Assembly (NCBI RefSeq): GCF_003002055.1
Contig: NZ_PVZF01000011.1
Location: 62,001 to 126,000, forward strand
Reading direction: 5' to 3'
DNA from: Kineococcus rhizosphaerae
GTDB lineage: Bacteria > Actinomycetota > Actinomycetes > Actinomycetales > Kineococcaceae
DNA: 64,000 nt
Shown: positions 1-64,000 of the stretch, piece after piece
Layout: every line of letters starts with the position of its first letter
Numbering within the stretch: position 1 is the first letter of the stretch
The notes under the pieces: generated by a model
What the model saw: the letters and a program-made list of their open reading frames with translations, nothing else
Told to the model about the DNA's origin: nothing
The model's database searches: none
Program-made: the position numbers and the translations under genes

Positions 1-74
1 CGCGTGACGGCCCTGTCCACAGCCCGCCGGCAAACCGGTTTCCCGTGTCGGAGCCGGCTCCTAGGGTCGGCCCC

Positions 75-626
75 GTGACCACGTTGACCGACCGCCCCGC
101 CACCGCCCTGCTCGTCGTCGACGTCCAGCGCGACGTCATGGCCGTCGGCGTCGACGCCGAGCGCGTCGTCGCCACCGTCGCCGGGCTCGTGGACCGCGCC
201 CGCGCGGCGGGCACCCCGGTGGTGTGGGTGCAGCACTCCGGCGACGGGCTGCCGCGGGGCAGCGAGGGCTGGGAGTACGTGCCCGAGCTGGTGCGCGAGG
301 AGTCCGAACCGCTGGTGCACAAGCTCTACGGCGACTCCTTCGAGGCGACGGACCTGGAGGCGGTGCTGGCCGGGCGGGGCGTGGGCCGCCTCGTGGTGGC
401 GGGTGCGCAGTCCGACCAGTGCATCCGCTCGACGCTGCACGGGGCGTTCACCCGCGGCTACGACGTGACGCTCGTGGGCGACGCGCACACCACGGAGGAC
501 CTCACGTCCTACGGCGCTCCCGACCCGGAGCTGGTGATCGCGCACACGAACCTGTACTGGAGCCACCAGGCGGCGCCGGGCCGCACGGCCGCCGTGCTGA
601 CGGCCGCCGAGGTCGAGTTCGCGTGA
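75..626 (+). CDS. Isochorismatase-family cysteine hydrolase
   Basis: A 183-residue cytoplasmic protein of the isochorismatase/nicotinamidase-like fold. The catalytic triad is readable: Asp in LLVVDVQ near the N-terminus, Lys in VHKLYGDSF, and Cys in AQSDQCIRS. Such enzymes hydrolyse amides or vinyl ethers through a cysteine thioester; the substrate cannot be told from the sequence. I prefer GTG at 75 because the hydrolase core begins immediately after it. A GTG at 45 would add ten residues (MSEPAPRVGP) without a ribosome-binding site. The stop overlaps the GTG of the following GNAT pseudogene (GTGA), so the two were probably translationally coupled. Confidence 0.85.
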   Translation: MTTLTDRPATALLVVDVQRDVMAVGVDAERVVATVAGLVDRARAAGTPVVWVQHSGDGLPRGSEGWEYVPELVREESEPLVHKLYGDSFEATDLEAVLAGRGVGRLVVAGAQSDQCIRSTLHGAFTRGYDVTLVGDAHTTEDLTSYGAPDPELVIAHTNLYWSHQAAPGRTAAVLTAAEVEFA

Positions 627-1147
627 GGGTCCAACCGGAGACCGCCGCCGACCACGACGCCGTCCGGGCCGTGCACCGGGCGGCGTTCGGGGCCGAGGGG
701 GAGAAGGTCGCGACGCTGGCCGACCGGCTGCGCGCGAGCGGCGCGGTCTCGCTCGTGGCGGAGGTGGACGGGTCCGTCGTCGGTCACGTGGTGGTGGGGC
801 GGAACCTGCTGGACGCGCCGCCGCAGCTGGTCGACGTGGGCGTGCTGTCGCCGCTGGGGGTCCTGCCGGGGTTCCAGCGCCAGGGGATCGGGACGGCGCT
901 GGTGGCAGCGGCCCGGGAGGCGGCGGCCGGGCAGGGCTAGCCCGCGCTGTTCCTCGAGGGCGACCCGGCGTACTACGGACGGCTCGGGTTCCGCCCGGGC
1001 GGCGAGCTCGGGTTCCGGCGGCCGTCGCTGCGGATCCCCGCACCGACGTTCCAGGTGGTCCTGCTGGACGGGTACGAGGACTGGATGACGGGCACGCTCG
1101 TCTACGACCGGGTGTTCTGGGACCTGGACGCGGTGGGGTTGCGCTGA
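623..1147 (+). pseudogene. GNAT N-acetyltransferase interrupted by an in-frame amber codon
   Basis: Reading from GTG 623 gives a GNAT acetyltransferase. The acetyl-CoA-binding stretch is visible as VLPGFQRQGIGTALV. A TAG at 938-940 (codon 106 of 175) stops translation. The same frame then continues without a shift as PALFLEGDPAYYGRLGF and runs on to WMTGTLVYDRVFWDLDAVGLR, ending at TGA 1145. This tail is typical of YhbS-like GNATs, where an aromatic residue often sits at the TAG position, so a single TGG-to-TAG change would explain it. It is either a fresh pseudogene, a sequencing error or a read-through codon. It overlaps the hydrolase by 4 bp. Confidence 0.8.
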
Positions 1148-1151
1148 GGGG

Positions 1152-2138
1152 TCAGGCGGCCGCGAGCCGGTCGCGGCCGGCGCGCTTCGCCGCGTACAGG
1201 GCGGCGTCGGCCCGCGCGTAGAGGTCCTGGGCGCGGTCGGTGGCCGCCTCGGCGAGCCCGGCGCTGATGGACAGCGGGACGAGCGTGCCGTCGGGCAACC
1301 GCAACGGGTTCTCCCGCACCGCGTCGACGAACTGCTGGGCCCGGTAGGAGGCGATGTCCAGCGGGCAGTCGACCATGAGGACGGCCAGTTCGTCGCCCCC
1401 CATGCGCGCGACGACGTCCCGGTCCCGGCACCGCGCGGTCAGCAGGTCGGCGACGTGCGTGAGGGCCGCGTCGCCGCCGAGGTGGCCGTGGGTGTCGTTG
1501 ATCGTCTTGAACCGGTCGAGGTCGATGATCACCAGGCAGACCCGGCCGCCCGCGACGGCGCGGTCGGTGGCGGCGTCCAGGACGCGACGGGTCGACAACC
1601 CGGTGAGGGCGTCGACGCCGGCCTGCTCGCGCAGACGCTCCACGAGGCGTTCCTGGTTCGTGCCCGCCCGGGACAGCACCCCGCAGATCAGCACCAGCAG
1701 GACCGCCACGTAGGCGAAGTCGGTCACGGCCCGTTCCGGTTCCAGGAACCGCCCGACGACGACCGCCTCGCCCACGAGCGTCGCGGACGTCACGACGAGC
1801 GCACCGCCGACCCGCAGCTGGGCGGCGGCCCAGATGACGGGGGCGATGAAGAAGACCTGGCCGGTGACCCCGGCGTCGGCGCTGAGCAGGTCCAGCCAGA
1901 CGATGGTGGCGACGCCGGTCAGCGGGGCCAACCCCACGAACGGGGCGACGCGGTCGGCGGGCGAGCGCAGCAGCAGGGCCGTGCCGAGCGTGAGCACGGC
2001 GAACGCCACGACGTTGTGGGTGTGCAGCCGCCCGTCGGCGAGCACCCCGGCGCCGAGGTTGGTGACGATCGTGGCCATGAGGGCGACGGCGGCCCACACG
2101 CGCGCCGACCGGGGGTTGCGGGCGCTGAGGGACCGCAC
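1152..2138 (-). CDS. Membrane-bound diguanylate cyclase (GGDEL variant)
   Basis: A protein of about 328 residues that would make c-di-GMP from two GTP at the inner membrane face. The N-terminal ~190 residues hold about six hydrophobic helices (for example VWAAVALMATIVTNLGAGVLA and DFAYVAVLLVLICGVL). A GGDEF domain follows, beginning DALTGLSTRR. The signature is MGGDEL rather than GGDEF; the inhibitory-site RxxD is present as RDRD, five residues upstream. GTG 2138 is chosen because a longer frame reaching 2381 would overlap the divergent DUF427 gene; ATG 2273 is a possible alternative. Whether the F-to-L change lowers activity is unknown. Confidence 0.85.
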   Translation of the reverse strand: MRSLSARNPRSARVWAAVALMATIVTNLGAGVLADGRLHTHNVVAFAVLTLGTALLLRSPADRVAPFVGLAPLTGVATIVWLDLLSADAGVTGQVFFIAPVIWAAAQLRVGGALVVTSATLVGEAVVVGRFLEPERAVTDFAYVAVLLVLICGVLSRAGTNQERLVERLREQAGVDALTGLSTRRVLDAATDRAVAGGRVCLVIIDLDRFKTINDTHGHLGGDAALTHVADLLTARCRDRDVVARMGGDELAVLMVDCPLDIASYRAQQFVDAVRENPLRLPDGTLVPLSISAGLAEAATDRAQDLYARADAALYAAKRAGRDRLAAA

Positions 2139-2271
2139 GACGGCGGTCCGGTCGGGGAGGCGCGCGGGACGGGGCACGGTTCCGCATCGGCAGGAGCGGT
2201 CGCCGTGCGGAGGGGGACTACCTCGTACGGCCCAGCGGAAGCACCCGCCACGGACGGGTGTTGCCGTGTCC

Positions 2272-2643
2272 ATGAGCACTCGTGAGCACAGGGTCCCTGG
2301 GCCCGACCACCCGATCACGATCACCCCGACGGACGGGGAGGTCGTCGTCCGCGTCGGCGGGGACGTCGTCGCCCGCTCCACGTCGACGCTGACGCTGCAG
2401 GAGTCGACCTACCCGGCCGTGCAGTACGTGCCGCTGGCCGACGTCGACGCGCGCTTCCTGGAGCCCACCGCGACGCGCACGTGGTGCCCGTACAAGGGCG
2501 AGGCGTCGTACTGGACGCTCACCGCCGGCGGCACCGAGCAGCCCGACGCGGTGTGGGGCTACCCGGACGCCTCCCCGGCCGTGGCGCGGATCGCCGGGCA
2601 CGTCGCGTTCTACCCGGACCGGGTGGACCTGACCGTCGGCTGA
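2272..2643 (+). CDS. DUF427 domain protein
   Basis: A 123-residue soluble protein made of one DUF427 domain. Recognisable landmarks are the strand VVVRVGGDVVARS, the segment YPAVQYVPLADVDARFLEP, the motif TWCPYKGEASYW, and the closing HVAFYPDRVDL. The biochemical role of DUF427 is not established, so none is assigned. ATG 2272 lies within a few bases of a possible upstream start of the divergent cyclase, so the two may share a promoter region. A GTG at 2266 would add two residues. Confidence 0.85.
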   Translation: MSTREHRVPGPDHPITITPTDGEVVVRVGGDVVARSTSTLTLQESTYPAVQYVPLADVDARFLEPTATRTWCPYKGEASYWTLTAGGTEQPDAVWGYPDASPAVARIAGHVAFYPDRVDLTVG

Positions 2644-2664
2644 GGCCGCGGGCACGACGGTCCG

Positions 2665-2689
2665 TCGGGGGCGCCCGGAGCGCCCCCGA
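2665..2689 (+). terminator. GC-rich hairpin after DUF427 gene
   Basis: TCGGGGGCG (2665-2673) pairs perfectly with CGCCCCCGA (2681-2689) across a 7-base loop, 22 bp after the DUF427 stop. There is no following U-tract, which is common for high-G+C actinobacterial terminators. Confidence 0.5.
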
Positions 2690-2725
2690 TGGCGCTGCGT
2701 CGCGGGCAGGACGACAGTCGGCCCT

Positions 2726-3547
2726 GTGAAGCCCACCCCGGACCTCCCCGGCGCGACGGACCGTCCCGACGAGCCGGAGGGCGAGGTGGAGGACGCCTTC
2801 GACCGGCTGGTCGACGAGGGTGAGGACCGGCTGCGCCGCCCCCTCCTGCCGCTGGTCAGCGTCGGGCTGCTCGGCGGCATCGACGTCGGCACCGGCCTGC
2901 TGGCCTACCTCGTCGTGAAGCACGAGACGGGGAACGGCCTGCTGGCCGGGCTGGCCTTCTCCGTGGGTTTCGTGGCGCTGCTGATGGCCCGCAGCGAGCT
3001 GTTCACCGAGAACTTCCTCGTGCCCGTCACCGCCACCGTCGCCCGGCGTGGCACCCTCGCGCAGCTGGGCCGGCTGTGGGGGGTCACCCTGCTGACCAAC
3101 CTGCTCGCGGGCTGGGTCATCACCTGGATCGTCGTGACCGCGCTGCCCGACCTGGCCCCCACCGCGATCGCCTCGGCCGAGCACTTCGTCGACCTCGGCG
3201 TGGGGCGGGAGTCCTTCGCCCTGGCCGTCCTGGCCGGAGCGGTGATCACCCTCATGACCCGCCTGCAGCACGCCACCGAGAGCATGGGCGTCAAGCTGGT
3301 GCCGGCCGTCCTGTTCGGGGCGCTGCTGGCCGGGACGCAGCTGTTCCACAGCGTGCTGGACTCGCTGCTGATGTTCGCCGCCCTGCACGTGGGCGCCCCC
3401 TTCGGCTACCTCGACTGGCTGCGCATGGCGGCGTGGGCGGTGCTCGGCAACGTCCTCGGGGGCCTGGTCCTGGTCACCGCGGTCCGGTTGCTGCGTGTCC
3501 CGCACCGCGTCGCCGAGGCCCGCGAGCACCCCGGCGACGCCACCTGA
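2726..3547 (+). CDS. Formate/nitrite transporter (FNT) family channel
   Basis: A 273-residue protein with a hydrophilic acidic N-terminus (about 40 residues) followed by six hydrophobic helices of the FNT fold. The stretch VGFVALLMARSELFTENFLVPV is the family hallmark near helix 3. FNT pentamers pass formate, nitrite, hydrosulfide or acetate anions; the anion here cannot be decided. GTG 2726 is the first in-frame start, without a strong ribosome-binding site. The gene is convergent with the GH15 gene, with 21 bp between stops. Confidence 0.85.
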   Translation: MKPTPDLPGATDRPDEPEGEVEDAFDRLVDEGEDRLRRPLLPLVSVGLLGGIDVGTGLLAYLVVKHETGNGLLAGLAFSVGFVALLMARSELFTENFLVPVTATVARRGTLAQLGRLWGVTLLTNLLAGWVITWIVVTALPDLAPTAIASAEHFVDLGVGRESFALAVLAGAVITLMTRLQHATESMGVKLVPAVLFGALLAGTQLFHSVLDSLLMFAALHVGAPFGYLDWLRMAAWAVLGNVLGGLVLVTAVRLLRVPHRVAEAREHPGDAT

Positions 3548-3568
3548 GGGACGGAGCCCCGGGCGCCT

Positions 3569-5365
3569 TCAGGCGTCGTGCGCCTCGACGTCGTCGCTGC
3601 GCTCGCCCTCGCCGCTGGTGAGGTGGTGGGCGGCGACGACGAGCGGGAAGTGGCTGAAGGCCTGCGGGAAGTTGCCCAGCTGGCGGCGCGAGACGGGGTC
3701 GTACTCCTCGGCGAGGAGCCCGACGTCGTTGCGCAGCGACAGCAGCCGCTCGAACAGCTCGCGGGCCTCGTCCGTGCGCCCGAGGCCGTGCAGGGCGTCG
3801 ACCATCCAGAACGAGCAGGCCAGGAACACGCCCTCGGACCCCGGGAGCCCGTCGGAGGAGTCCTCGGTCCGGTAGCGCAGCACGAAGCCGTCCTGGGTCA
3901 GGTCGCGCTGGATCGCCTCGATCGTCGCGACGACGCGGGGGTCGTCGAAGGGCAGGAACCCGACGCGTGGGATGAGCAGCAGGCTCGCGTCGAGGTTGTC
4001 CGAGCCGTAGCTCTGCGTGAACGTCCCCGTGGTCGGGGAGACGCCGTTGGCCAGGACGTCGGCGCGGATCTCGTCGCGCACCCGGCGCCAGCGCTGGACG
4101 GGTCCGGGCAGCCCGAACTCCTCCACGCTGCGCACCATCCGGTCGGCCGCGACCCAGGCCATGACCTTGGAGTGGGTGAAGTGGCGCTTGGGGCCGCGCA
4201 TCTCCCACAGGCCGTTGTCGGGCTCCTGCCAGCGGGCCTCGAGGTGGTGCATGAGGGCCTTCTGCAGGTTCCAGGAGTCGTCCTCCTTCTCCAGCCGCGC
4301 CTGACGGGCCAGGAAGAGGGAGTCGAGCACCTCGCCCCAGACGTCGAGCTGGAGCTGGTCGACGGCCTCGTTGCCGATGCGCACCGGGGAGGACCCCTCG
4401 TACCCCTTCAGCCACGGCAGCTCCATCTCGGGCAGGCGCCGGGTGCCGTCGAGGCCGTACATGATCTGCAGGTCGCCGGGATCGCCGGCCACCGTGCGCA
4501 GCAACCAGTTCCGCCAGGCCTCGGCCTCCTCGAGGTGCCCGGACAGGAGCAGCGCCTGCAGCGTGTAGGTGGCGTCGCGCAGCCAGCAGTAGCGGTAGTC
4601 CCAGTTGCGGGTGCCGCCGAGCTCCTCGGGCAGCGACGTCGTGACCGCGGCCACTATCCCCCCCGTGGGGGCGTAGGTCATGGCCTTGAGGACGACCAGG
4701 GACCGGCTCACGGCCTCCTCCCAGCGCCCCTCGACCGTGTCGGCGCGGTTCCAATCCCGCCAGAACTCCACGGTGTCCTCGAGGGCGTGGAAGGGGTCGG
4801 GGCGGTGCGGCATCTTCTCGTGGCTCTTGCCCCACGTGAGCACGAAGGGGACCTTCTCGCCCTCCCGGACGACGAAGTCCGACACCGAGCTGAGGTCGCG
4901 TCCCTCGACGTCGACGGTGGTCCAGAACCACACGGAGTCGGGGCCGGCGACGGCCTCCAGCTCGTCACCGCGCCGGCGCACCCACGGCACGATCGAGCCG
5001 TAGTCGAAGCGGAGCTTGAGCTCGGAGCTCATGCGGACCTCGCCCTCGAGGCCCTCGACGATGCGGATGACGTCGGGGTGGTTGCCGCGCGGCGGCATGA
5101 AGTCGGTGACCCGGACGGTGCCGTCGGGGGTGTCCCACTCGGTCTCCAGGACCAGGGACCCGCCGCGGTAGCGGCGCCTGCTGCACGTGCCCGCCCCGCT
5201 GGGGCCGAGCCGCCAGCGCCCGGCGTCCGGGGTGTCGAGCAGGGCGGCGAAGCAGGCCGGGGAGTCGAACCGGGGGAAGCACAGCCAGTCGATCGAGCCG
5301 GTCCTGTCGATCAGCGCCGCGGTGTGCAGGTCACCGACGAGCGCGTAGTCCTCGATCCGAGCCAT
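3569..5365 (-). CDS. Glycoside hydrolase family 15 (trehalase/glucoamylase-like)
   Basis: A 598-residue cytoplasmic protein starting MARIEDYALVGDLHTAALID, the standard N-terminus of bacterial GH15 proteins with a beta-sandwich domain followed by an (alpha/alpha)6 barrel. Barrel signatures include GGTRNWDYRYCWLRDA near residue 250 and EGVFLACSFWMVDAL near 525. Actinobacterial members are trehalases or act on alpha-glucans. It is not next to trehalose genes here. No signal peptide is seen. ATG 5365 is well supported by family alignment from memory. Confidence 0.88.
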   Translation of the reverse strand: MARIEDYALVGDLHTAALIDRTGSIDWLCFPRFDSPACFAALLDTPDAGRWRLGPSGAGTCSRRRYRGGSLVLETEWDTPDGTVRVTDFMPPRGNHPDVIRIVEGLEGEVRMSSELKLRFDYGSIVPWVRRRGDELEAVAGPDSVWFWTTVDVEGRDLSSVSDFVVREGEKVPFVLTWGKSHEKMPHRPDPFHALEDTVEFWRDWNRADTVEGRWEEAVSRSLVVLKAMTYAPTGGIVAAVTTSLPEELGGTRNWDYRYCWLRDATYTLQALLLSGHLEEAEAWRNWLLRTVAGDPGDLQIMYGLDGTRRLPEMELPWLKGYEGSSPVRIGNEAVDQLQLDVWGEVLDSLFLARQARLEKEDDSWNLQKALMHHLEARWQEPDNGLWEMRGPKRHFTHSKVMAWVAADRMVRSVEEFGLPGPVQRWRRVRDEIRADVLANGVSPTTGTFTQSYGSDNLDASLLLIPRVGFLPFDDPRVVATIEAIQRDLTQDGFVLRYRTEDSSDGLPGSEGVFLACSFWMVDALHGLGRTDEARELFERLLSLRNDVGLLAEEYDPVSRRQLGNFPQAFSHFPLVVAAHHLTSGEGERSDDVEAHDA

Positions 5366-5413
5366 GTCCCCATCGTGCCCTGCCCGCGGGGCGCGGGTGA
5401 CCAGGCTCGCAGA

Positions 5414-5614
5414 TCAGCGCAGGTGGCCGAGGAGCGTGACGCGCAGGTGACCGTCGGTGGTGGTGCGCAGGTGACCTTCGGTCACGGTGACCTTGACGGT
5501 GGTCTTGGCGGGAGCGGGCTTGACGGCGGCCGAGGCGGCCGGGGCCATCGCGGCGGCACCGAACAGCAGGGCGCCGGACACGAGGACGGCGGCGAGCGAA
5601 CGGGACTTCGTCAC
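5414..5614 (-). CDS. Small secreted peptide with three GHLR repeats
   Basis: A 66-residue precursor starting at GTG 5614, with a strong ribosome-binding site (GAAGGAG) at correct spacing. Residues 1-30 form a Sec signal peptide: basic MTKSRS, hydrophobic core LAAVLVSGALLFGAAA, and cleavage after ASA. The mature part of about 36 residues is basic, Thr/Val-rich and ends with three copies of an eight-residue unit centred on GHLR (TEGHLRTT, TDGHLRVT, LLGHLR), mirrored by 24-bp DNA repeats. I recognise no family. Upstream lies CTCAAG-N16-CCGAT, the same promoter pattern as at both chemoreceptor genes, which suggests co-expression with motility. Confidence 0.75.
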   Translation of the reverse strand: MTKSRSLAAVLVSGALLFGAAAMAPAASAAVKPAPAKTTVKVTVTEGHLRTTTDGHLRVTLLGHLR

Positions 5615-5669
5615 GGTGGGACTCCTTCTCGATCGTTCGTCGAGACGGAGTGTCACCGACTTACCGAGC

Positions 5670-5696
5670 ATCGGCGTCGATTCCAGCACGCTTGAG
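5670..5696 (-). promoter_or_regulatory. Sigma-28-like promoter of GHLR peptide gene
   Basis: On the minus strand CTCAAG (5696-5691) and CCGAT (5674-5670) are separated by exactly 16 bases, with G before CCGAT. The pattern recurs at both chemoreceptor genes in this window and resembles the flagellar sigma class (TAAA-N15-GCCGATAA). The -10 element is about 55 bp upstream of GTG 5614. Confidence 0.6.
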
Positions 5697-5735
5697 CGGT
5701 ATTTGGGTAGTCTAGATGCTACTCTCCGTTACGTT

Positions 5736-7217
5736 CTAGAAGGCGGCGACGTCCTGCCCGGGGGCCGTCAGCTCCCGGAAACGGGCCGATCCGACGTTGC
5801 CCCCGGACAGCACCAGACCCACCCGCTCGCCCCGCTCGAAGCCCCTGCCGAACAGGACCGCGGCCAGCGCGCAGGCCCCCGACGGCTCGAGGACGACCTT
5901 CAGGACGTCGAAGGCGTAGAGCAGGGCGGCGCGCAGCTCGGCGTCGGAGACCAGGACGACGTCGTCGACCCGGCGCGAGTTCACGGCGAACGTCAGCTCC
6001 CCGGGGACCTCGGCGGCCTGACCGTCGGCGATCGTGCGCGGCACCTCGATGCGCACCCGGCGTCCCGCGCGCAGCGAGCGCAGCGTGTCGTCCCCGGCCT
6101 CGGGTTCGACGCCGACGACCCGGGTCCGCGGGTGCAGGGCCCGGGCCACCGTGGAACTGCCCGCGATCAGGCCCCCGCCGCCGACGGGGACGAGGAGGGT
6201 GTCGACGGCCCCGGTCTCCTCGAGCAGTTCCAGCACCGCGGTCCCCTGCCCGGCCATGACGCCGTGGTGCTCGTACGGCGGGACGATCGTCATGCCGCGC
6301 TCGGCGGCCATCGCGTTCCCGAGCCCGACGCGGTCCTGGGTGTACCGGTCGTAGGTCACGACCTCGGCGCCGTAGCCCCGGGTGGCCTCGACCTTCACCG
6401 CCGGGGTGTCGGCGGGCATGACGATGACCGACCGGGTGCCGACCATCGCGGCGGACAGCGCGACGGCCTGGGCGTGGTTGCCGGAGGAGTAGGCGAGGAC
6501 CCCCCGCTCGAGCTCGGCCGGGGACAACCGGGAGACGACGTTGTACGCGCCGCGGAACTTGAAGGCGCCCACCCGCTGGAAGTTCTCCGCCTTGCAGAAG
6601 ACCTGCGACCCCGCGTGCGCGTCGAGCCGGCGCGAGGTCAGGACGGGCGTGCGGTGGGCGACGCCCTCGATCTGCCGGGCCGCGTCGAGGACGTCCTCGA
6701 GCTCGAGCCCGGGCTCGGTGAACGCCACCCGCATCTCCAGCTCGCGCTGCGTCCGGTCCAGGACGTACGGGACGCGCACCCCGGTGTCCTCGAAACCCCA
6801 CCGGCGGTAGAAGGCCTGGGCCCGCGGGTTCTCCTCGTGCACGTGCAGGACCATCCCGTCGGCACCGGGACGCGTTCTGGCCCAACGCATGACCTCGGCC
6901 AGCAACCGGTCGGCGAGCCCGTTCCCGCGGTGCCCGGGATCGACGTAGACCGAGACCAGGAACAGACCCTGGCGCGGGTCGGTGAACGCCCCCATCGTGC
7001 CGACCCACTCACCGCTCGCCGCGTCCTCGGCGACGACCGTGAAACTGCCCGGTTCCCACGTCCGCCGGCACCGGAAGCGCCACTCGGCCTCGTCGTGGCC
7101 GCGGGCGGTCTCGAGCCGTTCGGCGAAGGCCTGCGGGGTGTCGGCCAGCATGCGCAACCGCAGGTCGCGCCACCGTTCCCAGTCGGCCTCGGCGGGCCTG
7201 CGCAGCAGCACGGTCAC
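5736..7217 (-). CDS. GNAT acetyltransferase fused to PLP-dependent threonine dehydratase-like enzyme
   Basis: A 493-residue two-domain protein. Residues 1-165 are a GNAT domain with the acetyl-CoA loop VDPGHRGNGLADRLL and ENPRAQAFYRRWGF. Residues about 170-485 are a fold-type II PLP enzyme: the lysine lies in GAFKFRGAYN, the substrate loop is SSGNHAQA, and the phosphate-binding loop is VPVGGGGLIAG. The second half resembles serine/threonine (or hydroxyaspartate) ammonia-lyases without an ACT regulatory domain. No frame change lies between the halves, so this is a true fusion. GTG 7217 begins MTVLLRRPAEADWERW, a normal GNAT start. Acetylation target and amino-acid substrate are unknown. Confidence 0.85.
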   Translation of the reverse strand: MTVLLRRPAEADWERWRDLRLRMLADTPQAFAERLETARGHDEAEWRFRCRRTWEPGSFTVVAEDAASGEWVGTMGAFTDPRQGLFLVSVYVDPGHRGNGLADRLLAEVMRWARTRPGADGMVLHVHEENPRAQAFYRRWGFEDTGVRVPYVLDRTQRELEMRVAFTEPGLELEDVLDAARQIEGVAHRTPVLTSRRLDAHAGSQVFCKAENFQRVGAFKFRGAYNVVSRLSPAELERGVLAYSSGNHAQAVALSAAMVGTRSVIVMPADTPAVKVEATRGYGAEVVTYDRYTQDRVGLGNAMAAERGMTIVPPYEHHGVMAGQGTAVLELLEETGAVDTLLVPVGGGGLIAGSSTVARALHPRTRVVGVEPEAGDDTLRSLRAGRRVRIEVPRTIADGQAAEVPGELTFAVNSRRVDDVVLVSDAELRAALLYAFDVLKVVLEPSGACALAAVLFGRGFERGERVGLVLSGGNVGSARFRELTAPGQDVAAF

Positions 7218-7316
7218 GGCGCCACACTACGGCTGGCGGTCCCCCCGGCCGCGTGCCAGGCTCACTCCCCAGGCGCCGCGACACCCGGCGCACCCTCGAG
7301 GACGAGGCGGTGGACC

Positions 7317-7979
7317 GTGAAGCAACGAGTGACCACGGCGACGAGAGCCACGCAGGCCCCCGCTGCGGTGCCGGCCCTGGACGAGCTGGAACTGCGCGAG
7401 GCCGGCCGCCGGGTCGTCCCGGTCGCGGGCACCCGGGCCGCCGACCTGGACGTGCGGCGCGTGCTGCTGTGGTGGCGCGGTTTCGAGCACCAGCTCCGGA
7501 CGCGGGCGCAGGAGCTGCACGGCCTGGGGCCCGAGCTGGAGGCGGCGGCGGAGGCCACCGACGAGGTCCTGCGCCAGGACGCGCCGGACTCGACGGGCGA
7601 GGTGTTCGCGGCGGTGTCCCGCGGGTTCGCCGCCGTCCCGGGGGTGCCGGCGCTGCTGTCCCCGTGGTTCGCCGAGTTCGCCCGCTCGTGCGACCGGTCC
7701 GCGGGGACGCACGAGTTCGCCGAGGCCGCCCGGACCGGCCTGCTCGCCGTCCAGCGGGCGGGGGGACCCGCGCCGGGGGCGGGTTCCCTCGTCGACGCCA
7801 TGGCCCCGGCCGCGGAGGCCCTCGGCGGGGCGGACGTCGCGGGCGTGCCGGCGGTCGCGGCGCTGAACGCGGCGTACCGGGCCGCGGCCGACGGGACCCG
7901 GCACACCGCCGTGCGCGGCGACGTCGACCCCGGGGCGCTCGTGGTGACGTGGTTCTTCGAGCGGGGAACCGTCGTCTGA
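7317..7979 (+). CDS. Hypothetical protein, weakly like DhaL/DAK2 domain
   Basis: A soluble 220-residue protein that I cannot assign firmly. The region SLVDAMAPAAEALGG followed by AALNAAYRAAADGTRHT and DVDPGALVV is similar in order to the helical DhaL (dihydroxyacetone kinase L, DAK2) fold, which has TMLDALxPA and a late DPGA. The ADP-Mg aspartates of true DhaL (a GDGDHG-type motif) are not visible, so kinase activity is unlikely. No other dihydroxyacetone kinase gene is nearby. GTG 7317 is preceded by a GAGGCGG stretch; it is divergent from the GNAT-dehydratase gene. Confidence 0.5.
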   Translation: MKQRVTTATRATQAPAAVPALDELELREAGRRVVPVAGTRAADLDVRRVLLWWRGFEHQLRTRAQELHGLGPELEAAAEATDEVLRQDAPDSTGEVFAAVSRGFAAVPGVPALLSPWFAEFARSCDRSAGTHEFAEAARTGLLAVQRAGGPAPGAGSLVDAMAPAAEALGGADVAGVPAVAALNAAYRAAADGTRHTAVRGDVDPGALVVTWFFERGTVV

Positions 7980-7988
7980 CCCAGGTAC

Positions 7989-8042
7989 TTGCAGGTTGAA
8001 CAACTTCGGCGTACCGTCGGTGGTGAGCAGTTGAAGCTGCAA
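7989..8042. promoter_or_regulatory. Inverted repeat upstream of yceI-like gene
   Basis: TTGCAGGTTGAAC (7989-8001) is mirrored by GTTGAAGCTGCAA (8030-8042), matching 11 of 13 positions, 20 bp before the YceI start. It could be an operator for a dimeric repressor; MarR-type regulators often sit near YceI genes, but none is encoded here. Confidence 0.35.
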
Positions 8043-8061
8043 ACATCTACCGGAGGTCACG

Positions 8062-8682
8062 ATGGGCTGGTTCGGCGGCAAGACCAAGAACGACGAGGGA
8101 ACGACGGCCACGGCCACTGCGACGGCCCCCAGCGGCCTGCCCGCGGTCCCCGGCTACCAGGCCGGCACCTGGACCATCGACGAGACGCACTCCGAGGTGT
8201 CCTTCACCGTCCGCCACATGGCCGTCAGCAAGGTCCGCGGCCGCCTCGGCTCGGTGTCCGGCCAGATCGTGACCGCCGAGGACCCCACCGCCTCGACCGT
8301 CACCGCCGAGGTCGACGTCACCACCATCACCACGTTCAACGAGGCCCGCGACGGCCACATCAAGAGCGGTGACTTCTTCGAGGTCGAGACCCACCCCACC
8401 GCCACGTTCCGCTCCACCTCCCTCACCCACGACGGTGACGACTTCGTGCTCGTCGGCGACCTGACGATCAAGGGCGTCACCCGTCCCGTCACCCTGACCG
8501 TCGAGGTCTCCGGCTTCGGCCCCGACGCCTACGGCGGCACCCGCGTCGGCTTCTCGGCCAAGGGCCGCATCGACCGCCGCGACTTCGGCATCAGCTTCGA
8601 CGCCAAGCTCGACAACGGCGGGCTCGTCGTCGCCGACAAGGTCGACCTCGAACTCGACGTCGAGGCCGTCCTCAGCGTCTGA
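8062..8682 (+). CDS. YceI family lipid-binding protein
   Basis: A 206-residue YceI-like lipocalin-type protein. After about 35 low-complexity Thr/Ala residues comes the domain start YQAGTWTIDETHSEVSFTVRH, then DGHIKSGDFFEVETHPTATF and LTIKGVTRPVTLTVEV, all family hallmarks. YceI proteins bind polyisoprenoids or amphiphiles. There is no signal peptide, unlike the E. coli prototype, so it is probably cytoplasmic. ATG 8062 follows GGAGGTCACG, a good ribosome-binding site. It lies next to a carotenoid cyclase gene, which makes an isoprenoid ligand plausible but unproven. Confidence 0.9.
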   Translation: MGWFGGKTKNDEGTTATATATAPSGLPAVPGYQAGTWTIDETHSEVSFTVRHMAVSKVRGRLGSVSGQIVTAEDPTASTVTAEVDVTTITTFNEARDGHIKSGDFFEVETHPTATFRSTSLTHDGDDFVLVGDLTIKGVTRPVTLTVEVSGFGPDAYGGTRVGFSAKGRIDRRDFGISFDAKLDNGGLVVADKVDLELDVEAVLSV

Positions 8683-8690
8683 CCCCCTCA

Positions 8691-8766
8691 CCGCGATCGA
8701 GGGGTCCCGCGGCGTGATCGAGGACCGGTGAGTCCTCGATCACGCCGCGGGACCCCTCGATCGCGG
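8691..8766. repeat. Perfect palindrome with 35-bp arms, between convergent genes
   Basis: Bases 8691-8725 are the exact reverse complement of 8732-8766, with a 6-base loop (CGGTGA). It begins 8 bp after the yceI stop and extends past the stop codon of the convergent lycopene cyclase (8740), so the right arm encodes that protein's last residues (PRSRGPAA). The likely role is a bidirectional terminator, although 35 perfect base pairs is far more than a terminator needs. Confidence 0.85.
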
Positions 8767-9861
8767 GAGGGAGTGGGCGAGGGCCAGCGCGAGCATGTCC
8801 GCGCGCGGGGACGTCGCCATGAGCGCCAGGTCCTGCGCCGGGCTCGTCGTCCCGTCCAGGAACCCCAGCACCCGCTGCACCGGGTTGCGCGCGAACAGGT
8901 CCACGAAGAACCGCGCCCCCAGCCGGCCCTCGGCCATCCCCCGCAGGACGAGGGAGTCCATCAGCAGGTGACGGCGCCGGTGCGGGGGCGGCAGCCGCAG
9001 GTCCGGCCACCGCGCGACGATCGCGTCCGCCTGCCGCTGCAGCGTGCTGAACGAGTACCCCGTCGACGGCCGGATCGAGCCCGCCCCCGCCCCCCAGCGC
9101 AGCACCCCCGGCTCGGAGGCCGGGAACGCCGCGTCCGTCATGGGGATCACGCCCGTCTCCACGCCCAGCACCTCGTGGGTCCCGATCCCGCTGCGCTGCA
9201 GGTACTCCCTCAACCTCGCCGCGTACTGCCCGGGCGTCAGCAGCCCCGGTGAGAACTCGGTGTACTCCACCAGCGCCTCCGTCGCCGACGTCGGCAGGAC
9301 GTAGCCGAAGGCCACGCCCCCGGCCGGCTGCGGCGTGCGGAAGTCCATCAGCGTCGCCGTCCGCACGTCGAACGCCGGACGGGCCGTGCGGACCCGGTGG
9401 CCCAGGAAGTGCTGCCACAGCAGCGTCCGGCCCGTCGTGGGGACGGGCACGGGCCGGGTGTCGACGGCGGGTACCGGCGGCCGGCCCGTCAGGACCCGCT
9501 CGTGCACGGGCACCCCGGCGCGGGCCAGGCGCTCGCGGACCGCGCGGTCGAGGTCGGTGGAGTGCAGGCTCCGGTAGCGCCACCCGCCGAGGTCCGCGGT
9601 GACGGTCGCGCCGTCCGTCCCGACGACGCGCACGCGCGGCCAGCTCGCTCGCACGAGGTGCCCGAACGGCCCCGGACCCGCGGCGCCCCAGGTGCTCCAC
9701 GTCCGCTCCGGGCTGCGCTCGGCGGCGCCCGCCGGGGCCTCGACGACCTCGAAAGGGATCCCCGCGTCCAGCAGCCGCCAGGCCAGGGACGCTCCCGCCG
9801 CGCCGAGCCCGACGAGCGTGATCCTGGCCCGACCGTGATCGCGGGGCCTAGGGTTCAGCAC
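8740..9861 (-). CDS. crtY: Lycopene cyclase (CrtY-type FAD protein)
   Basis: A 373-residue flavoprotein. Residues 10-35 form the dinucleotide-binding fold ITLVGLGAAGASLAWRLL. Downstream are MDFRTPQP, a YVLPTSATEALVEYTEFSP segment, GVIPMTD, GSIRPSTGYSFSTLQRQAD and a C-terminus with FFVDLFARNPVQRVLGFLDG, the conserved order of CrtY/CrtL lycopene cyclases. It would convert the linear psi ends of lycopene to rings in carotenoid synthesis at the membrane. No other crt gene is in the window, so it is a detached pathway member. The start is GTG 9861; the C-terminus is shaped by the palindrome at 8691-8766. Confidence 0.85.
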   Translation of the reverse strand: MLNPRPRDHGRARITLVGLGAAGASLAWRLLDAGIPFEVVEAPAGAAERSPERTWSTWGAAGPGPFGHLVRASWPRVRVVGTDGATVTADLGGWRYRSLHSTDLDRAVRERLARAGVPVHERVLTGRPPVPAVDTRPVPVPTTGRTLLWQHFLGHRVRTARPAFDVRTATLMDFRTPQPAGGVAFGYVLPTSATEALVEYTEFSPGLLTPGQYAARLREYLQRSGIGTHEVLGVETGVIPMTDAAFPASEPGVLRWGAGAGSIRPSTGYSFSTLQRQADAIVARWPDLRLPPPHRRRHLLMDSLVLRGMAEGRLGARFFVDLFARNPVQRVLGFLDGTTSPAQDLALMATSPRADMLALALAHSLPRSRGPAA

Positions 9862-9891
9862 GTCGTCGCACCCCGTCCGAGGAGGAACGCT

Positions 9892-10311
9892 GTGAAGGTC
9901 GTCAACGGGTTCAAGGACTTCATCCTGCGGGGCAACGTCATCGACCTCGCGGTCGCGGTGGTCATCGGGGCGGCGTTCTCGGGGATCATCACGTCGATCG
10001 TCGACAACCTCATCACCCCGCTCATCGCGGCCATCGGCGGGGCTCCGAACACCGAGAACCTGTGGATCGTCACGCTCAACGGGGCCGAGTTCAAGTTCGG
10101 TGCGATCATCGGCGCGATCATCAACTTCCTCATCATCGCCGCCGCCGTCTACTTCGTCATCGTGCTGCCGGTGAACCGCCTGCTGGCCCTGCGCAAGAAG
10201 GGCGAGGTCGAGGCGCCCAAGGCTCCCACCGAGGACGTCCTGCTGCTCACCGAGATCCGCGACCTCCTCGCCCGCCAGACCGGTGAGACCACCCGCACCC
10301 TCGACACGTGA
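9892..10311 (+). CDS. mscL: Large-conductance mechanosensitive channel MscL
   Basis: A 139-residue protein, a typical MscL length. It opens VKVVNGFKDFILRGNVIDLAVAVVIGAAF, which is the N-terminal amphipathic helix plus the pore-lining TM1. A periplasmic loop containing NTENLWIVT follows, then TM2 (GAIINFLIIAAAVYFVIVLPVN) and a charged cytoplasmic helix ending LLTEIRDLLARQ. It releases solutes during hypo-osmotic shock as a homopentamer. GTG 9892 follows AGGAGG, a strong ribosome-binding site. It is divergent from lycopene cyclase with only 30 bp between starts. Confidence 0.95.
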   Translation: MKVVNGFKDFILRGNVIDLAVAVVIGAAFSGIITSIVDNLITPLIAAIGGAPNTENLWIVTLNGAEFKFGAIIGAIINFLIIAAAVYFVIVLPVNRLLALRKKGEVEAPKAPTEDVLLLTEIRDLLARQTGETTRTLDT

Positions 10312-10373
10312 CTCCCACCGGGATCTGAGCGCGTCCTGGGCGCGTTCACAGGACCGCTGCCGACCGTCGGTGT

Positions 10374-10396
10374 GCACCGTCCGCTGAGGACGGTGC
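10374..10396. terminator. Hairpin after mscL / in leader of next gene
   Basis: GCACCGTCC (10374-10382) pairs perfectly with GGACGGTGC (10388-10396) around GCTGA. It lies 62 bp after the mscL stop and 23 bp before the next start. It could end the mscL transcript or act in the leader of the downstream gene. Confidence 0.4.
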
Positions 10397-10419
10397 GCAC
10401 CGCGTCCGAGGAGCCACCT

Positions 10420-10740
10420 GTGAGCCAGACCGTCACCGAGCAGATCCCCACCCCGCCCGCGGGCCGGTGGTGGCAGAAGCCGGTCGTCGCCATCGCGACG
10501 GTCGTCGTCGTCACGGGCCTGACGGGCGGCGTCGCGTACGCCGCGACCCGGGGGGACTCCGCGGGCACCGGGACCCGGCAGACGCAGTTCCCCGGCGGCG
10601 GGCAGTTCCCGGGCTCCGGAACCGGACGGCAGTGGCAGCGGGGGCAGTTCCCCGGCGGTGGCCCGCAGGGTCTGCAGGGCCGGGGCTCCACGGGGTCCGT
10701 CCCCGCTCAGACCTCGCGGAACTCCGCCCGCACGAACTGA
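10420..10740 (+). CDS. Small single-pass membrane protein with Gly/Phe/Pro-rich tail
   Basis: A 106-residue protein of unknown function. A short cytoplasmic head with Trp-Trp (RWWQKP) precedes one transmembrane helix (VVAIATVVVVTGLTGGVAYAA). The exported tail contains three QFPG repeats (TQFPGGGQFPGSG, GQFPGGGPQG) and a polar C-terminus. GTG 10420 is preceded by GAGGAG. The last 34 bp overlap the 3' end of the convergent GGDEF-EAL gene. No family was recognised. Confidence 0.55.
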   Translation: MSQTVTEQIPTPPAGRWWQKPVVAIATVVVVTGLTGGVAYAATRGDSAGTGTRQTQFPGGGQFPGSGTGRQWQRGQFPGGGPQGLQGRGSTGSVPAQTSRNSARTN

Positions 10741-12911
10741 GCAGGCGGCGGCAGCGCGGCCAGCCACCGCGCGAGGTCGGCCGGCGGCAGCGGCCGCGAG
10801 TGCAGGTACCCCTGCGTCTCGTCGACGTCGAGGCCGCCGAGCACCGCGCGGGTGGCCTCGTCCTCGACCCCCTCCGCCACGACGCGCAGCCCCAGCCGGT
10901 GCGCCAGCGCCACCGTAGCCTCGACGATCTGCGCCGTGCGCGGTTCGGCCAGCACGCGCGCGGTGAAGGCGCGGTCCAGCTTCAGCTCCGTCGCGGGCAG
11001 GTCCGTCAGGTAGGCCAGCGAGGAGTACCCCGTGCCGTAGTCGTCGATGCTCAGCTGCACCCCGCGGCGGGTCAGGCCGTGGGTGACGGCGAGCGCCAGG
11101 TCCGGGTCGGCCATGAGCGTGGTCTCGGTGACCTCCAGGACGAGGCGCCCCGGGACGAGACCGGTGGCGGCGAGGAGGTCGTCGACGACGGGCAGCAGGT
11201 CGGGGTGGGTCAGCGAGCTCGCCGACAGGTTGACGGAGATGCGCAGCGGGACACCGTCGTGCTGCCAGCCGGCGGCCTCGCGGGTGGCGCGGCGCAGGAC
11301 GTGGACGGTGAGCCGTTCCATGAGGCCCTGCTCCTCGACGAGGTCCAGGAACACCAGGGGCGGCAGGAGCCCGCGGTCGGGGTGCTGCCAGCGGACGAGG
11401 GCCTCCACGCCGACGACGCGACCGGTGACGACGTCGACCTGCGGCTGGTAGTGGACGACGACCTCGCGCTCCACGCGGTGCCCGTCACCGGTGAGCAGGC
11501 GCCGGACGTCGGCGGCCAGCGCGGCCCGGTCGCGCAGCCCGGCGTCGACCTCGGAGTCGTAGACGCTGACCCCGCCGCCGCTGGTCTTGGCCGCGTACAT
11601 GGCGGTGTCGGCCTGCTGCAGGAGCCGGTCGGGGTCGACGGCACCGGCGGGTGCGGAGCGGACACCGACGGACAGCCCGACCTCGGCGAAGTGGACGACG
11701 GCGTCGTGGACGGCGTGGCCGATCGTGGTGGCCTGGGCCTCGTCGCGGCCGGGCAGCAGCACGGCGAACTCGTCACCGCCGATGCGGGTGACGACGGCGT
11801 CGGCCGGCGTGGTCTTGCGGACGGCGGTGACGATGCGCCGCAGCAGCGCGTCGCCGGCGTGGTGGCCCTGCCGGTCGTTGACCTCCTTGAAGCGGTCGAC
11901 GTCGATGAGCAGGAGCGCGGCGGCGCGGCGGGACTCGACGACGAGGTCGAGCGCCTGCAGCAGGGCGCGCCGGTTGCCGGCGCCCGTCAGCTCGTCGGTC
12001 AGGGCCTGGCGCCGGGACTCGGCGAGGTGGGCGAGCTCGCGGACGAGGCGGACGACGCGCACGCTGATCCCGGCGACGGCGGCGGCGGCGTAGGCCGTGG
12101 GGGCCCACCCCTGCCGGCCGCCGTCGAGGGCGAGCACGGCGACGGCGAGGGCGAGCACGACGAGGGCCCCGACGGCGGGGGCCTGGCTGGTGGCCGGGAC
12201 GGGGCGGGTGCGGCTGCGCAGGGCCGAGGCGCCGGCGACGGCGAGGCTGGCCAGGGTCCAGCCGAGCTGGGCGCGGGTGAGGTCGTGCGGGCCGCCGCGC
12301 ACGGTGGCGCTGAGGACGGCGAGGCCGGCGAGGGTGGCGATGACCAGCCAGGACCGGGGGTCGCGGATCAGCCCGCCGATGGAGCACACGGTGGCCGCGG
12401 TGCCGAGCAGGATGACGACCGAGGCGAAGACCAGCAGCGTCAGGTGGATCCGCCACGCGGACCACGTGGGCGGCAGGAGGACGAACCACCGGTTCAGGAC
12501 GAGGGTCGCGGCGGTGAGGGCGCTGATCGCGCTGAGGCCGTTGAGCCAGTCCCCGGGGTCGGAGACGTAGGTGCGGAAGCGGTTCCAGCGCACGAGCGCC
12601 CCGTAGACGAGCGGGGTGGCGGCGACGACGGCGAGACCGAGCGCGTGCCCGGTGCCGGCGCCCGGGAGGAGGTCGACGACAGGGGAGACGGTGAGCACGC
12701 CGACCGCGAGCGACCACCACCGCCAGGTCGAGACCTCGTCGTCGATCCCGCGGGGGCGGGCGACGAGCACGGCCAGGGCGCACAGCTGGGCCAGGCACAC
12801 CAGGGCCGCGGCCGCGCGCGGGGTCCCGGGCAGCACGGAGAGCCCGGCGGCGGCGGCGCCGACGAGCAGCCCCGCCCCCCGCACGCGGGTGGACCCCCGA
12901 CCTGACCTCAC
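10707..12911 (-). CDS. Membrane GGDEF-EAL protein (c-di-GMP synthesis/hydrolysis)
   Basis: A 734-residue integral membrane protein. The N-terminal ~290 residues hold about eight hydrophobic helices. The GGDEF domain has an intact RIGGDEF but no RxxD inhibitory site. The EAL domain has all main metal and catalytic residues: GVEALVRW, NLSASS, LEVTET, IDDYGTGYSS, ELKLDRAF, VAEGVED and DETQGY. It could therefore make or degrade c-di-GMP, and the intact EAL favours phosphodiesterase competence. The GTG 12911 start sits close to a tandem palindromic repeat. It is the second of three c-di-GMP genes within 16 kb. Confidence 0.9.
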   Translation of the reverse strand: MRSGRGSTRVRGAGLLVGAAAAGLSVLPGTPRAAAALVCLAQLCALAVLVARPRGIDDEVSTWRWWSLAVGVLTVSPVVDLLPGAGTGHALGLAVVAATPLVYGALVRWNRFRTYVSDPGDWLNGLSAISALTAATLVLNRWFVLLPPTWSAWRIHLTLLVFASVVILLGTAATVCSIGGLIRDPRSWLVIATLAGLAVLSATVRGGPHDLTRAQLGWTLASLAVAGASALRSRTRPVPATSQAPAVGALVVLALAVAVLALDGGRQGWAPTAYAAAAVAGISVRVVRLVRELAHLAESRRQALTDELTGAGNRRALLQALDLVVESRRAAALLLIDVDRFKEVNDRQGHHAGDALLRRIVTAVRKTTPADAVVTRIGGDEFAVLLPGRDEAQATTIGHAVHDAVVHFAEVGLSVGVRSAPAGAVDPDRLLQQADTAMYAAKTSGGGVSVYDSEVDAGLRDRAALAADVRRLLTGDGHRVEREVVVHYQPQVDVVTGRVVGVEALVRWQHPDRGLLPPLVFLDLVEEQGLMERLTVHVLRRATREAAGWQHDGVPLRISVNLSASSLTHPDLLPVVDDLLAATGLVPGRLVLEVTETTLMADPDLALAVTHGLTRRGVQLSIDDYGTGYSSLAYLTDLPATELKLDRAFTARVLAEPRTAQIVEATVALAHRLGLRVVAEGVEDEATRAVLGGLDVDETQGYLHSRPLPPADLARWLAALPPPAQFVRAEFREV

Positions 12912-12980
12912 CCGTGGGTCATCGGCCCGCAGGTGCCCGTCCTCGCTCGCCCGATCGGGTCAGGGCCGGTCGGGGGGTTC

Positions 12981-13150
12981 CGGCACGCTGTCCGGCGCTG
13001 CGCGCCGGCTCCATCCCCGGTCGCTTTCACCGCGACCGTTGAGCCGACGTGCCCCTACGCGTGGCCGGGGCGGTATCGGCACGTTGTCCGGCGCTGCGCG
13101 CCGGCTCCATCCCCGGTCCCTTTGACCGGGACCGCTGGGTCAACGTGCCG
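12981..13150. repeat. Two tandem palindromic elements, period 96 bp
   Basis: Copy 1 (about 12981-13053) and copy 2 (13077-13150) share the run TGTCCGGCGCTGCGCGCCGG followed by CTCCATCCCCGGTC. Each is an imperfect inverted repeat. Copy 2 has perfect 10-bp ends, CGGCACGTTG and CAACGTGCCG, and an inner hairpin from CGGTCCC/GGGACCG. Its right end enters the 3' end of the ATPase gene. The same ends occur in the palindrome at 20083-20143. Confidence 0.75.
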
Positions 13151-14810
13151 TTCCGTCGGGGCGCAGGGCGAGGACCCGCAGCGCCCGCAGCCGGTCGAGG
13201 GCGGCGGCGACCTCGTGGCGGCGGGGGACGGCGACGTCGGCGGGGGCGCCGCCCGTCCAGCCGGCGACGGGCCCGGCGAGGTCGGCGTCGAGCAGGTCGA
13301 GGACCTCGGGCAGGGTGCGGCGGCCGTCGAGGTGGCCGGCGGCGACGGCGTGGTCGAGGGCGAGACCGGCGCCGGTGACCTGGGCGGCGTCGGTGAACTG
13401 GCGGACGGCGCGGACGTCGACGTCGTGCTCGCCGAAGCGCAGCGTGTCGGTGCCGACGGCGGAGACCCGCCGCCTCCCCTTCGCGGTGGCGTCGACGCTG
13501 CGGGGGTCGGGGACGCGGGCGCGGACGGCGGGGAAGGTCCCGGCCTCGGCGACGCGGCCCGTGGGACGCCGGGCGACCTCGCGCGCCCGGTCCGTGACGT
13601 CCGTGCAGCGGTAGGACTCCATGAGCAGGACGCGGTCGGCGACGTCCAGGTAGTCGCCGGAGGACCCGACGACGAGGACGGTGGAGACGCCGTGGTCGTC
13701 GGCGAGGGAGCGGACGAGGTCGACGAACGGGTTGAGCGGTTCGGAGGCCTTGGCGACGAGTTCCTGCATGCGGGCGTCGCGGACCATGAGGTTCGTGGCG
13801 GCGGTGTCCTCGTCGACGAGCAGGACGCGGGCGCCGGCTTCGAGGGCCTCCAGCGTCGCGGCGGCCTGGGAGGTGGACCCGGAGGCGTCGGCGGTGGAGA
13901 AGTCGCGCGGGTCGAGGCCCCCGGGCAGGCCCGAGACGAAGGCGCCGACGTCGACGCGGGTCACGGCCCGCCCGTCCTCGGCGCGGATCGCGGCGGCGCC
14001 GGGGTCGGTGACGACGAGCTCGCGCCCGTCGCCGGGGACGTGGTCGTGGACCCCGGCCTCCAGGGCGCGCAGCAGGGTCGACTTGCCGTGGAACCCGCCG
14101 CCGACGACGACGCTCACCCCCGTCGGCAGGCCCATCCCGGGCACGCGGCCGGCGTGCGGCAGGTCGACCTCGACGCGCAGCGAGTCCGGGGAGGTGAAGG
14201 GCACCGCCCCGGGCAGCGGGTGGTCGTCGACGCCGCTGGCGCGGGGCAGCACGGACCCGTCGGCGACGAAGGCGACGAGCCCGAGGCCCGGCAGCAGGGA
14301 CCGCAGGTGGTCGGCGTCCTCGACGGCGTCGACGAAGGCGCGGGCCTCGTCGAGGTCGACGCCGAGCACGTGGTCGAGGACGAGGCGGGGCAGGTCGCCG
14401 GCGAGGTCGGCGGCGGCCCCGTACCCGTCGACGCGGCGGCGCGGACCGGGCAGGTGGTAGGCCGGGCGCAGCACGGTCGAGGCGTCGGCCAGCACCTCGA
14501 CGCTGCTGCGCTGCACCACCTCCTGGCCTCCGGCGTCGATGCGGAACGGGCTGCGCACCGCGGCGGCGGACCGGGCGAGGAACGAGGCCAGGGCTCGGCG
14601 GCGGACGGGGTTCCCCACGTCGAGCGCGGCGAAGGGCGTGCGGGTGCAGCGGACCTCCCAGCGCGACGGCGGGGCGTACGGGTCGGCCTGCCCGTGCCGC
14701 AGGACCGCGCCGACGCCGGGGGCGAGCTCGAAGTCCCGTCCCGTCAGCGACCGGTAGCGCGCGTAGGGGGCGCCGTCGAGGCGTTCGAGGGTCTCCCGCA
14801 GATCCGGCAC
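13140..14810 (-). CDS. ABC-class ATPase (COG3044 type)
   Basis: A 556-residue cytoplasmic protein of the predicted 'ATPase of the ABC class' family. Walker A is VVVGGGFHGKSTLL near residue 240. The segment DFSTADASGSTSQAAA matches the family's signature-like loop, and Walker B is ARVLLVDEDTAATNLMVRD. The usual N-terminal region beginning MPDLRETLERLDGAPYARYRSL is complete. Biological function is unknown for the family; there is no transmembrane segment and no partner permease. ATG 14810 is clear. The gene ends inside the right end of the tandem palindromic element. Confidence 0.85.
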   Translation of the reverse strand: MPDLRETLERLDGAPYARYRSLTGRDFELAPGVGAVLRHGQADPYAPPSRWEVRCTRTPFAALDVGNPVRRRALASFLARSAAAVRSPFRIDAGGQEVVQRSSVEVLADASTVLRPAYHLPGPRRRVDGYGAAADLAGDLPRLVLDHVLGVDLDEARAFVDAVEDADHLRSLLPGLGLVAFVADGSVLPRASGVDDHPLPGAVPFTSPDSLRVEVDLPHAGRVPGMGLPTGVSVVVGGGFHGKSTLLRALEAGVHDHVPGDGRELVVTDPGAAAIRAEDGRAVTRVDVGAFVSGLPGGLDPRDFSTADASGSTSQAAATLEALEAGARVLLVDEDTAATNLMVRDARMQELVAKASEPLNPFVDLVRSLADDHGVSTVLVVGSSGDYLDVADRVLLMESYRCTDVTDRAREVARRPTGRVAEAGTFPAVRARVPDPRSVDATAKGRRRVSAVGTDTLRFGEHDVDVRAVRQFTDAAQVTGAGLALDHAVAAGHLDGRRTLPEVLDLLDADLAGPVAGWTGGAPADVAVPRRHEVAAALDRLRALRVLALRPDGTAR

Positions 14811-14883
14811 CCGTGCACACTAGGGGTGATCCAACCGGGTGGGGGTCTGTCAAGGTGCCCGGTGGGTGGTCGATGCTGTCCCT

Positions 14884-16521
14884 GTGCTGACGGGACCGGG
14901 GGCGGACGCGCAGGTGCACGAGGTGCCGGACACCTCGACTCTCCTGCTGCGCTCGGAGGAGGCGCGCACCCGCGGGGACTACCGCGAGGGCCGGCGGCTG
15001 GCCGAGGAGGCCGTCGCCCTGGCCACCGACGCCCGCGACGACCGCTCCCTGGCCGAGGCGCTGCGGCTGGTCTGCAACCAGGCGCTGCGCCTGGGCGACC
15101 TGGAGGACTCCGCCCGCGCGGGCAGCGACGCGGTCCTGGTCGCCGAGCGGCTCGGCGACCGGCCCGGGCAGGTCGACGCGCTGAACCTGCTCTCGTTCGC
15201 GTACCTGAACCTGGCCCTGTTCGAGGAGGCCCTGGAGGCGATCGAGCGCAGCATCGAGCGGGTCGCCGCCGTCGCCGACCCCGAACTGCGGTCCGGGACC
15301 TTCAACCGGGCCGGGACGATCCGCTCGGCCATGGGCGACTTCGACGAGGCCGCCGACCTGTTCGACCGGGCCGCCGCGGAACTGGGGTCGGGGGACGTCT
15401 CCAGCGAGACCCGGTTCTGCCTGCTGACGAACACGGCCGACCTGGTGCTGCAGATGGCCTACGCCGGGCAGGACGTCCCCGCGGGCGAACTGCGCCGCGG
15501 GGTCGAGCTGGCTCGGGAGGCGCTGACCCTGGCCGAGGAAGCGGGCAACCCCTACCGGCAGGCGCTGTCGCTGCTGAACGCCGGGAGCCTGTCGACGTAC
15601 CTGGACGACCTCGACGTCGCGCACCCGACGCTGCGGGCGTCGATGGAGCTCAGCCGCACCCACGGCTACCGCAGCCTGGAACTGGGCGTGCTGGACGCCT
15701 TCGCGATGGACGCCTTTCGGCGCAAGGACTTCGCCGAGGCCCTGGACCGGTTCGGCGAGGTCGTCCGGCTCGCCGAGGAACTCACCGACGCGACCGTCCT
15801 GGTCCGCGCGCACCAGCTCAGCTCACGGTGCCACGAGGAGCTCGGCCGGTTCCGCGAGGCCCTGGACTCCTACCGGTGCTTCCACGAGCTCGAGACGCGG
15901 CAACGCACCCAGACCGCGCAGGTGCGGGCCCGCCTGCTCGGTCAGACGTTCGAGATCCAGCGGTTGCGCTCGCAGGCCGTCGCGCTGGGCCGGCAGGCCC
16001 ACGAGGACCCGCTGACCGGGCTGGACAACCGCCGCTCGTTCGACGCGACGCTGCCCGACCTGCTCGCCGGGCTGGGCGAACGCGACTGGGTGTGCGTCTG
16101 CCTGCTGGACGTCGACCACTTCAAGCGCGTCAACGACACCTTCGGCCACGCCGTCGGCGACCGGGTGCTGCGCCGGCTCGCGGAGGTCATGCGCGAGGAG
16201 GTCCGCCGCCGCGACGTGCTGGCCCGCATCGGCGGGGAGGAGTTCGCGCTGGTCTGCGTCCTGCCCGCCCCCGAACGGGTCGACCACCTCGCCGACGGGC
16301 TGCAGCAGCGGCTGGACCGCCTGCGCCGCACGGTGTCGCAGACGTCGTGGGCGGACATCGCCCCCGACCTGCGGGTCACCCTGTCCATCGGCGGGGTCCT
16401 GACGCGCAGCACCGACGCTCCGCCGGCCGAGGACCTGCTGCGGCAGGCCGACCGGTTGCTCTACGCCGCGAAGGACGCCGGGCGCGACCGCGTCCTCACC
16501 CGCTCGCTCAGCGTCCCCTGA
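14884..16521 (+). CDS. TPR-GGDEF soluble diguanylate cyclase
   Basis: A protein of about 545 residues. Roughly residues 20-350 are tandem helical TPR-like repeats (EEALEAIERSIERV, DEAADLFDRAAAEL, AEALDRFGEVVRLAEEL). These are followed by a coiled linker and a GGDEF domain starting EDPLTGLDNRR. The active-site motif is RIGGEEF with inhibitory RxxD (RRRD) five residues upstream, so it should make c-di-GMP and be feedback-inhibited. No membrane segments are present; the TPRs probably sense a protein partner. GTG 14884 is a conservative start; GTG 14839 would add 15 residues. The 3' end overlaps the convergent reductase gene by 14 bp. Confidence 0.85.
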   Translation: MLTGPGADAQVHEVPDTSTLLLRSEEARTRGDYREGRRLAEEAVALATDARDDRSLAEALRLVCNQALRLGDLEDSARAGSDAVLVAERLGDRPGQVDALNLLSFAYLNLALFEEALEAIERSIERVAAVADPELRSGTFNRAGTIRSAMGDFDEAADLFDRAAAELGSGDVSSETRFCLLTNTADLVLQMAYAGQDVPAGELRRGVELAREALTLAEEAGNPYRQALSLLNAGSLSTYLDDLDVAHPTLRASMELSRTHGYRSLELGVLDAFAMDAFRRKDFAEALDRFGEVVRLAEELTDATVLVRAHQLSSRCHEELGRFREALDSYRCFHELETRQRTQTAQVRARLLGQTFEIQRLRSQAVALGRQAHEDPLTGLDNRRSFDATLPDLLAGLGERDWVCVCLLDVDHFKRVNDTFGHAVGDRVLRRLAEVMREEVRRRDVLARIGGEEFALVCVLPAPERVDHLADGLQQRLDRLRRTVSQTSWADIAPDLRVTLSIGGVLTRSTDAPPAEDLLRQADRLLYAAKDAGRDRVLTRSLSVP

Positions 16522-17338
16522 GGACGTCCTCGAGGGTGCGGGCGGGGTGGCCCGTGACGGCCTCGACGACGTCGGTCACGACGTCCAGCTCACCGCTCGC
16601 GACGGCCGTGTACGTGCTCACCCAGCCGTCGAGCATCCACTGCGGCGCACCGAAACCCGACCGGGAGGCGTAGGCCTCCTCGACCGTCTCGTCGACGAAC
16701 GCGACGGGTGTCCCGCCGACCGCCGACAGGGTCGCGGCGATCTCGGCGAAGGACAGCGCCTGCGGTCCCGTGAGGTCGTAGCTGCGCCCGGCGTGGCTCT
16801 CGTCGAGGACCGCGGCGAGCGCCACCTCGGCGACGTCGGCGCGGGCGACGGCCCCGACGCGTCCCGTGCCCGCCGGTCCGCGCAGGGCGCCGTCGGTGAC
16901 GAACTCCGGCAGGACGTCGAGGTAGAAGGAGTCGCGCAGGAACGTCGTCTCGAACCGGGCCGCCGTCAGCATCTGCTCCGTCGCGGCGTGGTCGCGCGCG
17001 AAGGTGAAGGTGCACTCCGGTGAGGCCCCCAGGAACGAGGTGTAGACGACGCGGCGGACCCCGGCGGCGGCCGCGGCCTCCGTGACGGTCCGGTGCTGGT
17101 CGAGGCGGTGGGCGTCCTCGGACCCGGAGACGAACAGCAGGACGTCGGCGCCGTCGAGGGCGTGCCGCAGGGCCTCGCCGTCGCCGTAGGTCGCCACCCG
17201 CACGTCCGCCCCGTCGAGGTCGGGTGCCCGGGAGGGGTCGCGGACGACGAGGCGTTGCGGCGCACCGGCCGCCGCGAGACCGCGGGCCACCCGGCCCCCG
17301 ATCTGGCCGGTGGCTCCGGTGACGGCGATGAGACCCAT
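16508..17338 (-). CDS. NmrA-like NAD(P)-binding reductase (atypical SDR)
   Basis: A 276-residue protein with the Rossmann motif VTGATGQIGGRVARGL at the N-terminus, VVYTSFLGASPECTFTFARDHAATE in the middle and a C-terminal NmrA-like substrate region. Close relatives are annotated as NAD(P)H:quinone/azo reductase-like or as redox-sensing NmrA proteins; the activity is not determined. It starts 4 bp after the PfkB kinase stop and probably forms a two-gene operon with it, though no metabolic link is obvious. Confidence 0.85.
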   Translation of the reverse strand: MGLIAVTGATGQIGGRVARGLAAAGAPQRLVVRDPSRAPDLDGADVRVATYGDGEALRHALDGADVLLFVSGSEDAHRLDQHRTVTEAAAAAGVRRVVYTSFLGASPECTFTFARDHAATEQMLTAARFETTFLRDSFYLDVLPEFVTDGALRGPAGTGRVGAVARADVAEVALAAVLDESHAGRSYDLTGPQALSFAEIAATLSAVGGTPVAFVDETVEEAYASRSGFGAPQWMLDGWVSTYTAVASGELDVVTDVVEAVTGHPARTLEDVLRGR

Positions 17339-17342
17339 GGCC

Positions 17343-18296
17343 TCAGCCTGCCACCGCAGCCCGCGGCGTGCTGCGCGCGAACTCCTCGACCTGCGCGAGG
17401 TCCACGATCCCGGCGTCGGAGCCCAGGCCCGTCGCGACGAGGCTCCCGCACGCCAGTCCCCGCTCGGCGGCCGCGTGCAGGTCCAGCCCGTCCAGCAGGC
17501 CGGAGACGAACCCGGCGGTGAGCGCGTCCCCGCAGCCGGTGCTGTCGACGACGTCGACGGCGAAGGCGGGCAGGACCGTCCCGCGCTCGCCGGCACGCGC
17601 GACGTGGACGCCGTCACCGCCGAGGGTCAGCAGCGTCGTCCCGACCCCGCGGTCGTGGAACCAGCGGGCGATCTCGTCGTAGTCCTCCCGGCCCGTGATC
17701 CAGCCGGCCTCCTCGACGTTGGGCAGCAGGAAGTCGACGTGCGGCAGGACGGGCGCGAGCAGGTCCTGGGCGTCGGGGCGCGGGCTGGCGAGCAGGTCGA
17801 CCGTCGTCGTCAGGCCCAGCTCCCTGGCCCGCGCCAGGATGCGGCCCGCGGGTTCCCCGTCGACGCCGGGCAGCACGAACAGCCCACCGAGGTGGAAGAC
17901 CTGCGCCTGCGCGACGACGTCCCACGGCACGTCGTCCTCGCGCAGCCCCGCGTTGGCCCCGATGACGTGCAGCGCGGGGCGGGACCCGTCGGCGCGGATG
18001 GGCAGCAGGCTCGCGGAGGTCTGCAGCACCGGGTCGGTGACCAGGTGGGTCGTGTCGACGCCGTACCCGTCCATCGTCGTGCGGACGAAGTCGCCGATGG
18101 TGTCCGCCCCGACCCGGCCGACGGTCGCGACGTCGACGCCGAGCTTGGCCAGGTTCACCGACGGCGCGGCGGCGGTCCCGGCGACGGTGAACCGGATCTG
18201 CTCCAGGATCGCGAGCTGCTGCCCCGGGGGGACCTGCGTGAACGGCCAGCCGAGCGCGTCGGCGATGTGCGCCCCGAAGGAGACGACCTGCGGCAT
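17343..18296 (-). CDS. PfkB-family carbohydrate kinase
   Basis: A 317-residue ribokinase-type sugar kinase. It has the N-terminal PfkB signature region ([26 protein letters not shown]) and the C-terminal catalytic signature [22 protein letters not shown], in which the Asp is the catalytic base and GCGD shapes the anion hole. It phosphorylates a sugar or nucleoside with ATP; the substrate is unclear. ATG 18296 is preceded by a GGA-rich leader and, about 20-40 bp upstream, by an inverted repeat that may be an operator. Confidence 0.85.
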
Positions 18297-18315
18297 GGAG
18301 AGCCTTCCTGTCCTC

Positions 18316-18337
18316 GGACGGTCCCCAGCGACCGTCC
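18316..18337. promoter_or_regulatory. Inverted repeat upstream of PfkB kinase gene
   Basis: GGACGGTC (18316-18323) and GACCGTCC (18330-18337) are perfect inverted repeats separated by six bases, 20 bp upstream of the kinase start. The placement suits an operator or a leader hairpin; no cognate regulator gene is adjacent. Confidence 0.4.
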
Positions 18338-18401
18338 TTGATCACGGCCAGTCTCCGGGCGGGGCCGGTCCGGGCGCAAGGACACGCCGACCGGGAGGGG
18401 G

Positions 18402-18428
18402 CTCAAGTCGTCACCCGTTCGGACCGAT
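18402..18428 (+). promoter_or_regulatory. Sigma-28-like promoter of chemoreceptor 1
   Basis: CTCAAG (18402-18407) and CCGAT (18424-18428) are separated by 16 bases, about 48 bp before GTG 18476. The element matches those before chemoreceptor 2 and the GHLR peptide gene in sequence and spacing. Confidence 0.6.
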
Positions 18429-18475
18429 CTAGAAGACGTCACCCCCGTCTTGCGCCCGTCCCCGAGAGGCCCCCC

Positions 18476-20065
18476 GTGAACCGACTCCGCGACCTGAACG
18501 TCGCCTCCAAGCTCTTCGCCGGTTTCGGCGTGGTGTGCGTCCTGCTCGTCCTCGTGGTGGTGCTCGGGATCAACCGCCTCGGCGCCTCGCAGGCCAACCT
18601 GTCCACGATGTCCACCTCCGGCATCGCCTCGGTCAGCACCATCGCGAAGGTCAAGTTCGCCTACGCGACCCTGCGCCAGGACATCGCCAACGCAGCGCTC
18701 GCCCAGGGCCCGGACGCCACCGACGCCGCCCTGCAGCAGATGGCGACCGACGACACCGCCTACGACGACGCGTGGAAGGCGTACCAGGCGACCGGCCCCG
18801 CCGCGTCGGCGACCGACCGCGCCCAGGTCGAGACCCTCGTCGCGGACTACCGCGACAAGCGCCAGCAACTCGTGACGTTCGCGAAGGCCGGGGACGTCAA
18901 GAGCTTCATCGACTACCGGACCAAGACGACCACCCCGATCACCAAGAACGTCTTCGCCGAGCTCGACAAGATCGACGGCATCGAGCAGCAGGCCGCCAAG
19001 GACATGGCCGCCAAGGGGTCCTCGGACTACCACGCGGCGGTGATGCTGCTGATCGTCATCGGCGCGATCGCCCTGGTCGTGGCCGCGGTCGTGGCCGTCA
19101 TCGTGGCCCGCTCGGTCTCCGCGCCCCTGGCCCGCACCCTGACCGTCGTGCGGGGCCTGGCCGAAGGCCGCCTGGACCAGCGCGTCGGCATCGCCTCCAA
19201 GGACGAGGTCGGTCAGCTCGCCGCCGCCGTCGACGCCACCCTGGAGCGCCTGACCACCACCATGCGCCGCATCGCCGGCAACGCCGGCACCCTGGCCGCC
19301 TCCAGCGAGGAACTCAACGCCGTGGCCACCCAGCTGTCCTCCGGTGCCGAAGAGGCCTCCACCCAGGCCCAGGTCGTCTCGGCGGCCACCGAGGAGATCA
19401 GCGCCAACATCGGCACCGTGGCCGCCGCCGGGGACCAGATGAGCTCGGCCATCCGCGAGATCGCCACCTCCACCGCCGACGCCTCGGCCACCGCCGCCTC
19501 CGCGGTCGCCGCCGCGAGCACGGCCGGGGAGACCCTGGACCGCCTCAGCGCGTCCTCCCGTGAGATCGGTGACGTGGTCAAGCTCATCACCTCCATCGCC
19601 GAGCAGACCAACCTGCTCGCCTTGAACGCCACCATCGAAGCGGCCCGGGCCGGGGAGATGGGCAAGGGTTTCGCGGTGGTGGCCGGGGAGGTCAAGGAAC
19701 TGGCCCAGCAGACCGCGCGGGCCACTGAGGAGATCGTGGGGCGCGTGGCCGCCACCCAGACCGACGCGGCCTCGGCGGCGGCGGCGATCACTGAGATCAC
19801 CGAGGTCATCGCCCGCATCGACGGGCTGCAGGCCACCATCGCCGCCGCGGTGGAGCAGCAGTCCGCGACGACCAGTGAGATGGTCCGCAACGTGACGGAG
19901 GTGTCCACCGGCAGTCAGGAGATCGCGGCGAACATCTCCGGGATCGCCGCCTCGGCCGAGCAGACGACGTCGGGGGCCACGCACACGGCGACCACCGCCG
20001 GGGAGGTCTCGCGCACCGCCGCGGAACTGAACGAGCTGGTGGGGTCCTTCACCCTCCCCCGCTGA
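18476..20065 (+). CDS. Methyl-accepting chemotaxis protein 1
   Basis: A 529-residue transmembrane chemoreceptor: TM1 near residues 13-33 ([20 protein letters not shown]), a four-helix extracellular sensor of about 155 residues, TM2 near 190-210, HAMP, and a long cytoplasmic coiled coil. The CheA/CheW-binding hairpin tip is present ([20 protein letters not shown], then [19 protein letters not shown]). GTG 18476 follows GAGAGG. The cytoplasmic half is almost identical in protein sequence to the receptor at 41687-43276, while the sensor domains differ. It implies a Che system elsewhere; no che or fla genes lie in the window. Confidence 0.93.
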
Positions 20066-20082
20066 CCTGAGAGCGGTCGCCC

Positions 20083-20143
20083 GAAACGGCACGTTGCCTC
20101 CGCGGTCCCGATGAACGGGACCGCGGAGGCAACGTGCCGTTTC
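20083..20143. repeat. Perfect palindrome with 28-bp arms between convergent genes
   Basis: 20083-20110 is the exact reverse complement of 20116-20143 around a 5-base loop (ATGAA). It lies between the chemoreceptor 1 stop and the convergent gene's stop at 20155. Its arms contain CGGCACGTTG and CAACGTGCCG, the same ends as the element at 13077-13150. Probably a bidirectional terminator; a shared mobile or protein-binding origin is possible. Confidence 0.85.
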
Positions 20144-20154
20144 CGCATCCCGGG

Positions 20155-20769
20155 TCAGTCGGTGAGCACGACCAGCACCTGCGGGTCGCCGTCGCCCCAC
20201 GTCCCGGTCAGGGTCTCTCCCGCCGGCGCGGCCGCCCCCACCTCGCGCAGCAGGACCAGGTCACCGTGCCCCGTCGCGATCGTCGTCAGCGCCCCCTGCG
20301 TGCGGACGCGGACGGCGCTCACGGTCGGCGAGTCCGCCGCGGACCCGCTGCCGACGGCGAACCCCTCCTTGGACCCGGGCTCGAACCGGCCGTCGACGGC
20401 GTGCTGCAGGTCCGCCTCGTGGCCGCCCGTGGCGATCGCCCGGCGGACCGTGTCGGCGTAGACGGGGTCGCCCGCGGCGTCGTAGACCCACCGGCGGCCG
20501 AGGACGGAGTGGTCCATCTCGGTCACGAGGAACTCCCCGGCCCCCTCCAGCAGTGCCCCCCGGTACGTCAGCGGCACCTGCAGGACGCGGTCCCCGACGC
20601 GCACCAGCAGGGTCTCGACGCCGACCTCCCCCGCCGGGTCGTCGAACCGGAACCGGCCCGCGACGGCGGCCTCGTCGCCGACGGGACCGCCCCACGGCTG
20701 CGACGGCAGCCAGTCCACGATCGCCTCGAGCTTGGTCGGCGTCAGCTGCGCCCGGTGGATGACGGCCAT
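20155..20769 (-). CDS. Maltokinase N-terminal cap-like protein
   Basis: A 204-residue soluble protein starting MAVIHRAQLTPTKLEAIVDWLPSQ, which resembles the N-terminal cap of actinobacterial maltokinase and stand-alone 'cap-like' proteins. Other recognisable stretches are TEMDHSVLGRRWVYDAAGDPVY and GGHEADLQHAVDGR. The kinase domain itself is absent and no trehalose/glycogen (GlgE) genes lie beside it, so its role is open. ATG 20769 is clear. The gene ends 11 bp from the palindrome that separates it from chemoreceptor 1. Confidence 0.7.
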   Translation of the reverse strand: MAVIHRAQLTPTKLEAIVDWLPSQPWGGPVGDEAAVAGRFRFDDPAGEVGVETLLVRVGDRVLQVPLTYRGALLEGAGEFLVTEMDHSVLGRRWVYDAAGDPVYADTVRRAIATGGHEADLQHAVDGRFEPGSKEGFAVGSGSAADSPTVSAVRVRTQGALTTIATGHGDLVLLREVGAAAPAGETLTGTWGDGDPQVLVVLTD

Positions 20770-20790
20770 GCGCCGACGCTATCGGGTCGT

Positions 20791-21216
20791 TCAGCCGGGC
20801 AGTTGCCCGTAGACCCGCCCGACGGGCAACCGCACGACGCGGCGACGGTCGCGCACCATCGCGCGGCGGTAGTCGTCCCAGTCCGGGTGCTCGCCCAGGA
20901 GCGCCCGGTAGAGGTCGACCAGTTCATCGACGGTCTCGTCGTCCTCGCGGGCGGCGACGGGTGACAGCGTGGCGCCGCCCTCGACGACGACCCAGCTCCA
21001 GAAGTCCGCGCTCGTGACGTGCAGGCTGGCCCGCGGGTCGCGTTCGAGGTTCCTCGCTTTCGCCCGGTCGGCCGTGACCGAGACGCGCACGAGGCGACGG
21101 TCGGGGTCGTAGTGGTGGGTGACGTTCGACAGCTGCGGGCGGCCGTCGCGCTTGAGCGTCACCAGGACGCTGTTGCGGGTGGAGCCGACCAGGTCCAGGA
21201 GCGCGTCGTCCGTCAT
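20791..21216 (-). CDS. PPOX-class (split beta-barrel) F420/FMN-dependent protein
   Basis: A 141-residue protein of the pyridoxamine-phosphate-oxidase-like family. Typical marks are RNSVLVTLKRDGRPQLSNVTHHYD, VTADRAKARNLERDPRASLHV and the late DDYRRAMVRDRRRVVRLPV. In actinobacteria many such proteins bind F420 or FMN and act as reductases or biliverdin-binding proteins; the cofactor cannot be decided here. ATG 21216 was chosen; a longer frame upstream lacks a sensible start. It lies 21 bp upstream of the cap-like gene on the same strand, possibly an operon. Confidence 0.8.
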   Translation of the reverse strand: MTDDALLDLVGSTRNSVLVTLKRDGRPQLSNVTHHYDPDRRLVRVSVTADRAKARNLERDPRASLHVTSADFWSWVVVEGGATLSPVAAREDDETVDELVDLYRALLGEHPDWDDYRRAMVRDRRRVVRLPVGRVYGQLPG

Positions 21217-21315
21217 GCCGGGTCGAACCCGGGGCCGGCGCGAACTCTTCCCCGTCCGTGCAACAGAACGGGCCCCGACGGCGTCCTCAGAGCAGGCGAA
21301 GGAGAGGTGAGGGGT

Positions 21316-22104
21316 GTGGAGGACGATCCGCTCGTGGCGGCGTTGCGCCGGTACGACCCGGCCGACCACCCGCTGGGCACCGAGGAGCTGCTCGCGGGGT
21401 CGCGGCGGCGGGCGGCGAGGATCCGCACCCGGCGCCGGGCGGGGGTCGCCGTGCTGGCCCTGGCCCTGGTCGCGGTCCCGGTCGGGGTTGGCGTGAACGG
21501 GGGGCTGCCGGGGGGCACCTCGCGCACGACGGTCGTCGCCGCGGACCCGACGACGTCCGGGACCCCCGTCGACGCGGCGCAGGTGCTGCCGGACGCGACG
21601 GTGGCGGCCGTGCTGCCGGGGGCGGTGCGCCAGCCGGACGCGGTGGAGGTCGCGGGAGGGGACGTGAACGCCGGGTTGTGCACCGACGTGCCGTTCGCGG
21701 CGGCCCCGCTGCTGGGCGGGCGGACGGCGAACTGGACGGAGACGGCCTCGCGCCAGGGCGTGACCGAGTCGGTCCGCCGGTTCTCGGCGGACGGCGCCGT
21801 CGCGTACGTGCAGACGGCCCGCGACCAGGCGGCCTCGTGCGCGGCGTCGGCGCAGGAGACGGGCCCGTGGACGATCGTCGGGGACGGCAGCACCGGGCCC
21901 GACGACCTCGTCACCGCGTACGCGGTGGAGCAGGAGGACGTCGACGGGAAGGGCGGCACCCTGTACCGCGTTCGCGGCGTCGTGGAACGCGACGGCGTGG
22001 TGGTGGACGTGTCCGCCACCCTGGTGCGGGCGACCCCCGACGGGTTGTCCTCGACGGTGGCCGACCTGGCGGTCGGCGGGCTGGACGCGGTGCTGGGTGG
22101 CTGA
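21316..22104 (+). CDS. Single-pass membrane protein paired with ECF sigma factor
   Basis: A 262-residue protein. Residues 1-40 are cytoplasmic and Arg-rich (SRRRAARIRTRRRAG). One transmembrane helix follows (VAVLALALVAVPVGVGV). The remaining ~200 residues are exported and resemble a small sensor domain with two cysteines (GLCTDVPF, AASCAAS). Its stop overlaps the sigma-factor start by 8 bp, so it is likely co-translated with it and may act as its anti-sigma or sensor partner. No anti-sigma zinc motif is visible. The start is GTG 21316, after GGAGAGG; GTG 21307 is an alternative. Confidence 0.65.
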   Translation: MEDDPLVAALRRYDPADHPLGTEELLAGSRRRAARIRTRRRAGVAVLALALVAVPVGVGVNGGLPGGTSRTTVVAADPTTSGTPVDAAQVLPDATVAAVLPGAVRQPDAVEVAGGDVNAGLCTDVPFAAAPLLGGRTANWTETASRQGVTESVRRFSADGAVAYVQTARDQAASCAASAQETGPWTIVGDGSTGPDDLVTAYAVEQEDVDGKGGTLYRVRGVVERDGVVVDVSATLVRATPDGLSSTVADLAVGGLDAVLGG

Positions 22105-22591
22105 CCTGGACTACGAGGCGTTCGTCGCGGTCCGCGGCCCCGTGCTGCAGCGCCTCGCGCGCGGCCTGCTGCGCAACCCCGCCGACGCCGAGGACGTCGT
22201 GCAGGACGTCCTGGCCAAGGCGCTGCTGAAGTGGGGCCGGATCGCGAAGGCCGACGACCCCGTCGCCTACGTGAACCGGATGCTCGTCAACGAGAGCACG
22301 TCGTTCTGGCGGCGGGCGGTCCGGCGCGAGGACCCCCTCGCTCCGGAGGACCTGCCCGCTTCGGAGGCGGCGGACGCGAACCAGCGGTTCCTGGACCGCG
22401 ATGCGCTGCTGGCCGCCGTCCGGACCCTGCCGACCAAGCAGCGCTCGGTCGTCGCGCTGCGCTACCTGGACGAGATGGCCGACGAGCGGATCGCCGACGT
22501 CCTCGACATGAGCGTGGGGGCGGTGCGGGTGAACGCGAGCCGCGGGCTCGCGACGCTGCGCAAGGCCATGCGGTTGCCCGCCGAGGTCTGA
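22097..22591 (+). CDS. ECF sigma factor, SigE-like family
   Basis: A 164-residue RNA polymerase sigma factor of the small ECF type. Region 2 is FVAVRGPVLQRLARGLLRNPADAEDVVQDVLAKAL. Region 4 is LLAAVRTLPTKQRSVVALRYLDEMADERIADVLDMSVGAV with the recognition helix following, as in the actinobacterial SigE-family group. It begins inside the 3' end of the membrane protein gene (8-bp overlap), a gene order reversed from the usual sigma then anti-sigma. Downstream lie two hairpins. Confidence 0.88.
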   Translation: MADLDYEAFVAVRGPVLQRLARGLLRNPADAEDVVQDVLAKALLKWGRIAKADDPVAYVNRMLVNESTSFWRRAVRREDPLAPEDLPASEAADANQRFLDRDALLAAVRTLPTKQRSVVALRYLDEMADERIADVLDMSVGAVRVNASRGLATLRKAMRLPAEV

Positions 22592-22621
22592 GGGGCGTCA
22601 GGACGGGCGGGCTCGGGGGTT

Positions 22622-22672
22622 GGACCGTTGACGCGTCGGTACCGAAGGTTCGTACCGATGCGTCAACGGTCC
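22622..22672. repeat. 21-bp inverted repeat after sigma gene
   Basis: 22622-22642 and 22652-22672 are inverted copies with one mismatch in 21, around a 9-base loop. Each arm starts or ends with GGACCGTTGACGC or its complement. It lies 31 bp after the sigma-factor stop. It is a likely terminator, belonging to the same class of long intergenic palindromes as those at 8691 and 20083. Confidence 0.75.
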
Positions 22673-22700
22673 GACCCAGCCGCGCCACCCCCGGGAACGA

Positions 22701-22732
22701 CGAAGGCCCCGGTCTGCTGACCGGGGCCTTCG
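22701..22732. terminator. 14-bp hairpin, terminator between sigma gene and tRNA-Leu
   Basis: CGAAGGCCCCGGTC (22701-22714) pairs perfectly with GACCGGGGCCTTCG (22719-22732) around TGCT. It lies immediately downstream of tRNA-Leu, which reads leftwards, and is its likely terminator. Confidence 0.7.
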
Positions 22733-22739
22733 CCACACG

Positions 22740-22823
22740 TGCGCGAGGGGGGAGTTGAACCCCCACGCCCTTTCGGGCACACGGACCTGAACCGTGCGCG
22801 TCTGCCTATTCCGCCACTCGCGC
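22740..22823 (-). tRNA. tRNA-Leu (anticodon CAG)
   Basis: The minus strand folds as an 84-base class II tRNA. The acceptor stem is GCGCGAG/CTCGCGC with discriminator A. The anticodon stem CACGG/CCGTG encloses the loop TTCAGGT, anticodon CAG. There is a long variable arm (TGCCCGAAAGGGCG) and a T-arm GGGGGTTCAACTCCCCC. CCA is not encoded. It reads CTG, a dominant Leu codon here. Confidence 0.95.
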
Positions 22824-22967
22824 GTGCTGAGAGCAACCGTACCAGCTCACGGGTGGCCCTCACGCCACCTCCACGTCCGCGCACCCGCGCTCCACGGGCG
22901 GGCAGGGGGTCCCCGGCTACGATTGCCGGGCTGGAGGCACCAGCGGGATCTCGGGAGGAGGCTCGAC

Positions 22968-23672
22968 GTGGGAGTGCTCGACCGCTTCGAGCGTGGCGTG
23001 GAACGGGCCGTCAACGGTGTGTTCGCCCGGGCCTTCCGCAGCGAGGTGCAGCCGGTGGAGGTCGCCAGCGCCCTGCGCCGCGAGCTCGACGACCGCGCGG
23101 CGGTGCTGTCCCGCGGCCGCACGCTCGTGCCCAACAGCTTCATCGTGGAGCTCGGCCCCGCCGACCACGACAAGATCGCGTCCTGGCAGGACACCCTCGC
23201 CGACGAGCTCGTCGCGGCCGTCACCCAGCACGCCGAGAAGCAGCGGTACAGCTTCGTCGGCCCGGTGCGGGTGGGGTTCCACGAGTCCGACGACCTGGAG
23301 ACGGGCGTCTTCCGCGTCCTGTCCTCCACCGTCAAGGGCCGCATCGCGCCGTCCACCCCGAAGACGGACCAGGCCGGCCGGCCGCGCCTGGAGGTCGACG
23401 GCCGCGGGTACGTGCTGACGGAGGCCGTGACGGTCCTGGGCCGCGGCTCGGACGCCGACGTCGTCCTGGACGACCCGGGCGTCTCGCGCCGGCACGCCGA
23501 GATCCGCGTCGCCCCCGGCGGGGCGCGGTTGTCGGACCTGAGCTCCACGAACGGCACGTTCGTCGACGGCGACCGGGTCTCCTCGCTGGACCTGTGGGAC
23601 GGGGCGGTCATCACGGTGGGCCGCAGCAAGCTCGTCTTCCACTCCGCCCGGCGGGACGAGGCCTGGACGTGA
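22968..23672 (+). CDS. fhaA: FhaA: DUF3662 + FHA domain protein
   Basis: A 234-residue cytoplasmic protein. Residues 1-120 are the DUF3662 domain (VGVLDRFERGVERAVNGVFARAF, FRSEVQPVEVASALRREL). The C-terminal FHA phosphothreonine-binding domain has TVLGRGSDADVVLDDPGVSRRHAEI and LSSTNGTFVDG. The central linker is short compared with mycobacterial FhaA. In mycobacteria FhaA binds phosphorylated MviN/MurJ to control peptidoglycan precursor export. GTG 22968 follows GGGAGGAGG. It is the first gene of the wall-control cluster ending with pknB. Confidence 0.92.
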   Translation: MGVLDRFERGVERAVNGVFARAFRSEVQPVEVASALRRELDDRAAVLSRGRTLVPNSFIVELGPADHDKIASWQDTLADELVAAVTQHAEKQRYSFVGPVRVGFHESDDLETGVFRVLSSTVKGRIAPSTPKTDQAGRPRLEVDGRGYVLTEAVTVLGRGSDADVVLDDPGVSRRHAEIRVAPGGARLSDLSSTNGTFVDGDRVSSLDLWDGAVITVGRSKLVFHSARRDEAWT

Positions 23673-23685
23673 CGGGACGTCGTCC

Positions 23686-24162
23686 GTGAGCGAACTGACC
23701 CTCACCGTCCTGCGGTTGGGGCTGCTCGTCGTGCTGTGGCTGTTCGTCCTGGCGATCGTCGGGGTGCTGCGCGCGGACCTGCTCGGGACACGGGTCACGA
23801 CCCGCCGCACCGAGCGCGCCGCGGCCAGGCCCCGCCGCGACCCCGTCGAGGCGCCGCCGGCCCGGCCGCGGGCGACGCTCGTGGTCACGGAGGGCTCGCT
23901 GCGCGGGACGACGCTGACCCTGGGCCAGGCCCCCGTCCTCATCGGCCGCGGCAGCGACTGCACGCTGGTCCTGGACGACGAGTACGCCTCCACCAAGCAC
24001 GTGCGCATCACGCCGGCCCCCACCGGGGACGGCTGGGTCGTGGAGGACCTGCAGTCCACGAACGGCACGTTCCTCGGCCGCGACCGCCTGACCACCCCCG
24101 CCCCCTTCGAGCCCGGGACGCCGTTGCGCATCGGCAAGACCGTGCTCGAGCTCCGGAGGTAG
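23686..24162 (+). CDS. fhaB: FhaB/FipA: membrane-anchored FHA protein
   Basis: A 158-residue protein: an N-terminal transmembrane helix (LTVLRLGLLVVLWLFVLAIVGVL), a basic linker, then an FHA domain with PVLIGRGSDCTLVLDDEYASTKHV and DLQSTNGTFLG, carrying the phosphothreonine-binding Arg, Ser and Asn. In related bacteria it joins FtsZ/FtsQ complexes and is a PknB substrate. It lies 13 bp after fhaA and 4 bp before pstP. Confidence 0.92.
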   Translation: MSELTLTVLRLGLLVVLWLFVLAIVGVLRADLLGTRVTTRRTERAAARPRRDPVEAPPARPRATLVVTEGSLRGTTLTLGQAPVLIGRGSDCTLVLDDEYASTKHVRITPAPTGDGWVVEDLQSTNGTFLGRDRLTTPAPFEPGTPLRIGKTVLELRR

Positions 24163-24166
24163 CCCC

Positions 24167-25555
24167 GTGGCCATCGCCCTGAACTACGCCGCCCGCTCGG
24201 ACGTCGGCCTCGGACGCACCACCAACCAGGACTCCGGCTACGCGGGGCCGCACCTGCTCGTCGTCGCCGACGGCATGGGCGGGCACGCGGGCGGGGACGT
24301 CGCCAGTTCCCTGGCGGTCGGCGAGATGTCGGTCCTGGACGGTGAGTCGCACGGCAGCGACGACGCCGCCGAGCACCTGCGCCACGCCATCGAGGCGTCC
24401 AACGAGCAGCTGCGCCACCGGGTCGCGGACGAACCGGACCTGGCGGGGATGGGCACGACGGTCACGGCGATCCTGCGCGCGGGCTCGCGGCTGGTCCTGG
24501 CGCACATCGGCGACTCGCGCGGGTACCTGCTGCGCGAGGGGCGGCTGACGCAGCTGACGAAGGACCACAGCTACGTGCAGTCCCTCATCGACGAGGGGCG
24601 GATCAGCCCCGAGGAGGCCGAGCGGCACCCCCAGCGGTCGGTGATCATGCGGGTGCTGACGGGCCGCGACGACGACGAGGCCGACGTCTCGGTGCGCGAG
24701 GCGAAGCCGGGCGACCGGTACCTGCTGTGCAGCGACGGCCTGTCGGGCGTGGTCAGCCACGACACGATCGCCGAGACCCTCGCCTCGGGCCTGGACCCGG
24801 ACACGACGTGCCAGCGCCTCGTCGAGCTCGCCCTGCGCGGCGGCGGCCCGGACAACATCACGTGCCTGGTCGCCGACGTCGTCGAGCTGGGCGTGGGCGC
24901 CGCCCCCTCCACGACCCCGCAGGTCGTGGGGGCGGCCGCGTTCCACCGGCCGCGCCGCTCGTCGGCCGCGGGGACCCCCGCCGCGCGGGCCGCGGCCCTG
25001 CGCGCGGCCGCGCACGACGGCGACGACTCCGCCGACGACTCGGAGGACGACCATGACGGCACCGGCCGCCGTCCGCTGACCGACCGCGAGCGCCGCCGTC
25101 GCCGCGTCCGGTGGGTCGCGGGGCCGCTGCTGCTCGTGGTGCTGCTCGCCGCTGGGGGCCTGGCGGCGTGGCGGTGGAGCCAGCAGCAGTACTTCGTGGG
25201 TGCCGACGGCGGGACGGTCGCGATCTACCAGGGGTTGTCGCAGGACGTGGGGCCGGTGCGGACGTCGCACGTGCTGGAGAGCACGACGGTTCAGGTGGCG
25301 GACCTGCCGACGACGTGGGCGCGGCGCGTCGAGGCGCGGGTGACGTCGAACAGCCTGGCGAGCGCGCGGGAGCTGGTGTCCAACCTGGAGGGTTTCGCGG
25401 CCGCGTGCCGGGCGGCGACCACCCCCGGCACGCCCACCCCCGGTACGCCCACCGCCGCACCCACCGACTCCCCCACGACCGCACCCACGACCACGACCCC
25501 CGCGCCCAGCCCGTCCCGGACCGTGGCGCCCGAGGACTGCGGAGGTGTCGGCTGA
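24167..25555 (+). CDS. pstP: PstP: PP2C-type Ser/Thr protein phosphatase
   Basis: A 462-residue protein. Residues 1-240 are the PP2C domain with metal aspartates in DGMGGHAGG, in HIGDSRGYLLREG and in LLCSDGLSG and GGPDNIT. An acidic linker, one transmembrane helix near residues 310-330 (GPLLLVVLLAAGGLAAW) and an exported domain follow. The C-terminus is a Thr/Pro stretch with TPGTPT repeats. It removes phosphates placed by PknB/PknA. It is coupled to rodA by a 1-bp stop/start overlap. Confidence 0.93.
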   Translation: MAIALNYAARSDVGLGRTTNQDSGYAGPHLLVVADGMGGHAGGDVASSLAVGEMSVLDGESHGSDDAAEHLRHAIEASNEQLRHRVADEPDLAGMGTTVTAILRAGSRLVLAHIGDSRGYLLREGRLTQLTKDHSYVQSLIDEGRISPEEAERHPQRSVIMRVLTGRDDDEADVSVREAKPGDRYLLCSDGLSGVVSHDTIAETLASGLDPDTTCQRLVELALRGGGPDNITCLVADVVELGVGAAPSTTPQVVGAAAFHRPRRSSAAGTPAARAAALRAAAHDGDDSADDSEDDHDGTGRRPLTDRERRRRRVRWVAGPLLLVVLLAAGGLAAWRWSQQQYFVGADGGTVAIYQGLSQDVGPVRTSHVLESTTVQVADLPTTWARRVEARVTSNSLASARELVSNLEGFAAACRAATTPGTPTPGTPTAAPTDSPTTAPTTTTPAPSPSRTVAPEDCGGVG

Positions 25556-26928
25556 TGGCCACCGTCCTGCCCGTGTACCCGACGACGCGGCGCAACGTCG
25601 AGCTCGCGCTGGTGCTGCTGGCCGTCGTCATCGCCGGCGGCGCGTGGGCCGTGGTGGGCCTGACGGTCGACGGGTCCCTGCCGCCGAACCTGTTCGCGTA
25701 CGCCGGTGGGCTCGGCGGGCTCGCGGTGCTGCTGCACCTGGTGCTGCGGTGGCGGGCCAAGCACGCCGACCCGATGCTGCTGCCGGTCGCGACCCTGCTC
25801 AACGGGATCGGCCTGGTGATGATCCACCGGATCGACGTGGCCGAGGACACCTCGTCGGCGTCGCGGCAGTTCGTCTGGTCGGCGCTGGGGATCGTCGCGG
25901 CGGGTGCGGTGCTGGTGGTCGTGCGCGACCACCGGATCCTGCGCCGGTACACGTGGACGGCGGCCGTGGCGGGTCTGGTCCTGCTGCTGCTGCCGATGGT
26001 CCCGGGGCTGGGCCGCACGGTGAACGGGGCGCGCATCTGGATCCACCTGGGGTCGATGTCGTTCCAGCCGGGGGAGCTGGCGAAGATCTGCCTGGCGGTG
26101 TTCTTCGCGGGGTACCTCGTCGTGCACCGCGACGCGCTGAGCCTGACGGGCCGCAAGGTCGTGTTCCTGCAGCTGCCGCGCGCCCGCGACCTGGGGCCGA
26201 TCCTGCTGGCGTGGGTCGCGGCCGTCGGGATCCTGGTGCTGCAGCGCGACCTGGGGACGTCGCTGCTGTTCTTCGGGTTGTTCGTCGCGGTGCTGTACGT
26301 CTCGACGGAGCGGGTGTCCTGGATCGTCCTGGGCCTGCTGATGTTCGCGGCCGCGGCCGTGTTCGCGGCGACGACGATGGGTCACGTCCAGCAGCGCGTC
26401 GACATCTGGTTGCACCCGTTCACCGCGCAGAACCGCAGTGGCTCCAGCTACCAGCTCGTGCAGGGCCTGTACGGGATGGCGAACGGCGGCCTGACGGGCA
26501 CGGGCCTGGGTGAGGGCCGCCCGCAGACGGTGCCGTTCGCGAACTCGGACTTCATCTACTCCTCCCTGGGCGAGGAGCTGGGGCTCGCGGGCCTGTTCGC
26601 GGTCCTGACGCTGTACGTCGTGATCGTCGAGCGCGGCTTGCGGACGGCGATCGGGGTGCGCGACGGCTTCGGCAAGCTGCTCGCCGCGGGGCTGGCGTTC
26701 TCGGTGACGCTGCAGGTGTTCGTCGTCGTCGGCGGCGTCACGCGGGTCATCCCGCTGACGGGTCTGACGATGCCGTTCCTCGCCGCGGGCGGCTCGTCGC
26801 TGCTGTCGAACTGGATCGTCGTCGCGCTGCTGCTGCGCGTGTCGGACCTGGCCCGGCGCCCGGCCGCGGAGGTCCGCAACGGGCCCGACGGCGACACCGG
26901 GGTGACCCAGGCGGTGAGGACCGCGTGA
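25555..26928 (+). CDS. rodA: RodA: SEDS peptidoglycan polymerase
   Basis: A 457-residue membrane protein with about 12 helices of the SEDS (FtsW/RodA/SpoVE) family. The signature segments are SFQPGELAKICLAVFFAGYLV, LGTSLLFFGLFVAVLYV and the late FIYSSLGEELGLAG with LTMPFLAAGGSSLLSNW. It polymerises glycan strands from lipid II with a partner class B PBP, here most likely the downstream pbpA product. ATG 25555 follows GGAGG. It overlaps pbpA by 4 bp. Confidence 0.93.
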   Translation: MATVLPVYPTTRRNVELALVLLAVVIAGGAWAVVGLTVDGSLPPNLFAYAGGLGGLAVLLHLVLRWRAKHADPMLLPVATLLNGIGLVMIHRIDVAEDTSSASRQFVWSALGIVAAGAVLVVVRDHRILRRYTWTAAVAGLVLLLLPMVPGLGRTVNGARIWIHLGSMSFQPGELAKICLAVFFAGYLVVHRDALSLTGRKVVFLQLPRARDLGPILLAWVAAVGILVLQRDLGTSLLFFGLFVAVLYVSTERVSWIVLGLLMFAAAAVFAATTMGHVQQRVDIWLHPFTAQNRSGSSYQLVQGLYGMANGGLTGTGLGEGRPQTVPFANSDFIYSSLGEELGLAGLFAVLTLYVVIVERGLRTAIGVRDGFGKLLAAGLAFSVTLQVFVVVGGVTRVIPLTGLTMPFLAAGGSSLLSNWIVVALLLRVSDLARRPAAEVRNGPDGDTGVTQAVRTA

Positions 26929-28388
26929 ACCGTCCCCTGCGCCGGTTGTCCCTCGTCGTCGCGTTCCTGTTCTTCGCGCTGTTCGCCTCCACGACGTGGG
27001 TCCAGTTCATCTCCGCGGGCAAGCTCAACGCGATGCCCGGCAACTCCCGGCAGCTGTACGCCGAGTTCGGCCGCGAGCGCGGTGCGATCCTCGTCCAGGG
27101 CGGTGCGGCGGTCGCGACGAGCGCGAAGGTCGAGGACCCGTACCAGTTCCAGCGCGCCTACCCGGCGGGTCAGCTGTACGCGCCGGTGACGGGCTTCTAC
27201 TCGCTGCGCTACGGCACGTCCGGCGTGGAGCGCGCCGAGAACGACGTGCTGTCGGGGTCGGCCGACGAGCTGTTCTACCGGAACCTGTCGACGCTGCTGA
27301 CGGGGGAGAAGCCCAAGGGCGCCGACGTGACCCTGACGATCCAGCCGAAGGTGCAGCAGGCCGCATGGGACGCCCTGGCCGGCCGCAAGGGCGCCGTCGT
27401 CGCCCTCGACCCCGAGACCGGGGACGTGCTGGCGATGGTGACGAGCCCCAGCTACGACCCGAACGGGCTCGCCAGTCACGACGGGAAGACCGAGCAGAGC
27501 ACGTGGACGTCGCTGAACGCGGACGACGACGACCCCATGGTGAACCGGGCGACGGGGTCGCTGTACCCGCCGGGGTCGACGTTCAAGCTGATCACCGCGG
27601 CGGCGGCGCTGGAGAGCGGCGACTACACGGCGGACACGCTGCTGAAGGGCCCGCAGGAGCTGCCGCTGCCGCAGACGAGCAACACGCTGAAGAACGACGA
27701 GGGCACGGCCTGCGGCCCGAACGACCAGGTGTCGCTGGCCGACGCGCTGAAGATCTCGTGCAACACGGCGTTCGGCGACCTGGGCCTGACGCTGGGCGCC
27801 GACAAGCTCGCCGAGCAGGCGGGCAAGTTCGGCTTCGGCCAGTCGCTGTCCATCCCGACCTCGGTGGCCACGAGCAGCTTCCCGACGGGTGAGAAGGTGG
27901 CCGGGCCGCTGCTGGCGTACTCCGCGATCGGGCAGGGCAACGACCTGGCGACGCCGCTGCAGGTCGCGATGGTCTCCGCCGCGATCGCCAACGACGGGGT
28001 CGTCATGGAACCGAACCTCATCGCCGACGTCCGCGAGGCCGACCAGACGGCCGACGTCATCGACCAGCCGTCGCCGCGCGAGCTGGGCCGCGCGGTGAGC
28101 TCGGGCACCGCGAAGACGCTGCAGCAGATGATGGAGCTCGTCGTCTCGGACGGCACGGGGACGCGCGCGCAGATCCCCGGGGTGACCGTGGGCGGCAAGA
28201 CGGGAACCGCGCAGCACGGCACGGGCCTGCCGCCGTACGCGTGGTTCACGTCGTTCGCGGACGACGGGAAGAAGAAGGTCGCCGTCGCGGTCGTGATCGA
28301 GGACGGCGGGTCGACCGAGAGCGCCTACGGTGGACGGTTGTCCGCACCGGTGGCCAAGACCGTGATGCAAGCAGCCCTCGATGGGTGA
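26925..28388 (+). CDS. pbpA: PbpA: class B penicillin-binding protein
   Basis: A 487-residue transpeptidase anchored by one N-terminal helix (LSLVVAFLFFALFASTTW). The catalytic SxxK is in PPGSTFKLI, the SxN motif in ISCNTAF and the KTG motif in GGKTGTAQHG. It cross-links peptidoglycan and, as in mycobacteria, probably works with RodA in septal or apical growth. The gene overlaps rodA by 4 bp and lies 21 bp before pknB. Confidence 0.94.
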   Translation: MNRPLRRLSLVVAFLFFALFASTTWVQFISAGKLNAMPGNSRQLYAEFGRERGAILVQGGAAVATSAKVEDPYQFQRAYPAGQLYAPVTGFYSLRYGTSGVERAENDVLSGSADELFYRNLSTLLTGEKPKGADVTLTIQPKVQQAAWDALAGRKGAVVALDPETGDVLAMVTSPSYDPNGLASHDGKTEQSTWTSLNADDDDPMVNRATGSLYPPGSTFKLITAAAALESGDYTADTLLKGPQELPLPQTSNTLKNDEGTACGPNDQVSLADALKISCNTAFGDLGLTLGADKLAEQAGKFGFGQSLSIPTSVATSSFPTGEKVAGPLLAYSAIGQGNDLATPLQVAMVSAAIANDGVVMEPNLIADVREADQTADVIDQPSPRELGRAVSSGTAKTLQQMMELVVSDGTGTRAQIPGVTVGGKTGTAQHGTGLPPYAWFTSFADDGKKKVAVAVVIEDGGSTESAYGGRLSAPVAKTVMQAALDG

Positions 28389-28409
28389 TCCGACGGGACG
28401 GGGAGAGCA

Positions 28410-30401
28410 GTGACGGACACGACGACTGGCCACGGGGTGCCGGCGCCGCGCGTGCTCGGCGGCCGCTACGAGGTCGGGAACCTGCTCGGTCGTGGCGGCA
28501 TGGCCGAGGTGCACGTGGCGCGCGACACCCGCCTGGGGCGGACGGTCGCGGTGAAGCTGCTGCGCTCGGACCTGGCGCGCGACCCGTCGTTCCAGGCGCG
28601 GTTCCGCCGCGAGGCGCAGGCCGCCGCGGGGCTGAACCACCCCTCGATCGTCGCGGTCTACGACACCGGCGCGGACACGATCACGGAGCACGGCGGCGCC
28701 CGCGTGGAGCTGCCGTGGATCGTCATGGAGTACGTCGAGGGCCGGACCGTGCGGGACATGCTGCGCACCGACCACCCGTTGTCGATCGACGAGGCGCTGT
28801 CCATCACCGAGGGGGTCCTCGCAGCGCTGGAGTACTCGCACCGGATGGGGATCGTCCACCGCGACATCAAACCCGCGAACGTGATGATCACCCCGGCGGG
28901 CGAGATCAAGGTCATGGACTTCGGGATCGCCCGGGCCGTCAGCGACTCCTCGGCGACCCTGACCCAGACGTCGGCCGTCATGGGCACCGCGCAGTACCTG
29001 TCCCCCGAGCAGGCCCGGGGCGAGCAGGTCGACACCCGCAGCGACCTGTACTCCACGGGGTGCCTGCTGTACGAGGTGCTCACGGGCCGCCCGCCGTTCA
29101 CCGGGGACGCCCCGGTGGCCGTGGCGTACCAGCACGTCTCCGAGCAGCCGCGGCCGCCGTCGGCGCTGGCGCCGCAGATCCCGCCGGCCGTCGACCAGGT
29201 CGTGCTCATGGCCCTGTCGAAGGACCGCGAGAACCGGTACCAGACCGCGGCCGACTTCGCCGACGACCTGCGCCGCGCGGTCGAGGGCCGGCCGCTGCGC
29301 GGGGCGAGCTTCACCGACCCCGCCGCGCAGCAGGCGACGCAGAAGTTCGCCGCGGCCGCGGCGGCGACGACCGTCGCGCCGACGGTCCCCGCCGGGCCCG
29401 CGACGGGGACGCTGCCCCGCGTCGAGGAGACCCCCGGTCCGGAGGAACGGGGCAGGCGCTGGCCGTGGATCGTGCTCATCGTCGCCCTGGTGCTGGGGAT
29501 CGGCGGGGTCGGGTACGCGCTGCTGAACGACAGCGGCGGTGGCCGGTCGGGGGCGCAGGGGACCGCGACCACGCCCGCGACGGTCACGATGCCGACCGTC
29601 GACGGCAAGACGCAGGCCGACGCCGTGGCCGAGATCGAGGCCGCGGGGCTGACGGCGAACCCGACGCAGGAGGCGAACGACACCGTCGAGGCCGGGAACG
29701 TCATCCGCACCGACCCGACCGGCGGGACGCCCGTGCAGAAGGGCGCGACCGTCAGCATCGTGGTCTCCTCGGGGTCGAACTCGGTGAAGGTGCCCGACGT
29801 GTCGGGGTTGTCCCAGGAGGCGGCGCGGGCCGCGCTGACGGATGCGGGGTTCACCATCGGCAACGTGACGACCACGGACAACGCGAACGTCGGCAAGGAC
29901 AAGGTCGTCGCGACGAACCCGGCGATCGGTTCCTCGCAGCCCAAGGGGACGACCATCGGGATCCAGATCGCGAGCGGTCAGGTGACCGTCCCGAACGTCA
30001 CGGACAAGTCCCAGGCCGAGGCGTTGAAGGAACTCAACGCCCTGGGGTTCCGGGTCAACACGAGCGAAGCGCCGAACAGCGACCAGGAACCGGGCACGGT
30101 GGTCGACCAGGACCTGCCGGCGCAGACCAGGGTCGACGTCGGCAGCACCATCAACCTGACCGTCGCGACGCAGCCGACCGCGACGAGCACCCCCACGTCC
30201 ACCCCCACGGACTCCCCGACGTCCTCGTCGTCGTCCTCGTCGACGAGTTCCCCGACGGACGGGGCCTCGGCCGTCGGCAACCCGGCGGGCTCGCGGGGGA
30301 ACGGCAACGGGAACGGCGGTGGCAACGGGAACGGGAACGGGAACGGCAACGGAAACGGGAACGGCGGCGGCGGCGGCAACGGCGGGGGGGACGAGCAGTG
30401 A
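28410..30401 (+). CDS. pknB: PknB: PASTA-domain Ser/Thr kinase
   Basis: A 663-residue receptor kinase. The N-terminal kinase domain has the glycine loop LGRGGMAEV, VAVKLL, catalytic HRDIKPANV and DFGIAR. One transmembrane helix lies near 355-375 (WIVLIVALVLGIGGVGYALL). Three PASTA domains follow (MPTVDGKTQADAV, VPDVSGLSQEAAR, VPNVTDKSQAEAL), binding muropeptides or lipid II. The last ~75 residues are unusual: a Ser/Thr/Pro stretch, then a Gly-Asn repeat coded by GGCAAC/GGGAAC hexamers. It phosphorylates division and wall proteins, with PstP as antagonist. GTGA overlap links it to the next gene. Confidence 0.93.
   Translation: MTDTTTGHGVPAPRVLGGRYEVGNLLGRGGMAEVHVARDTRLGRTVAVKLLRSDLARDPSFQARFRREAQAAAGLNHPSIVAVYDTGADTITEHGGARVELPWIVMEYVEGRTVRDMLRTDHPLSIDEALSITEGVLAALEYSHRMGIVHRDIKPANVMITPAGEIKVMDFGIARAVSDSSATLTQTSAVMGTAQYLSPEQARGEQVDTRSDLYSTGCLLYEVLTGRPPFTGDAPVAVAYQHVSEQPRPPSALAPQIPPAVDQVVLMALSKDRENRYQTAADFADDLRRAVEGRPLRGASFTDPAAQQATQKFAAAAAATTVAPTVPAGPATGTLPRVEETPGPEERGRRWPWIVLIVALVLGIGGVGYALLNDSGGGRSGAQGTATTPATVTMPTVDGKTQADAVAEIEAAGLTANPTQEANDTVEAGNVIRTDPTGGTPVQKGATVSIVVSSGSNSVKVPDVSGLSQEAARAALTDAGFTIGNVTTTDNANVGKDKVVATNPAIGSSQPKGTTIGIQIASGQVTVPNVTDKSQAEALKELNALGFRVNTSEAPNSDQEPGTVVDQDLPAQTRVDVGSTINLTVATQPTATSTPTSTPTDSPTSSSSSSSTSSPTDGASAVGNPAGSRGNGNGNGGGNGNGNGNGNGNGNGGGGGNGGGDEQ
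30297..30390 (+). repeat. GGNAAC hexanucleotide microsatellite in pknB
   Basis: A run of GGGAAC/GGCAAC/GGAAAC units encodes alternating Gly-Asn at the extreme exported C-terminus of PknB. Such in-frame hexamer arrays can change length without frameshift, so the tail length probably varies between strains. Confidence 0.75.
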
Positions 30402-31219
30402 CGCGCATCCTGCACCTGTCCGACACCCACCTCATGGCGGCCGGTGCGCTGCACGGGGGCCTCGTCGACACGACGGCGGCCCTGGGGCACGTGCTGGAGT
30501 CGTTGCACGGCATCGGGTCCCTCGACGCGGTCGTGGTCTCCGGGGACGTCTCCGACGACGGGACGGTCGCCTCCTACGAGACGGCGCGCGACCTCGTCGG
30601 CGAGTTCGCGCGCTCGCACCGCGCGGTGGCGGTGTTCGCGATGGGCAACCACGACCTGCCGGGGGAGTTCGGGCAGGTGCTGGGGCCCACCCGGTCCGTC
30701 CACGACGTCGACGGGTTCCGGATCGTCGTGCTCGACTCCTCGGTGCCCGGCAAGGGGTACGGGTCCCTCGGGGCGGAGCAGCTCGACTGGCTGCGGTCGG
30801 TGCTCGCGACCCCGGCGGAGAAGGGTTCCGCGGTCGTCGTGCACCACTCCCCCGTCCCGGCGCCGACGGTGCTGCACGAGGGGCTCGCGCTGCAGGACCC
30901 CGCCGACCTGCTCGCCACCCTGGAGGGTTCGGACGTGCGGGCCGTGCTGTCCGGGCACTACCACCACCCGTTCGCGCAGACCCTCGCCTCGGGGCTGACG
31001 CTGCTCGTCGCCCCGGGGGTGGCGAACCGCAGCGACCCGCTCGTCGTCCGGGGCCGGGAACGGATCGTGCGCGGGCACGGGGCGCTGGTCGTCGAGATCG
31101 GTGAGACGGTCCGCTCGACCGTCCTGACGATCCCCTCCCCCGGCGACGGGCAGGAACTGTTCGAACTCGACGAGGCGACCGTCCAGCGGATCCTCGAGGA
31201 GTCGGGCGTCCCGCGCTGA
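30398..31219 (+). CDS. Calcineurin-like metallophosphoesterase (CpdA/Icc-like)
   Basis: A 273-residue phosphodiesterase. Dinuclear metal-binding motifs are in order: ILHLSDTHL, VVSGDVSDDG, MGNHDLPG, VVHHSP and SGHYHHP. Relatives hydrolyse cyclic nucleotides or other phosphodiesters; the substrate cannot be set from the sequence. No membrane segment is present. GTG 30398 overlaps the pknB stop by 4 bp, so it belongs to the pknB transcript, which is unusual for this cluster. Confidence 0.85.
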   Translation: MTRILHLSDTHLMAAGALHGGLVDTTAALGHVLESLHGIGSLDAVVVSGDVSDDGTVASYETARDLVGEFARSHRAVAVFAMGNHDLPGEFGQVLGPTRSVHDVDGFRIVVLDSSVPGKGYGSLGAEQLDWLRSVLATPAEKGSAVVVHHSPVPAPTVLHEGLALQDPADLLATLEGSDVRAVLSGHYHHPFAQTLASGLTLLVAPGVANRSDPLVVRGRERIVRGHGALVVEIGETVRSTVLTIPSPGDGQELFELDEATVQRILEESGVPR

Positions 31220-31262
31220 GGGCGGGGCGTCGGGTGGTCAGGGGGCGAGACCTCCACGGCGG

Positions 31263-31597
31263 GCCGACGAGGCCGACGTCCTCGCCGAGATCGCGCAGAT
31301 GCCCGACGACGACCGCGCGCTGGCCGAACGCGTGCACCGGATCGTCACCGGGGCCGCTCCGGACCTGGCGCCGAAGCTGTACCACGGCCAGCCCGGCTAC
31401 GCGCGCGGGGGAAGGTCGTGTGCTTCCTCCGGAGCGGGCAGGCGGACGGGCTGCGGTGCTCCACGTTCGGTTTCAGCCCCCAGGCGCAGCTCGACGAGGC
31501 CTCCGGCCTGTGGCCGACCTCGTACGCGCTGACGCCCGGGGCGACCGAGCGGGCCTGGGAGCACGTCGCCGAGCTGGTGGCCCGGGCCGCACCCTGA
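31263..31597 (+). pseudogene. Decayed DUF1801 (YdhG/iron-chaperone-like) gene
   Basis: Frame 0 reads DEADVLAEIAQMPDDDRALAE, then PDLAPKLYHGQPGYARGG up to about 31410. The family sequence then continues only in another frame: VVCFLRSGQADGLRCSTFGF and ASGLWPTSYALTPGATERAWEHV, stopping at TGA 31595. The break lies in a G-rich run (GCGCGGGGGAAGG) and is repaired by one added base. The family's usual first ~20 residues and a plausible start codon are missing as well, so it is both truncated and frameshifted. A sequencing indel could explain only the frameshift. Confidence 0.75.
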
Positions 31598-31602
31598 GCG
31601 GC

Positions 31603-32577
31603 CTACCCGGCCGGTGAGCGGCGCCCCACCAGCCCGTCCCCCAGGTCCGTGCGCCGGTAGACGACCGAGCGTCCGGTGCGGGCGCTGACGAGCAGGCCGG
31701 AGGCGCGCAGCACCCGCAGGTGCTGGTTCACGGCCGACACCGTTGTCCCCCGGCGGGCGGCGAGTTCCGTGGACGACGCGGGGTCGGCGAGGTCGGTGAG
31801 CAGTTCCGCGCGGGTGCGGCCCAGGAGGTCGACGAGCGCGGTCCCGGCCGGCGCGGCGGCACGCTGCCACAACGTCCCCACCCCGCGCGCCCCGTACATG
31901 AGGAACGGCGGTTCGGCCGCCGAGATCGGGGCGGACACCCCGCGGCAGAACACCGACGGGACGAGGGTGAGGCCGTCGCCGGCGGTGGTGCGCGTGTACG
32001 TCACGGGCGAGCGCAACCGGACCTCGACGACGTTGTCGACGAGCCGGACCCCGTGCGTGAGCTCGGCGAACATCCGCGCGCTGCCGTGCTGCACGGTCTC
32101 GCGCGCCCGGTGCGCCACGTCGGCCTCGAGCAGCGCCCGCAGCCTCGGCCAGTGCGGGGTGAAGCACGCCTGCCAGTACTCGCGCAGGGCCCGCACCACG
32201 CGGCGCAGGACGACGGCCGGTGAGCCGGTCAGCGCGGCCGGCACGTCCCCGCCGTGCAGTTCGGCGAGTTCGGCCGCGAGGCGACGGGGATCGGCCGCGG
32301 CCAGGGTCTCGAACTGCTCCTCGACCCGGGTCAGGGGTGAGGCCGGTCGCGGGGTCAGCAGGTCCGGCGTCCACAACCGGTCGTTGGTGAGCGAGGTGAG
32401 GGCTCCGGCGTCGAGGTCGGCGCGCACCGACCGCACCTCGTGCAACCACGGCAGGTGCAGCGGGTAGCGGCCCGGGTCGCGGAACGAGCGCAGCGACAGG
32501 GTGAGCTCGGTCAGCGGGGAGACGGCGAACCGCACTTCGCCGAGGTCCATCCCCGTCAGTTCGTACCGGATGACCAT
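31603..32577 (-). CDS. ArsR-type winged-helix transcriptional regulator (DUF5937-like)
   Basis: A 324-residue regulator with an N-terminal ligand-type domain (MVIRYELTGMDLGEVRFAVSPLTELTLSL) and a C-terminal ArsR-like winged helix, ELAARRGTTVSAVNQHLRVLRASGLLVSARTGRSVVYRRT. There is no metal-cysteine motif, so a small-molecule signal is more likely. It is divergent from the MFS exporter with 56 bp between starts, suggesting that it controls the exporter. Confidence 0.85.
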   Translation of the reverse strand: MVIRYELTGMDLGEVRFAVSPLTELTLSLRSFRDPGRYPLHLPWLHEVRSVRADLDAGALTSLTNDRLWTPDLLTPRPASPLTRVEEQFETLAAADPRRLAAELAELHGGDVPAALTGSPAVVLRRVVRALREYWQACFTPHWPRLRALLEADVAHRARETVQHGSARMFAELTHGVRLVDNVVEVRLRSPVTYTRTTAGDGLTLVPSVFCRGVSAPISAAEPPFLMYGARGVGTLWQRAAAPAGTALVDLLGRTRAELLTDLADPASSTELAARRGTTVSAVNQHLRVLRASGLLVSARTGRSVVYRRTDLGDGLVGRRSPAG

Positions 32578-32633
32578 GAAGCTGGACGCTACACACGTGG
32601 AACCAGCCCCGGGGTTTCCGGGAGAACTGCGGG

Positions 32634-33965
32634 GTGACCCCGTCCCGCTCCGCGCACCCCCGGTCCTCCTCCGCCACGGGGTGGCGCGCCGTCGTGCGCC
32701 CCGCCGACCCGCTGGCGCGCGCGCTGACGTCCGCCACCGCGACCAGTTCCTTCGCCAACGGCGTGTTCTACGCCGTCAGCGCGCTGTTCTTCACCCGCGT
32801 CGCCGGGCTCAGCGCGACCACCGTCGGGCTGGGCCTGTCCGTCGCGGGGGCCGTCGGCGTCGCGGGGGCGCTGCTGGCCGGCTGGGTGTGCGACGCCGTC
32901 GGGGCCCACCGCGTGCTGCTGGCCGCCACGGCGGTGCAGGGCGGCGCCCTGCTCGTCTACGTCCTGGTCCGCGACCCGCTCGCGTTCACCGTCGTGGCCT
33001 GCGCGGCCGTCGGGGGCCGCGCCGTCCAGGGCACCGCCCGCTCGGCCGTGCTCGCCACGGCGTTCCCCGGTCCGGACCGCGTCGCGGTCCGGGCGCGGCT
33101 GCGCGTCGTCACGAACGTCGGCATCGGGCTCGGCACCTGCGCGGCCGCGGCCGCGCTGCTGGTCGGGTCCGCGAGCGCGTACGCGGTCGCGCTCGTCGCG
33201 ACGGGGCTGCTGGCGCTGTCCGCGTGCGTCCCCCTCGTCCGGCTCGCGCGGACCCTGCCCGGGACGCCCGGCACCGGCGCGCCGGCCGGCCGGCCGGTGC
33301 CCGCGCCCCGAGACGGTGGGCCCGGCGGGGGACGCTCCCCGCTGCGCGACCGGCGCTACCTGGCGGTGACCGCCCTGAACGCCGTCGTGGGGCTGCACTT
33401 CGGCGTCCAGACGGTCGGGGTCCCGCTGTGGATCGCCGGGCACACCGACGCCCCGCCGGTCACCGTCTCGATCCTCATGGTCCTCAACACCGTGCTCGTC
33501 GCGACGCTGCAGGTCCGCGCGTCGCGGGGGACGCACGAGGCCGGGCGGGCCGCCCGCGCGGTCGCCACGGCCGGGGCGCTGCTCGTGCTGGCCTGCGCCC
33601 TGTACGCGACGGCCGCCGCCGGAGGCCCGCTCGCCGCCGCGGCCGTGCTCGTCCTGGCGGCCGGGGTGCACGCGCTCGCCGAGGTCCGGGCCGAGGCCGG
33701 GGCCTGGGGGCTGGCGTTCGAGCTCGCCGACCCGCGGCGGGCCGGGGCCTACCAGGGGGTCAGCCAGACCGGGATCGCGGCCAGTTCGATGGTGGCGCCC
33801 GTCGTCGTCACCACCGTCATCGCCCACGGCACGCCCGGCTGGCTCACCCTCGGCGCGGTCTTCGCCCTCGCCGGTGCGCTGACGGTCGTCGTGGTCCGCG
33901 TCGCCGTCCGCTCGCCGCGTCCCACCCCGCTGGACGCGGTGCCCCTGGCTCCCGCCGCGCGGTGA
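32634..33965 (+). CDS. MFS transporter (drug-efflux-like)
   Basis: A 443-residue protein with about twelve hydrophobic helices in two halves separated by a Pro/Gly-rich cytoplasmic loop near residue 210. The loop 2-3 motif is GWVCDAVGAHRVLL, a variant of the MFS GxxxDrxGrr signature. It probably exports a small compound; the substrate is unknown. It is divergently arranged with the ArsR-type regulator. GTG 32634 lacks a strong ribosome-binding site and may be leaderless. Confidence 0.85.
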   Translation: MTPSRSAHPRSSSATGWRAVVRPADPLARALTSATATSSFANGVFYAVSALFFTRVAGLSATTVGLGLSVAGAVGVAGALLAGWVCDAVGAHRVLLAATAVQGGALLVYVLVRDPLAFTVVACAAVGGRAVQGTARSAVLATAFPGPDRVAVRARLRVVTNVGIGLGTCAAAAALLVGSASAYAVALVATGLLALSACVPLVRLARTLPGTPGTGAPAGRPVPAPRDGGPGGGRSPLRDRRYLAVTALNAVVGLHFGVQTVGVPLWIAGHTDAPPVTVSILMVLNTVLVATLQVRASRGTHEAGRAARAVATAGALLVLACALYATAAAGGPLAAAAVLVLAAGVHALAEVRAEAGAWGLAFELADPRRAGAYQGVSQTGIAASSMVAPVVVTTVIAHGTPGWLTLGAVFALAGALTVVVVRVAVRSPRPTPLDAVPLAPAAR

Positions 33966-34070
33966 GCGGCGGGGGACGGCGTGGAGCACCGGTCCGTCGT
34001 CGACGTGGGGACCGACGCGGGGCCTGGTGGGGACGGCCTCCGGTCCCGTTCCCGGTGGCCGGGGTGCGCC

Positions 34071-34595
34071 TCAGGCTCCGCCCGTCAGGTCCCCCACCCC
34101 GTCGAACCAGTCGAGGACGGCCCGCTCGTACCGCAGCCCGAAGTCCAGGGTCACGAGGTCGAGCGGGCCCGCCCCGGCCGCGCGGGCCTGCTCGTCCTGC
34201 AGGCGGTACGCGTCCCACCGGGCCTGGTGGAGGGCGCGGTGGGTGGTGAGGAACTCGGCGAGCCGTTCGGGCGGGAGGTGCCGGGCGAACGCCAGCGTCA
34301 GCAGCAGGGGGTAGCGGATGTTCTCCTCGCCGGGGGTCCGCGCGATCCACGTGCGGAACTCCTCCCGCCCCTGGTCGGTGAGCCGGTAGACGCGACGATC
34401 CCTGGCCCCGGTGGAGTCGGTGACGATGAGCCCGGCGTCGGCCATCGCCGCGAGTTCCCGGTACACCTGGCTGCGCGTCAGGGACCAGAAACCCCCGATG
34501 CGGGCCCGGGCCGTCTCCATGAGGTCCCACCCCGACTGCGGTCCGTCGTGCAGGAACCCCAGGAGCGACCCCACGGTCGCGTTGACGCCGGCCAT
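34071..34595 (-). CDS. PadR family transcriptional regulator
   Basis: A 174-residue PadR-type repressor: a winged helix (LLGFLHDGPQSGWDLMETARARIGGFWSLTRSQVYRELAAMADAGLI, with DRRVYRLTDQGREEF as the wing) and a C-terminal dimerisation helix region. It is divergent from a four-helix membrane protein, with a palindromic GTCCAC/GTGGAC site between them, the expected arrangement for autoregulation and control of the neighbour. ATG 34595 is used; the longer frame to 34616 would run over the operator. Confidence 0.85.
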   Translation of the reverse strand: MAGVNATVGSLLGFLHDGPQSGWDLMETARARIGGFWSLTRSQVYRELAAMADAGLIVTDSTGARDRRVYRLTDQGREEFRTWIARTPGEENIRYPLLLTLAFARHLPPERLAEFLTTHRALHQARWDAYRLQDEQARAAGAGPLDLVTLDFGLRYERAVLDWFDGVGDLTGGA

Positions 34596-34610
34596 CCCAC
34601 TCCCTTGACA

Positions 34611-34648
34611 GTCCACTGTGGACGGACGACGCTGGTAGCACCGTCCAC
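34611..34648. promoter_or_regulatory. Putative PadR operator
   Basis: GTCCACTGTGGAC (34611-34623) is an interrupted palindrome directly after TTGACA, and GTCCAC recurs at 34643-34648. It sits between the divergent PadR gene and the membrane-protein gene. Confidence 0.5.
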
Positions 34649-34663
34649 AAGGGAAGGTACGAC

Positions 34664-35122
34664 ATGGATGCCCACGCAGTGCTGCTCGGAACGCACGTCG
34701 CCGCCGGGTGCACCGGCCTGCTCGTGGGCGCCGCAGCGCTCGCGGTCCCCAAGCGCCGCGGGTGGCACGTGCGGTGCGGCCTCGCCTACCAGGTGGTCGT
34801 GGCCGTCATGACCTCGACGGCCGCCGTCCTCGCCGTGACCGCGCCGCAGGTCCGGTGGGGGTTGCTCGTCATCGCCGTCGCGACGGAGGCCGCCGCGTCG
34901 GCAGGGTGGGTCGTGGCCCGGCGCCGGCGTCCGGGCTGGCTCCCGGCGCACGTCTCCCTCGTGGCGGGTTCCTACGTCTCGTTCACCACCGCGGCCCTGG
35001 TCGTGAACTGGTCGAGCCCGCTGGCGTGGATCGTGCCCACCCTCGTCGGTTCCCCCGCGATCGCCTGGGCGGCAGGGCGCGCCGGGCGGAGGGGACGGCC
35101 CGCCCCGGCGCCGTCCTGGTGA
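34664..35122 (+). CDS. Four-helix membrane protein (DUF2306-like)
   Basis: A 152-residue protein with four hydrophobic segments. HAVLLGTHVAAGCTGLLVGAAAL at the start and PAHVSLVAGSYVSFTTAALVVNW near residue 95 resemble DUF2306 proteins, whose conserved histidines sit at helix ends. The function is not known. The start ATG 34664 follows GGGAAGG. It is probably repressed by the divergent PadR regulator. Confidence 0.7.
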   Translation: MDAHAVLLGTHVAAGCTGLLVGAAALAVPKRRGWHVRCGLAYQVVVAVMTSTAAVLAVTAPQVRWGLLVIAVATEAAASAGWVVARRRRPGWLPAHVSLVAGSYVSFTTAALVVNWSSPLAWIVPTLVGSPAIAWAAGRAGRRGRPAPAPSW

Positions 35123-35207
35123 CACCGGCTCGTGCCCGACGGGCCACCGTCCGGCCATCGGACGACCGCCCCTCGCCGCCCACCCCGTGCTGCGGCACCC
35201 TGGAGCG

Positions 35208-35666
35208 GTGGAGGAGCACCGCCGGTACCGACCCCTCGGCACCGTGCGCGCCCGCCTGGGAGGGCAGGCCGCGGTGAACGCGATCCCGCTGCCCAGCCAG
35301 CGGGCCCCGCGTCCCGGGCCGGTCACCGACGCCGACGACCCCCGGCTGGCCGGGCTGCGCCGGCGCGTCGTCGAGCCGGTGGTGCGCAGCCTCCTGCGCC
35401 CCGAGGAGGTCGAGCACCTCAGCGTGCACTGGGGTCTGGACGGTCGCGACGGCGACGTCTGGGTGCGCCTCGACGTCCCCGGCGAACGGCACGAGGACCT
35501 GCTCCTGTCGCCCTGGTGGACGCCGGACCCGTGGGACGTGGACGTCCCCACCGGTGACGCCGAGGTCGCCGCCCACCTCGCCGACCGCCTGGAGGACTGG
35601 GTCTGCGAGACGTCCTTCGCCTGGGGGCAGCGACGGCGGGCCACCTACGAACTGCCCGAGGGGTAG
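35208..35666 (+). CDS. Hypothetical protein
   Basis: A 152-residue, Arg/Pro-rich soluble protein without a recognised domain. Its middle (LSVHWGLDGRDGDVWVRLDVPGERHEDLLLSPWW in outline: alternating charged and aromatic residues) looks like a small alpha/beta domain. It ends with WVCETSFAWGQRRRATYELPEG. The start is uncertain: GTG 35208 or GTG 35274, the latter with GGAGG upstream. Confidence 0.5.
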   Translation: MEEHRRYRPLGTVRARLGGQAAVNAIPLPSQRAPRPGPVTDADDPRLAGLRRRVVEPVVRSLLRPEEVEHLSVHWGLDGRDGDVWVRLDVPGERHEDLLLSPWWTPDPWDVDVPTGDAEVAAHLADRLEDWVCETSFAWGQRRRATYELPEG

Positions 35667-35703
35667 CCCACGGCGCCGGGCGCCCCCGCCTACGGTGGCG
35701 GTC

Positions 35704-36354
35704 GTGGACGACCCCGCGCACCTGCAGCGGACCCGGCACGCCTACGACGTCGTCGCCCGCTCCTTCGCCGACCTGCTGCCGGGCCTGGACGCCGAGACGG
35801 CCCTGGACGTCGCCGTCCTCGACGACTTCGCCCACCGCTGTCGCACCGCCGGCCTCGGACCGGTCGCGGACGTGGGCTGCGGGGCCGGGCGCGTCAGCGC
35901 CCACCTGGCTGCTGCCGGGCTCGACGTCGTCGGCTACGACCTCTCCCCCGGCATGGTCGACACCGCCCGCCGCGACCACCCCGGCCTGCGCTTCGAGGTC
36001 GCCGCGCTGCACGACCTGCCCGTCGCGGACGGCGCTCTCGGGGGGTTGCTGGCCTGGTACAGCCTCATCCACACCCCGCCGGCCGAGCTGCGGGCGGCGG
36101 CCGCGGAGTTCGCCCGGGTCACCGCGGCCGGTGCCCCGCTGCTGACCGCGTTCCAGGCCGGGACGGGTGAACGCGTCGAGCGGGCGCACGGGTACGGCCA
36201 CGCGGTGACCTTCACGAACCACCGCCACGACCCGCAGGTCGTGGCCGACGTCCTGACCGGTGCGGGTTTCGACGTCGTGGTCCGCCTGCACCGGGCGGCA
36301 GAGGGGCGGGAACGGACACCGCAGCACCTGATCACCGCGCAGCGCCGGTCCTGA
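35704..36354 (+). CDS. Class I SAM-dependent methyltransferase
   Basis: A 216-residue methyltransferase with motif I VADVGCGAGRVSAHLA, motif II acidic residue in DVVGYDLSPGMVD, and post-motifs LGGLLAWYSLIHTPP and VTAAGAPLLTAFQAG. It binds S-adenosylmethionine in a Rossmann fold. The acceptor is unknown. It stands alone, between a hypothetical gene and a small membrane protein gene. GTG 35704 was chosen; GTG 35695 is three codons upstream. Confidence 0.85.
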   Translation: MDDPAHLQRTRHAYDVVARSFADLLPGLDAETALDVAVLDDFAHRCRTAGLGPVADVGCGAGRVSAHLAAAGLDVVGYDLSPGMVDTARRDHPGLRFEVAALHDLPVADGALGGLLAWYSLIHTPPAELRAAAAEFARVTAAGAPLLTAFQAGTGERVERAHGYGHAVTFTNHRHDPQVVADVLTGAGFDVVVRLHRAAEGRERTPQHLITAQRRS

Positions 36355-36404
36355 CGGCATCGACCGCCTCGTGCCACAGTGGGACCGGGAGAGAGGGGAC
36401 CACC

Positions 36405-36590
36405 GTGACGCTGCTCGTCGCACTGATCGCCGTCGTGGTCCTGCTCGTCGTCCTGGTCGCCGTGCTGGCCCGGCGCGACCACGGCCGCGACCGCTCGTCC
36501 GCCGAGGCACCGCACCGCGACGACTGGGACCACGCGAGTTCGCAGGGCGTCGCCGGGTACCGGCACGAGCAGGGCGGTCCCTGGGCCTGA
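36405..36590 (+). CDS. Small single-pass membrane protein
   Basis: A 61-residue protein: one strongly hydrophobic helix (LLVALIAVVVLLVVLVAVLA) at the N-terminus, then a charged His/Asp/Arg-rich cytoplasmic tail ending YRHEQGGPWA. A GAGAGGGGAC ribosome-binding site precedes GTG 36405, which supports a real gene. Function unknown. It is convergent with the DinB-like gene, 12 bp apart. Confidence 0.55.
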   Translation: MTLLVALIAVVVLLVVLVAVLARRDHGRDRSSAEAPHRDDWDHASSQGVAGYRHEQGGPWA

Positions 36591-36602
36591 CGCGGCCTGA
36601 GG

Positions 36603-37211
36603 TCAGGCCCGCCAGCGCGGGTCCCGGCCGGCGTGGGCGAGGACCTTCTCGAAGCGCGTCGCGTCGTCGCCGACGGGCACGGGGGGTCCGAACAGCCCCT
36701 GCCGGGCCGCGGGGTCGGCCGGGATCCCGAGCACGAACTCCTCCACCGCGGCGAGGCTCTCGTCGTCGGGGACGTGCGCGCGGCCGGTGGCGACGGCGAG
36801 GTCCCAGGCGTGCAGGACGAGTTCGTCGACGGCGACCGTGGCCGCGACGGGCGCCGGCAGGTCGATGCCGCCCGCGCGGGTCGCGCCCTCCCAGGCGGCG
36901 GGGTCGGTCCAGGCGCGGGCGAGGTCGTCGAGGCGCGCGGGGAACTCGGTGCGCCACGTGGGCGGCAGCTCGTCGGGCATCTCCCCACCGGGCGGGGTGC
37001 TCGTCGTGGGACCGAGGTCCTTGCGGGCGGCGTCGGTGAACGCCACCGTCAGCCCGCCGACGTGGGTGAGCAGCGCGGCGACCGTCCCGCCGCAGGGGGT
37101 CCGCCGGTCCAGGTCGTCGTCGGAGAGGGTTCGGAGGAGGGCGGCCATCGCACCGGCCGCGGGGCTGAGGTCCATCACGGACGGTGGACTCCCCGCAGCC
37201 GGTGGACTCAT
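36603..37211 (-). CDS. TIGR03086-type metal-binding (DinB/mycothiol-like) protein
   Basis: A 202-residue helical-bundle protein of the DinB-like/mycothiol-dependent maleylpyruvate isomerase superfamily. The region with LDRRTPCGGTVAALLTHVGGL carries the first metal His, VDELVLHAWDLAVATGR the later His, as in TIGR03086. Such proteins bind a divalent metal and often use mycothiol. It overlaps the sugar transporter by 4 bp and so belongs to the LacI-controlled operon. Confidence 0.8.
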   Translation of the reverse strand: MSPPAAGSPPSVMDLSPAAGAMAALLRTLSDDDLDRRTPCGGTVAALLTHVGGLTVAFTDAARKDLGPTTSTPPGGEMPDELPPTWRTEFPARLDDLARAWTDPAAWEGATRAGGIDLPAPVAATVAVDELVLHAWDLAVATGRAHVPDDESLAAVEEFVLGIPADPAARQGLFGPPVPVGDDATRFEKVLAHAGRDPRWRA

Positions 37212-38656
37212 CGGCGCGCGGCCTGCCCGGTGTCCTCGGCGTCCCGGACCGGGACGTCGGCGGCGGCGACGTTGTCGACGAACCGGCCGGGCCGGCGCAG
37301 GGCCTGCTCGACCTGCTCCAGGCTGCGGCCCTTCGGTTCGGGCACGTACCGGACGACGAACACGATGCACAGCACGTTCATGAGGGCGTAGAGCCCGAAC
37401 GTGGCGGTGCGGCCGATGCTGTTCACGGCGCTCAGCGCGGTGACGGCGATGAGCAGGTCGAAACCCCACAGGGTGAGGGCCGCGAGGCTCGTCGCGGGAC
37501 CGCGGACCGCCAGCGGCAGGATCTCCGGCCCGAGCAGCCACACGACCGACTGCATGCTGACACCGTTGAGCCCGATGTACGCGAACAACGCCCCGACGAT
37601 GACCCACTGCTGGGCGGTGGACGTCTGCTCGGGCAGGAACGACAGCGCGAGGACGCCCATCGCGATCGCCGAACCGGGCATGAGCAGCAGCAGGATGCGG
37701 CGCCGGCCGACGCGGTCGAGCAGCAGGGTCCCGGCGATCCCGGCCGCGACGAGCATGACGCCGATGCCGATGCCGGTGAGCAGGGCGACGGAGTCGCCGA
37801 ACCCGGCGTCGGTCAGCACGGTGGGGGCGTAGTAGACGACGGCGTTGATCCCGGTGAGCTGGGAGAACATGGCGATGCCGAGCGCGGCGACGAGGGCGGG
37901 ACGGATCCAGCCCTTGCGCAGTTCCTTCCAGGGGTTGGTCGGCAGCCGGTCCTGCACGGCGTGGATCCCGGCGATCTCGGCGTCGACGTCGTCCTCGGGC
38001 CGCCGCAGCCGGGCCAGGACCCGGCGGGCCTCCTCGACGCGACCGGCCTCGACGAGCCAGCGCGGGCTCTCCGGCAACCGGGTCATGCCGAGGGCGAGGA
38101 CGACGGCGGGCACGACGGCGAGGGCGAACATCCACCGCCAGCCGCCGCTGCCGGCGAGCAGGTAGCCGCAGACGTAGGCGACGAGCTGGCCGATGGCGAC
38201 CATGAGCTGGAACAGGACCATGAGCCGGCCCCGGATGCCCGGGGGTGCCATCTCGGCGATGTACACGGGGACCATCGCCGAGGCGCCCCCGACGGACAGG
38301 CCCAGGACGAACCGGGCCGCGATGAGCGAGCCGGTGTCGGGGGCCAGGGCCGCGGCGATCGCGCCCACGCCGAACACGACGGCCACCGCGGCGACGATCC
38401 GCCTGCGGCCCAGCCGGTTCGAGAGCGCACCGCCGCCGAGGGCGCCGACCATGGCACCGACGAGGATGGCGCTGACGACGATCTCCTGCTGCCGGGAGGA
38501 CAGGTCGAAGTCGCGGCTGAGGAACAGCAGCGCGCTGGAGATGATCCCGGTGTCGTAGCCGAACAGCAGCCCGCCGAGGGCGGAGGTCGCGGCGACGGCG
38601 TAGACGAGCCGGGGCTGGCCGGTCGCGGGCGTGGACCCGCTCGCGGGGACGCTCAC
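37208..38656 (-). CDS. Sugar porter family MFS transporter
   Basis: A 482-residue transporter with twelve helices and the sugar-porter signatures: GGLLFGYDTGIISSALLFL in TM1, NRLGRRR after TM2, PESPRWLVEAGR after TM6, QLTGINAVVYYAPT in TM7 and PEPKGRSLEQVE at the C-terminus. It imports a sugar or polyol, probably by proton symport. It lies between the dioxygenase (4-bp overlap) and the TIGR03086 gene (4-bp overlap). The inferred inducer, by context, is a LacI-sensed sugar-like compound. Confidence 0.92.
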   Translation of the reverse strand: MSVPASGSTPATGQPRLVYAVAATSALGGLLFGYDTGIISSALLFLSRDFDLSSRQQEIVVSAILVGAMVGALGGGALSNRLGRRRIVAAVAVVFGVGAIAAALAPDTGSLIAARFVLGLSVGGASAMVPVYIAEMAPPGIRGRLMVLFQLMVAIGQLVAYVCGYLLAGSGGWRWMFALAVVPAVVLALGMTRLPESPRWLVEAGRVEEARRVLARLRRPEDDVDAEIAGIHAVQDRLPTNPWKELRKGWIRPALVAALGIAMFSQLTGINAVVYYAPTVLTDAGFGDSVALLTGIGIGVMLVAAGIAGTLLLDRVGRRRILLLLMPGSAIAMGVLALSFLPEQTSTAQQWVIVGALFAYIGLNGVSMQSVVWLLGPEILPLAVRGPATSLAALTLWGFDLLIAVTALSAVNSIGRTATFGLYALMNVLCIVFVVRYVPEPKGRSLEQVEQALRRPGRFVDNVAAADVPVRDAEDTGQAARR

Positions 38657-39495
38657 GCCTCTCCCATGACGAGGCCCTCGATGGTGTGCTTCTGGGTGAT
38701 GGGGGTCAGTTCATCGACGACGGGGCAGTGCAGGTGGGCCCTGACCCGCTCGGGCAGGTTCTCCCAGTACCCCTTCGTGACGGCCATGTCGTGGTGCTCG
38801 GCGTTGCCGGCGCCGGGGGCGTCGACGCCGAGGACGAGCACGGGCCGGGCCTTCTCGGAGTGGTTCTTCGTGCCGCGGTGGATGGTGAGCGCCGAGCGCG
38901 CCGAGACGTCACCGCGCTGCGGGTACTTGCGCACGGCGCGTTCGGTGTAGCGGCCGTAGTCCGCCTTGTCGGGGAACATCTCGTGCGTGAACTCCGAGCC
39001 GTCGTCGAACTGGGTGCCGAGGGCGATCTCGAACGGGCCCATGTCCTCCTCGGTGTCGACGGCGGTGAGGTTGAAGGCCAGCGAGGTCAGGCGCCCGTCC
39101 CGCTTGGTCTCCTCGGGGGCGGGGAAGTCGCGGTGCCAGGGCTGGTTGACGGCGCCGGCGAAGGGGACGTCGAACCCGAGTTCGACGATCTCGTAGTCCG
39201 GCCCGAGGACGCCCTCGCACACCTGGCGGACCCACGGGTGGTCGACGAGGTCGACGAACCCGCGCACCTGCTCGGGGTGGATCTCGACGTAGTAGCGGTT
39301 CGGTCCGCGCCCGACGGCGCCGTCGGGGCGGGAGCGGGCCTCCTCGAACGCGGCCTCGATGTCCTCGCGGAGCCGGTCGGCCCACTCGGTGCTGAAGGCG
39401 CCCTTGCGGGCGACGATGCCGTCGCGGTGGATCGTCGCGACGAGGTCCTCGGTGCTGGGGCCGTTCTCCGTGACGGGCTGGGCCTGCGTGGTCAT
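38653..39495 (-). CDS. Phytanoyl-CoA dioxygenase-family Fe(II)/2-oxoglutarate oxygenase
   Basis: A 280-residue PhyH-type oxygenase. The iron triad reads HRD in QPWHRDFPAPEE and a distal His in the IHRGTKNH region, followed by an Arg (EKARPVLVLGVDAP) that would hold 2-oxoglutarate. It hydroxylates a small substrate. Being first in an operon with a sugar transporter and under a LacI regulator suggests oxidation of a sugar-like or natural-product compound. The start is ATG 39495. It overlaps the transporter by 4 bp. Confidence 0.88.
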   Translation of the reverse strand: MTTQAQPVTENGPSTEDLVATIHRDGIVARKGAFSTEWADRLREDIEAAFEEARSRPDGAVGRGPNRYYVEIHPEQVRGFVDLVDHPWVRQVCEGVLGPDYEIVELGFDVPFAGAVNQPWHRDFPAPEETKRDGRLTSLAFNLTAVDTEEDMGPFEIALGTQFDDGSEFTHEMFPDKADYGRYTERAVRKYPQRGDVSARSALTIHRGTKNHSEKARPVLVLGVDAPGAGNAEHHDMAVTKGYWENLPERVRAHLHCPVVDELTPITQKHTIEGLVMGEA

Positions 39496-39542
39496 GACGT
39501 CCAAACCTCTTCCTCGAGCTACGGGGTCGCCCCCAGTCTGCA

Positions 39543-39558
39543 ACGTGGCATGCCACGT
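39543..39558. promoter_or_regulatory. LacI-type operator
   Basis: ACGTGGCATGCCACGT is a perfect 16-bp palindrome midway between the divergent dioxygenase operon and the lacI-family gene. The even symmetry with a central CATG/GC core suits LacI-family operators. Confidence 0.7.
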
Positions 39559-39623
39559 GGCAAATAGAGCCCCGGGAGGACCGTGCGACGATCGGCGGCA
39601 CAGCGGACGAGAGGGGTGCACGG

Positions 39624-40640
39624 GTGGCGAACCTGCGGGAGGTCGCGGCAAAGGCCGGGGTCTCGGTGCGGACGGTGTCCAACGTCGTCAGCGGCGCCGG
39701 CCCCGTCGCCCCCGCCACCCGCGCCCGCGTCCAGCAGGTGCTCGACGAGGTGGGCTACCGCCCCAACCTGGCCGCCCGCCACCTGCGCGGCGGCCGGACC
39801 GGCGTGGTCGGCCTCGTCGTGCCCGAGCTGACCTCCGCCTACTTCGCCGAGCTCGCCGGCCTGGTCGTGGCCAGCGCCGGCGAACGGTCCTGGACGGTGG
39901 TGGTCAACGAGTCCGGAGGCACCGTCGAGGGCGAGCGCCGCCTGCTGGACGACGTCGGCGGCCGGATGCTCGACGGACTCGTCGTCAGCCCCTGGGCGCT
40001 GCCGCCGGAGGAGCTGACCGCGCAGGCGGGCGAGCTGCCGCTGGTGGTGCTCGGCGAACGCGACCCCGCCGGGGTCGCCGACCACGTCACGGTCGACAAC
40101 GTCGCCGCCGCGCACGCCGTGACCACCCACCTGATCGGTCTGGGGCGCCGGCGCATCGCCGCGGTGGGCCTGCAACCGCACCTGGCCAACGGGACTGCGG
40201 CGCAACGACTCCTGGGGTACCGGCAGGCCCTGACCGACGCCGGCCTGCCCCCCGAGGAGGCCCTGGAGGTGCCCGTGGCGACGCTGCACCGCGCCGAGGG
40301 GGCCCGCGCGGCGCAGGCCCTGCTGGACGCCCCGCACGCACCCGACGCCGTGTTCTGCTTCAGCGACGGTCTCGCGCTGGGAGCCCTGCGCGTCCTGCTG
40401 CGCAGCGGTCGGCGCGTCCCCGAGGACGTCGCGCTCGCGGGGTTCGACGACATCGAGGACGGCCGCTACGCGACCCCGTCGCTGACCACGGTCTCCCCGG
40501 ACAAGCGGCAGATCGCCGACCGGGCCCTGCAGTGCCTCGCCGACCGGATCGGGCGGCGCGGGCCGGCCACCGCGCAGCGGATCGTCGTGCCGCACCGGCT
40601 GCTCGTGCGCGAGAGCACGGCGGGGGACCTCACCGCCTGA
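39624..40640 (+). CDS. LacI family transcriptional regulator
   Basis: A 338-residue repressor: N-terminal HTH VANLREVAAKAGVSVRTVSNVVSGAGPV with the hinge helix RPNLAARHLRGG, then a periplasmic-binding-protein-like ligand domain (GVVGLVVPELTSAYFAELA, PDAVFCFSDGLALGAL, VALAGFDDIEDGRYATPSLTTV). It binds a sugar-like effector. It is divergent from the dioxygenase-transporter-TIGR03086 operon across a 16-bp palindrome that should be its operator. Confidence 0.92.
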   Translation: MANLREVAAKAGVSVRTVSNVVSGAGPVAPATRARVQQVLDEVGYRPNLAARHLRGGRTGVVGLVVPELTSAYFAELAGLVVASAGERSWTVVVNESGGTVEGERRLLDDVGGRMLDGLVVSPWALPPEELTAQAGELPLVVLGERDPAGVADHVTVDNVAAAHAVTTHLIGLGRRRIAAVGLQPHLANGTAAQRLLGYRQALTDAGLPPEEALEVPVATLHRAEGARAAQALLDAPHAPDAVFCFSDGLALGALRVLLRSGRRVPEDVALAGFDDIEDGRYATPSLTTVSPDKRQIADRALQCLADRIGRRGPATAQRIVVPHRLLVRESTAGDLTA

Positions 40641-40775
40641 CCTCACGCCGGACCGGGCCCGGGGAGGACGCCGGGACGGACGACGCGGTGTGCACAGGCT
40701 CCGCACCCCGGGCGACCGGTCGGTTCCTGTGGACGGCCACGGGACCGGGCCCGTCGCGGCCCGCAGGCTGTGCGC

Positions 40776-41201
40776 ATGTCGATCCCGCACCGCGTCCTGC
40801 TGCCACCCGTCACCACCCCCGGGGACCTGACCACCCGGTGGGCCCTGGTCGTCCGCGAGGGCGACCTGACCGTCCGCGACCAGCCCCGCAACGACCTCCT
40901 GGTCCAGCTGTTCGACGCCGAGGGGCACCAGCAGTCGGCGCTCGTCGTCGTCGAGGACGTGCCCGACCGCCCCGAGGGGCCGTTCCTGCGCAACCTCGCC
41001 GCGATGCTCCACGAGGTGCTCGCCGAGCAGACCGCGGGGATCGGGGCCGCCGCCTTCGCGCTCTCACCCCCCGGGCCGCGGGACGTCGGCGCGGCGGACC
41101 TGGAGTGGGCGCAGGGCCTGGTCGAGGCCTGCGCGGCCGAGGCCTTGCGCGTCCTCGGCGTGCACCTGGTCACGGACGGGGGTGTCCACCCCCTCCGGTG
41201 A
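40776..41201 (+). CDS. Hypothetical protein
   Basis: A 141-residue soluble acidic protein (MSIPHRVLLPPVTTPGD start). The first half has strands (TRWALVVREGDLTVRDQ, QQSALVVVEDVPD); the second half is mainly helical (FLRNLAAMLHEVLAEQ, LEWAQGLVEACAAEALRVL). No known domain was recognised. The start could be ATG 40776 or GTG 40770. It is convergent with the next gene, 15 bp apart. Confidence 0.5.
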   Translation: MSIPHRVLLPPVTTPGDLTTRWALVVREGDLTVRDQPRNDLLVQLFDAEGHQQSALVVVEDVPDRPEGPFLRNLAAMLHEVLAEQTAGIGAAAFALSPPGPRDVGAADLEWAQGLVEACAAEALRVLGVHLVTDGGVHPLR

Positions 41202-41216
41202 CCGCGCGCCGGGACG

Positions 41217-41519
41217 TCAGACCGCGGCCGGTTGCCCCACCGGTCGCGGCTGCTGACGCGGGGCGGGGCGCCGCACGGCCTCCTGCAGCGTCATGCCGCT
41301 GATCGCGTCGCACAGCTCGGGCAGCGACTCCAGCACCGCCTCGGCGATCTCGAGGGGCACGGCCTGCGGGGAGAGGATCGTGACGGTCACCTTGCCGCGG
41401 CTGCTGGGCCCCTGGGACACGAAGCAACCGGGGACCCGCTCGGAGATGCCGGAGATGAAGCCGTTGAGGTCGCGGACCCCGATGGGTCTCGTGGTCTCGA
41501 TGGCCAGGACAGTCTTCAT
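41217..41519 (-). CDS. Small hypothetical protein
   Basis: A 100-residue protein. The segment MKTVLAIETTRPIGVRDLNGF is followed by ISERVPGCFVSQGPSS, GKVTVTIL and a helix (PLEIAEAVLESLPELCDAI), as in a small ferredoxin-like alpha/beta fold; the tail is Pro/Arg/Gln-rich. GAGGAG precedes ATG 41519 at good spacing. No family recognised and no clear neighbour relation. Confidence 0.6.
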   Translation of the reverse strand: MKTVLAIETTRPIGVRDLNGFISGISERVPGCFVSQGPSSRGKVTVTILSPQAVPLEIAEAVLESLPELCDAISGMTLQEAVRRPAPRQQPRPVGQPAAV

Positions 41520-41686
41520 CGCACTCCTCGCGGGCACTCGGTCGGTCTAGCTGGTCGTTCGGTGGTCGGGGGCCCGGCGGGGCCTCTCACCTTCCACCGC
41601 ATCGGCAAGGACCAGGTGCCACAACACCGCGGGTGTCTGGATTCACCCTGAACGGAGCAGGCTCCCCGTCGACGCCGTCCCCGGGG

Positions 41687-43276
41687 TCAGCGGGGCAGGG
41701 TGAAACTGGCGACGAGGTCGTTCAGTTCCGTCGCGGTGCGCGAGACCTCACCGGCGGTGGTCGCGGTGTGCGTGGCCCCCGACGTGGTCTGCTCGGCCGA
41801 GGCGGCGATCCCGGAGATGTTCGCCGCGATCTCCTGCGACCCGGTGGACACCTCGGTGACGTTGCGGACCATCTCCGACGTCGTGGCCGACTGCTCCTCC
41901 ACCGCCGCGGCGATGGTGGCCTGCAGGCCGTCGATGCGGGCGATGACCTCGGTGATCTCGGTGATCGCCGCCGCCGCCGAGGCCGCGTCGGTCTGGGTCG
42001 CGTTGACGCGGCCCACGATCTCCTCGGTCGCGCGGGCGGTCTGCTGGGCCAGTTCCTTGACCTCGCCGGCCACGACGGCGAAGCCCTTGCCCATCTCCCC
42101 GGCCCGGGCGGCTTCGATGGTGGCGTTCAGGGCCAGCAGGTTGGTCTGCTCGGCGATGGAGGTGATGAGCTTGACGACCTCGCCGATCTCGCGGGAGGAG
42201 GCCGACAGGCGGTCCAGGGTCTCCCCGGCGGTGGAAGCGGCGGCCACGGCGGAGGCGGCGGTGGCCGAGGCGTCGGCGGTGGAGGTGGCGATCTCGCGGA
42301 TGGCTGAGCTCATCTGGTCCCCGGCGGCGGCCACGGTCCCGATGTTCGCCGAGATTTCCTCGGTGGCTGCGGAGACGACCTGGGCCTGGGTGGAGGCTTC
42401 CTCAGCACCGGAGGACAGTTGGGTGGCGACGGCGTTCAACTCCTCCGAGGAGGCGGCCAGGGTGGAGGCGTTGCCGGCGATGCGGCGCATGGTGGCCGTC
42501 AGGCGCTCCATGGTGGCGTCGACGGCGGCGGCGAGTTGCCCGACCTCGTCCTTGGACTGGATGCCGACGCGCTGGTCCAGGCGGCCTTCGGCCAGGCCGC
42601 GCACGACGGTCAGGGTGCGGGCCAGGGGGGCCGAGACGGAGCGGGACACGACCACGGCCACGACCGCGGCCACGACCAGGGCGAGAGCACCCAGCACGAT
42701 CAGGACGACGACGGTGGTGCGGTAGGCGCTGGCCCCGTGGTCGGAGGTGGCGACCGCGTTGGCGACCTCCGCGGCGCGGATGGTGTTGATGGTCGTGAGG
42801 GCCTTCTCGGCCAGGGGCGTCGTCTCGGCCTCCCGGACCCGGATGAAGCCGACGATGTCGTCCTTCTCGGCGAGCGTGAGCAGCTGCTGGCGCGAGGCGC
42901 GGAACTGGCTCAGCGTGCTCGCGAAGGTGTCGCGGTCCGCCTGCGTGGACACCGGGTACGTGGCCAGGTAGCGCGCCCACGCGGTGTCCAGCGCCTGGTC
43001 GTCGGCCGCCATCGCCGCCTCGGCGGCCTGCGTGGCGGCCGCGTCGTTGGTCAGCGCGGCGTTCGCGAGGTCCAGCCGGGAGGCCAGGAAGTCGGCCTTG
43101 ACCTCCCCGATGCTCTCGACCCCGGGCACGACGACGGAGGACATCGCCGACACCGTGGCCTGCGAGGTCCCGAGGCGGTTGACGCCCAGCAGGACGACCC
43201 CCGCGAGCAGGAGGCAGACGACGCCGAAACCGGCGAAGAGCTTGGAGGTGACGGTCAGGTCGCGCAGGGTCTTCAC
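41687..43276 (-). CDS. Methyl-accepting chemotaxis protein 2
   Basis: A 529-residue receptor, the same length as chemoreceptor 1. The plan is identical: TM1 ([20 protein letters not shown]), a four-helix sensor with a sequence different from receptor 1 ([16 protein letters not shown]), TM2, HAMP and a signalling coiled coil. From HAMP onward I count only about ten amino-acid differences from receptor 1. GTG 43276 is favoured because GAGG sits 8 bases before it, matching receptor 1; ATG 43288 is possible. The promoter is CTCAAG-N16-CCGAT. Confidence 0.93.
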
Positions 43277-43367
43277 GGGGGTCCTCATCAGAGCATCGGA
43301 ACGGACAGCCCGGGTGATGCGCGGGACGACCGCGCGACGCCACCACTTCTCGAGCTCGGTGGGGACC

Positions 43368-43394
43368 ATCGGCACGCCCGGTGCTTGCCTTGAG
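43368..43394 (-). promoter_or_regulatory. Sigma-28-like promoter of chemoreceptor 2
   Basis: On the minus strand CTCAAG (43394-43389) and CCGAT (43372-43368), preceded by G, are separated by 16 bases. The spacing equals that at the other two sites in the window. It lies about 90 bp upstream of GTG 43276. Confidence 0.6.
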
Positions 43395-43474
43395 CACCCG
43401 CACCACCCCGGTCCAACGAGCCGACGGACGCGCCGGGTGACACCCTCAGCGTTCCGAGACGACGAGGTGAGGCA

Positions 43475-44290
43475 GTGGTGACAGGCCGGCACGACGACCC
43501 GGACGCAGCGCTCGACGACGGCCGCGCGCAGGACTTCGTCGGCTCCCGGGACCTGACCCGCTGGCCCACCGCCGCCGGTCGCCGCCTGGCGGGCGCGACC
43601 CTCGCGGCCGGGCACCGGCTGGCCCCGCACCAGGTGCTCCTGCTCACCCTGCTGATCGGCCTCGGGCTGACGGCGGCGCTGGCCGCGACGACGGACGCCG
43701 TCTACGACAGCGTCGTCGAGGACGACGGGGTCGCGCGGCTGGACCACCCCGTCCTGGCCCTGGCGGTGCACCACCGCACCCCGCTGCTGGACACCTGGGT
43801 GACGGGTTTCACCCACGTCGGCGGGCCGGTGGGGGCGCCGGTCCTGGCGGTGGCGGCCGCGGTCGGCTTCTCCCTGGCCTGGCGCAGCCGGACCCCGGCG
43901 GTCCTGACGGTGGCGACGATGCTCGGCTCGCTCCTGCTCACCGTCGCCGGCAAGGACGCGGTGACGCGGGCACGCCCCCCGCACGTCGACGCGGTCCCGC
44001 CCTACGAGTGGGGTTTCTCCTTCCCCAGCGGGCACGCGCTGAACGCCGTGGCGCTGGCGGGGATCGTGGCCTACCTCCTGCTGCGGCGGCTGCGCCGGGC
44101 GTGGGCGCGGCGGCTGACCGTCGCGCTCGCCATCGTCTACGCCGCGGCGATGGGGCTGAGCCGGGTGTTCCTAGGGCACCACTGGCTCACCGACGTGCTC
44201 GTCGGCTGGGTGCTCGGCCTGGCGTGGCTCAGCGTCGTCATCACGTCGCACCGGCTGTTCCTCACGGTGCGCCGGGCCCGCGCGCGCTGA
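43475..44290 (+). CDS. PAP2-family membrane phosphatase
   Basis: A 271-residue integral membrane phosphatase. The three PAP2 motifs are intact: [18 protein letters not shown] and [17 protein letters not shown]. It dephosphorylates lipid phosphates such as undecaprenyl diphosphate or phosphatidate on the outer face. Six hydrophobic helices follow a hydrophilic N-terminus. It is divergent from chemoreceptor 2. Confidence 0.9.
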
Positions 44291-44496
44291 CTCCCGCGCG
44301 ACCCTGCTCCCACCTCGATCCCAGGACGACCGGTGGCGTCGCGGCAGGGGAACGGAGTCGGGTCGCGGGACGCCACGGGCGTGGTGCACGGCTCTGGAGC
44401 CGAGCAAGAACGCCGAAGCGCCACGCAGGGCATCCCCGTGCTGCAACAGTGAGGTTCCTTTGAACCCTTGGAGCCGATCGAGGCAGGACGGGACCC

Positions 44497-47172
44497 ATGA
44501 ATCGTTGGAAAGCGGTGATCGCTGCGGCGAGCGCAGCGGTAGCTCTGGTGGCGACCGGGGGGCACGCAGCTGCGGCTCCGACCGACCCGGCGGTGGGGCG
44601 GGAACGAGTGATCGTCCAGCTCAAGGCCCGCGCCGATGTCCAGTCGGTCGCCGACCAGCAAGGCCGTGGCGGGGGCAGGGTGCGGCACGTGTACGAGCAC
44701 GTGCTCGACGGCTTCGCGGCGGAACTCCCCGCCCAGGCGGTCGCAGCGCTGCGCAAGAACCCGAAGGTCGAGTCCGTGACTCCCGACGTGCAGACCCACG
44801 GTTCCACGACGCAGGTCGACCCGCCCTGGGGGCTGGACCGCATCGACCAGCGACCCACCGCACCGGACGGCGGGTACTCCTACGACACGACCGGTGCCGG
44901 GGTCACCGTGTACGTCGTGGACTCGGGCATCCGGTTCAGCCACACCGAGTTCGGTGGCCGGGCCAGCAGCGGGTACGACTTCGTCGACGGCGACTCCGAC
45001 GCCTCCGACTGCGCCGGACACGGGACGCACGTCGCAGGCACCATCGGCGGTCGCACCTACGGCGTCGCCAAGGACGTCCGGCTGGTGTCCCTGCGCGTCT
45101 TCGCCTGCACCAACGGCGGCTGGAGCAGCGACACCATCGCGGCCTTCGACTGGGCGGTCGCCCACAAGCAGGGGCCTTCCGTCATCAATTACAGCGGCAG
45201 TGGTGGGGCCGACGACCTCACCGACGAGGCAGCGGCCCGTGCGACGGCCGCGGGCATCCCCGTCGTCGTCGCCGCGGCGAACGACAACACTGACGCCTGC
45301 ACCAAGAGCCCCGCCAGAGCGCCCTCGGCGATCACGGTCGCGGCCTCCGACTCCAGCGACGTGCGCGCCTGGTTCTCCAACTACGGGCCCTGCGTCGACC
45401 TCTTCGCCCCGGGGGTCTCGGTGCTGTCGAGCACGATGGACTCCGACACCTCCAGCGGGTACATGAGCGGCACGTCGATGGCCACACCGCACGTGGCCGG
45501 GGCCGTCGCGCGCTACCTGCAGAGCAACCCCAGCGCGTCGGTGGCGCAGGTGACCGACGCCTTGAGGTCGTCGGCGACCACCGGCGTCGTCGTCGATCCC
45601 CAGTCGGCGAACAGCGGCCTGCTGCACGTCGCCCCTCCCGCCGCGACCGTTCCGGGCGCCGCGACGACGGTGAGCGCCGCCCAGGTCGGCACGACGCAGA
45701 CCGCGACGTTGTCGTGGGCGCCACCGGCGAGCGACGGCGGCTCGGCGATCACCGGCTACCGGGTCTCGCGCAACGGCACCGACACCAACGGCACCGGACC
45801 GTGGTCGACGACCGTGTCCGCCGCCACGCGCAGCTTCAGCTTCGGCGCCCTGGCCTACGGGTCCAGCTACACCTTCACCGTCGCCGCCCTCAACGCCGTC
45901 GGCACCGGAACCAGCACCTCAGCCGCACCGGTGACCATCACCCGACCCGCCACGACCGTTCCCGGGGCACCGACGACGGTGAGCGCCGCTCAGGCGGGCA
46001 CGACGCAGACCGCGACGTTGTCGTGGGCGCCACCGGCGAGCGACGGCGGTTCCGCCGTCACCGGCTACCAGGTCTCGCGCAACGGCACCGACACCAACGG
46101 CACCGGCCCCTGGTCCACGACCGTGTCCGCGACGGCACGGACGTTCTCCTTCGGTTCCCTCGCCTACGGCTCCAGCTACACCTTCACCGTCGCCGCCCTC
46201 AACGCCGTCGGCACCGGAACCAGCACCTCAGCCGCACCGGTGACCATCACCCGACCGGCCACGACCGTTCCCGGCGCACCGACGACGGTGAGTGCCGCCC
46301 AGGTGGGTACCTCCCAGAGCGCCACCCTGTCGTGGGCGCCCCCGGCGAGCGACGGAGGCTCGGCCATCACCGGCTACCGGGTCTCGCGCAACGGCACCGA
46401 CACCAACGGCACCGGACCGTGGTCGACGACCGTGTCCGCCGCCACGCGCAGCTTCACCTTCGGCGCCCTGGCCTACGGGTCCAGCTACACCTTCACCGTC
46501 GCCGCGATCAACGCCGTCGGCACCGGAACCAGCACCTCACCGGCCGCGGTGACCGTGAAGCGCGCCACCGTCCCGGACGCACCCACCGGCGTCAGCGCCG
46601 CGCGGGGCAACGCGTCGGCGAGCGTGAGCTGGACCGCACCGTCGTGGCCGGGAACCTCCGCCATCACCGGCTACCGGATCCGCCGCTACGCCGGCACCAG
46701 CACCACCGTGCAGGCCACCACCACCGTGGCGGCCAGTGCCCGCAGCTTCACCGCCACCGGGCTGACCAACGGGACGGGCTACAGCTTCGACGTCACCGCC
46801 GTCAACGCTTCGGGCCTCGGCGCGGTGTCCGCCCGCACCGCGGTGGTGACGCCGGCCACGGTGCCGGGAGCACCGGTCGTCGGGACGGCGACCTCGGGAG
46901 CCTCCGGGGGCAGCATCACCGCGACCGCGACCTGGAGCGCCCCCGCGAGCAGCGGCGGCAGCTCGATCACCGGTTACCGGGTCAGCGCGTTGCGGATGAG
47001 CTCCTCGGGAACGGTGCTGGGCACCACCGTCTCCTCGACGCAACCGGCCTCGGCCAGGTCGCTGTCGATGACCCTCCCCCAGACCGGCACCTACCGGTTC
47101 ACCGTCCAGGCCCTCAACGCCGTCGGGGCCGGCAGCCAGTCCGCCCGCTCCAACGCCGTCACCGGTCAGTAG
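44497..47172 (+). CDS. Secreted S8 subtilase with five FN3-like domains
   Basis: An 891-residue exported protease. Residues 1-28 are a signal peptide. An I9-type propeptide follows (ERVIVQLKARADVQSV ... VESVTPD). The catalytic domain has Asp142 (VVDSG), His175 (HGTHVAG) and Ser327 (GTSMATPH); the oxyanion Asn is in AAANDNTDAC, where the usual glycine before Asn is alanine. The C-terminal ~490 residues form five fibronectin type III-like domains, the first three nearly identical. It degrades extracellular protein. A GGACGGG stretch precedes ATG 44497, and a strong hairpin terminator follows the stop. Confidence 0.92.
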   Translation: MNRWKAVIAAASAAVALVATGGHAAAAPTDPAVGRERVIVQLKARADVQSVADQQGRGGGRVRHVYEHVLDGFAAELPAQAVAALRKNPKVESVTPDVQTHGSTTQVDPPWGLDRIDQRPTAPDGGYSYDTTGAGVTVYVVDSGIRFSHTEFGGRASSGYDFVDGDSDASDCAGHGTHVAGTIGGRTYGVAKDVRLVSLRVFACTNGGWSSDTIAAFDWAVAHKQGPSVINYSGSGGADDLTDEAAARATAAGIPVVVAAANDNTDACTKSPARAPSAITVAASDSSDVRAWFSNYGPCVDLFAPGVSVLSSTMDSDTSSGYMSGTSMATPHVAGAVARYLQSNPSASVAQVTDALRSSATTGVVVDPQSANSGLLHVAPPAATVPGAATTVSAAQVGTTQTATLSWAPPASDGGSAITGYRVSRNGTDTNGTGPWSTTVSAATRSFSFGALAYGSSYTFTVAALNAVGTGTSTSAAPVTITRPATTVPGAPTTVSAAQAGTTQTATLSWAPPASDGGSAVTGYQVSRNGTDTNGTGPWSTTVSATARTFSFGSLAYGSSYTFTVAALNAVGTGTSTSAAPVTITRPATTVPGAPTTVSAAQVGTSQSATLSWAPPASDGGSAITGYRVSRNGTDTNGTGPWSTTVSAATRSFTFGALAYGSSYTFTVAAINAVGTGTSTSPAAVTVKRATVPDAPTGVSAARGNASASVSWTAPSWPGTSAITGYRIRRYAGTSTTVQATTTVAASARSFTATGLTNGTGYSFDVTAVNASGLGAVSARTAVVTPATVPGAPVVGTATSGASGGSITATATWSAPASSGGSSITGYRVSALRMSSSGTVLGTTVSSTQPASARSLSMTLPQTGTYRFTVQALNAVGAGSQSARSNAVTGQ
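45643..46566 (+). repeat. Three tandem 309-bp FN3-coding units
   Basis: Units start at about 45643, 45952 and 46261 (period 309 bp, 103 codons). They share long identical stretches, such as the codons for RVSRNGTDTNGTGPWSTTVS and YGSSYTFTVAA. The high DNA identity shows recent duplication or ongoing homogenisation; the two distal FN3 domains are diverged. Confidence 0.88.
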
Positions 47173-47190
47173 ACGTCCACGAGACCGGAC

Positions 47191-47231
47191 CGTCCCCGGC
47201 AGCGGCCGTACCTCGGCCGTTGCCGGGGACG
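47191..47231. terminator. Bidirectional hairpin between protease and tetR
   Basis: Bases 47191-47208 pair with 47214-47231 with one mismatch in 18, around TACCT. It lies 18 bp after the protease stop and 38 bp before the convergent tetR stop, so it can end both transcripts. Confidence 0.75.
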
Positions 47232-47268
47232 GGCGTCGGCTGTCTCGTCGGTGCGGCCTCGGGAACCG

Positions 47269-47895
47269 TCACCGACGTCCTGCGACCGGGGACCTCACCC
47301 CGGCGGCGCCGAGGCAGGCGGCCGCGATCTGCTCCGCCAGGTCCGGCGCCCCGGCGGGGGGCCGGGGCAGGTTCGCGGCCATCTCGACCAGGTGCAGGCA
47401 GGTGGCCCCGACCACCTCGGGCGTCACCGGGTGCCCCGGCGGGACGACCTGGGCGGCCAGGTCGGTGTAGACGGCCCCGAGCTGGCGGCGGTGCTCGTGG
47501 AACGGCGCGAAGCGCGGGTGCTGCGTCTCGGGCGCCACGTACAGGGCGGCGATCCCCAGCGGTCCGGCGAGCACCGTCCCCACGTCGGCCACCACGAGTG
47601 CGTGCAGCGCGGCGACGGCGTCGGGGGCGGCCGCCCGGATGGCGTCGACGAGGTCGAGGGTCGGCCGGACGGAGGCCTCCAGGAGCTCGAGGAGGATCTC
47701 GTCCTTGCCCGCGAAGTGGTGGTAGAGCGAGGCCTGCCGCATCCCCACGCTCTCGGCGATCGCGCGGGTCGACGTCGCCGCGAAACCCGACTCGGCGAAC
47801 AGGGCCGCGGCGGCGTCGAGGATCTCCTGGCGCGGGGTGCGGCCGTCCTCACTGACCGCGCGGCTGCGCGGCCGGCCCACCCGTCCCGTGCTCAC
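47269..47895 (-). CDS. TetR family regulator of the guanidine/urea operon
   Basis: A 208-residue repressor. The HTH is near residues 20-65: ILDAAAALFAESGFAATSTRAIAESVGMRQASLYHHFAGKDEIL in outline, with YHHF typical of TetR. The C-terminal part is a helical ligand domain. The start, GTG 47895, overlaps the allophanate hydrolase stop by 4 bp, making it the last gene of the six-gene operon. The 22-bp palindrome at the operon's front is its most likely target, giving autoregulation; the inducer may be guanidine, a derivative or urea. Confidence 0.85.
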   Translation of the reverse strand: MSTGRVGRPRSRAVSEDGRTPRQEILDAAAALFAESGFAATSTRAIAESVGMRQASLYHHFAGKDEILLELLEASVRPTLDLVDAIRAAAPDAVAALHALVVADVGTVLAGPLGIAALYVAPETQHPRFAPFHEHRRQLGAVYTDLAAQVVPPGHPVTPEVVGATCLHLVEMAANLPRPPAGAPDLAEQIAAACLGAAGVRSPVAGRR

Positions 47896-49568
47896 CCCGC
47901 CGATGCTGCCACGACCTGCCCGGACTCCGACCGCCGGGCGGCGAGCCAGGAACCGGCCGCGGTGATCTCCTGCGCCCCGGCCAGCGCGGCGGGCTCGGCG
48001 AGGAACCCGCGGACGACGCGCCCGTCGGACAGCGTGACCGCCCCGATGGTCATGGGCTGCGGCAGCGCCGCGACGAAGGCGCCGAAACCGCGCGCCGGCA
48101 GCCGCCACACCTCCCCCTCGATCGCGGCGCCCCCGGCGTCGCGGACCATCCCGGGTTTCGGCGGGACGGTGTCGAGGGCGTGCAGGCGGTACTGCGGTGC
48201 GGTGACCGCCGGACCGACCAGGCTCGCGCCCGCGGCGACGAGTTCGTGGTTGAGCGGCTGGCCGGACAGGTGGGCGCCGACGACGAGCAGGTCGACGCCG
48301 TGGTCGGCGAAGCGGTCGGCGAGCACCGCCAGCGTCCGGTCGCTGAACGCCGGGCCGGTGAGCATGACCCCGAAGGGCAGGCCGTCGACCGTGCCGGCGG
48401 GCACGGCCAGGGAGGCCAGGTCGAGCAGGTTCGCGAAGTTCGTGAACCGGCCCAGCCGGGAGTTCGCGGCGACGGGTTCGGCGGCGACGTCGGCGAGGGT
48501 GGGGTGTCCCGTCGTCGTCGGGGTGAGCAGCGCGGCGGTGCCGTCGAGCAGTTCCCGGGCGAGCGCGGCGATCTCGTCGACGCGCTGCCGGTCGCGGAAC
48601 ACGTCGACCGCGCCGACCGCCTCCCCCGCCCGGACGATCGCGGCGACCGTCGGGTCGAGGTCGGTGCCGACGAGGTCGGCGTGGGCGGCGATGTGGTCGC
48701 CCACCGCGGCGGTCCGCTCGGCGACGAACGCGCCGCCGTAGAGCAGTCCCGCAGCCTCCAGGAGCGGGGCGATGTCGACCTCCACGACCTCGGCCCCGCT
48801 CGCACGGACCTGCTCGACGTAGCGGGCGAACGCCTCGGCCCACCCGTCCGCCATCCCCGTGAGGTGCTCGGGGGTGGGGATCGCGACGCGGGGGCGGGCC
48901 GGGGGCGCGGGCAGCGGCGCGTCGGTGCGGGCGAGGGGGTCGCGGCCGTCGGGCCCGACCATCGTCTCGGCGACCCGGCGCGCGGTGGCCAGGTCGCGGG
49001 CGAAGACGGTGACGCAGTCGAGGCTGCGGCACGCGGGCACGACCCCGGTGGCCGGGACGAGACCGCGCGTGGGTTTCACCCCGACCAGGCCGTGCAGCGC
49101 GGCGGGCACCCGGCCGGACCCGGCCGTGTCGGTGCCGAGGGCGACGTCGACGAACCCGAGGGCGACGGCGACGGCCGACCCCGAGCTCGACCCGCCGGAG
49201 ATCCGGTCCGGGGCGAACGCGTTGCGGACCGCGCCGTACGGGCTGCGCGTGCCCACCAGACCCGTCGCGAACTGGTCGAGGTTCGTCTTGCCCAGGACGA
49301 GGGCACCGGCGGCGCGCAACCGGGCCACCGCCGTGGAGTCCTCGGCGGGTTCGCGGGCGAAGGACGGGGCGGCCGCGGTGGTGGGCAGACCCGCGACGTC
49401 GATGTTGTCCTTGACCGCGACGAGGGTCCCCGCCAGGGGCAGCGCGGGGTCGATCGTCGCGGCCTCGGCCAGCACGTCGTCGAGCTCGCGCAGCGTGATC
49501 CACACCTCCGGCCGGTCGGCGTCGGCGATGCGGGCGTAGGCCTTCCGGACCTTCAGCTCGAGGTTCAC
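47892..49568 (-). CDS. atzF: Allophanate hydrolase (AtzF/DUR1-like amidase)
   Basis: A 558-residue amidase-signature enzyme that splits allophanate to ammonia and CO2. The Ser-cisSer-Lys triad is visible: Lys53 (VAVKDNID), a cis-Ser near 127 (ISGGSSSGS) and the nucleophile near Ser151 (TDTAGSGRVPA). The C-terminal ~110 residues match the extra AtzF domain (FGVMLTGPAFSDR, then PAPGFGAF-like LPARGFGAFVAAL). It is coupled to the carboxylase and to tetR by 4-bp overlaps, as the last enzymatic step of the pathway. GTG 49568 start. Confidence 0.93.
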   Translation of the reverse strand: MNLELKVRKAYARIADADRPEVWITLRELDDVLAEAATIDPALPLAGTLVAVKDNIDVAGLPTTAAAPSFAREPAEDSTAVARLRAAGALVLGKTNLDQFATGLVGTRSPYGAVRNAFAPDRISGGSSSGSAVAVALGFVDVALGTDTAGSGRVPAALHGLVGVKPTRGLVPATGVVPACRSLDCVTVFARDLATARRVAETMVGPDGRDPLARTDAPLPAPPARPRVAIPTPEHLTGMADGWAEAFARYVEQVRASGAEVVEVDIAPLLEAAGLLYGGAFVAERTAAVGDHIAAHADLVGTDLDPTVAAIVRAGEAVGAVDVFRDRQRVDEIAALARELLDGTAALLTPTTTGHPTLADVAAEPVAANSRLGRFTNFANLLDLASLAVPAGTVDGLPFGVMLTGPAFSDRTLAVLADRFADHGVDLLVVGAHLSGQPLNHELVAAGASLVGPAVTAPQYRLHALDTVPPKPGMVRDAGGAAIEGEVWRLPARGFGAFVAALPQPMTIGAVTLSDGRVVRGFLAEPAALAGAQEITAAGSWLAARRSESGQVVAASAG

Positions 49569-52500
49569 GCGGCCACCTCCAGGGGTTTGAGGGCGAACAG
49601 CACCTGGCCGGCCGTGACGGCCTCACCGGGTTTGACGTAGACCTCCAGGAGTTCCCCCGCGGCGGGGGCGGTCACGGCGGTCTCCATCTTCATGGCCTCC
49701 AGCGCGAGGACGCGCTCACCGTCGGCGACGTTCTCGCCCGGTGCCCCCGACACCTGCCAGACGGTCGCAGCGAACGGGGCCTGCACCCCGACCGACCCCG
49801 CGGGCAGGTCGACGGGACCGGCGGCGACGGCCGCGGGCGGTTCGGGTTTGACGTCGAACTCCCCCGACGCGCGCCAGGCGGCCTTCTCGGCCTCGAAGGC
49901 GGCGGTCTGGGTGGCGCGGAACGCCTCGATGGAGGCTGCGTTCTCGGCGAGGAACGCCTCGTGCTCGGCGAAGGAGAAGACGCCGTCCTCGACGTCGACG
50001 GGCCCGCGCCCCGCGGCCGTCTCCTCGCGCAGTTCGAGGAGTTCCTCCGCCGAGACGGGGTACCACTCGATGCGGTCGAAGAACCGCAGCGCCCAGGGGT
50101 TCTCCGCGAACAGGCCGCTGCGCCGGAAGCGGTTCCAGATCTGCGTGGTCCGGCCGACGAACTGGTACCCGCCGGGTCCCTCCATGCCGTAGACGCACAG
50201 GTACGCACCGCCGATGCCGACGGAGTTCTCCGCCGTCCAGGTGCGGGCCGGGTTGTACTTCGTGGTGACGAGGCGGTGGCGCGGGTCCAGCGGGGTCGCG
50301 ACGGGTGCGCCGAGGTAGACGTCCCCGAGGCCGAGCACGAGGTAGCTGGCGTCGAACACGGTGCGGAACACGTCGTCGACGGAGTCGAGGCCGTTGACGC
50401 GGCGGATGAACTCCAGGTTCGACGGGGTCCAGGGGGCGTCGTCGCGGACCCCGGCCATGTACCGCTCGATCGCCAGGTGCGTCGCGGGGTCGTCCCAGGA
50501 CAGCGGGAGCCGCACGCGCCGGGACGGCACGACGAGGTCGCTGGTGGGCGGCAGCGCGTCGTCGAGCTCGCGCAGCAGACCCACGAGCTGGGAGGCGCGC
50601 AGCACGCTCGCGTCCGTGTGGACCTGCAGCGAGCGGATCCCCGGGGTGATGTCGAGGATCCCCGCGGGCCGGTTCTCCTGCAGCGCCGTCATCAGGGCGT
50701 GGACGCGCATCCGCAGGCCGAGGTCGAGGACCATGTCGCCGAACTCGACGAGGACGTTGTCGTCGCCGTCGCGCCGGTACGTCGCCGCGGGCCGGGTGGC
50801 GGTGCCGGGGACGCGGGCGAGGATCCCGTCGTCGCCGTCACCGCCGGAGGCGGGGTCCAGGCGCTTGAGCCGGGGCTGCGCGGCCTCGGCCTCGCGGACG
50901 GGGACGAACCGCACGCGGTCCCCCGGGCGCAGCTGGCCGAGCTTCCACAGCTCCCCGGACGTCACGACGGCCGGGCAGACGAAACCGCCCAGCGACGGGC
51001 CGTCGGGGCCGAGCAGGATCGGGGTGTCGCCCGTGAAGTCGATGGCGCCGACCGCGTAGGGGGTGTCGTGGATGTTCGACGGGTGCAGCCCCGCCTCGCC
51101 GCCGTCGGTGCGCGCCCAGCGCGGGCGCGGGCCGATCAGCCGCACGCCGGTGCGGGCGGAGTTCAGGTGCACCTCGTAGTCGGTGGCGTAGAACTCGTCG
51201 AGGTCGGCGCGGGTGAAGAACTCCGGGGCCCCGTGCGGGCCCTCGGTGACGCCGATCGTCCACGCGTCCGTGTACTCGGGGCGTCGCTCGTCGGGGACGG
51301 GTCCGCCGATGGTGGTGAACCCGTCGCCCTCGGGGGCGCCGGGCCGCAGCACGTCACCGGCCTGCAGGGCCCGCCCGCCGTGGCCGCCGAAACCGCCGAG
51401 GGTGAACGTCGACGCGCTGCCGAGGTAGTGGGGGACGTCGAGGCCGCCGCGCACCGCGAGGGCCAGCCGCAGCCCCGGCCCGGTGGCCGTGCCGACGGCC
51501 AGGGTCCCGCCGGCGGGGACCTCCACGGGTTCCCACATCGGCTGCGCGACCCCGTCGACCGTGACCTCGGCGGGAGCGCCGGTGACGCACACGACGGTGT
51601 CGACGGAGAACCGCAACGTCGGGCCGGTCGCGGTGATCTCCAGGCCGGGGGCCCCGACGGGGTTGCCCACGGCCAGGTTCGCCTCGCGCAGCGACCACGG
51701 GTCCATCGGGCCCGACGGGGGGACGCCGACCTGCCAGTGGCCCACCCGGCCGGGCAGGTCCTGCACGGTCGTCATCGCCCCCGGGGTCAGCACGTCGATG
51801 CGCGGGTCGGGGTCCTCGGTGATGTCCAGCGTGGACGTCGAGTGGGTCGCGGTGCGCAGCGGGAGGTCGTCGACCAGGGAGCGCAGCAGGCCCAGGTTCG
51901 TCACGACGCCGTCGACGCGGGAACCGGTCAGGGCCTCGCCGAGCAGGTCGAGGGCCGCGTCGCGGCCGGGGGCGGTCGCGATCACCTTGGCCAGCATCGG
52001 GTCGTAGAACGGGGTGATCTCCGAACCCGTCTCGACCCAGCCGTCGACGCGCACGCCGTCCAGGCGCGGGAACCCGGCGTTCGTCACCAGGCCGGGGCTG
52101 GGGGCGTTCTCCTTGGCGGGGTCCTCGGCGTAGACGCGGGCCTCGACGGCGACGCCGGTCGGGGTCCACGCACGGTCGAACGCGGCGTCGACGAGCGGGT
52201 CGGCGTGCCCGTCACGGGCCAGCCGCAGCATGAGGTCGACGAGGTCGACGCCGTAGGCGAGCTCGGTGACGGGGTGCTCGACCTGCAGACGCGTGTTGAC
52301 CTCCAGGAACGCGGCCTCCTCGCGGACCGGGTCGTAGACGAACTCGACCGTCCCCGCCGACCGGTAGCGCACCGAGGCCATCAGACCGGCCGCGGTGGAG
52401 GCGATCTGCTCGCGCACGTGCGCGGGCAGCGCGGGGGCGGGTGCCTCCTCGACGACCTTCTGGTTGCGGCGCTGCAGGGAGCAGTCGCGGTCGCCGATGA

Positions 52501-53167
52501 CGGCGATCCGGCCCTGGCCGTCGCCGAAGACCTGCACCTCGACGTGCCGGGCCGGACGCACGAGGCGTTCGAGGAACACCCCGGTCGAACCGAAGTTCGC
52601 GGCGGACAGCCGCACGACGCGCTCGTACGCCTCGCGGACCTCCTCGGCGGTGGCGCAGGCCTGCATGCCGATCCCGCCGCCCCCGCCGGTGGCCTTGAGC
52701 ATGACGGGCAGGCCCACCTCCGAGGCCGCGCGCACGGCGTCGTCGGCGTCGGCCAGCAGGCCGGTCCCGGCGAGCATGGGGACCCCGGCCCGCCCGGCCA
52801 GCTCCCGGGCGGTGTGCTTGCTGCCGAAGGCGGTGATCTGCTCGGGCGTGGGCCCGACGAACGCGATCCCTGCGTCCTCGCAGGCGCGGGCGAACTCGAC
52901 GTTCTCGGACAGGAACCCGTAGCCGGGGTGGATCGCGCCGGCACCCGTCTGCTGCGCCGCGGCGAGGATCGCGTCGGCGCGCAGGTAGCTGTCGCGGGCC
53001 GGGGCCGGGCCGAGCCGCACGGCCGTGTCGGCCTCGCGGACGTGCGGGGCGGCCCGGTCGGCGTCGGAGTACACGGCGACGGTCCTCAGCCCGAGGGCCT
53101 TCGCGGAGCGCAGGACGCGGCAGGCGATCTCGCCGCGGTTGGCGACGAGGACGGTGTCGAAGCTCAT
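49565..53167 (-). CDS. Urea carboxylase-family biotin enzyme, probably guanidine carboxylase
   Basis: A 1200-residue biotin-dependent carboxylase. Residues 1-450 are biotin carboxylase (VLVANRGEIACRVLRSAK, ATP loop KATGGGGGIGMQ, EVNTRLQVEHPVTE). Residues ~480-1000 hold the KipA/KipI-type carboxyltransferase (GDTPILLGPDGPSLGGFVCP). The biotin Lys is near 1160 in LEAMKMETAV. It carboxylates urea to allophanate or guanidine to carboxyguanidine with ATP and bicarbonate. Because the operon carries two DUF1989 genes, shown in other bacteria to encode carboxyguanidine deiminase, guanidine is the more likely substrate. ATG 53167 overlaps the upstream gene by 4 bp. Confidence 0.9.
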   Translation of the reverse strand: MSFDTVLVANRGEIACRVLRSAKALGLRTVAVYSDADRAAPHVREADTAVRLGPAPARDSYLRADAILAAAQQTGAGAIHPGYGFLSENVEFARACEDAGIAFVGPTPEQITAFGSKHTARELAGRAGVPMLAGTGLLADADDAVRAASEVGLPVMLKATGGGGGIGMQACATAEEVREAYERVVRLSAANFGSTGVFLERLVRPARHVEVQVFGDGQGRIAVIGDRDCSLQRRNQKVVEEAPAPALPAHVREQIASTAAGLMASVRYRSAGTVEFVYDPVREEAAFLEVNTRLQVEHPVTELAYGVDLVDLMLRLARDGHADPLVDAAFDRAWTPTGVAVEARVYAEDPAKENAPSPGLVTNAGFPRLDGVRVDGWVETGSEITPFYDPMLAKVIATAPGRDAALDLLGEALTGSRVDGVVTNLGLLRSLVDDLPLRTATHSTSTLDITEDPDPRIDVLTPGAMTTVQDLPGRVGHWQVGVPPSGPMDPWSLREANLAVGNPVGAPGLEITATGPTLRFSVDTVVCVTGAPAEVTVDGVAQPMWEPVEVPAGGTLAVGTATGPGLRLALAVRGGLDVPHYLGSASTFTLGGFGGHGGRALQAGDVLRPGAPEGDGFTTIGGPVPDERRPEYTDAWTIGVTEGPHGAPEFFTRADLDEFYATDYEVHLNSARTGVRLIGPRPRWARTDGGEAGLHPSNIHDTPYAVGAIDFTGDTPILLGPDGPSLGGFVCPAVVTSGELWKLGQLRPGDRVRFVPVREAEAAQPRLKRLDPASGGDGDDGILARVPGTATRPAATYRRDGDDNVLVEFGDMVLDLGLRMRVHALMTALQENRPAGILDITPGIRSLQVHTDASVLRASQLVGLLRELDDALPPTSDLVVPSRRVRLPLSWDDPATHLAIERYMAGVRDDAPWTPSNLEFIRRVNGLDSVDDVFRTVFDASYLVLGLGDVYLGAPVATPLDPRHRLVTTKYNPARTWTAENSVGIGGAYLCVYGMEGPGGYQFVGRTTQIWNRFRRSGLFAENPWALRFFDRIEWYPVSAEELLELREETAAGRGPVDVEDGVFSFAEHEAFLAENAASIEAFRATQTAAFEAEKAAWRASGEFDVKPEPPAAVAAGPVDLPAGSVGVQAPFAATVWQVSGAPGENVADGERVLALEAMKMETAVTAPAAGELLEVYVKPGEAVTAGQVLFALKPLEVAA

Positions 53168-53832
53168 GCCGGTGCTCCCGTCGGCGCCGTCACGATCATC
53201 CGCAGCGGCGTGGGGTTGAAGTCGTTGCAGGGGTTGTTCACCTGCGGGCAGTTCGAGACGACGACGAGGAGGTCGACCTCGGCGCGGAACGCGACCCGCT
53301 TGCCGGGGCCGGAGATGCCGTCGACGATGCCGAGGGTCCCGTCGGCCTCGACCGGGACGTTCATGAACCAGTTGAGGTTCGAGACGAGGTCGCGGGCCGA
53401 CAGCCCGTGCCGGGCCCCCTCCGCCAGGAAGTTCTCCCGGCAGCCGTGCTGGTGCTCGGTGTGGTGGCCGTACCGCAGGGTGTTCGACTCCTTGCCGCAG
53501 GCGCCGCCGATCGTGTCCTGGCGTTCCACCTCGTTGCCGACGACCGTCGCGAGGGGGTTGCCGTGCTGGCTGCGCAGGACGGTCCCGGTCCGGACGTAGG
53601 CGTTGCCCTGCCAGGCGAGGGTGTCGGGGACGCTGTAGCGCTCGGAGCGGTCGGCGTCGGAGAACAGCAGGCAGTCCGCGGACTGGTTGCCGCCCACGTC
53701 GACGATGGTCAGGACGTTCCCGGCGGCCACGACGGCCGACCACGGGGCACGGGGGGCGACGCGCTCGTCGAGGACGACCTCGCCGTCGACGAGGGGGCCG
53801 CTCCAGTCCAGGACGGTCTCGGTGATCGTCAC
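53164..53832 (-). CDS. DUF1989 protein, probable carboxyguanidine deiminase subunit (UAAP1-like)
   Basis: A 222-residue DUF1989 protein, formerly 'urea carboxylase-associated protein'. Landmarks are VGGNQSADCLLFSDADRSERYSVPDT, the cysteine-rich GGACGKESNTLRYGHHTEHQHGCRENF, and the late NCPQVNNPCNDFNPTPLR. The several Cys and His suggest a metal site. Family work on guanidine utilisation shows paired DUF1989 proteins deiminate carboxyguanidine to allophanate. GTG 53832 and both ends overlap neighbours by 4 bp. Confidence 0.87.
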   Translation of the reverse strand: MTITETVLDWSGPLVDGEVVLDERVAPRAPWSAVVAAGNVLTIVDVGGNQSADCLLFSDADRSERYSVPDTLAWQGNAYVRTGTVLRSQHGNPLATVVGNEVERQDTIGGACGKESNTLRYGHHTEHQHGCRENFLAEGARHGLSARDLVSNLNWFMNVPVEADGTLGIVDGISGPGKRVAFRAEVDLLVVVSNCPQVNNPCNDFNPTPLRMIVTAPTGAPA

Positions 53833-54656
53833 AGTCCTCGTGCCTCCGCGTGCTCGATCGTGTTCAGGTAGGCCCGGTGCAGTTCCGGCGTGCTGGTGAA
53901 GCGCTCGTCCGCCGGTCCGGTGGGTCCGTCGCGCCAAGCGTGGACCCGCAGCGGTCCCACGGTGAACTCCGGGCGCGGGTCCAGCGGGTGCGCGGTGTTC
54001 GCCACGAGGACGATGAGCGGCAGTTCGGCGAGGAGTTCCACCTCGGCCGGGCCCGTCGAGCCGAGCCAGTCGAAGGCACCGTCGGCCCCGACCCGGACGC
54101 CCTGGAAGAAGCTGACGCTCGGGGGCAGGTCGCGCGGTCCGAGCCCCTGCTTGGCGGCGGCGAGGGTGAGCAGCCCGCGTCCCGACGGGCTCGGTCCCTC
54201 GGGGGCCGCGTCACCGTACTTGCGCGTGTTCCAGGCGTCGGAGGTGGTGCCGCAGAACGCGTCGTGCCGCCCGGAGGTGTCACCGACGACCGTCGCGAGG
54301 ACGCGCCCGTCGCCCGACAGCAGCGGGTGCCCCGCCCCGAGGTAGGCCTGCCAGGGGATCTTCTGCGTGTCGGCCACGTTCAGCCGTTCCCACGGCGCGA
54401 CGGCGGAGAACAGCAGGACGTGCGCGCAGGCGTCGCCCGTGACGTCGGTGAACCGGATCCGGGTCCCCCGGGCGACGACCTTCGAGGTGTAGCCACCGGG
54501 GGCCACGGTCTCGGCCCAGGTGAGCCGGGACGGGTCGACGTCGGCCGGGGCGAACGGGGAGCTCGACGCGGGCAGGTAGGGCATGGCGTCGGCGAGGGTC
54601 CCGGCCTGGGACCGGGCGTCGTCGCGGGCGGCGGCCAGGGTCGCGGTGTTCCTCAC
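53829..54656 (-). CDS. DUF1989 protein, probable carboxyguanidine deiminase subunit (UAAP2-like)
   Basis: A 275-residue paralogue of the preceding DUF1989 protein, with VTGDACAHVLLFSAVAPWERLNVADTQKIPW, DAFCGTTSDAWNTRKYG and a late VLVANTAHPLDP. It lacks the His/Cys cluster of its partner, so the two are unequal subunits, as expected for a heteromeric deiminase. GTG 54656 overlaps the permease stop by 4 bp. Confidence 0.86.
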   Translation of the reverse strand: MRNTATLAAARDDARSQAGTLADAMPYLPASSSPFAPADVDPSRLTWAETVAPGGYTSKVVARGTRIRFTDVTGDACAHVLLFSAVAPWERLNVADTQKIPWQAYLGAGHPLLSGDGRVLATVVGDTSGRHDAFCGTTSDAWNTRKYGDAAPEGPSPSGRGLLTLAAAKQGLGPRDLPPSVSFFQGVRVGADGAFDWLGSTGPAEVELLAELPLIVLVANTAHPLDPRPEFTVGPLRVHAWRDGPTGPADERFTSTPELHRAYLNTIEHAEARGL

Positions 54657-56239
54657 GCGGGTTCCTCCACAGGGGTGGTGCGCTGCGGCGCGCTGACCAG
54701 CAGCTGCCCCAGGACGATCTTCCCGCCGTGGCGGGAACGGTTGCGGCGGTGGACGAGGGCACCGACGACGAGGGTGGCGGCGATGAACAGCAGGGCGCTG
54801 TACTGCAGCCACCAGGTGCCGTCGGTGAGGTCGTAGACGCTGGCGCGCGGCCAGGCGAGGTTGACGACCATGACCGTCTGGTAGACGACGGCGAGGACGT
54901 TGACGGGGACACCCCAGCGGCCCAGGGAGAACAGCGGTTTCCCGAACTCGTCGGTGCCGCCGGTGGGCAGTTCCCCGCGGAGCCGGCGGACCAGCAGCGG
55001 CAGCGTCACGCCGAGGTAGGCGAGGTACAGCATCGCGATGCAGAGGCTGGCCAGGGCGGTGAACACGGCGCTCTGGTCCCAGTTCACGGCCAGCGCGATC
55101 GCCGCGCCGAGCCCCACGAGCACGGCCGCGCCGATGGGGGTCCCGGTGCGCGGGGAGACCCGGCCGAGCAGGTCCGCGAACGGGAACGCCTTCTCGCGGG
55201 CCATCGAGTAGACCATCCGCGACCCCGAGGTCTGGACGGCGAGGGTGCAGACGACGACGGCGATCGCGACGCACACCAGCAGCAACCGGCCCCCGACGTC
55301 ACCGAGGCGCGCCGTGAGGACGTACGCCAGACCGCCGCCGGCGAGAGAGCCGTCGGTCAGGCTCGGCGCGGCGACGACCCCGCCGACGAGCAGCAGGGCA
55401 CCGCCGACGCCGGACAGCACGAGGGCGCGCAGGATGGTGCGCGGCGTCGTGGCGCGCGGCGCGCGGGTCTCCTCGGACAGTTCCCCGGCGGAGTCGAAGC
55501 CGACCATGACGTAGGCGGCCATGAGGGAACTCGCGAGCCACAACCCGAGGTAGTTCCCCTCCCCCGCGCCCTGGCTGGTCAGGACCACCGAGGGGTTCCG
55601 TTCGGCGTGGCCGAACAGGGCGACGACGAGGACGGCGACGCCGATGATCTCGACGACGACCCCGGCGGAGGTGATGACCGCCATGAGCCGGACCCCGACG
55701 GCGTTGACGACCGTGGTGACGACCAGCAGCAGGACGCCGAGGACGACGGCGTTCTGCGCACCCGTCGCCGACACCGGGGAGGAGTCCGCGCCGGATCCGC
55801 CGACGAGCTGGAACCCGGACCAGATCGTGGGCAGGACGGCCTGCAGGGCGATCGCCGCGGTCGCGACGGTCAGGACCTGGCCGATCACCATGACCCAGCC
55901 GGTGAACCACCCGACGTCCGTGCCGGCCAGCCGGCTGGACCACTGGAAGACCGCCCCGGAGATGGGGTAGCGCGCGGCGAGCTCGGCGAAGCACAGCGCG
56001 ACGAGCAGCTGGCCGGCGAAGACCGTGGGCCAGGTCCAGAAGAACCCGGCACCGCCGAAGCTGAAACCCAGCCCGAAGAGCTGGAACACCGTGGTGAGGA
56101 TCGAGACGAAGGAGAAACCCGCGGCGAACGACGCGAAGGGACCGACGTTGCGGCGCAGCTGCTGGCCGTAGCCGAAGCTCCCGAGGTCGTGGCTGTCGGG
56201 GGCGTGGTCGGGGTGGGAGCGGGGTGCGGGAACGGACAT
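54653..56239 (-). CDS. APC-superfamily permease of the guanidine/urea operon
   Basis: A 528-residue amino acid/polyamine-type permease with about twelve helices. The N-terminus has LRRNVGPFASFAAGFSFVSILTTVFQLF, the helix-1 break common in APC transporters, and the loop RYPISGAVFQWSSRLAG. It is the first gene of the operon and probably imports guanidine, urea or a related amine. ATG 56239 follows GGAGGG. The 22-bp palindrome sits about 31 bp upstream. Confidence 0.88.
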   Translation of the reverse strand: MSVPAPRSHPDHAPDSHDLGSFGYGQQLRRNVGPFASFAAGFSFVSILTTVFQLFGLGFSFGGAGFFWTWPTVFAGQLLVALCFAELAARYPISGAVFQWSSRLAGTDVGWFTGWVMVIGQVLTVATAAIALQAVLPTIWSGFQLVGGSGADSSPVSATGAQNAVVLGVLLLVVTTVVNAVGVRLMAVITSAGVVVEIIGVAVLVVALFGHAERNPSVVLTSQGAGEGNYLGLWLASSLMAAYVMVGFDSAGELSEETRAPRATTPRTILRALVLSGVGGALLLVGGVVAAPSLTDGSLAGGGLAYVLTARLGDVGGRLLLVCVAIAVVVCTLAVQTSGSRMVYSMAREKAFPFADLLGRVSPRTGTPIGAAVLVGLGAAIALAVNWDQSAVFTALASLCIAMLYLAYLGVTLPLLVRRLRGELPTGGTDEFGKPLFSLGRWGVPVNVLAVVYQTVMVVNLAWPRASVYDLTDGTWWLQYSALLFIAATLVVGALVHRRNRSRHGGKIVLGQLLVSAPQRTTPVEEPA

Positions 56240-56269
56240 CGGTCGATCCCTCCGGTCGGTGGCTCGTGA

Positions 56270-56291
56270 ATACCTGTCGATCGACAGGTAT
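56270..56291. promoter_or_regulatory. Palindromic TetR operator of guanidine/urea operon
   Basis: ATACCTGTCGA (56270-56280) is followed directly by its exact reverse complement (56281-56291), a 22-bp perfect palindrome 31 bp before the permease start. Size and symmetry fit a TetR dimer or dimer pair; the operon's last gene is tetR. Confidence 0.75.
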
Positions 56292-56415
56292 GGCTCCGAG
56301 TCTGGCCGAGGAGGTGTTTCGCGCGTGTTTCCGGACCGTCAAAGTCTGGTTACCCCACCGGTCGTCGATCAGCGGGAACCCGGGAGGGGCGGACACCTCC
56401 TGGGACGACGAGTGC

Positions 56416-57534
56416 TCATTCGGCCACGAAGGACCCGGCGGAGGGGTGGGCGGAGACGTGAGGATCGCGCGGGCCCAGCCACGCCTCGAACCCGTCCTCG
56501 CCCGGGACCGCGCCGTCGGCGGCCTGCGCGGCCGCCTCCTCGCGGGTGGTGGCCAGGACGTCGGCGAAGGCGGCCCGGACCCGCCGGCGGTCGGCCGGGT
56601 CGGTGCCGGTGACGACCAGGTGCGTGCTGCGCTCACCGGGGCGCCAGGTCCCGCTCACCCCGATGCTCAGCTGACCGCCGGCGCCGTTCCACTCGCAGAC
56701 CGTGCCTGGGCGGGTGGTCAGGCGGAAGGTGCCGCGGGCCCGCAGGCGTCCGGCACCGAGGTCCTCGATGCGCTCCAGCAGCCGCCCCGGGTGCAGGGTG
56801 TGCGCCGACGTCAGCTCCGTGGTCCACACCCCGCAGGTGTCGGTGACCGGGGGCCGGTGCACGGCCAGCGGGTCGGCGCGCACGCTCGTGCGGTGCCCCC
56901 CGCCCAGGGGGGCGGTCAGCTGCGTGGCGTCGACCCGGTCCAGCGGCAGCACGGGCACCGCCGGTCCGCACAGGTGGGCCAGCAGCGTGCGGGCGTGCTC
57001 GTCGGGGATCCCGTCGGCCACCACCAGGTCAGCCTCGTCGAGCTGCTGGGCCAGGACTTCGCCCACCGCCCGCTCGTCGTCGTCGCCGGAAGCGGTGCTG
57101 CGCTCGGACAGCAGCGCGTCGCCGAGCAGGTCCTCGACGACGCCGGCGGCCTCGACGACGGCCACGACCCCGCGCACCGCGACCACCTCGCGCAGGTCCT
57201 CCTCCGCGCACAGCGCGGCCAGCAGCGGTGCGGGGTCGGCGGCGACGGGCAGGGCCAGCACGAGGTCGGACCAACGACCGCTGGCGGCGATCGCGGCGAC
57301 GGTCGGCAGGACGTCCTCGCGCTGGGCGCAGCCCAGGCAGGCGTGCTCGAGCGGGACCAGCACGTCCTCCACGATCCCGGCGGCGTCGCTCACGACGCGC
57401 CGCAAGCCGTCGGGGAGGAGGTCGTAGCGCAGGACGACGGCGCCGGGGACGTCGCAGAACACCGCGCCGGTGGCCAGGTCCCGCTGGAGCGGGTGGACCG
57501 AGGTCACGAGGGTGATCGGCAGGACGGGATTCAC
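56416..57534 (-). CDS. G3E/COG0523-like protein lacking the P-loop, in zinc-starvation island
   Basis: A 372-residue protein related to CobW/COG0523 metallochaperone GTPases. Conserved parts remain: a metal-type motif EHACLGC (in place of CxCC), LPVAADPAPLLAAL, DLLGDALLSER and the C-terminal domain with LHPGRLLERIEDLGAGRLRARG. The Walker A GxxGxGKT that should follow the first strand is absent: the sequence reads ITLVTSVHPLQRDLATG. It is therefore probably not a GTPase. It belongs to a variant seen beside zinc-free ribosomal protein genes in actinobacteria. GTG 57534 follows GGAGG; a Zur-like box lies 14 bp upstream. Confidence 0.82.
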   Translation of the reverse strand: MNPVLPITLVTSVHPLQRDLATGAVFCDVPGAVVLRYDLLPDGLRRVVSDAAGIVEDVLVPLEHACLGCAQREDVLPTVAAIAASGRWSDLVLALPVAADPAPLLAALCAEEDLREVVAVRGVVAVVEAAGVVEDLLGDALLSERSTASGDDDERAVGEVLAQQLDEADLVVADGIPDEHARTLLAHLCGPAVPVLPLDRVDATQLTAPLGGGHRTSVRADPLAVHRPPVTDTCGVWTTELTSAHTLHPGRLLERIEDLGAGRLRARGTFRLTTRPGTVCEWNGAGGQLSIGVSGTWRPGERSTHLVVTGTDPADRRRVRAAFADVLATTREEAAAQAADGAVPGEDGFEAWLGPRDPHVSAHPSAGSFVAE

Positions 57535-57547
57535 AGGCACCTCCACA

Positions 57548-57562
57548 TGAGAACGATTCTCG
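57548..57562. promoter_or_regulatory. Zur-like box 1
   Basis: TGAGAACGATTCTCG is a near-perfect 15-bp palindrome close to the actinobacterial Zur site TGAAAATGATTTTCA. It lies between the divergent G3E-like gene (start 57534) and the unknown gene at 57605. Confidence 0.75.
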
Positions 57563-57604
57563 TTTAGAGTGACGTTACCAGCCGTCGAACCCTGGAGGAG
57601 TCCT

Positions 57605-58003
57605 GTGCCCCGCCCCGCCGACACCTCGTTCACCCCACCCAGCCCACCACCGCCCCCCTCCCTCCGGGGCTGGGTGCTCGTCCCGGCCGGCGAACCGGGC
57701 CTGCTGCACCGGGCCCGGTCCGTGGTGCGCACCTCGCGCGACCTCGTCCTGGTCTCCCTCGACCCTGCGGCGGCGACACCGGCCCGAGCCCGCCTGGGGG
57801 TGGGACTGGAGTTGCCCTGGACCGCACCGCGACCAGGACGGCTGGTCTGGTTCGGTGACCTGACCGCCCTCGAGACCGCCGCGGTGCTGGAGTGGATCGC
57901 CGGACCGGTGGCGGGGCTGGCGACGGTCCCCGCCGCACTGCGCCACCGGGTCACGGTGGTGCAGCCGGCGGCGATCCACCCGCAGGGTCAGCCGCGCCCG
58001 TAG
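57605..58003 (+). CDS. Hypothetical protein of the zinc-starvation island
   Basis: A 132-residue soluble protein of unknown function. A Pro/Ser-rich N-terminus ([16 protein letters not shown]) is followed by a compact alpha/beta region ([54 protein letters not shown]). The ribosome-binding site GGAGGAG before GTG 57605 is strong. It faces Zur-like box 1 and so is probably induced by zinc limitation. Its 3' end overlaps the convergent bL31 gene by 16 bp. Confidence 0.55.
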
Positions 58004-58242
58004 CGGCGGCGGAACTTCTCCACCCGCCCCTCGGTGTCCAGGACCCGGGCGTTCCCGGTCCAGAACGGGTGGCTGGCTGCGGAGACGTCCACGTCGAAGA
58101 CGGGGTAGGCCCCGCCGTCGGCCCACTCCAGCGTCGGCAGGTCGCGACGCCCCGCGAGGGTGGAGTTCGACAAGAACTCGACGCCGGCCGCCTTGTCGCG
58201 GAAGACGACGGGCCCGTAGGCCGGGTGCAGGTTCGGTTTCAC
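57988..58242 (-). CDS. rpmE2: Ribosomal protein bL31, zinc-free type B
   Basis: An 84-residue bL31B protein: [20 protein letters not shown], then FLSNSTLAG and [25 protein letters not shown]. It has no cysteines, so it needs no zinc and can replace the zinc-binding bL31 on the ribosome in zinc starvation, releasing zinc. It is divergent from the rpmB gene across Zur-like box 2. Confidence 0.95.
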
Positions 58243-58257
58243 GGTTCCTCCTGTAGA

Positions 58258-58272
58258 TGAGATAGGTTCTCA
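58258..58272. promoter_or_regulatory. Zur-like box 2
   Basis: TGAGATAGGTTCTCA has perfect 5-bp inverted ends around a 5-base centre and matches box 1 in layout. It lies between divergent rpmE2 and rpmB, placed to control both. Confidence 0.75.
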
Positions 58273-58314
58273 ACAGTACGACCACCACCCACCCGTCACG
58301 ACCAGGGAGGAAAC

Positions 58315-58551
58315 GTGTCCGCCCACTGCCAGGTCACCGGAGCCGTTCCGGGGTTCGGCAAGTCCGTCTCGCACTCGCACCGGCGCACCAACCGTCGGTT
58401 CGACCCGAACGTCCAGCGCAAGAAGTGGTTCGTCCCCTCCCTCGGACGCACCGTGACGCTGACCGTGTCCGCCCGCGGCATCAAGACCGTCGACAAGCGC
58501 GGCATCGAATCCGTCGTCGCGGAACTGCGGGCCCGGGGGGAGAAGCTCTGA
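58315..58551 (+). CDS. rpmB: Ribosomal protein bL28, zinc-free form
   Basis: A 78-residue bL28 ([34 protein letters not shown]). Only a single cysteine (CQVTG) is present, so the four-cysteine zinc ribbon is gone. It is the first gene of a four-gene operon of alternative ribosomal proteins; the stop overlaps the rpmG start by 1 bp. GTG 58315 follows AGGGAGG. Confidence 0.95.
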
Positions 58552-58718
58552 TGGCGAAGTCCCAGGACGTCCGCCCGGTGATCAAGCTCCGGTCCACCGC
58601 CGGGACCGGGTACACCTACGTCACCCGCAAGAACCGGCGCAACGACCCCGACCGCATGGTCGTCCGCAAGTACGACCCCGTCCTGCGACGGCACGTCGAC
58701 TTCCGCGAGGAGCGCTGA
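58551..58718 (+). CDS. rpmG: Ribosomal protein bL33, zinc-free form
   Basis: A 55-residue bL33 ([30 protein letters not shown]) without cysteines. It stands between rpmB and rpsN with a 1-bp overlap and a 3-bp gap. It replaces the zinc-binding bL33 under zinc limitation. Confidence 0.95.
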
Positions 58719-58721
58719 ACC

Positions 58722-59027
58722 GTGGCCAAGAAGAGCAAGATCGCCAAGAACGAGCAGCGCAAGGAGATCGTCGCCCGCAATGCCGGGCGCCGGGCGGAGC
58801 TGAAGAAGACGGCGGTGAACCCGCACCTGAGCCCCGAGGAACGGGCCGTGGCCCAGCTGGCCCTGCAGAAGCTGCCGCGCGACGCCAGCCCGACCCGGGT
58901 CCGCAACCGCGACGTCTCCGACGGCCGTCCGCGCGGTGTCCTGCGCAAGTTCGGGTTGTCGCGGATCACGATGCGCGACATGGCCCACGCCGGGGAACTC
59001 CCCGGTGTCACGAAGTCGAGCTGGTGA
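58722..59027 (+). CDS. rpsN: Ribosomal protein uS14, zinc-free long form
   Basis: A 101-residue uS14 of the long, cysteine-free class ([20 protein letters not shown], then RCxxCGRPRG replaced by [20 protein letters not shown]). It belongs to the small subunit, whereas the other cluster members are large-subunit proteins. It lies 3 bp after rpmG. Confidence 0.95.
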
Positions 59028-59040
59028 GAGGAACCCCGTC

Positions 59041-59163
59041 GTGAAGGTGCGCGCGTCCCTGAAGAGCCTCAAGCAGAAGGAGGGGTCCATCGTCGTGCGG
59101 CGGCACGGCAAGGTCTACGTCGTGAACAAGCGGAACCCGCGCTGGAAGGCGCGACAAGGCTGA
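59041..59163 (+). CDS. rpmJ: Ribosomal protein bL36, zinc-free form
   Basis: A 40-residue bL36 ([20 protein letters not shown], then [20 protein letters not shown]) without the Cys/His zinc site. GTG 59041 lies 13 bp after rpsN, with AGAGGAA upstream. It is the last gene of the zinc-free ribosomal operon. Confidence 0.93.
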
Positions 59164-59257
59164 CGCGGGGTCTGGACGACGGCGACCGTGATCCCTTCGC
59201 GCACCCGCAGGGCTGCCCGGCGCAACGGCCCCCTCGTGGGCACGGGAGGATCGGGGC

Positions 59258-60178
59258 GTGCAGACCATCACCGCCGCCGACGTCACCACCGCCGCCACCC
59301 GCACCACGGGCCGCGTCCGGCGCACGCCCGTCCTGCAGGTCGCCCCGGACCTGTGGCTGAAGCTGGAGTTCCTGCAGCACACCGGGACCTTCAAGGCCCG
59401 CGGCGCGCTCAACCGGCAGCTCGCCGCCCGCGAGCGCGGGGAGCTGGACCCGGACCGCGGGGTCGTGGCCGCCTCCGGGGGCAACGCGGGCCTGGCCCAC
59501 GCCCACGCCGCGGCCCAGCTCGGCGTGCCCGCGACGGTGTTCGTCCCCGAGTCCGCCCCCGTCGTGAAGGTGCGCAAGCTGCGCGACCTCGGCGCCGACG
59601 TCCGGCTCGTCGGGGAGCAGTACGCCCAGGCCTACGAGGCCGCCGTGGCGTACGCGGACGAGCGCGGTGCCGTCTTCTGCCACGCCTACGACCAGCCGGA
59701 GGTCGCGGCCGGGGCGGGGACGCTGGCCCTGGAGGTCCTGCAGGACGTCCCGGACGTGGACACCGTCGTCGTCGCCGTCGGCGGCGGGGGGTTGTTCGCG
59801 GGGGTCGCCGCCGGTCTGGACGGCGCGGCCCGCGTCGTCGCGGTCGAGCCCACCGGCGCCCCGACGCTGCACGACGCCCTCGCCGCGGGCGAGCCCGTCG
59901 ACGTCGACGTGTCCGGTGTCGCGGCCGACTCCCTCGGCGCCCGCCGGATCGGGGAGATCGGCTTCACCGTCGCCCGCCGCACGAACCCCGTGAGCCTGCT
60001 GGTCGACGACGCCGCGATCGTCGCCGCCCGTCGTGACCTGTGGTCGCGGTTCCGGGTCGTCGCCGAGCACGGCGCCGCCGCCGCGTGGGCCGGGCTCGAC
60101 GCCTACCACCCCGCCGACGGGGAGCGGGTCGTCGTCGTGGTGTGCGGGGCGAACACGGACCCGGCCGACCTGGGGTGA
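59258..60178 (+). CDS. Serine/threonine dehydratase-like PLP enzyme
   Basis: A 306-residue fold-type II PLP enzyme: Lys in TGTFKARGALN, the substrate loop ASGGNAGLAHA, and the phosphate loop VAVGGGGLFAGVAAGL. The loop is SGGN rather than SSGN, as in serine/threonine dehydratase-like proteins. It would deaminate a hydroxy-amino acid; no ACT domain is present. GTG 59258 start. It is the second such enzyme in the window, without the GNAT fusion. Confidence 0.87.
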   Translation: MQTITAADVTTAATRTTGRVRRTPVLQVAPDLWLKLEFLQHTGTFKARGALNRQLAARERGELDPDRGVVAASGGNAGLAHAHAAAQLGVPATVFVPESAPVVKVRKLRDLGADVRLVGEQYAQAYEAAVAYADERGAVFCHAYDQPEVAAGAGTLALEVLQDVPDVDTVVVAVGGGGLFAGVAAGLDGAARVVAVEPTGAPTLHDALAAGEPVDVDVSGVAADSLGARRIGEIGFTVARRTNPVSLLVDDAAIVAARRDLWSRFRVVAEHGAAAAWAGLDAYHPADGERVVVVVCGANTDPADLG

Positions 60179-60191
60179 CGCCCGAACCACC

Positions 60192-60213
60192 GCGATGACG
60201 ACAGCGTCATCGC
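60192..60213. promoter_or_regulatory. Inverted repeat before decayed nucleotidyltransferase gene
   Basis: GCGATGAC (60192-60199) and GTCATCGC (60206-60213) are perfect inverted repeats separated by six bases, 19 bp before GTG 60232. It may be a leftover operator of the lost gene pair or the terminator of the dehydratase gene. Confidence 0.4.
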
Positions 60214-60231
60214 TGTAGCGACAGGAGCCTG

Positions 60232-60729
60232 GTGGACGCCGCGAACCCCCTGCGCAGCATCGCCTCCACCGTGGATGCGGACGTCCTCCTGGTGCTCGCT
60301 CGCACGCACCGCGCCGTCAGCGGTGCCACCGTGGCGCGGCTGGGGGGCCGTTCCTACGCGCGCACCCGCGCCTGCCTGCACCGGCTCGTGGCGCACGGAC
60401 TGGTCACCGCCGAGGACGCGGGCGCGGCGGTGATGCACCGCCTGAACCGCGATCACGTGCTCGCAGGACCGGTCGAGCGCCGGCCCCGAGAGCGACATCG
60501 ACGTGCCCCTCGTCCACCAGGCGGCCGACAGCGAACCGTGGGGCGATGCGGCTCACGAGACGGGTCGGGAGCTCGAGAGGACGACGGGCAACGCGGTGCA
60601 GTTCCTGACCCTCGGCACCACTCAGCTCGCGCGGGGCGTCGCCGACGGTGAACCGCTCATCGCCGGTCTCCGCCAGGACGGGCGGGTCCTGTCGGCCCTC
60701 CCGTGCGCGACCTGCTGGCGCCCGCGTGA
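60232..60729 (+). pseudogene. Decayed HTH + MNT nucleotidyltransferase-domain gene
   Basis: The first ~80 codons from GTG 60232 read a winged-helix-like start (LRSIASTVDADVLLVLARTH, RTRACLHRLVAHGLVTAEDAG, MHRLNRDHVLAG). The usual next ~45 residues, including the GSxxRG motif, are missing. The sequence resumes in another frame with GPESDIDVPLV, the nucleotidyltransferase DxD strand, and GRELERTTGNAVQFLTL. A further one-base slip is needed to reach VRDLLAPA and TGA 60727. An internal deletion plus frameshifts make it non-functional. Related intact proteins pair HTH with a minimal nucleotidyltransferase. Confidence 0.75.
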
Positions 60730-60791
60730 GCGACCGGGGCCGAGGACGGGCTGGCACCCTGGTGGACGCGGCGGTGGACCGGATCAGGTGA
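60726..60791 (+). pseudogene. Possible stub of a partner gene (21 codons)
   Basis: GTG at 60726 overlaps the restored TGA of the nucleotidyltransferase gene by 4 bp and reads SDRGRAGTLVDAAVDRIR before TGA 60789. The overlap and helical opening resemble the start of a HEPN-type partner that normally follows MNT genes, but 21 codons are too few to prove it. Confidence 0.3.
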
Positions 60792-60807
60792 CCCGGTCCG
60801 ACCGGCG

Positions 60808-61866
60808 TCAGCGTGGGTCGTTCTCGCACCCCACTCCGTCGTGGTCGCTGTCGAGGCCCGGTCGGTAACCGGGCTCACCGCTGCGGATCGGGCGCCCGAT
60901 CGCGTTCCACACCGCCGTGCAGTTCGCGTAGTACACGCCCGTGCTCGGCGGCGTCGTCACCGGCGGCGTCGGAGCCGCGGCGATCTGCTGGTTCACCCGC
61001 GCCCCGGTGGCCGACGACCACTCGACGTACCCGCCCTGGAAGTCGACCCGCCGCCCGCCGGCGATGGCGTACTCGTCGCTCGTGGGGTACCCGAGGGAAC
61101 CGCCCTCGTACCCCGTCGAGCCGTAGGCCGCGAGCAGGTCACCGCACAGCGCGTGGGCACCCGTGGTCGGCGACCAGTACGCCGTCCCGCCCTGGAAGCG
61201 CTGGTAGACCCCGGAGGCGACGCTCGGGAGTTCCTGCGTGGCGGGGTAACCGAGGCAGCCGTTCTCGAACCCGAAGCGGCCGTACAGGTCGCGGAAGGAA
61301 CCGGAGACCGTGTGCGCGCCCGTCGCGGGCGACCAGTAGGCGACGCCGCCCTGGAACAGCTGGAACACGCCGCCGCGGATCGGGACCTCCTGCGAGGTCG
61401 GGTACCCGAGGAACCCGTTCTCCCAGCCGAGGGACCCGAACAACTGCGCGAACGCACCCGAGACGCTGTGGGCGCCGGTCGACGGTGACCAGTACAGCGT
61501 CCCGCCCTGGTACTGCTGGTAGACGCCACCGGCCCCCGCCGGGTTCTCCCCCGAGGTCGGGTAGTGCAGGAACCCGTTCTCCCAGCCGGTCGAGGCCCAC
61601 AGGTCGCGGAAGGACCCCGAGACGTCCCAGGCACCGGAACCCGGGCTGAAGTAGATCGCGCCGTTGCGGAACGTCGCGAAGCTGCCCGTCGCCGTCGGCT
61701 GCTCGCACCCCGCGGTGCCGCCGAGCTTCCCGGCGGCTCCGCCGAGCTGGTCGTAGCGCGCCTGGACGGGCTGCTGCAGGCACTCGGCGGCCGAGGCCGT
61801 CCCCGCCGTCGCGACCGTTCCCCCGACCAGCAGCGCCGCTGCCGCCACCACCGCGCGTCCTCGCAC
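60808..61866 (-). CDS. Secreted LGFP-repeat protein with Excalibur domain
   Basis: A 352-residue exported protein. Signal peptide: VRGRAVVAAAALLVGGTVATAGTASA. Five LGFP-type repeats follow, each about 50 residues with a GWENGFLGYPTSxE/GGVYQxFQGG/YWSPxTGAHxVSG pattern, thought to anchor proteins to the wall. After a Pro/Thr linker the last ~40 residues are an Excalibur domain with DSDHDGVGCE, a calcium-binding-like loop. GTG 61866 follows GAAGGAG. It is probably a wall-associated adhesin or scaffold. Confidence 0.87.
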   Translation of the reverse strand: MRGRAVVAAAALLVGGTVATAGTASAAECLQQPVQARYDQLGGAAGKLGGTAGCEQPTATGSFATFRNGAIYFSPGSGAWDVSGSFRDLWASTGWENGFLHYPTSGENPAGAGGVYQQYQGGTLYWSPSTGAHSVSGAFAQLFGSLGWENGFLGYPTSQEVPIRGGVFQLFQGGVAYWSPATGAHTVSGSFRDLYGRFGFENGCLGYPATQELPSVASGVYQRFQGGTAYWSPTTGAHALCGDLLAAYGSTGYEGGSLGYPTSDEYAIAGGRRVDFQGGYVEWSSATGARVNQQIAAAPTPPVTTPPSTGVYYANCTAVWNAIGRPIRSGEPGYRPGLDSDHDGVGCENDPR

Positions 61867-61947
61867 GTCCCGCTCCTTCGTCGCAGTGAACCTCCGCACC
61901 GCAGGCTAGGGGAATGCGGGACCGGGTGCGGGTGGAACGGGCGAATC

Positions 61948-61987
61948 CCTCCCGCGGGCGGGCACCGGAGCACCCGACCGCGGGAGG
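61948..61987. terminator. Hairpin downstream of GH3 gene
   Basis: CCTCCCGCGG (61948-61957) pairs with CCGCGGGAGG (61978-61987), with further partial pairing inside. It lies 8 bp beyond the stop of the leftward GH3 gene. Confidence 0.6.
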
Positions 61988-61995
61988 ACGCCGGG

Positions 61996-63996
61996 TCAGC
62001 GCCCGTCGTAGGACAGACCCGCCCCCCGCGCGAACATCGGGTCGGCGGAGTCGTCGGCCACGTCGGGCAGCTGGGCCGTGACGGCGGCCTCGGACGACGG
62101 CAGTTCGAACGGCAGCCGTCCACCGGGCGCGCGCCGGCCCAGGACGGTGTCGAGCAGCACCTCGTCGGACACGCCGTAGTTCGCGAGCACGGCGTCGGCG
62201 ACGGAGGCCACGCCCGTCAGGACGAGCGGGCGGTCGAGCTTGGGCACGGCGACGGTGGGGGTCCCGGCGGCGGCCGCGGCCCGCAGCAGACGCACGTCGG
62301 CCTGCTCCTCGGTGGGTTCCAGGCCGGTGAGGTCGGCTCCGGAGCGCGGGTCGGCGATGCGGACGACGGCGAGGTCGGCCTTCGTCGGGTCCTCGGTGAC
62401 GCGCAGCCCGCGGGCCCTCGCCACGGCCGGGTCGATGCCGGCGAGGTAGACGGTGCGGACGGAGGCGCGGCTGACGGGCAGCAGGTCGTCGGTGTTCTGC
62501 AGCAACGTCAGCGACCGTTCCTGCGCCTCGTCGCCGATTCGCTGGAACCGGGCGTTGCCGGCGAGCCGGCCCGCGGCCGCGGGGTCGACGAACGGGTTCT
62601 CGAACAGGCCGAGCTGGAACTTCTGGACCAGGACGCGGTGGGCGGCCTGCGCGACGCGCTCGGCGCTGAGCAGCCCTTGCTCGACGGCGGCGACGACCTG
62701 CGTGGAGTCGGAGTCCCCGCCGATCTGGTCCACGCCGGCGTTCAGGGCCTTGGCGAAGCGCTCGGTGCGGGTGGCGTTCTCCATGCCCCAGGGCATCCCC
62801 ACGCCCCACGAGCCGATGAAGCTGTTCGGCGGCCGGTTGTCGAGGCACTCCTGCGGGCAGTCGCCGGTGATGCCCCAGTCGGACAGGACGACCCCGTCGA
62901 AACCCTTCTCGCCGCGCAGGACGTCCTGCAGCAGGTAGGAGTTGAACCCGGCCCCCACCTGCTCGACCTCGTGGCCGTCGCGCACGAGGTTCTCGAGGAT
63001 GGAGTAGGTCGGCATGATGCCGGCGGTCCCGGCCTCGAAGGCGCCGTCGTAGGGCACCAGGTGCTCCTCGAAGTTCCCTCCGGGGAACGCGGCGTAGCGG
63101 CCGTAGGCGTAGTGCGAGTCGTAGCCGTTGACCTGGGCGCCGTACCCGGCCCAGTGCTTGGTGACGGTGGCGACGCTGTCGCGGGTCAGGCCGTCGGTGC
63201 CGCCCTGCACGCCGTCGACGTAGGCACGGACTTCGTCGCGGGCGGTCTCGGCGTCGGAGCCGAAGGTGCCGTTGATGCGCGTCCAGCGCGGTTCGGTGGC
63301 GAGGTCGGCCTGCGGCCCGAGGAGCTGGGCGATGCCCATGGCGCGGAACTCCTGGCGCACGACGTCGCCGGCGCGCCGGGTCAGGTCGGGGTCGCCGGCG
63401 GCGGCCAGGCCGGTCGGGTCCGGCAGCGACGTGGTGCCCTTGCCCGCGACGGTCTGCCCCTCGACCTCGGAGAAGCCGTTGCGGGGGTCGCTGGAGACGA
63501 GCACGGGGATGCCGAACGGTTGCTGCTCGGCGATGAGCTGCACGAGGTTGTTCGCCTCGGCGATCTGCGCGGGTTCGGCCGACAAGCGGGTGATCATCGT
63601 GGTGACGTGCCGGTCGGCGATGTCGCGGACAGTGGCGGCGACGTCGTAGGTGGTGCCGGAGGACGTGAGGTTGCCGTGGACGAGCAGACCGGCGCGCTGG
63701 GCGAGGTCCAGGCGCGCCAGCAGGTCGTCCGCGCGCTGCTCGGGGGTCAGGCGCCAGTCCTCGTAGGGGGTCACGCGGCCGTCGCGGTCGAGGTCGCGGA
63801 ACTTCAGGCCGCCGACGTCCAGGATCGGGGCGCCGCGCGTGGACAGCACCGGCTGCGCGCTCGTGCGGGCGGCGGGGGTGGCCGGGGCGGCACCCGCGGC
63901 GGTGGTGCCGCCGACGGTCACGGCGACGAGACCGGCGAGCACGGCCGCGGCCCGCGAACGGCGCAGGCGACGGGGGACCGGGGGGTGGGCGTCCAT
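61996..63996 (-). CDS. Secreted glycoside hydrolase family 3 (beta-glucosidase-like)
   Basis: A 666-residue exported enzyme. The N-terminus is a long signal peptide (RRSRAAAVLAGLVAVTVGGTTAAGA). The GH3 TIM barrel has GIPVLVSSDPRNGF, TVTKHWAGYGAQ, and the nucleophile Asp in FDGVVLSDWGIT. The C-terminal alpha/beta sandwich domain is present (RSLTLLQNTDDLLPV, PGGRLPFELP). A calcium-like DLDRDGRVTPYEDW loop sits near residue 70. It releases glucose or other sugars from beta-linked oligosaccharides outside the cell. ATG 63996 is near the window end; the gene is complete. Confidence 0.92.
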   Translation of the reverse strand: MDAHPPVPRRLRRSRAAAVLAGLVAVTVGGTTAAGAAPATPAARTSAQPVLSTRGAPILDVGGLKFRDLDRDGRVTPYEDWRLTPEQRADDLLARLDLAQRAGLLVHGNLTSSGTTYDVAATVRDIADRHVTTMITRLSAEPAQIAEANNLVQLIAEQQPFGIPVLVSSDPRNGFSEVEGQTVAGKGTTSLPDPTGLAAAGDPDLTRRAGDVVRQEFRAMGIAQLLGPQADLATEPRWTRINGTFGSDAETARDEVRAYVDGVQGGTDGLTRDSVATVTKHWAGYGAQVNGYDSHYAYGRYAAFPGGNFEEHLVPYDGAFEAGTAGIMPTYSILENLVRDGHEVEQVGAGFNSYLLQDVLRGEKGFDGVVLSDWGITGDCPQECLDNRPPNSFIGSWGVGMPWGMENATRTERFAKALNAGVDQIGGDSDSTQVVAAVEQGLLSAERVAQAAHRVLVQKFQLGLFENPFVDPAAAGRLAGNARFQRIGDEAQERSLTLLQNTDDLLPVSRASVRTVYLAGIDPAVARARGLRVTEDPTKADLAVVRIADPRSGADLTGLEPTEEQADVRLLRAAAAAGTPTVAVPKLDRPLVLTGVASVADAVLANYGVSDEVLLDTVLGRRAPGGRLPFELPSSEAAVTAQLPDVADDSADPMFARGAGLSYDGR

Positions 63997-64000
63997 GATT

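Follow-up and report, generated by a model that had tools for sequence, protein, structure and literature searches.

Operons in which AmtR accompanies a carboxylase, and which have been read as urea operons, were described by Jessberger et al. 2013, who came upon them because they co-occur with amtR in ten actinobacterial genomes (PMC4222082; this and the other papers given by PMC number are cited for the passages that concern the systems compared here). In Kineococcus radiotolerans, all reading frames of the operon overlap by GTGA or ATGA, and the AmtR of M. smegmatis was shown to bind ahead of msmeg_2184, with the result that the operon is expressed less (PMC4222082). According to the same passages, neither urea nor amino acids (0.5 to 5 mM) had an effect on the binding of M. 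smegmatis AmtR, and the authors called it puzzling that urea alone did not support growth of M. smegmatis (PMC4222082). The operon described below and its regulator, overlaps included, are already known under this urea reading; what is new, at the level of sequence, is a class-wide linkage table that joins AmtR to the Asp-type (guanidine) carboxylase. Taken as a whole, the locus is best explained as a guanidine-assimilation operon under AmtR repression, a reading to which we assign a probability of roughly two in three.

Organization of the operon

The window is a 64,000-nucleotide stretch of DNA from Kineococcus rhizosphaerae; its G+C content is 74%. Six genes lie on its minus strand, from 56239 down to 47269, in the order permease, UAAP1, UAAP2, carboxylase, allophanate hydrolase and TetR (Table 1). 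Reading-frame analysis allows a 4-base overlap at 5/5 junctions if translation starts at GTG 54656, GTG 53832, ATG 53167, GTG 49568 and GTG 47895; with these starts, it bears out a preliminary description in which all six genes overlap by exactly 4 bp. The TetR gene has another possible start, GTG 47880, with which its overlap with the hydrolase gene would be gone.

The best NCBIfam match of the permease is TIGR03428 ('permease, urea carboxylase system'), which it matches over its full length with 657.5 bits and without reaching the cut-off of 740.45. UAAP1 and UAAP2, both above cut-off, are paired DUF1989 subunits of distinct types, as in carboxyguanidine deiminase (CgdA/CgdB); a PF09347 tree has been used for DUF1989 proteins (PMC11410670). 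The carboxylase comprises biotin carboxylase, carboxyltransferase and biotin-carrier parts, and the hydrolase has an amidase domain together with the C-terminal domain of allophanate hydrolases.

Table 1. Features of the operon and of the region upstream of it (positions in the window)
Feature	Position	Strand	Basis
Possible GlnR box (four 5-mers spaced 11 bases apart)	56316..56353	-	13/16 consensus positions
Predicted AmtR operator, perfect 22-bp palindrome, core CTGTC-N4-GACAG	56270..56291		Fits core of 22-bp AmtR consensus
APC-superfamily permease, predicted guanidine importer	54653..56239	-	TIGR03428; Pfam AA_permease_2
UAAP1 (DUF1989), predicted carboxyguanidine deiminase subunit	53829..54656	-	TIGR03425, 273.6 bits (cut-off 205.95); PF09347
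UAAP2 (DUF1989), other predicted carboxyguanidine deiminase subunit	53164..53832	-	TIGR03424, 305 bits (cut-off 284.7); PF09347
Predicted guanidine carboxylase (model name urea carboxylase)	49565..53167	-	TIGR02712, 1765.5 bits; alignment to 5i8i
Allophanate hydrolase, amidase and C-terminal domain	47892..49568	-	TIGR02713, 646.6 bits (cut-off 511.05); PF01425, PF21986
AmtR, TetR-family repressor	47269..47895	-	PDB sequence and structure matches

Substrate of the pathway

As a criterion for guanidine carboxylase, Asp has been demanded at the position of K. lactis residue 1584, and Asp at 1330, where urea carboxylase has Asn, has served to tell the two enzymes apart (PMC11410670, Nature 2024); the Asp/Asn difference is also given in PMC12186494. 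The carboxylase of the window has the guanidine-type Asp at both equivalents: residue 710, aligned to N1330 of 5i8i, and residue 949, which corresponds to K. lactis 1584 when the position is counted on past the end of the 5i8i alignment. Moreover, its permease is of the APC type, which has been predicted to import guanidine in nitrifiers (PMC11410670), and a urease alpha subunit is encoded elsewhere in the same genome (852.6 bits, cut-off 680), which would make a urea carboxylase superfluous.

The deiminase genes were compared over 89 other loci, of which 49 came from an order sample of 396 genomes and 40 were among 45 further places in a class sample of 394 genomes (G424:C75, G430, G747, G600 and G553 were omitted, as was a second contig piece of G072); a stretch of at most 20 kb was fetched per locus, and one script scored all of them. 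UAAP1 and UAAP2 were present together at 69/72 loci with an Asp-type carboxylase and at 0/17 with an Asn-type one, the latter coming from the same class and in some cases from genomes that also hold an Asp-type copy. A true urea-carboxylase operon, as the annotation and the publications on relatives would have it, is hardly to be expected: its appeal lies in NCBIfam models that label these proteins as parts of a urea system and in the M. smegmatis papers that read the operon as urea metabolism, and it has to face the Asp at the discriminating position, the Asn-type copies that go without UAAPs, the urease, and the failure of M. smegmatis to grow on urea alone or of urea to affect AmtR binding there. 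A substituted guanidine such as methylguanidine is a similarly slim prospect as the substrate; two additional enzymes channel methylguanidine into a carboxylase operon in another bacterium (PMC12508155), but no dioxygenase or other extra enzyme is found among the six genes here, and guanidine alone accounts for them. As proposed in the preliminary description, which favored guanidine over urea, the substrate is thus very probably guanidine, judging from the two signature Asp residues, the paired UAAP1 and UAAP2, the APC-type permease and the separate urease, and the urea label on the operon is most likely wrong.

The regulator and its operator

The TetR protein encoded by the last gene finds its best PDB sequence matches in AmtR of M. 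smegmatis (5e57, 9.6e-34) and of C. glutamicum (5dy1, 1.9e-32). The top six PDB sequences are all AmtR, at 1.3e-27 or below, and the best non-AmtR sequence follows at 2.9e-12. Its predicted structure (mean pLDDT 87, from a prediction run that comprised two sequences) gives Z scores of 20.6 with C. glutamicum AmtR and 20.5 with M. smegmatis AmtR, the best other TetR reaching 18.0. By sequence and modelled fold the regulator is AmtR; the same matches led us to reject the candidate identity of an unnamed new TetR regulator.

The perfect 22-bp palindrome reported earlier ahead of the operon is present, separated from the permease ATG by 30 bases. It is the sole match in the window when 3 mismatches are allowed (100 shuffles gave 0) and occurs once in the whole genome. 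In a family sample of 12 genomes from two genera, 7/12 carry it at up to 3 mismatches, one copy each, and in the six relatives that have it, it lies ahead of the same operon; in two others (G003 and G009), the operator core is present with more changes. The operator mostly takes the form ATACCTGTC-N4-GACAGGTAT in the window's genus, and outside the genus, the core is kept and the flanks often vary jointly on both sides, e.g., TTTCTGTC-N4-GACAGAAA, symmetric changes of the kind predicted for a site bound by a dimer. The core fits the 22-bp AmtR consensus TAtCTGTCa-n2-cGACAGATAT (AmtRsav, Chen et al. 2013, as cited in PMC8864220). In a first background comparison, a site with up to 1 mismatch was found in 25/42 regulatory regions and in 37/2050 random 250-base stretches, the latter an upper bound because true sites had not been cleared from it. 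A search of 56200-56460 for a sigma-70-type promoter and a terminator found none. By analogy with its relatives, AmtR in all likelihood represses the operon through this palindrome; the earlier suggestion that the TetR encoded in the operon acts on it by way of the palindrome is supported as a prediction, with the additions that the TetR is AmtR and that the operator is of a published AmtR type.

Linkage of AmtR to the Asp-type carboxylase

Across the 89 loci, an AmtR-like TetR was found within the fetched stretch at 68/72 Asp-type carboxylase loci versus 0/17 Asn-type loci, and the operator core CTGTC-N4-GACAG, with up to 1 mismatch and no more than 400 bp from a gene start, at 55/72 versus 0/17; since the loci are related by descent, these counts are not independent. 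The Asp loci without a TetR in the stretch (L122, L211, L215 and L217) have the operator in 4/4 cases, and an AmtR-like match lies on another contig in two of their genomes (G200 and G534). As for the 17/72 Asp loci in which the core at up to 1 mismatch is absent, 14 come from two families, f6 with 6 loci and f10 with 8, whose sites all carry 2 mismatches; L125, L137 and L224 had no site even as good as 2 mismatches. In the order sample of 396 genomes, a match to the window's AmtR was present in 40/40 genomes with an Asp-type carboxylase and in 0/7 with the Asn type only. Moreover, where one genome carries both carboxylase types (G020, G133, G159 and G721), the regulator lies in the stretch of the Asp copy only.

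Three or six carboxylase candidates were scored per genome, depending on the search, so that carboxylases may have been missed. Among the candidates scored, two same-genus genomes (G008 and G010) had no carboxylase match, and they had neither a TetR match nor the palindrome. An AmtR match without a carboxylase match among these candidates was seen in 7 genomes: UAAPs adjoin the TetR gene on short contigs in G158 and G163 and lie approx. 7 kb from one AmtR match in G219 and G311, and neither UAAPs nor a carboxylase was found within the fetched stretch in G025, G265 and G291. A separate set of 80 loci included 69 (L022-L090) that were set aside because the discriminating residue could not be read in them; the 11 readable ones, which are not among the 89, comprised 10 Asp loci and 1 Asn locus (Nocardia L012). 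Seven of these 10 Asp loci are from Proteobacteria or Acidobacteria, one is from Microbacterium (L011) and one from a contig-edge MAG (L021); AmtR was present in L020 (Demequina) only. In the Asp-type cluster of Microbacterium L011, neither AmtR nor the operator was found.

Riboswitches and additional control

No Rfam family reached its gathering score in the window, and none of the four sub-threshold Rfam matches at 56200-56700, which includes the leader, was of a guanidine riboswitch class; guanidine-IV was covered within the window, as far as Rfam covers it. In genomes that bear the carboxylase, guanidine-I was found in 0/47 under more stringent filtering, by which weak matches may be missed. 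Among 20 chosen genomes, guanidine-II was not found in the window's own genome; G002 had one match above the cut-off, and G004 and G009 had matches below it. Guanidine-III exceeded the cut-off in 37/47 carboxylase-bearing genomes, that of the window included, so the idea of a cell free of guanidine riboswitches was rejected. By position, none of the guanidine-III matches in these 37 genomes lies upstream of the carboxylase operon. The stretches around 20 of the 37 were fetched, and in 18/20, again including the window's genome, the riboswitch stands ahead of a gene for an SMR exporter; in G003, the operon is closely followed by this pair of guanidine-III and SMR exporter, which is on the other strand. 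The preliminary description suggested that the palindrome and TetR replace a riboswitch. This stands insofar as the operon has no guanidine riboswitch ahead of it, yet a guanidine-III riboswitch does precede the SMR exporter gene in the genome. Because it precedes the exporter and not the operon, control is better called divided than replaced: probably, RNA controls guanidine export and AmtR controls assimilation.

That TetR alone stands in for the riboswitch is likewise true only in part: AmtR control is supported, but a GlnR-like box lies upstream, and in M. smegmatis, the homologous operon needs GlnR for its nitrogen response. Scored with a consensus taken from PMC10704036, the box reaches a score attained by 0/540 background stretches, a contrast that is only suggestive because the background consists of random, mostly coding stretches; against the box, no more than 11-12 positions match in same-genus relatives. 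The 38-base box and the M. smegmatis data weakly suggest GlnR activation above AmtR repression, and the operon probably has a further regulator besides AmtR.

A candidate pocket in AmtR

In 71 operon-linked AmtRs, that of the window included, D104, F132, R136, Y143 and E171 (numbering of the window AmtR) are found in 71/71 and E123 in 66/71; M. smegmatis AmtR retains all six residues. The window AmtR has D, E, Y and E at 104, 123, 143 and 171 and does not carry the residues of the global Corynebacterium type. D104, E123, Y143 and E171 occur in 0/9 of C. glutamicum AmtR and eight AmtRs of genus g225, which is taken as Corynebacterium because C. glutamicum falls within it; the g225 genomes had no carboxylase match among the candidates scored. 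In a tree whose root is not known, the nine Corynebacterium-type AmtRs group together with 100/100 support at the end of a long branch, and, as one clade, their changes count as one lineage, not nine events. In four AmtR-like proteins for which no carboxylase turned up in the vicinity or elsewhere in the genome, all four residues (L160, L161 and L272) or all but E123 (L271) are retained, and other unlinked AmtR-like proteins (L162-L164, L167 and L168) are variable at these residues.

Judging from their helix positions, D104, E123, Y143 and E171 would line one pocket, whose acidic and aromatic residues would suit a guanidinium ion. As the operon is most likely for guanidine, AmtR becomes a strong candidate for a guanidine-sensing protein, and the chances that its effector comes from the guanidine pathway appear evenly balanced. 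The structure, operator and regulon of AmtR outside Corynebacterium have been available for years. In the open-access literature, we found nothing joining AmtR and guanidine, no effector for AmtR outside Corynebacterium and no study in which guanidine or an intermediate of the pathway was tried on AmtR; the papers found there that name AmtR and urea carboxylase together take the urea reading. In 2016, Petridis reportedly described M. smegmatis AmtR binding as ligand-independent and proposed an antisense RNA.

It has to be considered that the operon serves guanidine while AmtR reads general nitrogen status and no pathway compound, either through GlnK or through antisense RNA and competition with GlnR. 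This would agree with C. glutamicum AmtR, which has no identified small effector and is proposed to be derepressed by adenylylated GlnK (PMC8864220), with the need for GlnR in the operon's nitrogen response in M. smegmatis (PMC4222082), and with the GlnR-like box. Nevertheless, we regard it as rather unlikely: the M. smegmatis AmtR targets reported in PMC4222082 are the operon and amtR only, which would be odd for a general sensor, AmtR and its operator are linked to the Asp-type carboxylase only, and the residues of the candidate pocket, which linked AmtRs retain, are gone from the C. glutamicum clade. We tentatively propose, at somewhat less than even chances, that AmtR is a transcription factor responding to guanidine, the first such protein, and that in Actinomycetes it originally served to control guanidine genes; the master nitrogen regulator of Corynebacterium would then be derived, having lost the guanidine operon and the pocket and having been rewired to GlnK.

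Proposed mechanism

In the mechanism outlined here, for which the genes present, the signature residues, the identity of the regulator as AmtR, its operator, the class-wide linkage and the exporter riboswitch are read from sequence, the permease would bring guanidine into the cell, where the biotin-dependent carboxylase would convert guanidine, ATP and bicarbonate into carboxyguanidine. The UAAP1/UAAP2 pair would deiminate carboxyguanidine to allophanate, and the hydrolase would split allophanate and thus yield three ammonia and CO2 per guanidine. AmtR, encoded by the last gene of its own operon, would sit on the palindrome before the permease start and keep transcription low; this enzymology and the binding and repression by AmtR are established in relatives. 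As to the effector, the pocket and the role of GlnR, we infer that guanidine or a pathway intermediate would bind the pocket that includes D104, E123, Y143 and E171 and release AmtR, which is most likely how repression is lifted, and that GlnR would probably activate from the upstream box under nitrogen shortage. A guanidine-III riboswitch elsewhere in the genome would separately control the SMR exporter.

Comparison with known systems

The guanidine reading would correct a urea label carried throughout the class, and joining AmtR to guanidine suggests where a well-known nitrogen regulator came from. If true, cells would sense guanidine by RNA for export and by protein for assimilation.

The closest described operons, K. 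radiotolerans Krad_0901-0906 and M. smegmatis msmeg_2184-2189, likewise comprise a permease, two unknown frames, a carboxylase, an amidase and AmtR, and Krad_0901-0906 has overlapping start and stop codons as here, a likeness established from the description and locus numbers in PMC4222082. They differ in having been published as urea operons with no effector found in the passages concerned, and amtR is unlinked in M. smegmatis (PMC4222082). With the guanidine carboxylase pathway (carboxylase, CgdA/CgdB and hydrolase), the locus has in common both signature Asp residues, both DUF1989 subunits and the hydrolase; the characterised guanidine carboxylase operons, as far as the passages cited here describe them, have guanidine-I or guanidine-II riboswitches and usually an ABC importer, whereas AmtR and an APC permease are found here. 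C. glutamicum AmtR shares the TetR fold (Z 20.6) and an operator of similar design, CTAT-N6-ATAG, but is a global regulator of many nitrogen genes for which GlnK is proposed (PMC8864220), and, unlike the window AmtR, it lacks equivalents of D104, E123, Y143 and E171. AmtRsav of Streptomyces avermitilis has a 22-bp operator consensus whose core is in common with the palindrome (PMC8864220).

Shortened carboxylases in family f22

In 12 of the 13 family f22 loci of the class set whose carboxylase is of the Asp type, the guanidine signature, the match is confined to residues about 456-1130 of the window's carboxylase (L207, L210, L215, L217, L218, L220, L221, and L223-L227); L202 is the sole exception. 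In these 12 loci the matched portion corresponds to the carboxyltransferase part, and both the biotin carboxylase part and the biotin-carrier part are missing from it; L224 has a separate biotin-carboxylase-like match about 5 kb off. The parts that these 12 carboxylases lack may come from another carboxylase.

Genomic surroundings and additional loci

The promoter region of the window's operon is limited by the 3' end of a CobW-type protein frame. At L116, a locus fetched from another genome, a guanidine-III riboswitch and an SMR exporter gene lie directly behind the guanidine operon, convergent to AmtR. Two further guanidine-III riboswitches, one each at L188 and L190, precede a short membrane-protein-like frame that is not SMR. 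The table also lists a second urease-alpha-like frame from G000, apparently the window's own genome.

Coordinates of operon flanks and additional features
Feature	Position	Strand	Remark
CobW-type protein frame	window 56416-57954	minus	just upstream of operon
Subtilase carrying five stretches of fibronectin type III	window 44497-47172	plus	convergent to operon
Guanidine-III riboswitch of L116	G003, C174:13568-13631		
Second urease-alpha-like frame	G000:C6:221172-222839		612.5 bits, under the curated cut-off of 680
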